Source: Akkermansiaceae bacterium (GTDB lineage Bacteria > Verrucomicrobiota > Verrucomicrobiia > Verrucomicrobiales > Akkermansiaceae). From it: a stretch of DNA of 36,395 bases. A model generated the notes under the pieces. That model saw nothing but the letters and a program-made list of their open reading frames with translations. It had not been told where the DNA came from and ran no database searches. The stretch spans positions 1 through 36,395 of the forward strand of contig JAQWSX010000062.1 of assembly GCA_029242935.1 (NCBI GenBank), given 5' to 3'. How positions within the stretch are numbered: the first letter of the stretch is position 1; the number at the start of each line of letters is the position of its first letter. Of this stretch, positions 1 through 36,395 are shown one piece after another. The position numbers and the translations under genes were made by a program.

Positions 1-136
1 CACGGACAAAACTCATTTGCCTTGCAAGGACGACTCCTCAGGTGCAGAAATCACCCGCTCCTCGGGGAGAAACGCGGCGATCGCTACCATAGATGTTTTT
101 TCCCGGTTTTGGGGTATTACTTATCTAAACAACATC
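1..136. other. Leader/unassigned region before the first gene
   Basis: No gene is assigned here. The frame of the following aminotransferase stays open back to about position 17, but that extension has a biased, unlikely composition and the aminotransferase fold begins after the ATG at 137. I see no convincing promoter or Shine-Dalgarno sequence; the bases just before the ATG are AT-rich without a GGAG-like motif. Confidence 0.4.
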
Positions 137-1309
137 ATGGAAAGTCTCTCAAATCGCGTAACCTCAGTGACTCCCTCGCTGACCCTCTCCGTTACCAATC
201 AGGCCAAGGCACTCCGAGCCGCAGGTGAAGAAATTTATGGGCTTGCCGGCGGCGAGCCGGACTGTGACACCCCTGATTTTATCAAACAGGCGGCTTACAC
301 TGCCCTAGCGGAAGGCAAGACGAAATACACTCCCGCTGCAGGGATTCCCGAGCTGCGTGAGGCTCTCTCAACCAAGCTAAAGACTCAAAATAACGTTGAC
401 TACGACCCAAGCCAAATTTGTGTCACTTCAGGTGCAAAGCAGGCCTGTTTCAACGCGATCCTTGCCGTTGTTGAAGAAGGAGATGAGGTGATTATTCCTT
501 CCCCATACTGGGTGAGCTACCCTGAGATGGTGAAACTCGCTGGTGGCGTTCCGGTGATGGTAGAGACCAAGGAAAGTAACAAGTGGAAGATTACGGCGGA
601 GGAGTTCGAAGAAGCGATGTCTCCCCGTACCAAGATGATCGTGCTGAATACTCCGGGTAATCCTACAGGTTCGGTGTATAGCCGCGAGGAGATTGAGGGG
701 ATTGTCGAAGTCGCCTCATACGAGGATATTATAATTCTTGCTGACGAAATCTACGAGCACCTCGTCTATGGGGAAGAGAAGCACGTTAGCGTAGCTTCGG
801 TCAACGAAGATGCCTACAACCTGACTATTACCGTCAATGGATTTTCCAAGTCACACTCAATGACCGGTTGGCGTGTCGGTTATACCGCTGCTCCCGAAGC
901 TATTGCGAAAGCACTCTCGACGATCCAGGGGCACACCAGTTCGAATGCGACGAGCTTTGCTCAATATGGAGCACTTGCAGCGCTCACGGACGAAGCCTCA
1001 GCTCCGTTTATCGATAATCTACGGGGTGAGTATGACGTGCGTCGCCAATTTATGTTGGCCCGCCTCAAAGCGATTCCGAATGTCAGTGTCGTTGAGCCGA
1101 AGGGAGCATTTTACTTCTTTGTGAATTGCGCTGGCCTCGGCCTCAAGTCGGTCAACCTTTGTGATAAGCTTCTGACGCGCTACAAAGTGGCGGCGGTTCC
1201 TGGCGTGGCTTTTGGTCACGACATGGGTGTTCGTATTAGTTATTGCACCACCCTAGATGTTCTTAATGAGGGAATTGGTCGTTTCGAGGAGTTTTGCCGG
1301 TCTCACTAG
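137..1309 (+). CDS. Pyridoxal-phosphate aminotransferase, class I (aspartate aminotransferase-like)
   Basis: A 390-residue cytosolic aminotransferase of fold type I, most like prokaryotic aspartate aminotransferases that move the amino group between aspartate and 2-oxoglutarate. Visible family motifs are AGGEPDCDTP near residue 36, the NTPGNPTG loop around residue 172, DEIYEH, and SKSHSMTGWR with the PLP-binding lysine at about residue 238. A C-terminal GVRISY supplies the conserved carboxylate-binding arginine. The ATG at 137 is chosen because it gives the normal family length; the open frame extends 40 codons further upstream but without family resemblance. The gene stands alone on its strand and is closed by a strong terminator at 1340-1365. 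Substrate specificity cannot be fixed from sequence alone: aspartate, aromatic or prephenate substrates are all possible in this family. Confidence 0.9.
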   Translation: MESLSNRVTSVTPSLTLSVTNQAKALRAAGEEIYGLAGGEPDCDTPDFIKQAAYTALAEGKTKYTPAAGIPELREALSTKLKTQNNVDYDPSQICVTSGAKQACFNAILAVVEEGDEVIIPSPYWVSYPEMVKLAGGVPVMVETKESNKWKITAEEFEEAMSPRTKMIVLNTPGNPTGSVYSREEIEGIVEVASYEDIIILADEIYEHLVYGEEKHVSVASVNEDAYNLTITVNGFSKSHSMTGWRVGYTAAPEAIAKALSTIQGHTSSNATSFAQYGALAALTDEASAPFIDNLRGEYDVRRQFMLARLKAIPNVSVVEPKGAFYFFVNCAGLGLKSVNLCDKLLTRYKVAAVPGVAFGHDMGVRISYCTTLDVLNEGIGRFEEFCRSH

Positions 1310-1339
1310 GGAAGATAGGCGTAAGGTTTAGATTTCGAA

Positions 1340-1365
1340 GGGCACGGGAAACCGTGCCCTTTTTT
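1340..1365 (+). terminator. Rho-independent terminator of the aminotransferase gene
   Basis: A perfect 8-bp stem GGGCACGG/CCGTGCCC with a GAAA tetraloop is followed directly by a run of T. It lies 30 bases after the aminotransferase stop codon. The other strand has no U-tract, so it should act mainly on the plus-strand transcript, although the converging tatD transcript also ends here. Confidence 0.93.
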
Positions 1366-1377
1366 AGGGTGGTGAAT

Positions 1378-2142
1378 CTATTTATCGTCCTCCCAAAAGG
1401 CATATGTGTTTGCGGTGAACGTTTCTGGTTCGGTATCGCAAATTTCCGCAAGTTCGTGAGAGATAAACGCAAGATTTGCAGGATGATTGAGATCGTTAAA
1501 GCGGAACTTTGGATTGGGTAGCGCCATCTCAGGAGCGTCGGTTTCAACAAGGATCCGCTCAATTGGGAGGCGACTAAAGATTTCGCGGGTCTTAGCTTTT
1601 CTGGTTTGAAGAAAGTATCCCGAAAACGAAAAGTAAGCGCCCATCCGAGCGGCTTCTTTCCCTATTTCTAGTGACCCGCCAAATGAGTGGAGAAGAAAGC
1701 GGGGGAGTCGTGGGAAATCCCTAAGTTCGGACATCAGAGGACCCCAGGCTTTAAGACAGTGGATGGTGGTCGGACGATTTAGGGAGAGAGCAAGGTTCAT
1801 TTGGTCCCGGAAGATTTGGTGCTGATCTGGAAGTTTTGGAGATTTCATCCAGCGATCGAGGCCACACTCGCCGAGCGTGGCATGGGGAAATCGAATGAGA
1901 TAGTTTTTTAGAGTTGCTAGCCAACCCGATGAGCGGGAGTTGATCTTCCAAGGATGAAGCCCAAAGGCAGGGCGGATAAAATCCGGGAATTTATCAGCCA
2001 GTCGGGCGACTTCCGGCCAATCGGCTTCCGATGTTCCCGTCACGACACAGCCAGTGATACCGACCTCTTTCATGGTCTTGATGATCTCGCTTTGCCTACC
2101 GAGAAATCGTTGATCTTGCAGGTGATTGTGGACGTCAATCAC
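1378..2142 (-). CDS. tatD: TatD family metal-dependent deoxyribonuclease
   Basis: A 254-residue TIM-barrel hydrolase of the TatD family, which are metal-dependent 3'-5' DNases acting in DNA repair and turnover. The metal ligands are visible in order: the HxH pair in DVHNHL (H5, H7), GLHPW (H63), the GECGLD glutamate (E92), IHC (H128), HSFGG (H152) and VETDAP (D202). The NHPANL segment near residue 219 is also typical of the family. The length is normal. It is the last gene of the long minus-strand operon, and its ATG overlaps the mnmH stop codon by four bases (ATGA), which suggests coupled translation. It converges on the aminotransferase terminator. The family call is firm, but which TatD paralogue it is cannot be told. 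Confidence 0.9.
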   Translation of the reverse strand: MIDVHNHLQDQRFLGRQSEIIKTMKEVGITGCVVTGTSEADWPEVARLADKFPDFIRPAFGLHPWKINSRSSGWLATLKNYLIRFPHATLGECGLDRWMKSPKLPDQHQIFRDQMNLALSLNRPTTIHCLKAWGPLMSELRDFPRLPRFLLHSFGGSLEIGKEAARMGAYFSFSGYFLQTRKAKTREIFSRLPIERILVETDAPEMALPNPKFRFNDLNHPANLAFISHELAEICDTEPETFTANTYAFWEDDK

Positions 2143-3197
2143 GAGTGCTTAGAAATCAGGTCAGCCGCCGCCTTTTCATAATCGCTGTCGCTAGCGCTAG
2201 TGACTGAGAGAGTGGCAATGGGTTCGGAATAAATAGAATCTTCGGACCCAGGTCGCCGGTAACAAAGGTCGTAGTGCTTCAAAAGAATTGACTCAAGGAA
2301 GGTGGGCCAATCACAGGCGTCAATTTGACGATGCCATTCGTCGACTTGTTCGTGACCTCGTAGCCTCCGTAAGCCATCCAAGGTGTCCTTGAGTGACTGG
2401 GGATTTGAGATGAAATGCTCGTATTCGAGCGCGAGTAATTTGCCTCGCTCTGGTAGGGGGAGATCAACCAATACCACTTTCCCTTCCCCGAGGCGTTTCC
2501 ATAAAGGTGGCGGACACTGTAGGCGACCAATTCGATTGGACTCGGCTTCAGTAAATACGGGTTTGTTTGGATCAAACTTCTTGAATGCTTCCCAAAGTCG
2601 GGATTCAAAGCACTTCTGACCCGGTTGCGGACTGTCGGGAGCGTTGCCTAAAATTGATCCTTTGTGGTTTGCAAGTCCTTCAAGATCGAGAATCTGAGCT
2701 CCTTGGCGATTTAGTTCATGAAGTAAGCGGGTTTTTCCGCAGCCAGTCAGTCCGCCCAGAATGATCAATCTTGGCTTGCTTGCGCCGATCAGTGGATCAA
2801 GGTCCGCGCTCAGGAATTTGCGCCAAGCCTGATAGCCTCCGGTTAGAACTCGGGATCTCCAACCAATGGCTCTAAAAATGAGGGCCATTGAGTTGGATCG
2901 CAGATTGCCACGCCAGCAATAAACGAGCGGAGCGAATGAGTTAGGATTATCCTTTAGGGTCCCGTCGAGGTGGCGGTGGATGTTCTTTGTGATCAAGGTC
3001 GCACCAAGTCTCCGTGCTTTATAGGGATTTTGAGCATGAAGGAGTCCGACTTGATGACGCTCTTGATCGTCCAAAACCGGCAAATTAACGGCGCCAGGGA
3101 TGTGGTCGATCTCGAATTCAGCAGGCGAGCGAACGTCAATAATTTCTGGGAATTCCTCGAGGGAAAATGGAAGGGTGACGCGCTCGGGAAGTTCCAT
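2139..3197 (-). CDS. mnmH: tRNA 2-selenouridine synthase (SelU/MnmH)
   Basis: A 352-residue enzyme that replaces sulfur with selenium, from selenophosphate, at the wobble 2-thiouridine of certain tRNAs. The N-terminal half is a rhodanese domain with DVRSPAEF near residue 21 and the catalytic loop YCWRGNLRS, in which C94 is the expected active cysteine. The C-terminal half is a P-loop domain with Walker A GLTGCGKT at residues 149-156. This two-domain order and length are characteristic of MnmH. The gene begins 5 bases after ridA and overlaps tatD by four bases. Its presence implies a selenophosphate supply (SelD) elsewhere in the genome, which matters for the TGA-interrupted gene at 21769. No key residue appears to be missing. 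Confidence 0.92.
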   Translation of the reverse strand: MELPERVTLPFSLEEFPEIIDVRSPAEFEIDHIPGAVNLPVLDDQERHQVGLLHAQNPYKARRLGATLITKNIHRHLDGTLKDNPNSFAPLVYCWRGNLRSNSMALIFRAIGWRSRVLTGGYQAWRKFLSADLDPLIGASKPRLIILGGLTGCGKTRLLHELNRQGAQILDLEGLANHKGSILGNAPDSPQPGQKCFESRLWEAFKKFDPNKPVFTEAESNRIGRLQCPPPLWKRLGEGKVVLVDLPLPERGKLLALEYEHFISNPQSLKDTLDGLRRLRGHEQVDEWHRQIDACDWPTFLESILLKHYDLCYRRPGSEDSIYSEPIATLSVTSASDSDYEKAAADLISKHS

Positions 3198-3202
3198 GAA
3201 TT

Positions 3203-3661
3203 TCAGGGTTTCACCTCAACAATAAGGCTGATTTCAACAGCAACGCCAAGGGGCAAAGAGGAACACCCAACCGCAGTGCGGGAATGCTTTCCGATTTCAC
3301 CGAAGATTTCGACAAGGAGATCCGACGCTCCATTTACAACCTGAGGGTGGTCAGTGAAATCGGGAGCGGCGTTCACAAAGCCTGAGACCGACACAATACG
3401 TGCGACTTGATTGATTGAACCAAGTTCCGATTTAATAACAGCAAGGCGTGTGATGACGGCCAAGCGGGCTGCCTTGTTGGCGTCTTCGACACTGCATTGG
3501 GTCGGCACTTTCCCCAGATATTTCTCATCGCCCATGATGGGGAGTCCTCCCGAAATATGCAGGAGGTTCCCAGACCGGCTGGCATTAAGGTATGAGCCTA
3601 GTGGTGTAGCGACATCGGGGAGTTCAAGGCCAAGCGAGGCCAGCTTTTCTTCAGGAGTCAT
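3203..3661 (-). CDS. RidA/YjgF/UK114 family protein
   Basis: A 152-residue member of the Rid superfamily, small trimeric proteins; the best-known members (RidA) hydrolyse reactive enamine or imine intermediates released by PLP enzymes. The family pattern is seen from GNLLHISGG through the VSVSGFVNA segment to the C-terminal VGCSSLPLGVAVEISLIVEV. The sequence resembles the longer YjgF-like subfamily rather than canonical RidA: the canonical R-P-x-R-S-x-V stretch reads RTAVGCSSLPLG instead. The deaminase role is therefore an inference. It sits in the minus-strand operon, 24 bases after the M23 peptidase gene and 5 bases before mnmH. Confidence 0.85.
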   Translation of the reverse strand: MTPEEKLASLGLELPDVATPLGSYLNASRSGNLLHISGGLPIMGDEKYLGKVPTQCSVEDANKAARLAVITRLAVIKSELGSINQVARIVSVSGFVNAAPDFTDHPQVVNGASDLLVEIFGEIGKHSRTAVGCSSLPLGVAVEISLIVEVKP

Positions 3662-3685
3662 CAGGTTTTTCGGTAGTTGGTCTGA

Positions 3686-4702
3686 TTATGGCTTGGTATA
3701 TTCGTTTGTGAACAGCGCAATAAATTTACGTCCGTTACGAGTGAGGCTGGCCTTGCGACCGACTCCGGTCAGGCGTCCCCTTGTGTAAAACTCGTGCTTT
3801 GAGCGGGTGGTACGGACGAAAGTGATCGTGGCCTTTGTGACTTTGCGGTGGCTTGGAACAACAGAAAGCGGAATACCCGAATCGGTGAACGAAATTTCCA
3901 AAGATGGACTATCGGAATCATGATCTCCTTTTTTTAGCCAAGGATATCGTTTGGTGATTTCCAGTTCGTTTTTTCGTGGGATTGCTACTTTAAAGTAGGG
4001 TGAAGCACTCTCAAGAAACCTAGGCATTGTTACCTTGTCACTTTCTTTTGTTGCCAGAAAGAGAGAGGCGACATCGATACCAATGAGGTTCCGTCCGTCG
4101 TAGATTCCGTGGGGTGCTTTCGTCCCAATCCAGTCGGCAAAGTTTTTGGTCGAGAGCATGCAGAGTTCTAGGTGGAGGTGGGCCCGGGTTCGGTTGATGC
4201 CAGCTCCGGTATAGCCCATGATAGCGATTGGAGATCCGCCGATGACTTTGTCACCTACCTTTGCATTAACCCGTGAAAGGTGAGCGTAAAGACTGAAAAA
4301 GGGGCCGCAGTCCCAGTCGTGTTTAATAACCATATATCTACCGTAGGTGCTCCCGCCTGCGCTGTTGTTGATGTAAACGATCGTACCATCTGCAATAGCA
4401 CGGACTTCATCAAGAGGGTTTCCGCTGCGATCCCGTTTCGTCGGTTTGATATCGAGCCCTTCGTGGAACTTTGTAGCGATGGGTCCCTCTTTTTCAGTAT
4501 CAATAATCGTACGAACAAATCCGTATTGACCGGCAGTCCAGTGTTGGGATGCCTTGGTTCCTGAGTATCTGAGGATATACATGTAGAAATCCTCGGGTTT
4601 TCCATCAAAGATGGCCCGATTGTCAGTGGGGAGAACCAGCTTGAGCGGTTCGGCGGCTGTGAGGGCCAGAGGGAGGAGGAGGAGAATCCCGAGCAATTTC
4701 AT
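3686..4702 (-). CDS. Secreted M23 family metallopeptidase (LytM-like)
   Basis: A 338-residue exported peptidoglycan hydrolase of the M23 (lysostaphin/LytM) family. The ATG at 4702 is chosen because it begins a classical signal peptide (MKLLGILLLLPLALTAA); the open frame continues upstream as a Lys/Arg-rich stretch that is the other-frame reading of the preceding gene's end. Zinc and catalytic residues are present: HxxxD at H80-D84, YAHL (H141) and HLH at H175-H177, so the enzyme looks active. The C-terminal 100 residues are not obviously a known domain. It starts 2 bases after the stop of the SecDF-P1-like gene. It probably cuts peptide cross-links in the periplasm. Confidence 0.88.
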   Translation of the reverse strand: MKLLGILLLLPLALTAAEPLKLVLPTDNRAIFDGKPEDFYMYILRYSGTKASQHWTAGQYGFVRTIIDTEKEGPIATKFHEGLDIKPTKRDRSGNPLDEVRAIADGTIVYINNSAGGSTYGRYMVIKHDWDCGPFFSLYAHLSRVNAKVGDKVIGGSPIAIMGYTGAGINRTRAHLHLELCMLSTKNFADWIGTKAPHGIYDGRNLIGIDVASLFLATKESDKVTMPRFLESASPYFKVAIPRKNELEITKRYPWLKKGDHDSDSPSLEISFTDSGIPLSVVPSHRKVTKATITFVRTTRSKHEFYTRGRLTGVGRKASLTRNGRKFIALFTNEYTKP

Positions 4703-4704
4703 CG

Positions 4705-5277
4705 TTAGTTGTTTCGGCGGCGGTTCCGTTCGTTTTGTGCTTCTTTTGCTTCTTTTTGAGCGGTTTTGCGTTGTTCTTCGTGACCTTTGATTCTCTTTTT
4801 CCACTGCTTGCTTGTTTCTCCCGTGATGGGCATGGCGTATTCAAAGCGAATGATTTCGACCTGCTTGATTCCGCGCCAGATGACGAGTCTTCCGTCCCCA
4901 ACAGGTTTGTCGATGAAGACAGCGTCTACGGGGCGCCCATTGAGCATGGCGACGAGCCATTTGTCCTGATTGGCTGTGGTAATGGCGGCAATTCGTCCGG
5001 CGGCAGCTTTATTGAAAGAGAAAGTTGCACCGTAAGTTCCATCTTCGGTGATGAAGTGCTTAAGCGAGACGATTTCCTTGTTGAAAGTGACTGGGCTTTT
5101 TCGGAAGAAGCGCTTTTTGTTTCCCATGGGCAGTGGGAAAACCATTTTGGGCCCATCGGATTGGTCTCCCTGCAGGTGAAAGCTAAGGCTATTTTTTTCG
5201 GGACGTTTCCCCATTGCAGCGGCGCTAGGAACGGCGATTACACAGGCCAGCAGGGTTAGGGTGAGGCGTTGGATCAT
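4705..5277 (-). CDS. Secreted protein with SecDF P1-head-like domain
   Basis: A 190-residue exported protein. Residues 1-21 form a signal peptide ending in AAA. Residues about 70-150 (from EDGTYGATFSF through AAITTANQDKWLVAMLNGRPVDAVFIDKPV) resemble the head part of the periplasmic P1 domain of SecD: a phenylalanine-rich strand, an A-A-x-x-T-x-x-N helix, an L-N-G-R turn and a final hydrophobic strand. No transmembrane SecD/SecF part follows; instead the C-terminus is a Lys/Arg/Glu/Gln-rich helix. The partner and role are unknown. It lies between the MBL hydrolase (12 bases upstream) and the M23 peptidase (2 bases downstream), suggesting an envelope function. The domain match is by eye and would need a profile search. 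Confidence 0.75.
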   Translation of the reverse strand: MIQRLTLTLLACVIAVPSAAAMGKRPEKNSLSFHLQGDQSDGPKMVFPLPMGNKKRFFRKSPVTFNKEIVSLKHFITEDGTYGATFSFNKAAAGRIAAITTANQDKWLVAMLNGRPVDAVFIDKPVGDGRLVIWRGIKQVEIIRFEYAMPITGETSKQWKKRIKGHEEQRKTAQKEAKEAQNERNRRRNN

Positions 5278-5289
5278 GCTTTGGGTCGT

Positions 5290-5907
5290 CTAGGTGTTAG
5301 GACAAAATGGATTAGTTTGCTTTTCCCGTCCAATGCTGGTTCGTGGACCATGTCCGGGGAAAACTGCCGTTTCGTCGGGGAAAGAATAGAGTTTCTGGCG
5401 GATAGAGTCGAGGAGTTGCTCGTGATTCCCTCCGGGAAGGTCGGTTCGGCCAATGCTCCCATTAAACAAGGCATCTCCGGAAAAAAGGAAGGATTCCGAG
5501 CTCAGATAAAAGGAGATTGAGTCGGGCGAGTGGCCGGGAACATGATGAATCTCGAAGCTGTAGTCACCGATTCTGAGAGTGGGACTGTCGCCGATCACTT
5601 CGTCGACTTCAAAGGGTGATGCCACGACGGGCAGGCCCATCTCCTGAAGGCGCTTCTCCATAATGATTTCCGGAGCGTAGTCCTGATAGGCCATCACTCG
5701 GGCTCCACTAGATCTCAGTTTTGCGGCATCCTCAATGTGGTCAAGATGTTGGTGGGTGAGGAGAAGGTGGGTAGCCCGGAGGGAGTTTTGACCCAGAAAA
5801 TCAGCGATTTCAGCTGGGGCATCGATGACGATACAAGTGCCATTATCCTCTGCAAGGATGTAGCCGTTGGTTTGGAAGACGCCGCCAGTATGGACTAGAA
5901 TCTTCAT
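5290..5907 (-). CDS. MBL-fold metallo-hydrolase (glyoxalase II-like)
   Basis: A 205-residue cytosolic metallo-beta-lactamase-fold hydrolase. All metal ligands are visible: THQHLDH (H52, H54, D56, H57), VPGHSPDS (H126), FSGDALF (D145) and the terminal FPGHGPRT (H187). The compact size and the order of motifs match the short glyoxalase II-like/YcbL group, which hydrolyses thioesters such as S-lactoylglutathione, though the true substrate is unknown. Its ATG overlaps the aroB stop codon by four bases. No residue is missing and the length is typical. Confidence 0.88.
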   Translation of the reverse strand: MKILVHTGGVFQTNGYILAEDNGTCIVIDAPAEIADFLGQNSLRATHLLLTHQHLDHIEDAAKLRSSGARVMAYQDYAPEIIMEKRLQEMGLPVVASPFEVDEVIGDSPTLRIGDYSFEIHHVPGHSPDSISFYLSSESFLFSGDALFNGSIGRTDLPGGNHEQLLDSIRQKLYSFPDETAVFPGHGPRTSIGREKQTNPFCPNT

Positions 5908-6983
5908 GAGCGAAGGGAGTCGATGGTGGGGGCTATCTCCTCGAACGGAATACTATTACAAGTGATCCCGTTTCCGGGACGGTCGAGAAGTACAAATGTT
6001 TTTTCTCCACCGGAGAATTTTTTGTCCCGGGAGAGTTTTTTCATGACGAGATCGGTGGAAATGTCGTCGCTGAGGATGAGAGGAAGTTGGTAATGGGTGA
6101 GGAGGTCGAGGATGCGCTGGCTCGCTTCGGGGGCGAGACCGGCGTGCCTTTCGGAAAGTGTGAGTGCGGCGCGGATTCCGAGCGAGATCGCTTCTCCATG
6201 AAGAAGGGTGCCATAGGGGACCGAGGCCTCGATGCCATGACCAATGGTGTGGCCGAAATTGAGGAGGGCGCGGGTCCCGGAGGTTTCTTCTTCATCTTCC
6301 TCGACGACGCGGGCTTTGATAGCGACGTTACGAGCGATCAACTCGGACGGGATATTTTGGTCCAGTGGATCGAGAGCTTCAAGGTCGGCAAACATGGCCT
6401 CGTCACGGATCGCGGCATGTTTGATGACTTCAGCAAAGCCTTCCCGAAACTCGCGGCCGGGGAGGGTGAGGAGAGTTTCGGGATCGGTGAGGACGAGTCT
6501 GGGTTGGTGAAAGGCTCCGATGAGGTTTTTTCCTTCGGGTGCATTGACGCCGGTCTTGCCTCCGACCGCTGAATCAACCTGCGAGACAATGGTGGTGGGG
6601 ATTTGGACGAAGGGAATGCCTCGATAAAAAATAGAGGCGACAAAGCCTGCGAGATCACCGGTCACTCCGCCGCCGAGAGCGATGACGAAGGAAGAACGGT
6701 TGTGCCCCGCCTGAATCAGTTCGCGGCTCAGGCTTTCGACTTGAGCCATCGATTTCGAGGCTTCGCCTGCAGGGAAGATGTGGGAGGAAAAGTTGTATCC
6801 TATCTCGAGGAGCGAGGTCTTGACGCGTTCCAGGAAATGCGGGGCGACATTGTTGTCGGTGATGATGGCAGCCATGCCGGTGAGTCCGGCGCCCTGAATG
6901 CGCGAACCGGTTTCGGCGAGGAGGCCTGGAGCGACGAGGATTTCGTAAGAGCGGGAGCCTAGATTGACGTGAACGGTGTTCAT
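5904..6983 (-). CDS. aroB: 3-dehydroquinate synthase
   Basis: A 359-residue NAD- and zinc-dependent enzyme converting DAHP to 3-dehydroquinate, the second step of the shikimate pathway. Motifs seen are GGGVTGD (104-110), QIPTT, SQVDSAVGGKTGVN, KNLIGAFHQP, EVIKHA (E185, K188, H189), NFGHTIGH (zinc ligands H245, H249) and LHGEA (H262). The ATG at 6983 gives the normal family length. The frame stays open for 150 codons upstream, but that is antiparallel noise from the exonuclease gene. The ATG overlaps the exonuclease stop codon (ATGA), so the two are probably translationally coupled. All catalytic residues are present. Confidence 0.96.
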   Translation of the reverse strand: MNTVHVNLGSRSYEILVAPGLLAETGSRIQGAGLTGMAAIITDNNVAPHFLERVKTSLLEIGYNFSSHIFPAGEASKSMAQVESLSRELIQAGHNRSSFVIALGGGVTGDLAGFVASIFYRGIPFVQIPTTIVSQVDSAVGGKTGVNAPEGKNLIGAFHQPRLVLTDPETLLTLPGREFREGFAEVIKHAAIRDEAMFADLEALDPLDQNIPSELIARNVAIKARVVEEDEEETSGTRALLNFGHTIGHGIEASVPYGTLLHGEAISLGIRAALTLSERHAGLAPEASQRILDLLTHYQLPLILSDDISTDLVMKKLSRDKKFSGGEKTFVLLDRPGNGITCNSIPFEEIAPTIDSLRS

Positions 6984-7603
6984 TGATGACGGGAGCGGTG
7001 CCAGACGGATGTGTCCGGTCGGAGTAGAACCTCGACAGGGAGTTCTGCGAGATTTTGTTGCGAGATAAGGTGCTTGAGAAGGGCGAGCGAGGCAAGCGAA
7101 TCGTAAAGAGCATCGTGCCAGGTTTTTTCGGGGGCATGCTGACTGAAATCGTTCAGTCCCAACGAGGTGCAGAGATCTCCGAGAGAGTGGGACTTTTCGT
7201 TGGGCCAGGCGGCTCGGGCCAGTTGGAGAGTGTCGATCCAAGGTCCGAAGGGGTGGCCTGGGAAGGCACGCAGAAATCGTTTCTCTGTTCCGTGGCCATG
7301 GGCAACGATTGGGCCACGGCCCAGTTGTTTTTTCAAAACGGGCCAAAGCGATAAGAGCGATGGGGCGTCGCGGAGGTCGGTGGTGGTGATACCGTGAACC
7401 TTTTGCGCGGCCCAGGTGATGTTTTGGTCGCAATGAAGGAAGGAAACGAAAAGCTCGTGGATGTCTTCCTCAGACGACCAGGTTGCGAGCCCGACTTGCA
7501 CAGGAGAATCGGTCTTTCCTTTGGCTGTGCCAGCGGATTCGAAATCGATGGCGGTGAAGATGACGTCGCAAATCTTGATAGGTCGAGGTAACCAAAAAGT
7601 CAC
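6980..7603 (-). CDS. DnaQ-like 3'-5' exonuclease (DEDDh)
   Basis: A 207-residue exonuclease of the DEDDh superfamily, first gene of the minus-strand operon. Motif I is AIDFES (D20, E22). The middle motif is AHGHGTEKRFL, where the usual aspartate position appears to be glutamate. Motif III is HDALYD (H163, D168). Such stand-alone proteins trim DNA or RNA 3' ends, but the substrate is unknown. The start is a GTG at 7603; no good Shine-Dalgarno sequence is visible and there is no better ATG before motif I, so the exact start is uncertain. It overlaps aroB by four bases and diverges from the PSCyt1 gene at 7692. Confidence 0.83.
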   Translation of the reverse strand: MTFWLPRPIKICDVIFTAIDFESAGTAKGKTDSPVQVGLATWSSEEDIHELFVSFLHCDQNITWAAQKVHGITTTDLRDAPSLLSLWPVLKKQLGRGPIVAHGHGTEKRFLRAFPGHPFGPWIDTLQLARAAWPNEKSHSLGDLCTSLGLNDFSQHAPEKTWHDALYDSLASLALLKHLISQQNLAELPVEVLLRPDTSVWHRSRHQ

Positions 7604-7691
7604 TGGTTGCCAAGGCTATCGATGGTCCCCGCGAAAATCGGGCAAATTGTGACGAGATTTTGAGAAATTATCGTAAAATTTCCGTAGAGTG

Positions 7692-10600
7692 ATGGTGAAG
7701 ATCGCTTGGATTGCAGTTTTATCAATTGGCTTTGCCGTTGCGGCGGAGGAGAAGGTTGACTTTCAGCGAGATGTTCGCCCCATTCTTTCAGACAAATGCT
7801 TCTTCTGCCATGGCTTTGATCCGGAGACCCGTGAAGCGGATTTGAGATTGGATACGCCTGAGGGTGCTTATGGAAATTTGGGCGGATATTCTGCGGTGGT
7901 CCCGGGCAAGGTAAAGGAATCGGAGCTCTATCTGAGAATCACCAGCAAAAAGAAAAAAGAGGTGATGCCTCCTCCGGAGTCTCACAAAACTTTGAACCCT
8001 GAGGAAATTGAAACGCTCAGAAAGTGGATCGAACAAGGCGCCGGGTATCAGGAGCATTGGGCCTATGAGGAAATCAAGAAAGCCGAGGCTCCGGGAGGGA
8101 AGGAGATTGATCATTTCGTGACCCAAAAGTGGAAGGCTGCTGGAGTCCAAGGAAGCAAGCCCGCCGCGAAGGAGGTTTTGCTACGCCGACTTTCATGGGA
8201 TCTACGAGGCATTCCGCCTTCGGCTCAGGAGCGGGAAGAATTTTTAAGGGACAAATCTCCCGATGCTTGGGGCATGTTGGTTGATCGTTTTTTGGCGGAT
8301 CCAAAATACGGCGAGCGCATGGCGGTGTGGTGGCTCGATTTAGTTCGTTATGCAGACACTATTGGGTATCACAGCGACAACCCGATGATGGTCTCGCCAT
8401 ACCGCGACTACGTCATCAATGCCTTCAATGAAAATAAGCCTTTTACGGATTTTACGATCGAGCAACTTGCGGGTGATCTTTTGCCAAATGCCAGCTTGGA
8501 ACAGAAGGTTGCCTCGGGCTACAACCGACTTCTCCAAACCACCGAAGAAGGAGGAGCCCAAGATAAGGAATATCGCGCCATCTATGCGGCTGATCGAGTG
8601 AGAAATGTTTCGGAGGTCTGGCTTGGCTCAACTCTGGGGTGTGCCCAGTGCCACGATCACAAATATGATCCGTTTACCGCGCGCGACTTCTACTCGATGG
8701 CTGCCTTTTTTGATGATATCAGTGAGAACGGAATTGGGAAACGTCGGCCGAATTTGTCAGTGCCAGGGGCTGAGGAAGAGGCGCGCATTACCGAACTCAA
8801 AAAGGCGCTCGAAAACGGGAAGGTGGAGAAACTCCTAAAAGATGATGCTGATTTTAAAGCGGAGCTTTCCGCTGGAATGAAGACGTGGCTTGCCGGAGCT
8901 GAATTGGGGCGCTCGGTATGGCGTCCAGTAAAGTTTAGTGATTTTAAGACGCCAGAGGGTATGACATTAAAGGTGCTAGATGACGGGACAGTTTTAGAAG
9001 GTGGAAAGATCGCAGCTACCGCAACTTATTCCTTTAAAATGTCTTCTCCCGGAAAGGTTTCGGCGATTAAACTGGAGGCTCTGACGCACGAAAGTTTTTC
9101 AGTGAAGGATGGTTTTTCACGAGGGAATGGAAATTTTGTCCTCACTGAAATTGAGATTAAAAACAAGGGGAAGAAGCTAAAAGTTTCCTCGGTTAAAGCT
9201 GATGTGGAGCAGCCCAATTTCCCTGCGAAAGCTGCGTTTGATGGGAATCAGAAGACAGGTTGGGCTGTTGGCGCAAACATGCCGGAAGGGAGGAAGGGAA
9301 CTCGTCGTGCGGCCTTTGTTCTCGAAAAGATAATTGAGCTCAAAGGGGACGACGCCCTGGATGTGACCTTGCATTATCAATCACCGTACGAATCTCACAG
9401 TATCGCACGGTTTTCTCTTTCGATGACGGCTGCGGGTCATGCTGATCTGGAAGATCCACTTGGGCCAGCTTCCGAAGTTGTCGAAGCTTTCGAGAGTTCC
9501 AAAAGGACTCCGAAACAGAATGAGGTCTTAAGAAATTACTATCTCTCGATTGCTCCCGAGATTCTTGCTCAAAAATCGAAACTTCGATCGCTCGAGGAAG
9601 AGTTGAAAAAAACTGAAGGCGGGATGCGCAAGATGCTGGTCTCCGAGGCACTAGAGAAACCCCGAGTAACACGGATTCTGCCGCGAGGAAACTGGATGGA
9701 TGACTCAGGCGAAGTCGTTCAACCTGCGGTGCCTGAGTTTCTACAAAAGGAGATGTGGAAGGTGGAAGGCCGGGCAAACCGTCTTGATTTGGCGAATTGG
9801 ATTTTGCACAAGGATAATCCTCTTGCCGCTCGGTCGACGATAAACCGAGTTTGGCGTTTGTTCTTTGGCCGCGGGCTATCTCCCAATGTCATCGACTTGG
9901 GTGGTCAGGGTGAGGTGCCGACGCATCCCAAATTGCTCGATTGGTTGGCGGCTGATTTCCGTGAGGGAGGATGGGATATGAAGCGAATGGTGAGGAAAAT
10001 AGTCTCCAGCCAAGTTTATCTTCAGCAGTCTGGAGTGAATTCATTTTCACGTGAAAAAGATCCTTCGAATAATCTGCTTGCCCGGCAGGGCCGCTGGCGG
10101 GTGGATGCTGAATTCGTTCGCGATGGTGCACTTAAGATTTCTGATCTTCTCAATGATAAGAAGTTGGGCGGTGGAAGTGTGAAGCCCTATCAGCCGGCTG
10201 GGTTTTGGCAGCACTTGAATTTCCCAAGGAAAGTTTGGAAGGCGAGCGAAGGAGATGATCTCTATCGACGCTCGGTGTATACTTTCCGATGCCGAACTTT
10301 TCCCCATCCTTCGATGGTTGCCTTTGATGCTACGAGTCGCGAGGAATGCACTGCCGAGCGTTCAAGGTCGAATATTCCCCAACAGGCGCTGGCGATGTTG
10401 AACGATCCAATCTTTGTGGAAGCCTCGCGAGTATTTGGAGCGCGAATGGCGGAGCACGAGGGGACGGCTTCAGAGAAAATAGCATGGGGCCTGACTGAGG
10501 CATTATCGCGAAAGGGGACCTCTGAAGAGGTTGAGCTTCTGGCGAAAGTTTATCAGTCGCAACTGAAGAAGTTTAACGATGATCCTGAAGCGGCCGTCGC

Positions 10601-10718
10601 TTTTCTTTCCACTGGAAAGTGGCCAGCGACCGCGAATGTTCCTGCCCACGAAGCGGCAGCCTGGGGGCAGGTTGGCCGGGCCATTCTTAATGCTTACGAA
10701 ACAACCTCACGATTCTAG
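7692..10718 (+). CDS. PSCyt1-DUF1549-DUF1553 secreted protein (planctomycete-type cytochrome)
   Basis: A 1008-residue exported protein of a family typical of Planctomycetes and Verrucomicrobia. A signal peptide (MVKIAWIAVLSIGFAVAA) is followed by a PSCyt1 domain with a haem-binding CFFCH (C36, C39, H40). DUF1549 (PSCyt2) follows, with a second CAQCH at C317-H321 followed by DHKYDPF. A middle segment around residues 440-580 (GNGNFVLTEIEI, AFDGNQKTGWAVG) looks like a discoidin-type binding domain. The C-terminal half is DUF1553, beginning with LANWILHKDNPLAARSTINRVW. The function is unknown; these genes are often linked to polysaccharide breakdown and probable electron transfer. A GTG three bases upstream is the alternative start. 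The stop lies 5 bases before the DUF1501 gene, so the two form an operon. Confidence 0.92.
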   Translation: MVKIAWIAVLSIGFAVAAEEKVDFQRDVRPILSDKCFFCHGFDPETREADLRLDTPEGAYGNLGGYSAVVPGKVKESELYLRITSKKKKEVMPPPESHKTLNPEEIETLRKWIEQGAGYQEHWAYEEIKKAEAPGGKEIDHFVTQKWKAAGVQGSKPAAKEVLLRRLSWDLRGIPPSAQEREEFLRDKSPDAWGMLVDRFLADPKYGERMAVWWLDLVRYADTIGYHSDNPMMVSPYRDYVINAFNENKPFTDFTIEQLAGDLLPNASLEQKVASGYNRLLQTTEEGGAQDKEYRAIYAADRVRNVSEVWLGSTLGCAQCHDHKYDPFTARDFYSMAAFFDDISENGIGKRRPNLSVPGAEEEARITELKKALENGKVEKLLKDDADFKAELSAGMKTWLAGAELGRSVWRPVKFSDFKTPEGMTLKVLDDGTVLEGGKIAATATYSFKMSSPGKVSAIKLEALTHESFSVKDGFSRGNGNFVLTEIEIKNKGKKLKVSSVKADVEQPNFPAKAAFDGNQKTGWAVGANMPEGRKGTRRAAFVLEKIIELKGDDALDVTLHYQSPYESHSIARFSLSMTAAGHADLEDPLGPASEVVEAFESSKRTPKQNEVLRNYYLSIAPEILAQKSKLRSLEEELKKTEGGMRKMLVSEALEKPRVTRILPRGNWMDDSGEVVQPAVPEFLQKEMWKVEGRANRLDLANWILHKDNPLAARSTINRVWRLFFGRGLSPNVIDLGGQGEVPTHPKLLDWLAADFREGGWDMKRMVRKIVSSQVYLQQSGVNSFSREKDPSNNLLARQGRWRVDAEFVRDGALKISDLLNDKKLGGGSVKPYQPAGFWQHLNFPRKVWKASEGDDLYRRSVYTFRCRTFPHPSMVAFDATSREECTAERSRSNIPQQALAMLNDPIFVEASRVFGARMAEHEGTASEKIAWGLTEALSRKGTSEEVELLAKVYQSQLKKFNDDPEAAVAFLSTGKWPATANVPAHEAAAWGQVGRAILNAYETTSRF

Positions 10719-10723
10719 ACGCC

Positions 10724-12121
10724 ATGATCGACACGACAAACAGACGAACCTTTCTAAATCAAGCTACGGTAGGAATCGGGGCGCTCGCGTTTCAGCGTCA
10801 GCTTTTTGCCGAGGGGATTCCGGAAGATATCAAGATGGCGGGGAATCCTAAGGCCAAGCGTGTCATTTTCCTCTGCATGGCGGGTGGGCCATCCCATCTT
10901 GAGACGCTCGATCACAAGCCGACTCTTGCTAAGATGCATGGTCAGCCCATGCCTGAATCGATTACCAAAGGGCAGCCAATCGCTCAGTTGCAGGGCAAGG
11001 CTTTGAAGTGTCTTGGTCCACAATGGGACTTTATTAAGCACGGTCAGTCGGGGCAGGAGATTTCCTCGCAGCTTCCGTTTATCGGGAAAATGGCGGACGA
11101 CATCGCGATTGTAAGATCGATGACGACGAAGCAGATCAATCACGATCCAGCTCATACTTTTATGAATTCCGGGACTCAGATTTCTGGTCGTCCGTGTATG
11201 GGTTCATGGATTCAATACGGCCTCGGTAGCGAGACTAAAGATCTTCCTGGATTCGTTGTTCTGACCTCCGTGGGCGGTGGCCAGAGCCAGCCTATCGCCT
11301 CACGTCAGTGGCACAGCGGGTTTTTGCCAAGCAAATATCAAGGAGTTCATTTTCACTCCAAAGGAGATCCGGTGCTCTATGTTGGCAACCCAAAGGGAGT
11401 GGGCCGTGCAGATCAACGCGAAGTGATTGATGCTGTAAAAGGCTTAAATTCGATCCGTAACGGCCTCGCTGATGATCCTGAAATTGCGACTAAAATTGCG
11501 CAATATGAAATGGCATTTCGAATGCAGGCGAGTGTGCCGGAGTTGGTCGATTTAAAAGGGGAGTCAAAGGATACTCTTGAAATGTATGGCGCGAAACCCG
11601 GCGATGGTTCTTTTGCGAGTAACTGTTTGCTGGCCCGACGTCTTGCGGAACGTGGAGTGCGTTTTATTCAGTTGTACCATCGTGGATGGGATCACCATGG
11701 TGGCGTGAAGAATGGAGTGGCAGGGACCGCGAAATTGGTGGATCGCGCGAGCTGGGCTCTCGTGCAGGATTTAAAACAACGGGGAATGCTCGATGATACC
11801 TTGGTGATTTGGGGCGGGGAGTTTGGCCGCACGCCGATGTCACAAGGAGGCGGCAACAATCCAGGCCGAGATCATCACATTAAGGGCTTTTCCCTCTGGA
11901 TGGCCGGAGGTGGAATCAAAGGGGGGGTGACCCATGGAGCTACTGATGACTTCGGCTATAACGCGGTCGAAGATGTGGTTACAGTGCATGATCTACATGC
12001 CACAATGCTCCATCAGCTGGGAATTGATCATCAGAAGTTCAGCTATAAGTTTCAGGGGTTGGATATGCGTCTCACTGGTGTCGAACCAGGCGTGAAAGTC
12101 ATTAAGAATATTTTGACTTAG
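10724..12121 (+). CDS. DUF1501 family exported protein (sulfatase-like fold)
   Basis: A 465-residue protein with a twin-arginine-type signal (NRRTFLNQATVGIGALAF), so it is probably exported folded. DUF1501 hallmarks are FLCMAGGPSHLETLDHKP near residue 50, DHHGGVKNG, IWGGEFGRTP, GRDHH and the C-terminal KFQGLDMRLTGVEP. The fold is related to alkaline phosphatase and sulfatase enzymes, but the reaction is not established. It is the partner of the PSCyt1-DUF1549-DUF1553 gene 5 bases upstream. It is much closer in sequence to the DUF1501 gene at the right end of the window than to the one at 20249, as shown by shared stretches such as KGQPIAQLQG and QPIASRQW. Confidence 0.92.
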   Translation: MIDTTNRRTFLNQATVGIGALAFQRQLFAEGIPEDIKMAGNPKAKRVIFLCMAGGPSHLETLDHKPTLAKMHGQPMPESITKGQPIAQLQGKALKCLGPQWDFIKHGQSGQEISSQLPFIGKMADDIAIVRSMTTKQINHDPAHTFMNSGTQISGRPCMGSWIQYGLGSETKDLPGFVVLTSVGGGQSQPIASRQWHSGFLPSKYQGVHFHSKGDPVLYVGNPKGVGRADQREVIDAVKGLNSIRNGLADDPEIATKIAQYEMAFRMQASVPELVDLKGESKDTLEMYGAKPGDGSFASNCLLARRLAERGVRFIQLYHRGWDHHGGVKNGVAGTAKLVDRASWALVQDLKQRGMLDDTLVIWGGEFGRTPMSQGGGNNPGRDHHIKGFSLWMAGGGIKGGVTHGATDDFGYNAVEDVVTVHDLHATMLHQLGIDHQKFSYKFQGLDMRLTGVEPGVKVIKNILT

Positions 12122-12283
12122 ATTTCGCTTGGAAAAGGGAAAGAAGGCTCCTTGACGATAAGCAGCGGTTTGTCCTGCTTTCATCCCGCTTTGGTGGATT
12201 TAGTAGTCATCGGTGCCACTTCCGTAGATGCCGGGAAATGGCGCTAAAAAAAGCGCGATCATGTAAGGTGACCTTGACTAAGG

Positions 12284-13243
12284 TTAATTACCGGGAAGGG
12301 TCGTGCGCAGTATTTGACAGTCCGCTTCAACGGTCAGAGGACTGGCGTTTCTTGGCAAAATTAGGAAGTCGCCGGTTTTAAAAACTCGCCCTGCGCGAGT
12401 GCAGACTTCACCTGAAATAACTGTGATGATTGAGAAAGAATCGTTTGTGTTGATTATTACTTCGGACTTCGAAAGCTGATGACGCTGGACCACAAAGTAT
12501 TCGCAGGATGCGAGTGAGTCGCCAGCCGGTTGATCCATTCCAGGTTCGAAATCATTGAAGTCGATGGAAGCCATAGATTCGTCAATGTGAAGGTCTCGTG
12601 GAGCGCCGTTGAGACCGACGCGATTCCAATCAAAAACTCGGTAAGTGGTGTCTGAGTTTTGCTGGATTTCGTAAATGAGGAAGCCCGCACCGATTGCGTG
12701 TAGCCGACCTGATGGAATAAAAATGGACTCGCCCGGTTCAGGGCTGACTGCGTGAACTTGCTCTTCTACTGATCCCTCGGAGAGGGACTGCTCAAATGAT
12801 TCACGTGTGCACTCATCTTTTAGGCCGATGTAAAGTTTCGCTCCGGGATCGCAGTCGGCGATATACCACATCTCGGTTTTTGGTTCGCCCCCTAATTCAC
12901 GGGCGAGGTTCTCAGGAGGGTGGACCTGGATAGAGAGATCGTCGCGAGCATCAAGAATTTTGATGAGGAGCGGGAAACGGTCTCCAGTGAATCCTTTGCC
13001 AAAGATTTTCTCGCGGTGATTGGTCCAGAGATCATGGAGTGATTTTCCGGCGTAAGAACCAGACGAAACGATGGATTGTTCATCAGAACGATCGCTGATT
13101 TCCCACGATTCCCCGTAAGGCTGATCATCCGGTAGGTTTCGCTGGTAGATCGTTTCCAACGAGCGACCTCCCCACACGCGAGTCATGTAAATCGGCGAGA
13201 ATGAAATTGGTTCCATCCCCGAAAAATGCGCTGAAGGGGTCAT
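12284..13243 (-). CDS. manA: Mannose-6-phosphate isomerase, class I
   Basis: A 319-residue zinc-dependent cupin that interconverts mannose-6-phosphate and fructose-6-phosphate, feeding GDP-mannose synthesis or mannose catabolism. The zinc ligands fit: Q106 and H108 in SIQVHPP, E124 in KTEMWY and H182 in IPSGRLHAIG. The NSDTTYRVFDW block near residue 196 is also typical. The size matches the short Bacillus-type ManA rather than the long enterobacterial form. The ATG at 13243 is used, but an internal ATG ten codons in (13216) is an equally possible start; neither has a strong ribosome-binding site. It is a single gene convergent with the DUF1501 gene and divergent from ftsK. The 162 bases between its stop and the DUF1501 stop hold only a weak A-rich hairpin. 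Confidence 0.93.
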   Translation of the reverse strand: MTPSAHFSGMEPISFSPIYMTRVWGGRSLETIYQRNLPDDQPYGESWEISDRSDEQSIVSSGSYAGKSLHDLWTNHREKIFGKGFTGDRFPLLIKILDARDDLSIQVHPPENLARELGGEPKTEMWYIADCDPGAKLYIGLKDECTRESFEQSLSEGSVEEQVHAVSPEPGESIFIPSGRLHAIGAGFLIYEIQQNSDTTYRVFDWNRVGLNGAPRDLHIDESMASIDFNDFEPGMDQPAGDSLASCEYFVVQRHQLSKSEVIINTNDSFSIITVISGEVCTRAGRVFKTGDFLILPRNASPLTVEADCQILRTTLPGN

Positions 13244-13354
13244 TTCGACAAGAAAACTGCGATGTGAGTGATTATTTAAGAAATCCAGACTATGCAGATA
13301 CCTTTAAGTTCCTTCTTGCCTGATCGACCGTTCTTATGTGAAATTAGTTCTCAC

Positions 13355-13360
13355 AGGGGA
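13355..13360 (+). promoter_or_regulatory. Ribosome binding site deciding the ftsK start
   Basis: AGGGGA lies 5 bases before the GTG at 13366. The in-frame ATG six codons later (13384) has no such motif at the right distance, so the GTG is preferred. Confidence 0.6.
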
Positions 13361-13365
13361 ATTGA

Positions 13366-15834
13366 GTGTCTCCGTTTAAGATCATGGCCAAGCAAAAAAA
13401 GCCGAGGAGGCAGCACGCGGTGCTGAAGAAAGAGGGTGGCCAGGAGTTGATTGGGATCGGGTTAATCTTGATGGGATTATTGATTTTCGGCTCTTTAATC
13501 AGATTCACCACTGTCGACTTCGTGGACTGGAAGTTCTTCGGCAGCTTTGCTCCGGAAGGGGTAGAGTCGCGCGATACCCAGAATCTAATCGGCCCGGTGG
13601 GTGCTTTGATCGGATTTGTCTTTATTGCTCTTTTTGGAGCTGCGGCCTATTTGCTTGCCGTTGGAACGATCTGGCTGGGTTTTGTAGTGGCATGGTTTAA
13701 GAGCCGTCTGGGTCTTCACACGCTGCTCGGTTTCGGCTCGCTGATGTTTGCGAGTGCGGCTCTTTTTAGCGTCCTTGAGATTTTTGGAAGCGTTCACTTT
13801 GGAAATTGGCCTGGTGGCGCGATTGGCGAGGGTCTTGGTAATTTTGTCTTTAAAAGCCTGCTTGGTCCGTTGGGCTCGGCCATCGTCTTGTTGGGAGTTT
13901 ATCTTGCCAGTATGATTCTTTTAACCGGATGGCATCCGGTTGCCTTTGCCCGCGCCTCTTTGGCAACGGTTGGTGGATTCATTTCCAACTCACGCGCGAA
14001 GCGGGCTGCCAGACCGGCTCCACCTGCACCCGCCAAAAAACGTGCCAAGCGCAAGAAGGGCCAAACCGACACAAATCTAACTCTTGGTTCAGAATCCAGT
14101 GTTGAGGAAGATGGTCAGGCCGTCCTTCAATTAAGGCAGATCCCAACACCGCAGATTATTGATTCATCCCAGAAAAAGGTCGCTCCTCTCGCTGGAGCTC
14201 GGCCTTTTGAGCGTAAGAAGTCGGCTCATACCGGGCTGAGCACTGAGGGGTTTGAGAATTATGAGTTGCCCGGATTTGATCTTCTTGAATTTGACGAAGA
14301 AAATGATGTCGAGCCAGAAGACTTCAGTGAAGAACTTCTCGCGACCCAAACAATGATCATCGAGACCTGTCGCGCTTTTGGCGTCGAGGTCACAGCCGGA
14401 GATATCACTCGTGGCCCCACCATCACGCGTTATGAAATCTACCCGGCTATTGGTTTGCGGGTGAGTCGCATTACCCAACTTGAGGCTGACCTTGCTCGTG
14501 CAACGAAGGCCGAGCGAATCAATATTCTCGCTCCGATTCCAGGTAAGGATACGGTGGGTATCGAGATTGCCAACGATGACCGGGTGGCGGTTGCGCTTCG
14601 TGAACTACTTCAGGACGAATCTTTTCGCAGCTCCAAGCGAAAGATTCCTCTCGCGCTTGGGAAGGATGTTTACGGAAACACCGTGGTGGGGGATCTCGCT
14701 GCGATGCCCCATTGTCTCGTGGCCGGCGCGACCGGCGCGGGTAAGTCAGTTTGTATCAACTCGATCATCACAAGTATTCTTTACAAGTTTGGTCCCGACG
14801 AACTTCGCTTCATCATGATCGACCCAAAGGTCGTGGAAATGCAGGTTTACGCCAAGTTGCCCCATCTTGTGGTGCCGGTTGTGACTGATCCCAAGAGAGT
14901 TGTTGGAGCTTTGAATTGGTGCGTCAACGAGATGGAGCGTCGCTACAAGATTTTTGCAAAACTTGGAGTAAGAAACTTCGACAGCTTTAACAGCCGAGTC
15001 CGTTCCGAGGAAGAAGTCCTCACGCCGGAGGAGCAGGAAGAAGTCGATTCAATCGTGGACGAAGAAGCGGTCGAGTCCATGGCGGAAGCTTTCGAAGACG
15101 GAGATCTTGGGCCCATTGCTTCGGAGGATGATGAAGTTCATGAGGACGATCTCGAAGTGCCGGATCGTTTTCCTTACATCGTTGTCATTATTGATGAGCT
15201 CGCTGACCTCATGCAGACCGCTCCGGCGGATGTTGAGGGAGCGATTGCCCGGATTGCCCAGAAGGCTCGAGCTGCCGGTATCCACTTAATCGTGGCAACT
15301 CAAACTCCACGTGCCGATGTTGTCACGGGCATCATTAAGGCGAACATTCCAAGCCGCATTGCTTTCCAGGTTTCTTCCTCACTCGATAGTCGTGTGATTC
15401 TCGATAATAAAGGCGCTGAGAAATTGGTGGGTAAGGGTGATATGCTCTTCCTGCCTCCGGGTTCGGCTAAATTGGAACGTGCTCAGGGTGCCTTTGTTTC
15501 AGATGAAGAGGTCGAGCAAATCGTCAACTTCTGTGCCAACCAGACCGAGCAGCGGTTTGAAGAGAGCATCCAGAAAGTCATCGAGAGCGGTGGGTCTGGT
15601 GGCGATGGTGGTGGCGAGGAGATCTCGGATGCTGACGAGGAAGCACTTGAGCGCTGTATGGAAGTTCTTCGTGCTGAAGGGAAGGCTAGCACCTCGCTTC
15701 TACAGCGCCGCCTCCGTCTGGGCTACACCCGTGCCGCCCGCATGATTGATATTTTGGAAGCCCGTGGCATCGTGGGACCGTCAGATGGGGCGAAGCCACG
15801 GGAGGTTCTTCTTCCTGACGAAGCTGCCGAATAA
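13366..15834 (+). CDS. ftsK: DNA translocase FtsK/SpoIIIE
   Basis: An 822-residue septal DNA pump that moves chromosome ends apart during division. The N-terminal 190 residues hold about four membrane helices, followed by a basic, Ala/Pro/Lys-rich linker. The motor domain has Walker A GATGAGKS at 454-461 and Walker B VVIIDE at 606-611, with downstream RIAQKARAAGIHL and TPRADVVTG. The C-terminal 75 residues form the winged-helix gamma domain (TSLLQRRLRLGYTRAARMIDILE), which reads polar DNA motifs. Unusual is a very acidic insert of about 50 residues (roughly 547-598) between the two Walker motifs. The start is a GTG with an AGGGGA ribosome-binding site. It stands alone and converges with the PQQ-propeller gene. 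Confidence 0.96.
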   Translation: MSPFKIMAKQKKPRRQHAVLKKEGGQELIGIGLILMGLLIFGSLIRFTTVDFVDWKFFGSFAPEGVESRDTQNLIGPVGALIGFVFIALFGAAAYLLAVGTIWLGFVVAWFKSRLGLHTLLGFGSLMFASAALFSVLEIFGSVHFGNWPGGAIGEGLGNFVFKSLLGPLGSAIVLLGVYLASMILLTGWHPVAFARASLATVGGFISNSRAKRAARPAPPAPAKKRAKRKKGQTDTNLTLGSESSVEEDGQAVLQLRQIPTPQIIDSSQKKVAPLAGARPFERKKSAHTGLSTEGFENYELPGFDLLEFDEENDVEPEDFSEELLATQTMIIETCRAFGVEVTAGDITRGPTITRYEIYPAIGLRVSRITQLEADLARATKAERINILAPIPGKDTVGIEIANDDRVAVALRELLQDESFRSSKRKIPLALGKDVYGNTVVGDLAAMPHCLVAGATGAGKSVCINSIITSILYKFGPDELRFIMIDPKVVEMQVYAKLPHLVVPVVTDPKRVVGALNWCVNEMERRYKIFAKLGVRNFDSFNSRVRSEEEVLTPEEQEEVDSIVDEEAVESMAEAFEDGDLGPIASEDDEVHEDDLEVPDRFPYIVVIIDELADLMQTAPADVEGAIARIAQKARAAGIHLIVATQTPRADVVTGIIKANIPSRIAFQVSSSLDSRVILDNKGAEKLVGKGDMLFLPPGSAKLERAQGAFVSDEEVEQIVNFCANQTEQRFEESIQKVIESGGSGGDGGGEEISDADEEALERCMEVLRAEGKASTSLLQRRLRLGYTRAARMIDILEARGIVGPSDGAKPREVLLPDEAAE

Positions 15835-15881
15835 GAGGGGCAGTGATTCCTGACTGCTCGTAACGCTTCCGGGGTGGTGGT

Positions 15882-17102
15882 CTAATCTCTTTTTCCAATA
15901 CAAAAAAGGTGCTCTTCACCACGAAGAAACCAATGTCCACCCGTAATAACCGGTGAAGCCCAAAGTGGTTCACTCAGTTCCATCTTCGCCACTTCCTGAA
16001 ATTCCTTACCGGGTTTAACCACTGTGATTAGTCCCTTTTCGGATCCAAAAACAACATGACCTCGTAGCACTACGAGTGAGGCTGAATGCTCGCGCCCAAG
16101 TTTCTGCTTCCAGAGTAATTTACCTTCTTGAGCTTTCCAACAGGTCGCCGTCCCCGAATCGGAAACTGCGAGGTAGTAACCGTTTACCACTACCGGACTG
16201 GGAACGTAGGATGGGTTCTTGCGGGTATGCCAGATCACATGAGTATCGGTGACATTCCCGCTGCCGGAGGGGTCAATCGCCATCATGTGTTTGCTGGGAA
16301 ATCCACACGTCATATAGAGGTATTTTTCATCGTAAACCAATGAGGCTACAAATTGATCGGTGGGACCGTCGATGACCCAGTGTTGCTCGCCGGTGTCGGG
16401 ATCGTAAGAAGCCACGCTTTTGCTCCCCGAGAGTATGAGTTGGTTTCTTCCACCGATGGTTCGGATCAAGGGGGTGCAATAACTTCGCGTCTTGTTGGGT
16501 CGTGGCGTTTTCCATGCTTCGCTACCAGTTTTCTTATTGAGAGCCACGATGTAGGCGTTTCCGTCGTGGTCACCGTTAATGATCACCTTGTCTTTCCAAA
16601 GGACTGGGCTGGAACAGTAACCGTGGACACTTGAAAAAATACCAGGCCGTTTTTCCCAGAGTTTCTTTCCGTCAAAATCGTAAGCTGCAATAAACATCTT
16701 TTCTTGATCGAGGAAGCTTACGAAAATCGATTCACCATCGGTCACTGGAGTGCTCGAAGCCCGACTGTTTTTGCGGTGCACTTTTTCGATGGGTGATTCG
16801 AGCACCGTTTTCTTCCAGACGGTCTTTCCCGTCTTGATACTGAGGCACATGAGTAGTCGTTCTCCTGATTCTTCGTCGGCCGAAACCAAAAAGAGCTCAT
16901 CGCCCCAAATGACCGGTGAAGCGTGTCCCTTGCCAGGAATCTTAACTTTCCATTTTACATCCTTTTCGGTCGACCACTCTAGTGGAGCTTTTTCGTCGGG
17001 AACCACGCCATCTCCGGTTGGGCCGCGCCATCCCGGCCACTCGCCTGCGGAGCTGTTCGCTAAAAGGCTTAAGACTAAGATCGTGTTTTTCAAAAACGTC
17101 AT
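15882..17102 (-). CDS. Secreted PQQ-binding-like beta-propeller protein
   Basis: A 406-residue exported protein with a signal peptide (MTFLKNTILVLSLLANSSAG) and repeated propeller blades. Each blade shows the PQQ/YVTN pattern, for example ALNKKTGSEAWKT, YDPDTGEQHWVID and CWKAQEGKLLWKQ, with S-P-V-[IV] strands between. The N-terminal EWPGWRGPTGDG is the standard start of this family in Planctomycetes and Verrucomicrobia. It lacks the catalytic set of quinoprotein dehydrogenases as far as I can see, so it is more likely a scaffold or binding protein than an enzyme. The ATG at 17102 is preferred because GGAG precedes it, inside an upstream alternative GTG start at 17111. It diverges from the second PSCyt1 gene. 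Confidence 0.88.
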   Translation of the reverse strand: MTFLKNTILVLSLLANSSAGEWPGWRGPTGDGVVPDEKAPLEWSTEKDVKWKVKIPGKGHASPVIWGDELFLVSADEESGERLLMCLSIKTGKTVWKKTVLESPIEKVHRKNSRASSTPVTDGESIFVSFLDQEKMFIAAYDFDGKKLWEKRPGIFSSVHGYCSSPVLWKDKVIINGDHDGNAYIVALNKKTGSEAWKTPRPNKTRSYCTPLIRTIGGRNQLILSGSKSVASYDPDTGEQHWVIDGPTDQFVASLVYDEKYLYMTCGFPSKHMMAIDPSGSGNVTDTHVIWHTRKNPSYVPSPVVVNGYYLAVSDSGTATCWKAQEGKLLWKQKLGREHSASLVVLRGHVVFGSEKGLITVVKPGKEFQEVAKMELSEPLWASPVITGGHWFLRGEEHLFCIGKRD

Positions 17103-17177
17103 TGTCTCCACTACGTCGAAAAGCGAGAGGTCGTTTCAATCCTCAAAAATTCAATGTTATCAGAGCAAGATCTGAGG

Positions 17178-17206
17178 TTGGATAGACGTAATCCTTAACT
17201 TAGGAT
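17178..17206 (+). promoter_or_regulatory. Possible sigma-70-type promoter before the second PSCyt1 gene
   Basis: TTGGAT (17178-17183) and TAGGAT (17201-17206) are separated by 17 bases and lie 16 bases before the ATG at 17223. Both boxes match only partly, so this is a weak proposal. Confidence 0.3.
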
Positions 17207-17222
17207 CATAAGACAATTTCTG

Positions 17223-20213
17223 ATGTTTATTCGTTTCATTCTTGCTCTCATTTTCTGTCTTCCCGCTCTTAGTGCGAAGGTCAGTTTTAATGACGAAATC
17301 CGCCCCTTGTTGTCCAACAGGTGTTATCGCTGTCACGGTCCAGACGGAGAGGATCGTAAGGCTAAGCTTCGACTTGATATTCGTGAAGGGGCCACGAAAG
17401 AGCACAAGGGATTTACCGCTATTTCCCCCGGAAATATCGAGGACAGTGAGTTGATCTATCGTATTGTTACCGACGACGAGGACGAAATGATGCCGCCTCC
17501 GGGCAAGGGTGAGAGATTTACAAAGGAACAAATCGAACTTTTTAAGCGGTGGATCGAAGAAGGAGCGGAATACGAAGTCCACTGGTCATACACGAAGCCC
17601 GTTCGAGCTGAGGTTCCCCGGGTCGATGAGACCATCATGACAGTTCGTAATCCCATCGATGCCTATATTCTCGACCGACTCAAGAAAGAAGGTCTTACGC
17701 CTAGCAAGGAAGCTGATCGTCACACCTTGATTCGACGTGTGGCTCTCGATCTCACTGGGCTTCCGCCCACCAGGGAGGAGGTCGATGCATTCCTCGCCGA
17801 TCAGAGTGCTGAGGCATACGAAAAGTTGGTCGACCGTCTCCTCGCCAAGCCAGCTTTCGGTGAACACTGGGCGCGCATGTGGCTGGATCTTGCCCGCTAT
17901 GCTGACTCCGCGGGTTATGCGGATGACCCCGGCCGCACCATCTGGGCCTACCGGGACTGGGTGATTCGCGCCTTCAATGCAAACATGCCTTTCGATCAAT
18001 TCACCTTGGAGCAAATTGCTGGTGACCTACTTCCGAAGCCCACTGAGGGCCAACTGATTGCTACCGCTTTCCATCGAAATACTAAGACGAACAACGAAGG
18101 CGGCACGAGCGATGAGGAATTTCGAAACGCAGCGGTTGTAGATCGCGTCAATACCACCATGGCGACCTGGATGGGCACCACGGCAGCTTGTGCCCAGTGT
18201 CACACCCACAAATATGACCCCATCACTCATGCCGAGTATTTTCAGATGTTTGCCATCTTTAATCAGTCGGAAGATGCCGACCGTGGCAATGAAGCGCCTA
18301 TCATCCAGGTAATGGGGGACCGGAATAAGGAACAAGCCGCTAACGTATCCGCCGAGATCGCCAAGCTAGAGAAGGAAATAGAAACTGCCACTAAGCCTGA
18401 TCTCAAGGCCTTTACGAAATGGGAGGCCGATTTGAAGGTGAGCGCGGGCCGTTGGCAGGTTCTTTCGCCGGGAAAAATGATTGCGAGTTCCGGTGCGACG
18501 TTTAAGTCAGGTTCTGACGGCTCTATCCTCGTGAGTGGTAAGACTGCCGGAATCGATGACTACATTATCGCTTCCAAGAGTCAGCTGAAGAAGATCACCG
18601 CAATCAAGATCGAGGCTCTCGCTTATGATAAGCTAGGTAGCGGTGGTCCCGGCCGAAATGGAAACTTCGTCATCAATGAAATTGAACTCAGCAGCGGCAA
18701 GAGCAAAGCTTCCTTCGTCAATGCCAAGTCGACCTATGACCAGAGCAAGTTCGGGGCGGCCTCTGCGATTGATGGCAATGCTGGCAAAGATTCCGGCTGG
18801 GCGGTTGGCGGAGCGGTGGGCAAGGATCATTATATCGTCTTGGAGTTGGATAAACCGCTCGATGGGCGGGACCTCGAACTCAAACTTCTGCAACGCTACC
18901 CTGGTCATGCTCTTGGTCGCTTCCGCATTCAGGTTACCGATTCGGCAAATCCCTCCATTGCGCTTTCCCCCGAGATGATTGCGATTCTTAATAAGCCCGC
19001 CGCCAAGCGCAGTGTCGCTGAAAAGGGCCAATTGACTGCCGTTCATAGTAAGATCAATCCCATCGTAATTGCTCACACCAAGAAGCTTGCGGATCTCAAA
19101 AAGCAACTAGCTACCGTGAAGCCTCTCACTTCGGTTCCCATCATGCGTGACCTGCCCAAGGCCAAGCATCGTAAGACCCACATCCAACTTCGTGGGAATT
19201 ACCTTAGCCTCGGTGAAGAGGTGGGACCTGGGGTTCCTGAAGTATTCGGCGCGCTTCCCGAGGGCATGAATCGCGACCGGCTCGCCATGGCGAAGTGGTT
19301 GGTGGACCGTAATAATCCTCTCACTGCCCGCGTGGTTGCTAATCGTTTTTGGGAAAATCTGTTCAGCGTGGGAATTGTTCTGACTAGCGAGGAATTTGGC
19401 TCGCAGGGCGAGCGGCCTTCTCATCCCGAACTCCTCGACTGGCTCGCGGTCGAGTTCATGGACGGGGGATGGGATATTAAGAAATTCCTCCGCCTTCTTG
19501 TGTCCTCCTCAGTCTACCGGCAAAATTCACACGTCACCGATGAAATGGCCGCCCGAGATCCCGACAATCGTCTTTTCTCTCGTGGTCCGCGGGTTCGACT
19601 CACTGCTGAAATGATCCGTGATCAGGCTCTCGCGGTCTCCGGGTTATTGAGTTCTAAAATGTATGGGGCTCCCGTTCGTCCTCCACAGCCTAACTTGGGA
19701 CTGAAAGCAGCTTTTGGAAGTGGAACCGACTGGAAGACAAGTTCGGGCGAGGATAAGTTTCGCCGTGGCCTTTATACTAGCTGGCGTCGCTCTAGTCCTT
19801 ATCCCTCGATGGCCACCTTTGGCGCACCCAACCGTGAAGTCTGCACCGTGCGACGCGGCAGCACCAACACGCCGCTGCAAGCGCTCGTGACCTTGAATGA
19901 TCCCGTATATATTGAGGCGTCTCAAGCCCTCGCTCGTCGTATGGCTGCGCTGGAAGATAGCGTCACCGTTAAGATCGAGTATGGCTTCCAGCTCTGTCTC
20001 GCTCGTCCCCCCAAAGAGATTGAGATCAATCGCCTCGTAGCTTTATATCAATCCACTCGCGCCACCTACGCTGACGATTTGAAGTTGGCTGGAGAGATGG
20101 CGACTAATCCCATTGGCCCCGTTCCCCGAGGCGGCGATGTCGTGGAACTTGCTTCCCTTACAGTAGTCGCCAACATTCTCCTTAATCTCGATGAAACGCT
20201 GATGAAGCGCTAA
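17223..20213 (+). CDS. PSCyt1-DUF1549-DUF1553 secreted protein (second copy)
   Basis: A 996-residue paralogue of the protein at 7692 with the same domain order. A signal peptide (MFIRFILALIFCLPALSA) precedes PSCyt1 with the haem motif CYRCH (C34, C37, H38). DUF1549 carries CAQCH (C323-H327) followed by THKYDPI. A discoidin-like middle segment (GRNGNFVINEIEL, AIDGNAGKDSGWAVGG, residues about 470-570) and DUF1553 (MAKWLVDRNNPLTARVVANRFW) follow. The ATG at 17223 starts the signal peptide directly; no Shine-Dalgarno sequence is visible. The DUF1501 partner follows 35 bases later. The two copies are clearly diverged and not a recent duplication. The function is unknown; surface polysaccharide use is the usual inference for this family. 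Confidence 0.92.
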   Translation: MFIRFILALIFCLPALSAKVSFNDEIRPLLSNRCYRCHGPDGEDRKAKLRLDIREGATKEHKGFTAISPGNIEDSELIYRIVTDDEDEMMPPPGKGERFTKEQIELFKRWIEEGAEYEVHWSYTKPVRAEVPRVDETIMTVRNPIDAYILDRLKKEGLTPSKEADRHTLIRRVALDLTGLPPTREEVDAFLADQSAEAYEKLVDRLLAKPAFGEHWARMWLDLARYADSAGYADDPGRTIWAYRDWVIRAFNANMPFDQFTLEQIAGDLLPKPTEGQLIATAFHRNTKTNNEGGTSDEEFRNAAVVDRVNTTMATWMGTTAACAQCHTHKYDPITHAEYFQMFAIFNQSEDADRGNEAPIIQVMGDRNKEQAANVSAEIAKLEKEIETATKPDLKAFTKWEADLKVSAGRWQVLSPGKMIASSGATFKSGSDGSILVSGKTAGIDDYIIASKSQLKKITAIKIEALAYDKLGSGGPGRNGNFVINEIELSSGKSKASFVNAKSTYDQSKFGAASAIDGNAGKDSGWAVGGAVGKDHYIVLELDKPLDGRDLELKLLQRYPGHALGRFRIQVTDSANPSIALSPEMIAILNKPAAKRSVAEKGQLTAVHSKINPIVIAHTKKLADLKKQLATVKPLTSVPIMRDLPKAKHRKTHIQLRGNYLSLGEEVGPGVPEVFGALPEGMNRDRLAMAKWLVDRNNPLTARVVANRFWENLFSVGIVLTSEEFGSQGERPSHPELLDWLAVEFMDGGWDIKKFLRLLVSSSVYRQNSHVTDEMAARDPDNRLFSRGPRVRLTAEMIRDQALAVSGLLSSKMYGAPVRPPQPNLGLKAAFGSGTDWKTSSGEDKFRRGLYTSWRRSSPYPSMATFGAPNREVCTVRRGSTNTPLQALVTLNDPVYIEASQALARRMAALEDSVTVKIEYGFQLCLARPPKEIEINRLVALYQSTRATYADDLKLAGEMATNPIGPVPRGGDVVELASLTVVANILLNLDETLMKR

Positions 20214-20248
20214 AAGCTTCTTTTCCACTTCCCACTATTTTTCTCGGT

Positions 20249-21697
20249 ATGAATCCACAGCTAGAAAGCCTCCAATACAAAACGCGGCGGCACTTTTTCA
20301 AACAATGCTCCATGGGGCTTGGCGGGGTCGCACTTAGCGAGATGCTCGCGACCGATGCGATGGGTCTGGAAGCCCCGGATAATCCTCTCCTGCCCAAACT
20401 TCCGCACTTCGCACCCAAGGCAAAGCGCGTGATCTACCTTCACCTCACCGGATCACCGCCCCATCTCGATATGTGGGATCACAAGCCCGAGCTCGTAAAA
20501 CGCGACGGCCAGGAATGCCCGGACGAATACATCAAGGGAAAGAAGTTTGCTTTCACCTCAGGCACCCCCAAGCTCATGGGGAGCCCTCGCACTTTCAAGC
20601 AGTATGGCAAGAACGGGCTCTGGATGTCTGACGCCATTCCGCACCTGCACGGCGTGGCTGATGATCTCTGCATCATCAACTCGATGACCACTGATCATTT
20701 TAATCACGCTCCCGCCGAGCTTTTTGTGCACACTGGTTTCCAGCAACCGGGTCGACCCACCTTTGGGGCTTGGACCACTTACGGGCTGGGTTCGGAAAAC
20801 CAAAACCTGCCCGGATACGTGGTCCTGATCTCGAGTGGAGTGCAACCGAATGGCGGGAAGAGTTCCTTCGGTTCGGGGTTTATTCCATCTGTCCATCAAG
20901 GCGTGCAGTGTCGTTCAAAAGGAGATCCTGTTCTTTATGTCAGTGACCCTCCGGGCATGGATCGTAGCCTGCGTCGCTCCAGCCTTGATGCTCTCCGTGA
21001 TCTCAATGAGGCCGCTTCCAAAGATTTTGCCCATCCTGAAACCCTTACCCGGATGGCGCAATATGAGCTTGCGTTCCGTATGCAAATGTCAGTCCCCGAG
21101 GTCATGGATATTTCTAAGGAATCGAAGACGACCCTCGAATCCTACGGCGCGCAACCCGGTGCCTCGAGCTTCGCCAACAACTGCCTTCTCGCGCGACGCC
21201 TCGCCGAAGATGGCGTCCGTTTCGTTCAGCTCTTTGACTGGGGCTGGGACTTCCACGGCACCAACCCCAAGGAAGACATCCGCGATGGACTCACCAACAA
21301 ATGCGCCACCATGGATAAACCCATCGCGGCCTTGATCAATGACCTCAAGGAGCGTGGACTTTTTGAAGACACCCTTATTATTCTCGGCGGAGAATTTGGG
21401 CGAACTCCCTTCCGTGAAGGCCGGACGGCCAAAGGCAAGGTCCTAGGCCGCGATCACTTTCCTGATTGTTACACCATGGTCATGGCTGGTGGGGGAGTGA
21501 AAGGGGGATACACCCACGGTGCCTCTGATGATCTCGGTTTTTCGGTGGCCCGCGACAAAGTCCACGTCCATGATTTACAGGCAACTTGGATGCATCTCCT
21601 TGGATTTGACCACGAAAAGCTCACCTACCGCTTTCAGGGCCGTGATTACCGCCTCACTGATGTTCATGGTAAGATCGTGAAAGATCTTTTGGCCTAG
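20249..21697 (+). CDS. DUF1501 family exported protein (second copy)
   Basis: A 482-residue DUF1501 protein with a twin-arginine-like signal (KTRRHFFKQCSMGLGGVAL). Family blocks are YLHLTGSPPHLDMWDHKP, FNHAPAELF, DWGWDFHG, ILGGEFGRTPF, GRDHFPDCY and FQGRDYRLTD. Compared with the copies at 10724 and at the right end, it belongs to a different subgroup: PPHLDMW in place of GPSHLET, and DFHG in place of DHHG. It is the partner of the PSCyt1-DUF1549-DUF1553 gene upstream and lies 71 bases before the TGA-interrupted thioredoxin-like gene on the same strand, so readthrough transcription into that gene is possible. The reaction is not known. Confidence 0.92.
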   Translation: MNPQLESLQYKTRRHFFKQCSMGLGGVALSEMLATDAMGLEAPDNPLLPKLPHFAPKAKRVIYLHLTGSPPHLDMWDHKPELVKRDGQECPDEYIKGKKFAFTSGTPKLMGSPRTFKQYGKNGLWMSDAIPHLHGVADDLCIINSMTTDHFNHAPAELFVHTGFQQPGRPTFGAWTTYGLGSENQNLPGYVVLISSGVQPNGGKSSFGSGFIPSVHQGVQCRSKGDPVLYVSDPPGMDRSLRRSSLDALRDLNEAASKDFAHPETLTRMAQYELAFRMQMSVPEVMDISKESKTTLESYGAQPGASSFANNCLLARRLAEDGVRFVQLFDWGWDFHGTNPKEDIRDGLTNKCATMDKPIAALINDLKERGLFEDTLIILGGEFGRTPFREGRTAKGKVLGRDHFPDCYTMVMAGGGVKGGYTHGASDDLGFSVARDKVHVHDLQATWMHLLGFDHEKLTYRFQGRDYRLTDVHGKIVKDLLA

Positions 21698-21768
21698 GGT
21701 GAAGGGGCTGAATCGGAGTCGTGTGGCATTGGCTTGCCATGAAGATCCTACTCGCTAGTGTTTTCACG

Positions 21769-22164
21769 ATGAAAAAACCAATCGCCTGGATGGTCGCAGC
21801 TATCGCGCCCATTCTCCTAATGAATACTGCTTCCGCAGACGAGCCCAAGGCTCCTGTGGCGAAAGCTACCGCCGAGGCCAAGATTCCTATGCTCACCTAT
21901 TATTATTTCGACGGATGACCGCTTTGTGCAAAAATTTCGGTCATCGTGAATGATCTCAAAAAGACAAAGGGAAAAGAAATCACCTTCAAGAACGTCCTCG
22001 TCGGAACTGGCAAGAGCAAAGAAGAAATCAAAAAGGCCAAGCTCAAGGGCCATGGTATCATCGCCAAGGACAAGAGCGGTAAGCTCGTCGATACGATCGA
22101 AGGCCACACTTATGGCAAAAAAGAAGTCGAGGCCGTCGTCGCCAAGCTCCTCGCCAAAAAGTAG
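21769..22164 (+). CDS. Candidate secreted thioredoxin-like selenoprotein (UxxC), read through in-frame TGA
   Basis: One continuous reading frame of 132 codons is broken only by a TGA at 21916-21918. Decoded as selenocysteine it gives a 131-residue protein: a signal peptide (MKKPIAWMVAAIAPILLMNTASA), a short linker, the strand MLTYYYFDG, then U50-P-L-C53 at the start of a helix, and alternating strands and helices to the end, as in thioredoxin-like folds. U50 and C53 would be the only Sec and Cys in the protein, forming a redox pair. No cis-proline is seen where thioredoxins have one. The 81 codons after the TGA remain clearly coding, ending at TAG before a terminator. A SECIS-like hairpin follows the TGA. 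The start is uncertain: in-frame ATG 21739 and GTG 21721 are alternatives and none has a good ribosome-binding site. The other explanation is a recent nonsense mutation of a Cys codon. Confidence 0.8.
21914..21945 (+). repeat. 8-bp perfect inverted repeat spanning the in-frame TGA
   Basis: GATGACCG at 21914-21921 is the exact reverse complement of CGGTCATC at 21938-21945, with a 16-base loop in which TTT and AAA could pair around GTGC. The TGA itself lies in the left arm. This fold shares bases 21939-21945 with the SECIS-like fold, so the two cannot form together. Confidence 0.65.
21916..21971 (+). promoter_or_regulatory. Candidate bacterial SECIS element
   Basis: Starting directly after the UGA, the RNA can fold as a long hairpin. 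The basal stem pairs 21919-21920 and 21922-21927 with 21964-21971 (8 bp, one bulged G at 21921). A 3-bp UUU/AAA stem pairs 21935-21937 with 21958-21960. The apical stem GGUCAU/AUGAUC pairs 21939-21944 with 21950-21955 (6 bp, one G-U pair), closing the loop CGUGA. There are 26 bases between the UGA and the loop, and G is the second loop base followed by U, as expected for elements bound by SelB. The fold is by eye, without an energy calculation. Confidence 0.65.
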
Positions 22165-22189
22165 CCCGCCTTTAACTATTTCATATCTT

Positions 22190-22220
22190 AAAAAACCGGG
22201 GGAATTCTTCCGGTTTTTTT
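22190..22220 (+). terminator. Rho-independent terminator after the selenoprotein candidate
   Basis: A hairpin with stem CCGGGGG/CUUCCGG (two G-U pairs) and an AAUU loop is flanked by six A on the left and seven T on the right. It lies 26 bases after the TAG at 22162-22164. The A/T flanks make it usable from both strands, though the minus-strand PBP gene runs away from it only after its own stop at 22312. Confidence 0.9.
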
Positions 22221-22311
22221 GGTGGGGATTTTTAGTTAGCACACCGGAACCAAAAGGGCGGGTGGTAAATCGGAATTTAAAGAGGATGCCAAAATTCACC
22301 TTTGGGTGATT

Positions 22312-23931
22312 TCAGCGAGCGATTCGCTGAAGGTCTGCTTTCAACCTCTGTGATTCCCGGGCACTTAAATTAAAGGGTTTGGGATTATCGAAGCCGATCC
22401 AGACAACAATCACTTGCTCCGGGCTCAGAGTGGCAGCCCAATGATCGGTGCCGGGAAGAGATAATCCGCTGATGAAATCAGGGATTTCTTTCAATTGGGA
22501 ATGATCAGCGAATGCGGGGAAAGAGGCGGCGGGGCGCGAGAAAAGGGTCCTTTCTTTTTGGATCAGTTCGCGAACGAAGACCGGAGTGGGGCGCGAGCCA
22601 TTTTGGAGAAGGGTGGCATAAGCAGTGGCCAACTCGAGAGGCGAGACACTGAGTGTTCCTCGGTAAAGATCTTCGCCCTCTCCAAAAGTGCCCTCAAATC
22701 CAAACCGTTTGAGCAGTTGGATGGCGTCTTGGGCCTGAAGTTGACGGCCAGTCGCGACTGGGTTTCCGTCAATTGGCAAATGTCCGCGTTCTAGGGCAAT
22801 GGTGCCGATCAGGGGCTCAATCATGAGCGGGCCAAGGTCGCGATACGAATCAAGGGCCCGGTTGAAGCCAGTGGGTTTTTTTTCACGGCATCCAACTACG
22901 CCAAGAAGGTCTCCGTTACGGGGATCGATGGCAATCGAAGCCATTTGGCATCCTTTTGGAATCGAGGTTTCTTGAACGAGTTTCTCAAGTTTTCGTTGAA
23001 GTTTAAAATCGATCGAAGTGATGACCTCTAGGCCGCCAGTTGTGATCTGTGCTTCGTTAAGAACGATTTCGAGAGGGCGCCGCAGCACGCGCGTTCCGTG
23101 GTCGGTTTCGAGGTCTCCGGCATTGGGATTACGGAGATCGAGAGTTTGGGATTTGATCGCATCAGCTTGTTCTGGGGTGATCACTTCGGTCGTGATGAGC
23201 CGGGCGAGGACTTCATCACGCTGGCGGACTGCTCCCTCGAGATTGCGCCACGGACTGCAGGCGTGTGGGGCTCTGATAATCCCGACGAGGAGGGCGCATT
23301 GGCCTTTCGTGAGTCTGGAGGTAGGGCGGCCAAAATAGTTGAGGGAGGCTTCCTCGATGCCATTGAAGCCGGAGCCAAAATAGATCCGATTGAGATAGGC
23401 AGTGAGAATTTCTGATTTTGAGAATTTTGATTCGATGCGGTAAGTGATCGCAATTTCGAGGAACTTCCGGTTGAGGGATTTCTTCTCACGTAAATCGAAG
23501 GTGTTGCGTGCCAGTTGCATCGACAGGGTGGAAGCGCCTTGGGTGAAGTCGAGGTCTTTGGCATTCCTTAAGGTCGCACGGGCTAGGCCCCAGAAATCGA
23601 CACCTTCGTGCTCCATGAAGCGGGCGTCTTCCCGGGCAAAAAGGCAAATTTTCAGGAAAGTGGGAATTTCATCGTAATCAACAAGGCGGCGATTGGCTCC
23701 GTGGATCGTGCCGATTTCAATTCCATTACGATCAAGCAAGACAGTGCGCTCAGGCATCCGGGAGGTTTCGGAGAGGTCGAACTTACTGGCATGCCAAGCA
23801 TACCAACCGATCATTAAGAGGAGCGGAATGAGCAGGGTGAGACCGCCTTTCCAGGTAAATTCCCATAAGCGTTTTAGGATTTTCACCCATTTGCTCCAGC
23901 GCTGTTGACGATTTTGGTGACTCAAGTTCAT
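22312..23931 (-). CDS. GT51 peptidoglycan glycosyltransferase / class A PBP with degenerate transpeptidase domain
   Basis: A 539-residue inner-membrane protein with a basic cytosolic tail and one membrane helix (about 31-48). The GT51 glycosyltransferase domain, which polymerises lipid II into glycan strands, is intact: AREDARFMEHEGVD with catalytic E101, QGASTLSMQLARN (131-143) and RKFLEI with the second acidic residue. The C-terminal part aligns with a PBP transpeptidase domain (IDPRNGDLLGVVG, FNRALDSYRDLGP, VSPLELATAYATLLQNG). However, the active-site SxxK is replaced by GPLMIEP (366-372), no SxN is found, and the KTG box reads LPGTDHW (491-497). The protein is shorter than bifunctional PBPs. 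I infer a monofunctional polymerase with a dead transpeptidase-like domain. It is the last gene of the minus-strand operon, 12 bases after the preceding gene. Confidence 0.88.
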   Translation of the reverse strand: MNLSHQNRQQRWSKWVKILKRLWEFTWKGGLTLLIPLLLMIGWYAWHASKFDLSETSRMPERTVLLDRNGIEIGTIHGANRRLVDYDEIPTFLKICLFAREDARFMEHEGVDFWGLARATLRNAKDLDFTQGASTLSMQLARNTFDLREKKSLNRKFLEIAITYRIESKFSKSEILTAYLNRIYFGSGFNGIEEASLNYFGRPTSRLTKGQCALLVGIIRAPHACSPWRNLEGAVRQRDEVLARLITTEVITPEQADAIKSQTLDLRNPNAGDLETDHGTRVLRRPLEIVLNEAQITTGGLEVITSIDFKLQRKLEKLVQETSIPKGCQMASIAIDPRNGDLLGVVGCREKKPTGFNRALDSYRDLGPLMIEPLIGTIALERGHLPIDGNPVATGRQLQAQDAIQLLKRFGFEGTFGEGEDLYRGTLSVSPLELATAYATLLQNGSRPTPVFVRELIQKERTLFSRPAASFPAFADHSQLKEIPDFISGLSLPGTDHWAATLSPEQVIVVWIGFDNPKPFNLSARESQRLKADLQRIAR

Positions 23932-23943
23932 GATCTACCTTGC

Positions 23944-24684
23944 TTATGGAAAAGCCGGAAGAGAGGCTTCTGGATTAGCCATTACCGGGGGGGTGATTGT
24001 GAAAGTCGAACCACTTTCTGTGGTGTGCTCTACCGCTGCAAGGGGGACCACTGTCACGAAAACGGTCTCTCGATCTTCAAAAACGGTTTCTCCAATATTT
24101 AAGATAGCGGCACACTCTCGTTGTTTTATTAGGGTTAGGGTATTTCCAAGCTGAAAACTCTCAGTGGTGGCATCTTTCGAGGGAAAGAGGCACTCCAGAA
24201 AAACTGGGTAAGGGAGAGGGTCTGCGACGACATCTGGCCTGATTAGGGCTTGAGCTTTCACGACAATCCCGGGGCTGAGGAAATCGTCTTCAGTAAGATT
24301 TTCAACCCCGATGATACGATACTCACCCGTGACGTAGGTGAGGAATTTGGGTTTTTTAAAATTACTCAGATAGGCGCGCCGCAGCTCTTTATTGAGGATC
24401 TCAAGATCCGTCTGACTAAAACTCTGGAATTGGGCTTCAAGTTCCTTTGGGTCGCTATCCTTCATGGGGACAGGTGTCTCGAGAGGCGAGAAGGCGATGG
24501 GGGATTCAAGTCGCCCTACCTTCATCATGAGTTTGTAGCTGGTTGGGTTAGTGGGGTCCCGGAAGAGGTTGAGGCAGACGATCCAAGAGGTGATCGCAAA
24601 AGAAACAGCGAGGATATTGGCGAGAAACCACCAAAAAAGCGGGGCCCGCTTTTTTGGAAATTCATCAAAATCCGACCGGGCCAT
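23944..24684 (-). CDS. Membrane-anchored protein of unknown function
   Basis: A 246-residue protein I do not recognise. One hydrophobic helix at about residues 15-40 (WWFLANILAVSFAITSWIVCLNL) follows a short charged N-terminus, so the remaining 200 residues should lie in the periplasm. That part has no cysteine pair, repeat or enzyme motif that I can identify; it is rich in short beta-like stretches such as GEYRIIGVENL and PGIVVKAQALIRPDVV and ends in a Pro/Thr-rich tail. It sits 6 bases after the IscA-type gene and 12 bases before the PBP gene, so it may assist envelope synthesis. This is a context inference only. Confidence 0.8.
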   Translation of the reverse strand: MARSDFDEFPKKRAPLFWWFLANILAVSFAITSWIVCLNLFRDPTNPTSYKLMMKVGRLESPIAFSPLETPVPMKDSDPKELEAQFQSFSQTDLEILNKELRRAYLSNFKKPKFLTYVTGEYRIIGVENLTEDDFLSPGIVVKAQALIRPDVVADPLPYPVFLECLFPSKDATTESFQLGNTLTLIKQRECAAILNIGETVFEDRETVFVTVVPLAAVEHTTESGSTFTITPPVMANPEASLPAFP

Positions 24685-24690
24685 TTTGGG

Positions 24691-25071
24691 TTATTTGCAG
24701 TTGGTCCCGTCAAGGGCGGGATCGTATTCGGGTTTTTTCCCTTCTTCGGATGGTTCGAAGGAAGTTCCGCATCCACAAGAGCGTGAAGCGTTAGGATTGA
24801 AAATTTTAAATCCCCGGTCTGATAGGTCATCGGCAAAATCGACAGAGCATCCCTCTAGGAAGTCGAAAGAATCATGAGCCACAATGAAGCGAGTTCCATT
24901 TAGGTTGATAATCTTGTCACCTTCTTGGGGCTTCCCAATGCGCATCGTATAGGCGAGGCCCGCGCAACCGCCACGTTCCACGCCAAGACGAAGCCCCGAT
25001 CCTTCCGGAGCATTCTTGGACTCAAGGAGGTTAGCGAGTTCGCTGGCCGCTTTTTCAGTAACTGTGATCAT
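24691..25071 (-). CDS. HesB/IscA family iron-sulfur cluster assembly protein
   Basis: A 126-residue A-type Fe-S carrier that receives clusters from the scaffold and delivers them to target enzymes. The three conserved cysteines are present: C36 in GGCAGLAY and C99 and C101 in SRSCGCGTSF. The N-terminal ITVTEKAASEL is also typical. About 20 extra residues follow the CGCG motif, ending in NCK. Which of IscA, SufA or ErpA it corresponds to cannot be decided. Its ATG overlaps the stop codon of the 48-residue gene upstream (TAATG), which points to coupled translation. The membrane-protein gene starts 6 bases after its stop. Confidence 0.9.
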   Translation of the reverse strand: MITVTEKAASELANLLESKNAPEGSGLRLGVERGGCAGLAYTMRIGKPQEGDKIINLNGTRFIVAHDSFDFLEGCSVDFADDLSDRGFKIFNPNASRSCGCGTSFEPSEEGKKPEYDPALDGTNCK

Positions 25072-25217
25072 TATTCTTCGACCAGAAGATATGAGCGGAA
25101 GTTGAGTTCTTCCAGTGTTCTTTTCTCAAAGAAGCACGAGTTGATCGTGACACCTTTGACTTTACGTTTGAGAAGTTCTTTTTCGGGGTCGTTTGCTTCT
25201 TTCTTCAAGGTCTTCAT
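25071..25217 (-). CDS. Small 48-residue protein of unknown function
   Basis: A short gene that is easily missed by length cut-offs. It encodes 48 residues with a highly charged N-terminal half (MKTLKKEANDPEKELLKRK) and a C-terminal part INSCFFEKRTLEELNFRSY holding one cysteine. Support is positional: a strong Shine-Dalgarno AAGGTGAG lies 6 bases before the ATG at 25217, and its TAA overlaps the ATG of the IscA-type gene (TAATG). It therefore looks like the first gene of the four-gene operon. I do not recognise the family. It might assist Fe-S delivery or act only as a translated leader for the IscA-type gene. Confidence 0.65.
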   Translation of the reverse strand: MKTLKKEANDPEKELLKRKVKGVTINSCFFEKRTLEELNFRSYLLVEE

Positions 25218-25223
25218 GATTAT

Positions 25224-25231
25224 CTCACCTT
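25224..25231 (-). promoter_or_regulatory. Ribosome binding site of the 48-residue gene
   Basis: On the minus strand AAGGTGAG stands 6 bases before the ATG at 25217. It is one of the strongest Shine-Dalgarno matches in a window where most genes have weak ones, and it supports this small gene as real. Confidence 0.65.
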
Positions 25232-25302
25232 TGTGGAGGGGGGCGAGTATGAGATTAAGTGATGCACTATTTTTTAGGGCAACGGGGTTGAAACACCTCT
25301 AG

Positions 25303-25326
25303 TAGAAAAGGGGAGTTCCTTTTCTA
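25303..25326. repeat. 9-bp perfect inverted repeat in the divergent intergenic region
   Basis: TAGAAAAGG (25303-25311) and CCTTTTCTA (25318-25326) are exact reverse complements with the 6-base spacer GGAGTT. It lies between the 48-residue gene operon (minus) and the DUF374 gene (plus). It could be an operator for a dimeric regulator or an RNA hairpin in a leader; no T-run of terminator type follows. Confidence 0.55.
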
Positions 25327-25440
25327 TGGATTGAATTGCGGTCGGTTCTTGCTTATTCGCAAGGGTCTTGTGAACGTAGGGCCGGAGGATCGACCACTTT
25401 GACATCTGATAATCAAATCCGAACATCAAGGAAGGCTCGT

Positions 25441-26079
25441 GTGAGCGGAAAACTTGGGGGCTGGTTGATTCGGCTTCTTGGTATGACTTTGCGTCGCGAG
25501 GTGATTGGAAATCTCAGTGAACTGAACGCTCATGATCAACCGATCATTCACGTCATGTGGCATAATCAGATTTTTGCAGCCGCCTACCTGTGGAGAAAAA
25601 TGTATCCGAAGCGCGAGTGTGTCGTTCTAACCAGCGCGAGCAAGGATGGGGTAGTGTTGGCCTCGGCAGTAAAGGTTTTCAAGTTTGGCGCGGTTCATGG
25701 CTCAAGCAGTCGCCGTGGCGCAGCCGCAATCGTGGCGCTAAGACGGGCCGCGAAGAATGGGAAGGATCTCGTCTTTACCCCTGATGGTCCCCGGGGGCCT
25801 CGATATCAACTTCAGCCCGGCGTGATTAAAATAGCGCAAACAACCGGGCTCTCGATGGTGGCTATGAGGATTGATTATCTCTCGTGCTGGACTCTGAAGA
25901 CCTGGGATCGTTTTCGGATCCCCAAACCTTTTAGCAAGGTCAGGATCACTCTGGAGGAACCGATGACGGTGCCGCGCCAACTGGATCACGAGGAATTCGA
26001 GAAAGAACGTCTTAGGCTTGAGAAATGCCTGCTGCAAGATATCACGGACCGCGAAGAGAATCATGGCAGCGATCATTGA
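25441..26079 (+). CDS. DUF374 family lysophospholipid acyltransferase-like protein
   Basis: A 212-residue protein of the DUF374 group, related to the LPLAT acyltransferases that add acyl chains to lipid A or phospholipids. The family motifs are [18 protein letters not shown], the basic [16 protein letters not shown] and [17 protein letters not shown] hydrophobic N-terminal helix ([12 protein letters not shown]) probably anchors it to the inner membrane. The start is uncertain. GTG at 25441 has GGAAGG 5 bases upstream and is used here; TTG at 25399 with GGAGGA 9 bases upstream would add 14 residues. Its 3' end overlaps folD by 17 bases. The acyl acceptor is not known. Confidence 0.85.
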
Positions 26080-26932
26080 TGGAAAAAAAGTGGCGGAGGA
26101 AGTCCTCGCCGAGTGTTCCCGCGAAATCGAAGAGTTGAAGTCCAATGGAATCACTCCGGGTTTGGCGGTTGTTTTGGTGGGCGAAGATCCGGCCAGCCAA
26201 GTCTACGTAAATTCAAAAGTTCGAAAGTGTGCTGAGTTGGGGCTTCATTCGGAAAAGATCGTGCTTTCAAAGGACGCTTCTCAGGACGAAGTCCTGGCCA
26301 CTGTGAAGCGGCTCAATGAAGATGCTTTCATTCACGGAATTTTGGTGCAATCGCCGCCACCATCGCAAATCGATGAGGAGGAGATTGTGCGGACCATTGA
26401 TCCGGCCAAGGATGTGGATGGCTTTCATCCCGAGAATGTTGCCAAGTTGGCTCTGGAAGACCCTTCAGGTTTCGTGCCTTGTACTCCGGCGGGCTGTATG
26501 AGGCTTATTAAAGCCAGTGGTGTTGAAACCTCCGGTGCCGAGGCAGTGGTTGTGGGACGAAGCATGATTGTTGGTAAACCAATGGCGTTACTTCTGATGG
26601 CGAGAGGGAGTGACGCCACCGTGACGGTGGCCCATTCCAGGACCAAGGACCTAGCGGAGGTTTGTCAGCGTGCGGATATTATTGTGGCTGCCGTAGGGAT
26701 TCCCGAGTTTATCAAAAGGGATTTTGTAAAGAAGGGGGCGACGATTATCGACGTCGGTATCAATCGGGTCGACGACTCGGCTGCGAAACGCGGCTACCGT
26801 CTTTGTGGTGATGTTGATTACAAGGATGTCCTTGAAAAGGTCGGTGCCATCACTCCGGTTCCGGGTGGAGTCGGTCCGATGACGATTGCAATGCTCATGA
26901 AGAACACGATTAAGGCAGCTCGGTCCTTGTGA
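26063..26932 (+). CDS. folD: Methylenetetrahydrofolate dehydrogenase / methenyl-THF cyclohydrolase
   Basis: A 289-residue bifunctional cytosolic enzyme of one-carbon metabolism that oxidises 5,10-methylene-THF with NADP and hydrolyses the methenyl product to 10-formyl-THF. The catalytic YVNSK (Y48, K52), [14 protein letters not shown], the nucleotide-binding [20 protein letters not shown] and the C-terminal [18 protein letters not shown] are all present. The ATG at 26063, preceded by GAAGAGAA, gives the standard start (MAAIIDGKK); the frame is open 15 codons further but without family resemblance. It overlaps the DUF374 gene by 17 bases and ends before a bidirectional terminator at 27006-27038. 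Confidence 0.96.
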
Positions 26933-27005
26933 GTTTGGTGGGAAACATGTCTCCAACCCGGCTTTTTAGAAGTCATCGCCGATGCTTTGGGAAGTGTTGT
27001 CTCAT

Positions 27006-27038
27006 AAAAAAGCCGCATCCCGTAGGAAGCGGCTTTTT
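27006..27038. terminator. Bidirectional rho-independent terminator between folD and rpsI
   Basis: The stem GCCGC/GCGGC is flanked by six A on the left and five T on the right, so both A-U extension and a U-tract exist on either strand. It lies 73 bases after the folD stop and 25 bases after the rpsI stop on the minus strand, serving both converging transcripts. Confidence 0.9.
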
Positions 27039-27063
27039 GGAAGGTTGAATTCGCGGAAGCGGA

Positions 27064-27453
27064 TTAGCGCTTCGAGAATTGGAAACGCTTGCGAGCGCCG
27101 GGCTGCCCGGGCTTTTTGCGCTCCTTAGCTCGTGGGTCACGGCGAAGAAGGCCAGCGGCCTTGAGAGCTGGTCGAAGCTCGGGATCGTGAATGATCAGGG
27201 CACGGGCGATTGCCAATTTAATAGCATCAGCCTGTCCGTGAAGTCCACCGCTGCGTGAGGCAGCTTTGACGTCGAACTTATTTTTGAGGTTTGTGACCTC
27301 AAGAGGTTCGAGGAGTTGTCCCTGTAAGGTGAGGGTGGTGAGGACGTCCTCGAAAGGCTCGTCGTTGATGGTGATTTTTCCGGTTCCAGCGGTCAGCCAG
27401 ACGCGGGCGACGGCCGTCTTACGACGTCCAGTTGCAGTGAAAGTTTCGCTCAT
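27064..27453 (-). CDS. rpsI: 30S ribosomal protein S9
   Basis: A 129-residue uS9 protein of the small ribosomal subunit, whose C-terminal tail reaches the P-site tRNA. Seen are the N-terminal ATGRRKTAVARVWL, the middle SGGLHGQADAIKLAIARALI and the C-terminal RDPRAKERKKPGQPGARKRFQFSKR, which ends in the invariant Lys-Arg. The length is normal. It follows rplM by 25 bases, the usual bacterial pairing, and ends at the bidirectional terminator. Confidence 0.97.
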   Translation of the reverse strand: MSETFTATGRRKTAVARVWLTAGTGKITINDEPFEDVLTTLTLQGQLLEPLEVTNLKNKFDVKAASRSGGLHGQADAIKLAIARALIIHDPELRPALKAAGLLRRDPRAKERKKPGQPGARKRFQFSKR

Positions 27454-27478
27454 GGTTTTTTAGGAATGAGTAAAGGTT

Positions 27479-27907
27479 TTAGAGAGTGACGGTCTGTGGC
27501 TCTTGGGCTTCGTGCGGGTGATCTTCACCTGCGTAGACCTTGAGCTTCTTCATTTGGGCAGAACCAAGCTTATTTTTTGGGACCATGCCTTTGACAGCCC
27601 ATTCGAGGATGAGCTCAGGACGACGCTGGCGCACCTTGTTAGGAGTTTCAATAGTCTGGCCACCAACGTAACCGGAGTGACGGGCGTAGATCTTGTGCTG
27701 CTCCTTACTGCCACTGAATTTGGCGTGCTCGGCGTTGATGATGACAACAAAGTCACCGGTATCGATATGAGGCGTAAAAATCGCCTTGTGCTTTCCACGA
27801 AGGAGACGGGCTGCCTCCACGGCGACTTTTCCGACGATCTGGTCCTTGGCATCAATGATGTGCCATGAACGCTCGACGTCAGCTGGTTTTGCTGAAAACG
27901 TTTTCAT
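27479..27907 (-). CDS. rplM: 50S ribosomal protein L13
   Basis: A 142-residue uL13 protein, an early assembly protein of the large ribosomal subunit. The N-terminal pattern (WHIIDAKDQIVGKVAVEAARLLRGK), the GDFVVIINAEHAKFSGSK block, YARHSGYVGG, and the VKGMVPKNKLGSAQMKKLKVYAGEDHPHEAQEP end are all standard for the family. It is the first gene of the rplM-rpsI operon, with a probable promoter at 27966-27994. Confidence 0.97.
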   Translation of the reverse strand: MKTFSAKPADVERSWHIIDAKDQIVGKVAVEAARLLRGKHKAIFTPHIDTGDFVVIINAEHAKFSGSKEQHKIYARHSGYVGGQTIETPNKVRQRRPELILEWAVKGMVPKNKLGSAQMKKLKVYAGEDHPHEAQEPQTVTL

Positions 27908-27965
27908 TGTTTTACTGGGTTCCGTTGGGCTCGCCGGGGGATCCGCCGTGCTTTAAGGGGCGCGC

Positions 27966-27994
27966 AAGCTAGGAGGGGTAGGCTAGGCTGTCAA
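27966..27994 (-). promoter_or_regulatory. Probable sigma-70-type promoter of rplM-rpsI
   Basis: On the minus strand a perfect TTGACA -35 box (27989-27994) is followed after 17 bases by TAGCTT (27966-27971), which keeps the most conserved first two T-A and last T of the -10 box. It leaves a leader of about 50 bases before the rplM ATG. I did not find an obvious L13 operator hairpin in that leader. Confidence 0.5.
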
Positions 27995-28017
27995 CGCAAT
28001 TATCAGGAAAGGAGAGC

Positions 28018-29526
28018 TTGCGAAACTTGTCCGGAGGCCTCAGAAATCGCGCCGTGCGGGATCTCCTCAAAAATCCACTTTGGAATGGCCAGTCGATCGG
28101 TCGGCCGATTCCAGATACAACCCATGCTTGTTCGGTTTCGCTACCGACCTGGGATTCCGTGATCGGATACGAGGAAGGCCGGGACCGGGTGATGAAGAAG
28201 ATGGAAGCAGGATATCCCCGATTTTTTCTGCATCCGTTGGTGAAGCGGGTTTTTGCGAAGGCGACCGAAGAGATCGCGGAGACAGGGAAGCGAGCGATCG
28301 TTTTTCCTCACAAAAGGGCGGCCCAGGGGGCCCAGCGTTATGTCGAGCGGAAGTTGGCTGTAGCAACTCGAATCGCAAGCTATGAGGAGGGAATGCAGGC
28401 ATTAATTGTCCCGGAAACTGCGATTGGTGTGGCAATGGAGTATTGGAGATTTACGGGTGAAATCATTAGCAGCCGTCGGGCGGAGGATCTTCTCAAGGAA
28501 CGGGATTCTGAGGGCGGATCAGTCGTGATGTTGAAGCAGCAGCTGTCGGAGTTTTCCGGAGCGGCCTTGGATGATCACTACTTGTATGAAAGCGGTATGT
28601 CGGGAGTTTTTGCGGCTTATCGGGTGATGATGAACCTTTTCCCGAGCAAAAAGACTCTTCAGTTGGAGTTTCCTTACGTTGATGCTTTGAAGGTGCAGCA
28701 ACGTTTTGGAAACGGGGTCGTTTTTCTTTATGATGCCGACGGGGAGGATCTTGATGCCGCCGTCCGAAGAATCCAGGAGGGTGAATTTGCAGCGGTTTTT
28801 TGTGAGGTGCCAAGTAATCCGCTCTTAAGAACGATCAATCTTCCCCGGATTTCGGAAGCTTGTCGTCAGGGTGGCGTGCCTTTAGTGGTGGATGACACAG
28901 TCGCCAGCTCCATCAATTTGGAGGTGTTAAAATATGCAGATCTGGTGACGACCAGTTTGACAAAGTGGATTTCGGGAAAGGGCGATGTCATGGGGGGAAT
29001 GCTTACGCTGAATGCTGATTCTCCTTGGGCGAGCGAATTTCGCTCGTTTCTAAGCGAAGACACCGAAGGCGGGTCACGACTTTATAGCGGAGATTGCCGG
29101 GTTTTGAGTTCGAACATCAAGAGCTACCGTCAGCGGGTTGAGAAATCGAATCAGAATGGTGAGTTGGTTGCGGACTATCTCCACGAGCATCCAGCGGTCG
29201 GCCGAGTCTGGTATCCTAAGTTTAATACCCCTCACGAATACCGTCTGATTCGTAGGGAGAATGGTGGCTATGGCGGCTTGGTTTCGTTCACTTTGAAGCA
29301 ACCGCGTAAGATGCCGAAGGTTTACGATGCGCTGGAGCTTTGCAAGGGCCCAAACTTAGGAACTGAATTCACCTTGGCCAGTCCTTACACGATGTTAGCC
29401 CATTACTTTGAACTCGATTGGGCCGAGGCCTGCGGAGTTTCTCCGAACTTACTCAGGTTATCGGTGGGAAATGAGGAAGGGGATATTATCATCGGGGCTC
29501 TCGCCCGTGCCCTCGATCTTGCCTAA
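28018..29526 (+). CDS. Cystathionine gamma-synthase-like PLP enzyme (Str2/Met-7 type)
   Basis: A 502-residue PLP-dependent enzyme of the Cys/Met metabolism family. Cystathionine gamma-synthase joins an activated homoserine ester to cysteine in methionine synthesis. The C-terminal half has the fold-type I core, with K316 in SLTKWISGKGDVMGG as the PLP lysine and a DDTVASS aspartate before it. The N-terminal 150 residues differ from ordinary bacterial MetB. HACSVSLPTWDSVIGYEEG, GYPRFFLHP and MEYWRFTGEIISSRRAEDLL recall the fungal Str2/Met-7 enzymes, which have such an extension. The TTG start at 28018 has AAAGGAG just upstream and no ATG competes. Its stop codon overlaps the argJ stop codon on the opposite strand. 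Confidence 0.85.
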   Translation: MRNLSGGLRNRAVRDLLKNPLWNGQSIGRPIPDTTHACSVSLPTWDSVIGYEEGRDRVMKKMEAGYPRFFLHPLVKRVFAKATEEIAETGKRAIVFPHKRAAQGAQRYVERKLAVATRIASYEEGMQALIVPETAIGVAMEYWRFTGEIISSRRAEDLLKERDSEGGSVVMLKQQLSEFSGAALDDHYLYESGMSGVFAAYRVMMNLFPSKKTLQLEFPYVDALKVQQRFGNGVVFLYDADGEDLDAAVRRIQEGEFAAVFCEVPSNPLLRTINLPRISEACRQGGVPLVVDDTVASSINLEVLKYADLVTTSLTKWISGKGDVMGGMLTLNADSPWASEFRSFLSEDTEGGSRLYSGDCRVLSSNIKSYRQRVEKSNQNGELVADYLHEHPAVGRVWYPKFNTPHEYRLIRRENGGYGGLVSFTLKQPRKMPKVYDALELCKGPNLGTEFTLASPYTMLAHYFELDWAEACGVSPNLLRLSVGNEEGDIIIGALARALDLA

Positions 29527-30776
29527 ACCAAGCCGTCCTTCTTGGCCTGTTTCCAGTAGGCATACTCGGAGCGATTGAAATCGACGTATTCCGGTGAAAG
29601 GTCGGAGGAGTAGATCCGGTGATTGGAATCTCCAACACCAAGATCGATGGTGATCTTGAATGCCGGTTTGCTAACGATGTTTCGAAGGACCTCGGGGTTT
29701 GTCTTAGCCTGTAAACCACCTTTGCAGGCGGCTTTGGATTCGTAATAAATATCGACGAGTTCCTCCCGAATGCTGGCACCGGAATAGCCAACGGCATGAA
29801 TGATGCGGCCCCAGTTTGGGTCCTCACCATTCCATGATGATTTCACTAAGAATGAATTCGCGACCGCTTGAGCTACCTTTTTGGCGTCGGATGCATTGCG
29901 AGCGCTTTTAACTTCGAGCGTGACAAACTTAGTGACACGCTCTCCATCACGGACGATGGCCTTAGCGAGTTTGTTCATAACAAATTCTAGGGCGTGACGG
30001 AAGTCACGGCACTCTTTGGTCCCGCGGCGGATCGTTTTATTTTCGGCGGCGCCGTTGGCGAGAACGATGACAGAATCGTTGGTGGAAGTGTCGCCGTCGA
30101 TCGTGATGCGATTAAAGGTATTCTCAACGCCGTTTTCGATTGCTTCCTTCAGACAACTCTTTCCGATGTTGGCATCGGTGGTGACAAAGCAGAGCATGGT
30201 CGCCATATTAGGGTTAATCATACCGGCACCTTTAGCGCAGCCGCCAATACGAACGCGCTTACCGTGAAGCTCGAATGAAATCGCAAACTCCTTTTCGTGA
30301 GTGTCGCTGGTAATAATGGCGCGGGCTACGTCGTTACCGTTTTTTGGTCCCAGTCCTTTTACCAGTTCCTCGTATTTCGGATCAATCCGTATCATTGGCA
30401 TTGGGAGCCCAATCACTCCGGTGGAGCAAACGCCTACTTCCCGTTGTCTTAGGTCGAGGAGCTTAGAGGTTTCCTTAGCCATGTTTTTTGCGTCCTGCAT
30501 ACCGGTGGGCCCGGTGCAGGCGTTGGCATTCCCGCTGTTGGTAATAATGGCCCTCAAGCTCTCGGCACGGAGGTGGCTTTGGGAAACCCGGACTGGGGCA
30601 GCCTTGACTCGGTTTTGGGTGAACATCCCAGCACTCAGGCATTCCCTTTTCGAGTAAATCAGGGAAAGGTCGAGGCGGTCTGATTTTGGATCCTTGATGC
30701 CGCAAGAGATCGCGCTCCCTAGAAAGTCGCGGGCCGCGCAAACGCCACCTTTGATTCGTGTGTAGGGAAGATCCAT
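29523..30776 (-). CDS. argJ: Bifunctional ornithine acetyltransferase / N-acetylglutamate synthase
   Basis: A 417-residue Ntn-type enzyme of arginine synthesis that transfers the acetyl group from N-acetylornithine to glutamate, recycling it. Visible are [10 protein letters not shown] (80-89), [26 protein letters not shown] with T193 as the autocleavage nucleophile that starts the beta chain, and [16 protein letters not shown]. The C-terminus [17 protein letters not shown] is also usual. The oxyanion and nucleophile residues are present, so it should self-process. Whether it accepts acetyl-CoA (bifunctional form) cannot be judged. It lies 23 bases after argC in the same operon. Confidence 0.95.
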
Positions 30777-30799
30777 GGGGGCAGGAAGGTGAACGGAGA

Positions 30800-31840
30800 C
30801 TACAGGTTTTGCAATCCGTCAGTTGGACTATTTCCAACCATAAGATTAAAACTCTGGATTGCCTGGCCGGCAGCGCCCTTACCAAGATTATCTTCGGCAC
30901 TTTGAATAATGACTCGTCCAGTGCGAGGATCATGATGCCAACCGATGTCGAGGTAGTTTGAGTCAGTGACATGTTTGGTGTCAGGCGAGATTCCGGCTCC
31001 ACGGAGGCGCACAAACGGGGCGTCCCGATAAGCGTGCTCAAGGGCCTCACCAACGCGATCAAAGTCGCCGGTCAGTTTTGCGAAAATCGTAGTGCAAATT
31101 CCGGCCGTGACTGGGATGAGATGAGGGACGAAAGAGATGGTCACTTTTTCCCCAGCAGCTTTTCCAAGTTCCTGTTCGATCTCGGAAAGGTGCCGGTGGC
31201 GAGGGAGGCCGTAGGAGCGAACACTTTCATTTACTTCGGGGAAAATGAGAGAGAGGTCTGCCTTGCGGCCAGCACCACTGACACCACTCATCGACGAAAC
31301 GTTAAGAGAGGAGTGTTCGATGAGTCCCTCCTTTAAAAGAGGAATCAGGGGAAGCATGATCGAGGTGGGATAACATCCAGGTGATGCAATGAGCCGAGCT
31401 GCTTTAATCTCGGATTCGTAGACTTCAGGAAGCCCAAAGACCGCTTCGCCGAGTAGCTCGGGAGCGGGGTGTGGGTGGTCGTAAAAATCTTGATAGACGG
31501 CGGGATCGTCGAGGCGGAAATCAGCACTCAAATCGATCACTTTTATTCCGCGATCCAAGAGGTCTCGCGCGAAAGGGGCGGCTGCTCCGTGAGGAAGGGC
31601 CAGAAAGGCAAGCTCTGCACCAGCTGCCGCAACAGTTTCCATGTCAGGTTCCATGAAGCAAATCTCAGTGCCGGGATGGCCCTCGAAGCGAGGGAAGACT
31701 TCGGTCACTTTCGTTCCGGCGTTTGCGCGGGAAGTGATGGCGACAACCTCGGCTTTTGGGTGGCAAAAAACGAGACGAAGGAGTTCCAAACCAGTATACC
31801 CGCTCGCCCCAATGATCGCAATTTTGGTAACTTCAGACAT
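30800..31840 (-). CDS. argC: N-acetyl-gamma-glutamyl-phosphate reductase
   Basis: A 346-residue NADPH-dependent reductase, the third step of arginine synthesis. The nucleotide loop GASGYTG (11-17), FLALPHGAAAPF, VIDLSADFRL, the catalytic ASPGCYPTS (C156) and SGAGRKADL are all seen, followed by VPHLIPVTAGICTT. The ATG at 31840 gives the normal N-terminus (MSEVTKIAIIGASG); the frame is open 20 codons further, but those are unlike the family. It is the first gene of argC-argJ and diverges from the pseudo-protease gene at 31947. Confidence 0.95.
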   Translation of the reverse strand: MSEVTKIAIIGASGYTGLELLRLVFCHPKAEVVAITSRANAGTKVTEVFPRFEGHPGTEICFMEPDMETVAAAGAELAFLALPHGAAAPFARDLLDRGIKVIDLSADFRLDDPAVYQDFYDHPHPAPELLGEAVFGLPEVYESEIKAARLIASPGCYPTSIMLPLIPLLKEGLIEHSSLNVSSMSGVSGAGRKADLSLIFPEVNESVRSYGLPRHRHLSEIEQELGKAAGEKVTISFVPHLIPVTAGICTTIFAKLTGDFDRVGEALEHAYRDAPFVRLRGAGISPDTKHVTDSNYLDIGWHHDPRTGRVIIQSAEDNLGKGAAGQAIQSFNLMVGNSPTDGLQNL

Positions 31841-31862
31841 CAAGAAGGTTTTGCGCTGGAGC

Positions 31863-31883
31863 TTCGCGCGGGGCAAGCGCGAA
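31863..31883. repeat. 7-bp perfect inverted repeat in the argC leader
   Basis: TTCGCGC (31863-31869) and GCGCGAA (31877-31883) are exact complements around GGGGCAA. It lies 22 bases upstream of the argC ATG. It may be an operator or a leader hairpin; it does not resemble an ARG box. Confidence 0.5.
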
Positions 31884-31946
31884 AAGACGAGAATTCCCAC
31901 CCTTGAAAAATTGAGGTTTTGCGTTCACATCTTGGTTGCCGTCAAA

Positions 31947-33350
31947 ATGAAGAGTCTAGCGTTAATCATTCTGCCTTTATTTATCGTTCCCGCCCTATTG
32001 GGGTCGGAGCTGGGTGGGGCTGTGAAGCGGCTTGAAGAACCGACGATTGAGAATGCGAAGCTTGTGTTAGAGGAGTTAGATATCTTGATTGCCAGAGGAG
32101 ATCCTCGCACGGTCACTCTCGGGAAAAAGATGCATCGGAGTGTGAAGCGACTATTTACTAAGAAATATAAGATTAATGAAGGTCGAGAGGTAGCCGAAGC
32201 GCGGGAGGCCAAGGCTAAGCAGTTTGATGGAAATGCCCGACAATGGCTCAAACCAAATATTCATGGAAAGATTAACAAGCTAGCTGCGTCCGCAGCCTTT
32301 CGTGATGCGAGAGAATTACGGAGGGAATCCCAGTGGGCCCAGGAGAAATCTTCGAAGGAGTGGTTCGAGGAAGTTGCGGACTATGAACGGATGCTCGGAG
32401 ATTTACAATTTTCAAAAGAGAACGAAGCCCTCATTACTCTGGGATCGTTGTTGATTAAGGTTGTGAAACAAACGTCCTGGGTTGACCAACCTCCCTTAAA
32501 GTACGATGAAGCCCGGATTCAATTTATTCGAGAGCGGGTCGCGAACACAGATCGGTGGTTAACCCTAGCAGCGCACGCTGACGATGCCGGCGAGCTTGAA
32601 TTGTCCTACGATTTCTACCGAAAAGCTGGGAGTGAGTTGGGGCGTTTTCGGGCTGGGAAAAAACTGGCAAGTCAACTGGAAAGCGAAGGGCATCTTGGTT
32701 CAGCAATCAATCTGTGGAAAAGACTGGGTGAGGTCGATCGTGCTAATGAATTACGAGGGCGGAAACCTAAGCTGAGTGATGAAGATTACAAATCTTTGGA
32801 GGGGGATGCTCTCACCAGAAATGTTGCTCCGGCCTGTGTTCGGATCTCAACTGCGAATGGCCACGAGACCGGGTTCTTTTATAAGGAGGGAGGATATGTA
32901 GTCGCCTGTAAGCGGATTCTCTTAGATCAAGAGGGTAGAGTTTTGCCAGTTAGCGTGACTTTGGAAAACGGGCAGAGCTTTAAAGCGAAGGTTCTTGGTG
33001 TCTCGAAGGAAAATAATATTGCGGCTTTGAAGATTAAGTGTCGGCTACATGAGCTATTGCCAATCGGTGATCGTGAAGATCTCAAATCAGGACTCGCCCT
33101 CAAACTCTTTGGATTGGCGGCTAAGGATAAGAATATCGCGAATGTGATTCCTTGCACGGTTCTCTCACCGATGGATTACTGGAAAGATCAACCAACCTCG
33201 AGGTTGGCACTTGATGCAAGCCGGGAGTGTCGGGGTGGGCCGATCGTTGACCAGCGGGGGCGGGTAATGGGAATCTTCCTGACATCAAAAACGGGGAGTG
33301 CCCGTTCGCTCGAAGCGGGTGCGATTCATGTGTTTTTAAAACGCTTTTAA
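31947..33350 (+). CDS. Secreted protein with degenerate HtrA/trypsin-like domain
   Basis: A 467-residue exported protein. A signal peptide (MKSLALIILPLFIVPALLGS) starts at the ATG at 31947, and the longer open frame upstream is not used. Residues 25-290 are helical and charged, with TPR-like character in the part YDFYRKAGSELGRFRAGKKLASQL. Residues about 294-445 follow the trypsin/HtrA beta-barrel order: ETGFFYKEGGYVVA, VTLENGQSFKAKVLGVS, NNIAALKIK, LPIGDREDLKSGLALKLFG and GGPIVDQRGRVMGIF. The catalytic positions are lost: TNNHVV corresponds to ACKRIL, TDLAVLKI to NNIAALKI and GNSGGP to ECRGGP. It is therefore probably not a protease but a binding or adaptor protein. The divergent neighbour is argC, and the convergent one the SASA esterase. 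Confidence 0.82.
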   Translation: MKSLALIILPLFIVPALLGSELGGAVKRLEEPTIENAKLVLEELDILIARGDPRTVTLGKKMHRSVKRLFTKKYKINEGREVAEAREAKAKQFDGNARQWLKPNIHGKINKLAASAAFRDARELRRESQWAQEKSSKEWFEEVADYERMLGDLQFSKENEALITLGSLLIKVVKQTSWVDQPPLKYDEARIQFIRERVANTDRWLTLAAHADDAGELELSYDFYRKAGSELGRFRAGKKLASQLESEGHLGSAINLWKRLGEVDRANELRGRKPKLSDEDYKSLEGDALTRNVAPACVRISTANGHETGFFYKEGGYVVACKRILLDQEGRVLPVSVTLENGQSFKAKVLGVSKENNIAALKIKCRLHELLPIGDREDLKSGLALKLFGLAAKDKNIANVIPCTVLSPMDYWKDQPTSRLALDASRECRGGPIVDQRGRVMGIFLTSKTGSARSLEAGAIHVFLKRF

Positions 33351-33394
33351 AGATCGCCGAGGTGGCTTGGAAGTCGGGGGTGAAAGTTTGAGGT

Positions 33395-35008
33395 CTATTC
33401 GAGTGTTTTCTTTGTCCAAGCTTCGGCCATGCGGTTTCCGAGTGCGATGATTCCTTTGGAACCGAAGAGAACAGGATTGTGCGGAAGATCTGAGGTTTTG
33501 ACAAAAGTGAGGTTGGGGTCGCTGGCGTCTAAGGCCTTGAGATCGGAGTTGAGGTCGTAGAGTTTTTCATCCCCGGTAATGCTGGCAGGAAGTAGGGGTT
33601 GCTCGGTGAGGATCCAATTTAGGTCGGGAAGTTCGAGGTCCTTACGGGTGGCATTCATGAACGTTTGAAAGCGTTTGCGGTATTCCTTTGCCATCCAATT
33701 GAGAGCGCGGTCGTTTTCGCCGCAGTGCCAGAAGATGGCTGGGATTTCGCATTGGTATCCTTGTTTGGTGAGATCGTCGCGACACTCTTTGATTCCGGTT
33801 ATCCAATCTTGATAACGATCTCGATAGGGTTCCTTGGACCCTTCAGGAAGCCAATCGAGTGATTGCGCCCCGCTGTCGGTAAATTTGTAGATGGCGAGGA
33901 TTTCGCCGGCCTCCATGGTGGGAATTAATTGTTGTCCGAAGCTTAGTTCGGGGCCGAAGTCTCCTAGGTGGTTGATGGGTGATAGGTATTCCCAACCATT
34001 TGAGGCGGTGACCTTGCCTAGGTTGTATTGGAAAAGGGCCTTTTGGGGTTTTGCGAGAGGGGTGCCCTTGATGTCGGCGAGCCAGGCTTCTTCTCCCTCC
34101 ATGTTTCGTTGTCCTCCGAGGATGAAGAGTTTTACTTTTTTGGCTTTGGGCCTGCGAACCTCTCGCTGGAGCGGATGGTTGTTTTGATCGAAGTAGGCGG
34201 TCGCGTATGCTTCGCCGTGTTGAAGTTGGCCGAGAGTACCAAAGTGATAATGCAGGCCGACGGGGCGCCCGATTTTGAAAGATAGGTGAGATGTCGGGAC
34301 GAAAAAGACCTTGGGGTCAGATTCGACAACAGCCATCTGGGCGTTACGGATAAGGGTGACATTGGCACGGTTGTCCATACCCCAAACTCCTTTGGTGCTA
34401 ATTTCTCCGACGAAGATTTTGAGCTCGGGGGAAGAGAGATCTTTGCGGATCTTGCTGATGAAGTTGCGCAGGTTCTTTTCGTAGTGTTGCTTTCCTTCGG
34501 AGTGGAACATGTCGTTCTCTCCTTGATGCCACATGAGCGCTTCGATTTTGTAGGTCAGTCCTTGTTTTTTGAGTTCGGCCAAACGGTCGCGAATCTGAGT
34601 GATAAAGCGTTGGTAAAGTTTGCGGCTTTTCTCGCCGCCGCCATCGGGTGCCCAGTCATGGACGAGGGTGGTCCCGCCCCAAGCATCTTTGATGAGGGCG
34701 AGAGGGTCTTTGCTTTGTCGGCGGAAGGCTCTGGCAAAGGTGATTTCTGGTCCGAAATTGTTCCCGACAATCTGGAGATCGGTCCAGCCTTCTGATCTGT
34801 GATCCGCTCCGGTTTGATAAGAGTATCGGACGTTTTCAAGAGGTTTGAGTGCGTTGCGAAAGGGGGGGAAGGTTTCGACGAGTTTTGGGTCGGTGTCGGC
34901 ACCTTCCATGTTTGATTGTCCGGCGAAAAGAAAAACACGGACGGGTTCGGCTGCTAGGGCCGAAAGACAAAGGAAAGTGGCGCTGATTGTGAAGATGAAG
35001 GGGGTCAT
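33395..35008 (-). CDS. Secreted tandem-domain sialate O-acetylesterase-like protein (SASA/CE6)
   Basis: A 537-residue exported protein with a signal peptide (about residues 1-20) and two SASA (carbohydrate esterase 6-like) domains in tandem. The first (22-285) has all landmarks: GQSNMEG with nucleophile S32, WGGTTLVHDW, WHQGEND (160-166) and LHYHFGTLGQ with the catalytic His near 255. The second repeats the pattern in order but reads GGQRNMEG (Ser to Arg at 301), WHCGEND, and VLFGSKG in place of the His (Leu near 514), so it is probably inactive and may bind carbohydrate. The likely role is removal of acetyl groups from polysaccharides outside the cytoplasm. It starts 1 base after the stop of the DUF1501 gene, in the same operon. 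Confidence 0.87.
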   Translation of the reverse strand: MTPFIFTISATFLCLSALAAEPVRVFLFAGQSNMEGADTDPKLVETFPPFRNALKPLENVRYSYQTGADHRSEGWTDLQIVGNNFGPEITFARAFRRQSKDPLALIKDAWGGTTLVHDWAPDGGGEKSRKLYQRFITQIRDRLAELKKQGLTYKIEALMWHQGENDMFHSEGKQHYEKNLRNFISKIRKDLSSPELKIFVGEISTKGVWGMDNRANVTLIRNAQMAVVESDPKVFFVPTSHLSFKIGRPVGLHYHFGTLGQLQHGEAYATAYFDQNNHPLQREVRRPKAKKVKLFILGGQRNMEGEEAWLADIKGTPLAKPQKALFQYNLGKVTASNGWEYLSPINHLGDFGPELSFGQQLIPTMEAGEILAIYKFTDSGAQSLDWLPEGSKEPYRDRYQDWITGIKECRDDLTKQGYQCEIPAIFWHCGENDRALNWMAKEYRKRFQTFMNATRKDLELPDLNWILTEQPLLPASITGDEKLYDLNSDLKALDASDPNLTFVKTSDLPHNPVLFGSKGIIALGNRMAEAWTKKTLE

Positions 35009-35009
35009 T

Positions 35010-36395
35010 TTAGGAGAGGATTTCTTTGATCACTTTTGAGGGTTCAACACCGGTAAGACGCATGTCGAGGCCCTGGAACTTTTTGGAGAAGCGGTGGTGG
35101 TCGATTCCTAACAAGTAAAGAAGGGTGGCGTGAAAGTCGCGAACGTGGACTACGTCTTTGGCAGCGTTATAACCAAGTTCGTCGGTTTCGCCGTAGCTCA
35201 TGCCTGGTTTAACTCCACCTCCCGCCATCCACATTGAGAAACCTTTGATGTGGTGGTCGCGTCCCGCTCCTCCCTTGCCTTGGAACATAGGGGTACGGCC
35301 GAATTCTCCACCCCAGACGACGAGAGTATCCTCCAATAAGCCGCGCTGTTTGAGGTCAGTGAGGAGGGCCCAAGTGGGTTGGTCGGTGAGCTTGCTGCAG
35401 ATGCCCATGTATTTTTCGAGGCCGCCGTGGTGGTCCCAACCGCGATGGTAAAGTTGAACGAAGCGGGTTCCTTTTTCGATGAGGCGCCGAGCCAGAAGGC
35501 AGTTGGAGGCATAAGACCCGTCCCCGGGCTTGGCGCCGTACATGTCTAGAGTCTTTTGAGATTCGCGAGAGAGGTCGGTGAGCTCAGGGACCGAGGCCTG
35601 CATTTTGAAGGCCATTTCGTAGGCGCTGATACGGGTTGCGATTTCAGGGTCGTCGACGAGTTCGTTGCGCTGGGAGTCGAGCTTCTGAATAGTTTTTATG
35701 AGCGCGTTCTGATGCTGTCGATCCACTCCATTTGGATTCGTAACGTAGTGGACGGGGTCGCCGGTGGAATTGAATTCGACCCCCTGAAATCGAGAGGGGA
35801 GGAAGCCAGATCCCCACTGGCGAGAGGCGATTGGCTGGGGGTTACGTCCGCCGACGGAGGTGAGGACGACAAAGCCGGGGAGGTTTTCGGACTCAGATCC
35901 AAGGCCGTAGTTGATCCAGGAACCCATCGAGGGGCGACCGCTGATGGCGGTGCCTGTATTCATAAAAGTATGAGCGGGGTCGTGGTTGATTTGCTCGGTG
36001 ACCATGGATCGGAGGACGGTGATATCGTCTGCCATCTTCTGGTGGTAGGGAAGGAAGTCGGAGATGTATTGGCCGGAGTTCCCGTATTTTTTGAACTTGG
36101 TGAGGTGGCCTTGGACCTTAAGAGCTTGTCCTTGGAGTTGTGCGATGGGCTGCCCCTTGGTGAAGGATTCCGGCATGGCCTTCCCGTTAAGCTTATCAAG
36201 TTGTGGTTTGTAGTCGAAAGTCTCGAGATGAGATGGTCCACCTGCCATGCAGAGAAAGATGACGCGTTTTGCTTTGGCCGTGTGGTGCGGGAAGCCGGAT
36301 AAGCCGGGGTATTTTCCAACGAGACCCTCTGCGCGAGTGAGCTGAGAAAGGAGGGCTGCGGAGCCGAAGGAAAGTCCAGTGTTGTTGAGGAAAGT
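35010..36395 (-). CDS. DUF1501 family exported protein (partial, 5' end beyond window)
   Basis: 461 codons of a DUF1501 gene whose start lies outside the right edge. Reading in frame from the edge, the first residues TFLNNTGLSFGSAALLSQL are the hydrophobic part of a twin-arginine signal, as in the copy at 10724, so only about 10 residues are missing. The ATG at 36248 is internal to the conserved block FLCMAGGPSHLETFDYKP and is not the start. Other blocks are NHDPAHTFMN, QPIASRQW, HRGWDHHGG, VWGGEFGRTPM, GRDHHIKGFS and FQGLDMRLTGVEP. It is the close relative of the 10724 copy. By analogy a PSCyt1-DUF1549-DUF1553 gene is expected just upstream, outside the window. Confidence 0.92.
   Translation of the reverse strand, partial: TFLNNTGLSFGSAALLSQLTRAEGLVGKYPGLSGFPHHTAKAKRVIFLCMAGGPSHLETFDYKPQLDKLNGKAMPESFTKGQPIAQLQGQALKVQGHLTKFKKYGNSGQYISDFLPYHQKMADDITVLRSMVTEQINHDPAHTFMNTGTAISGRPSMGSWINYGLGSESENLPGFVVLTSVGGRNPQPIASRQWGSGFLPSRFQGVEFNSTGDPVHYVTNPNGVDRQHQNALIKTIQKLDSQRNELVDDPEIATRISAYEMAFKMQASVPELTDLSRESQKTLDMYGAKPGDGSYASNCLLARRLIEKGTRFVQLYHRGWDHHGGLEKYMGICSKLTDQPTWALLTDLKQRGLLEDTLVVWGGEFGRTPMFQGKGGAGRDHHIKGFSMWMAGGGVKPGMSYGETDELGYNAAKDVVHVRDFHATLLYLLGIDHHRFSKKFQGLDMRLTGVEPSKVIKEILS

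Follow-up and report, generated by a model that had tools for sequence, protein, structure and literature searches.

A probable exported thioredoxin-fold selenoprotein of the Verrucomicrobiales with a UxxC active site

The window analysed here, a 36,395-nucleotide stretch of DNA from an Akkermansiaceae bacterium, contains a reading frame that is broken by one TGA, and the question is whether this codon ends a gene or is read as selenocysteine (Sec). The frame lies on the forward strand, as do all features of the gene described below, and extends over positions 21769-22164. It encodes 131 residues and a final TAG, with the TGA at 21916-21918 as codon 50 (context YYYFDG-U-PLCAKI). The original prediction had described exactly such a frame, open except for one TGA and continuing for 81 codons to a terminator, and both parts were confirmed: we counted 81 sense codons after the TGA, followed at about 22190-22219 by an intrinsic-terminator-like hairpin with a U-run (-16.6 kcal/mol, z -3.75, equalled by none of 200 shuffles), which was absent from the output of a simple terminator scan. 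Sec50 and Cys53 (21925-21927) are indeed the sole Sec and Cys residues, but the claim that they are the only residues with selenium or sulfur does not hold, as the protein also contains methionines. According to our analysis, the gene very probably encodes a small exported thioredoxin-fold selenoprotein, a Sec50-Cys53 oxidoreductase whose UGA is decoded by SelB via a downstream RNA element.

It had been anticipated that standard gene calling would overlook such a gene, and it is missing from a mechanical list of open reading frames of at least 80 residues, which shows at this site an antisense frame (21817-22299, 160 residues) and one in another frame (21950-22309, 119 residues). The N-terminus, judged by eye, is probably a signal peptide (21769-21837) that ends in ASA before DEP. 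Inspection by eye revealed no clear Shine-Dalgarno sequence upstream of 21769. A further in-frame ATG lies upstream of the proposed start, at 21739, and is not common to all members of the family.

Homologues were sought first among genomes related to the source assembly (3.16 Mb, 219 contigs, 85.5% complete). Matches were found in 24 of 97 relatives, 23 of which hold 24 genes, one genome having two. Each of these 24 genes has exactly one TGA within the match, always at the same codon, and no other stop in the matched frame, while the remaining genome, G073, carries a distant form without a stop. G019 harbors two gene copies (L018, L041), which may represent two strains, its reported contamination being 6%. 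Within a collection of 84,980 named genomes, 37 loci encode a relative and all 37 have TGA at the codon-50 site; the peptide patterns used for this search sit downstream of residue 50 and thus did not select for TGA. All but one of these loci are named Akkermansiaceae, Verrucomicrobiaceae, Verrucomicrobiales, Roseibacillus or Verrucomicrobia/Verrucomicrobiota, the exception (L075) being named only 'Bacterium'. The two sets overlap and together yield 37 distinct 81-nt cores. A wider search gave a match in 2 of 384 genomes of the class and in 1 of 387 genomes of the phylum, both samples including the source genome, and no relatives were found among viral contigs. The homologue comparison proposed with the original prediction thus came out in its favor, with TGA at the site in 24/24 and 37/37 cases and Cys in its place in a distant clade.

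The most divergent of 23 diverse members still shares 44% identity with the window protein. Y45, Y46, G49, U50, C53, K55, V58, I59, V60, S83, H95, G96, G104, G112, H113, G116 and V123 are invariant in this set. The active sites of the family are of the types UPLC, UPMC or UVLC. In 55 pairs from 11 close members of the 37, dN/dS was 0.070 before the TGA (12 codons), 0.059 over codons 1-32 after it and 0.057 over codons 33-77. Purifying selection acts on the read-through part of the frame, with dN/dS near 0.06.

Cysteine-containing relatives were sought by using the stop-free form of G073 as query against 189 genomes of the order. Seventeen genomes gave matches, and four of them, all from the genus g28, encode stop-free proteins (L121-L124) with the motif CFLC, in which the His-Gly pair and His113 are kept. 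Eleven others have a weak TGA-bearing match, and the remaining two are G054 and G522, the latter with a TAA. In a profile alignment the Cys forms match the Sec family with 98.8% probability (E 1.4e-16, 20% identity), placing U50 on C49 and C53 on C52. All four share an invariant N-terminal cysteine that looks like a lipoprotein site. One of these genomes, G501, carries a weak TGA-bearing relative (G501:C587:216-575) besides its Cys form (L122). A close Cys form was not found in the 189 genomes of the order, the 97 relatives or the named collection.

The genetic machinery for Sec insertion, whose presence had been proposed as a check, was recovered for selA, selB and selD and not for selC. In the source genome, selA (480.8 bits) is over its cut-off, selB scores 312.5 bits (cut-off 242.25), and selD scores 384.5 bits with one TGA inside. 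This selD (L102, contig C149:64500-66300) has its TGA at the UxxK position, and the RNA beyond it folds with a GU-containing loop; by eye, 15 of 17 selD loci show a hairpin with GU in the loop after the TGA. Sec-containing SelD is listed among verified selenoproteins in the available text of PMC13188914. No tRNA-Sec over the cut-off was found in the source genome, at 85.5% completeness, although the near relatives G016 and G019 have one (ARAGORN anticodon TCA; Rfam 54.4 bits). The 2.1-kb tRNA-Sec region of G016 has no match in the source genome, an empty result that by itself is no proof of absence, whereas 1094 bases of it are 89.6% identical in G019, and the missing selC is therefore probably an assembly gap. 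Apart from its full selA match, G016 has at another place a selA-like fragment whose frame is interrupted by a TAG (G016:C205:5063-5431).

Across the 97 genomes, all family genomes but one carry selA (22 of 23), compared with 31 of the 74 remaining ones (Fisher p 2e-6), a co-occurrence that is confounded by ancestry since a single genus accounts for 19 of these 23. Outside that genus, selA is present in all four family genomes and in 28 of the 70 genomes overall. A tRNA-Sec scoring at least 50.8 bits, our own threshold applied to 39 scored candidates per genome, is present in 17/23 family genomes and 31/74 others. It was not seen at this threshold in six of the 23, two of which (G026, G091) are at least 95% complete. 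The selB search covered the source genome.

Decoding of UGA as Sec by SelB would call on a signal in the mRNA, and the nucleotide sequence just after the TGA probably carries one. Codons +8 to +11 (V-I-V-N, GTC ATC GTG AAT, 21940-21951) are nearly frozen synonymously across the 37 sequences, with synonymous differences of 0.05, 0.11, 0.11 and 0.00, the lowest of any four-codon window, compared with a mean of 0.49 over 85 codon columns elsewhere. Columns were taken without gaps; by eye, L100 lacks one codon further downstream. The frozen segment therefore marks an RNA element, and its presence just after the UGA is well supported. Directly 5' of the TGA, GGA is found in 35/37 sequences.

The most likely SelB-directing element is an apical hairpin at 21939-21955 (GGUCAU-CGUGA-AUGAYC) with a 6-bp stem and the 5-nt loop CGUGA, although a second hairpin, which encloses the UGA (21914-21945) and excludes the first, also fits. 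In the apical hairpin the loop GU is invariant and G stands at loop position 2 in 37/37; over its six stem pairs, 97.3% of the cells are paired, and the outermost pair holds in 32/37. The bacterial SECIS (bSECIS) model, as given in the available text of PMC13188914, has a loop of 3-9 nt, a stem of 4-16 bp, a distance of 16-37 nt from the UGA, a G within the first two loop positions, with G or U as a frequent next base, and an energy of at most -7.5 kcal/mol. With its 5-nt loop and a spacing of 26 nt between UGA and loop, the apical hairpin lies within this geometry. When 60 nt starting at the UGA are folded, the energy limit is reached in 35/37 sequences, and for the 23-nt hairpin alone in 2/37; a rival fold exists. 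Of the two, the apical hairpin is the one that includes the frozen third positions, +32 in its loop and +35 in its stem.

The UGA-containing hairpin is paired in 92.7% of cells, one pair failing in 14/37. Changes on both sides of a pair favor it slightly, as they occur in five cells (12 of 500 shuffles as high) versus one cell for the apical hairpin (89 of 500). RNAalifold picks the UGA-containing hairpin, and this is also the predicted fold of the window's own sequence once bases before the UGA are included. When 15 nt before the UGA are folded along, 18 of the 37 sequences adopt the UGA hairpin, 16 the apical one and three neither, and for folds starting at the UGA the numbers are six, 30 and one. 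Forcing the apical hairpin costs energy in seven of the 37, at most 7.8 kcal/mol (L025). A lower stem around the apical hairpin is possible (21919-21927 with 21964-21971; 67.9% of cells paired), with no clear excess over shuffles. The RNA stretch of the window has only modest stability (z -1.28, equalled by 17 of 200 shuffles), and an Rfam search of 21000-22600 returned nothing at E<=1.

Three other readings of the TGA were weighed against Sec. Where an assembly is fragmented, one in-frame stop could be a disabling mutation or a misread TGC, TGT or TGG, and the original prediction had named such an error as a finding that would speak against it. Since 37 distinct sequences from many assemblies carry the same TGA, a sequencing error is untenable, and with the downstream frame under purifying selection and none of the 24 genes showing another stop in its matched frame, we see virtually no chance that the gene is a disabled copy. 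As DNA gives the position and not the residue, UGA could also be read as another amino acid through an altered code or a suppressor. This is extremely unlikely, given that six of 24 picked long frames in the window terminate with TGA, as do the Sec-type members L035 and L036 and the Cys form L040, that Sec machinery is present and that homologues have Cys at the site. It was conservation, selection and the use of stops that led us to set aside a pseudogene, a sequencing error and an altered code. Decoding of UGA as Sec competes with termination, and the UGA itself can sit within a hairpin. One may thus posit a regulated stop, at which translation yields mainly a 49-residue exported peptide and, as a conditional minority product that senses selenium, the full-length Sec protein. 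By eye, about half of those 49 residues would be signal peptide, and conserved residues are found on both sides of the UGA; we consider this scenario very unlikely.

With the TGA taken as a Sec codon, the encoded protein is predicted to adopt a thioredoxin fold. AlphaFold, run on the family's own 24-row alignment, gave block means of 92-96 for residues 41-130, residues 5-35 staying below 50, with the order beta-alpha-beta-alpha-beta-beta-alpha. U50 is placed just before the first helix (residues 51-67), and thioredoxins are the top Foldseek matches (best E 2.8e-5). This agrees with the proposal that the TGA occupies the place of the first Cys of a thioredoxin-like CxxC. At the sequence level the relationship is faint. 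The window protein is under every Pfam and NCBIfam cut-off, reaching 14.4 bits for PF00085 (cut-off 23.5; best E among other members 0.0029) and 20.4 bits for TrxA NF047697 (cut-off 140; best E among the other 23 members 3.2e-6). The cis-proline at the start of strand 3 is not present. A profile alignment with a designed thioredoxin, as we read it, puts Gly96 at the place of this proline and His95 immediately before it (22051-22056), and this Gly is invariant in the 23 diverse members. The second invariant histidine, His113 (22105-22107), lies in the predicted structure in a loop before the last helix.

The genomic context of the gene adds little on function. Its neighbors in the window encode DUF1501 and PSCyt1/PSCyt2/PSD1 proteins and a transglycosylase, and the setting beside PSCyt1/DUF1501 genes had been thought notable. 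Three DUF1501 genes lie in the 36-kb window (10724-12121, 20249-21697 and 35010-36248), and we give this neighborhood no weight because the source genome has 44 DUF1501 matches. DUF1501-type genes flank ten of the 37 named loci as well as the window gene, seven by shared synteny and three (L085, L091, L096) in another orientation; many loci have other neighbors, and the flanks are short in several. Close to the selenoprotein gene at L083, L089, L090, L092 and L101 there is a large open reading frame in which a CxxCH-like haem motif can be made out by eye.

Taken together, the computed support for our reading consists of the conservation of the TGA, the selection acting on the read-through frame, the constraint on the RNA that follows the UGA, the Sec machinery and the thioredoxin fold, and from these we infer the actual insertion of Sec, the hairpin used by SelB, export, redox direction and substrate. 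We posit that SelB, together with Sec-tRNA-Sec, would read the UGA at 21916-21918 as selenocysteine, directed by the RNA element just downstream within the coding sequence, most likely the hairpin at 21939-21955. In the mature protein the Sec50-x-x-Cys53 pair would then sit just ahead of helix 1. The protein most likely acts outside the cytoplasm, where an oxidised substrate such as a disulfide may be attacked by Sec50 and the intermediate resolved by Cys53. From its fold and its UxxC motif, the protein is most likely an extracytoplasmic selenol/thiol-disulfide oxidoreductase.

The replacement of the cis-proline by His95-Gly96, along with His113, points away from the usual work of a thioredoxin and suggests a specialised substrate or a metal site. 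The protein might instead bind metal through Sec50, Cys53, His95 and His113, as a metallochaperone or sensor, and not serve as a disulfide oxidoreductase. In favor of this role are the invariant His-Gly that replaces the cis-proline and the other invariant His, features that the four Cys homologues retain as well; we regard it as possible, though the less probable function. More speculatively still, this could be a near-obligate selenoprotein family of the Verrucomicrobiales in which Sec is no mere upgrade of a common Cys enzyme and the loss of the cis-proline has enabled an extracytoplasmic selenolate/thiolate/imidazole metal site formed by Sec50, Cys53, His95 and His113, a proposal that we would call doubtful at present. 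The missing cis-proline and the two invariant histidines lead to a testable prediction, namely metal binding by the selenol/thiol site.

Relative to Pfam, NCBIfam and the literature checked, the family looks new and unnamed, the main doubt coming from groups of the GOS survey that were compared by description only. None of the rows in Table 1 of a 2026 review (119 families and subfamilies; PMC13188914, in its available part) describes the family or fits it by motif and model. Among the literature matches listed, no paper was on selenoproteins of Verrucomicrobiota by its title or the start of its abstract; PMC4807772, as far as available, concerns Planctomycetes, and the accessible text of PMC5029168 gave no lead on the family. 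The GOS survey, in the portion available (PMC2398784), reports a 'Trx-like 3' group of 212 UxxC selenoproteins, only weakly similar to cd02950, beside 183 Cys homologues, and 15 'unknown' selenoproteins without Cys homologues. The family might already have been seen in one of these two groups, and some record names among the collection loci, as we read them, suggest marine sources. Against this, none of 24 members matches the GOS_C model NF045500 at E<=1, and the 2026 table has no fitting row by motif and model; we therefore hold such an identity to be unlikely. Our analysis thus adds an apparently unnamed selenoprotein family in Verrucomicrobiota, and its 37 distinct UGA contexts with their frozen segment offer a natural series for testing which hairpin SelB uses.

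Compared with known systems, the family resembles bacterial thioredoxins, including Sec-containing ones (PF00085, UxxC), in its fold and in the active pair just before helix 1, and thioredoxins lead both its Foldseek and its profile matches. It differs from them in that the window protein is below the PF00085 cut-off, has a probable signal peptide and Gly96 at the place of the cis-proline, and in its UPLC, UPMC or UVLC-type site. SaoT (NF040730) is likewise a UxxC thioredoxin-like selenoprotein, with faint similarity to six of 24 members (best E 0.0042), whereas the window protein has no match to it at E<=1. GOS_C (NF045500), the HUIPC-motif Trx-like family (NF047660) and TsoX (NF045809) are further listed selenoprotein families with UxxC; the first two give no match at E<=1 in 24 members and TsoX matches one of the 24 (E 0.0083). 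The DF family (NF049942), also a listed selenoprotein family, has matches in six of 24 members (best E 0.016). From Sco copper proteins the family is set apart by its spacing, UxxC, the SCO1-type proteins having CxxxC according to the available text of PMC2757866. The GOS 'Trx-like 3' group, compared by its description in the accessible part of PMC2398784, comes from a marine survey, shares with our family the UxxC motif and the thioredoxin-like character, and differs in its many Cys forms, no close Cys form having been found here. The Cys-form relatives of g28, finally, have Cys instead of Sec and an apparent lipoprotein N-terminus, but their CFLC aligns with UPLC, and the His-Gly pair and His113 are shared with the Sec family.
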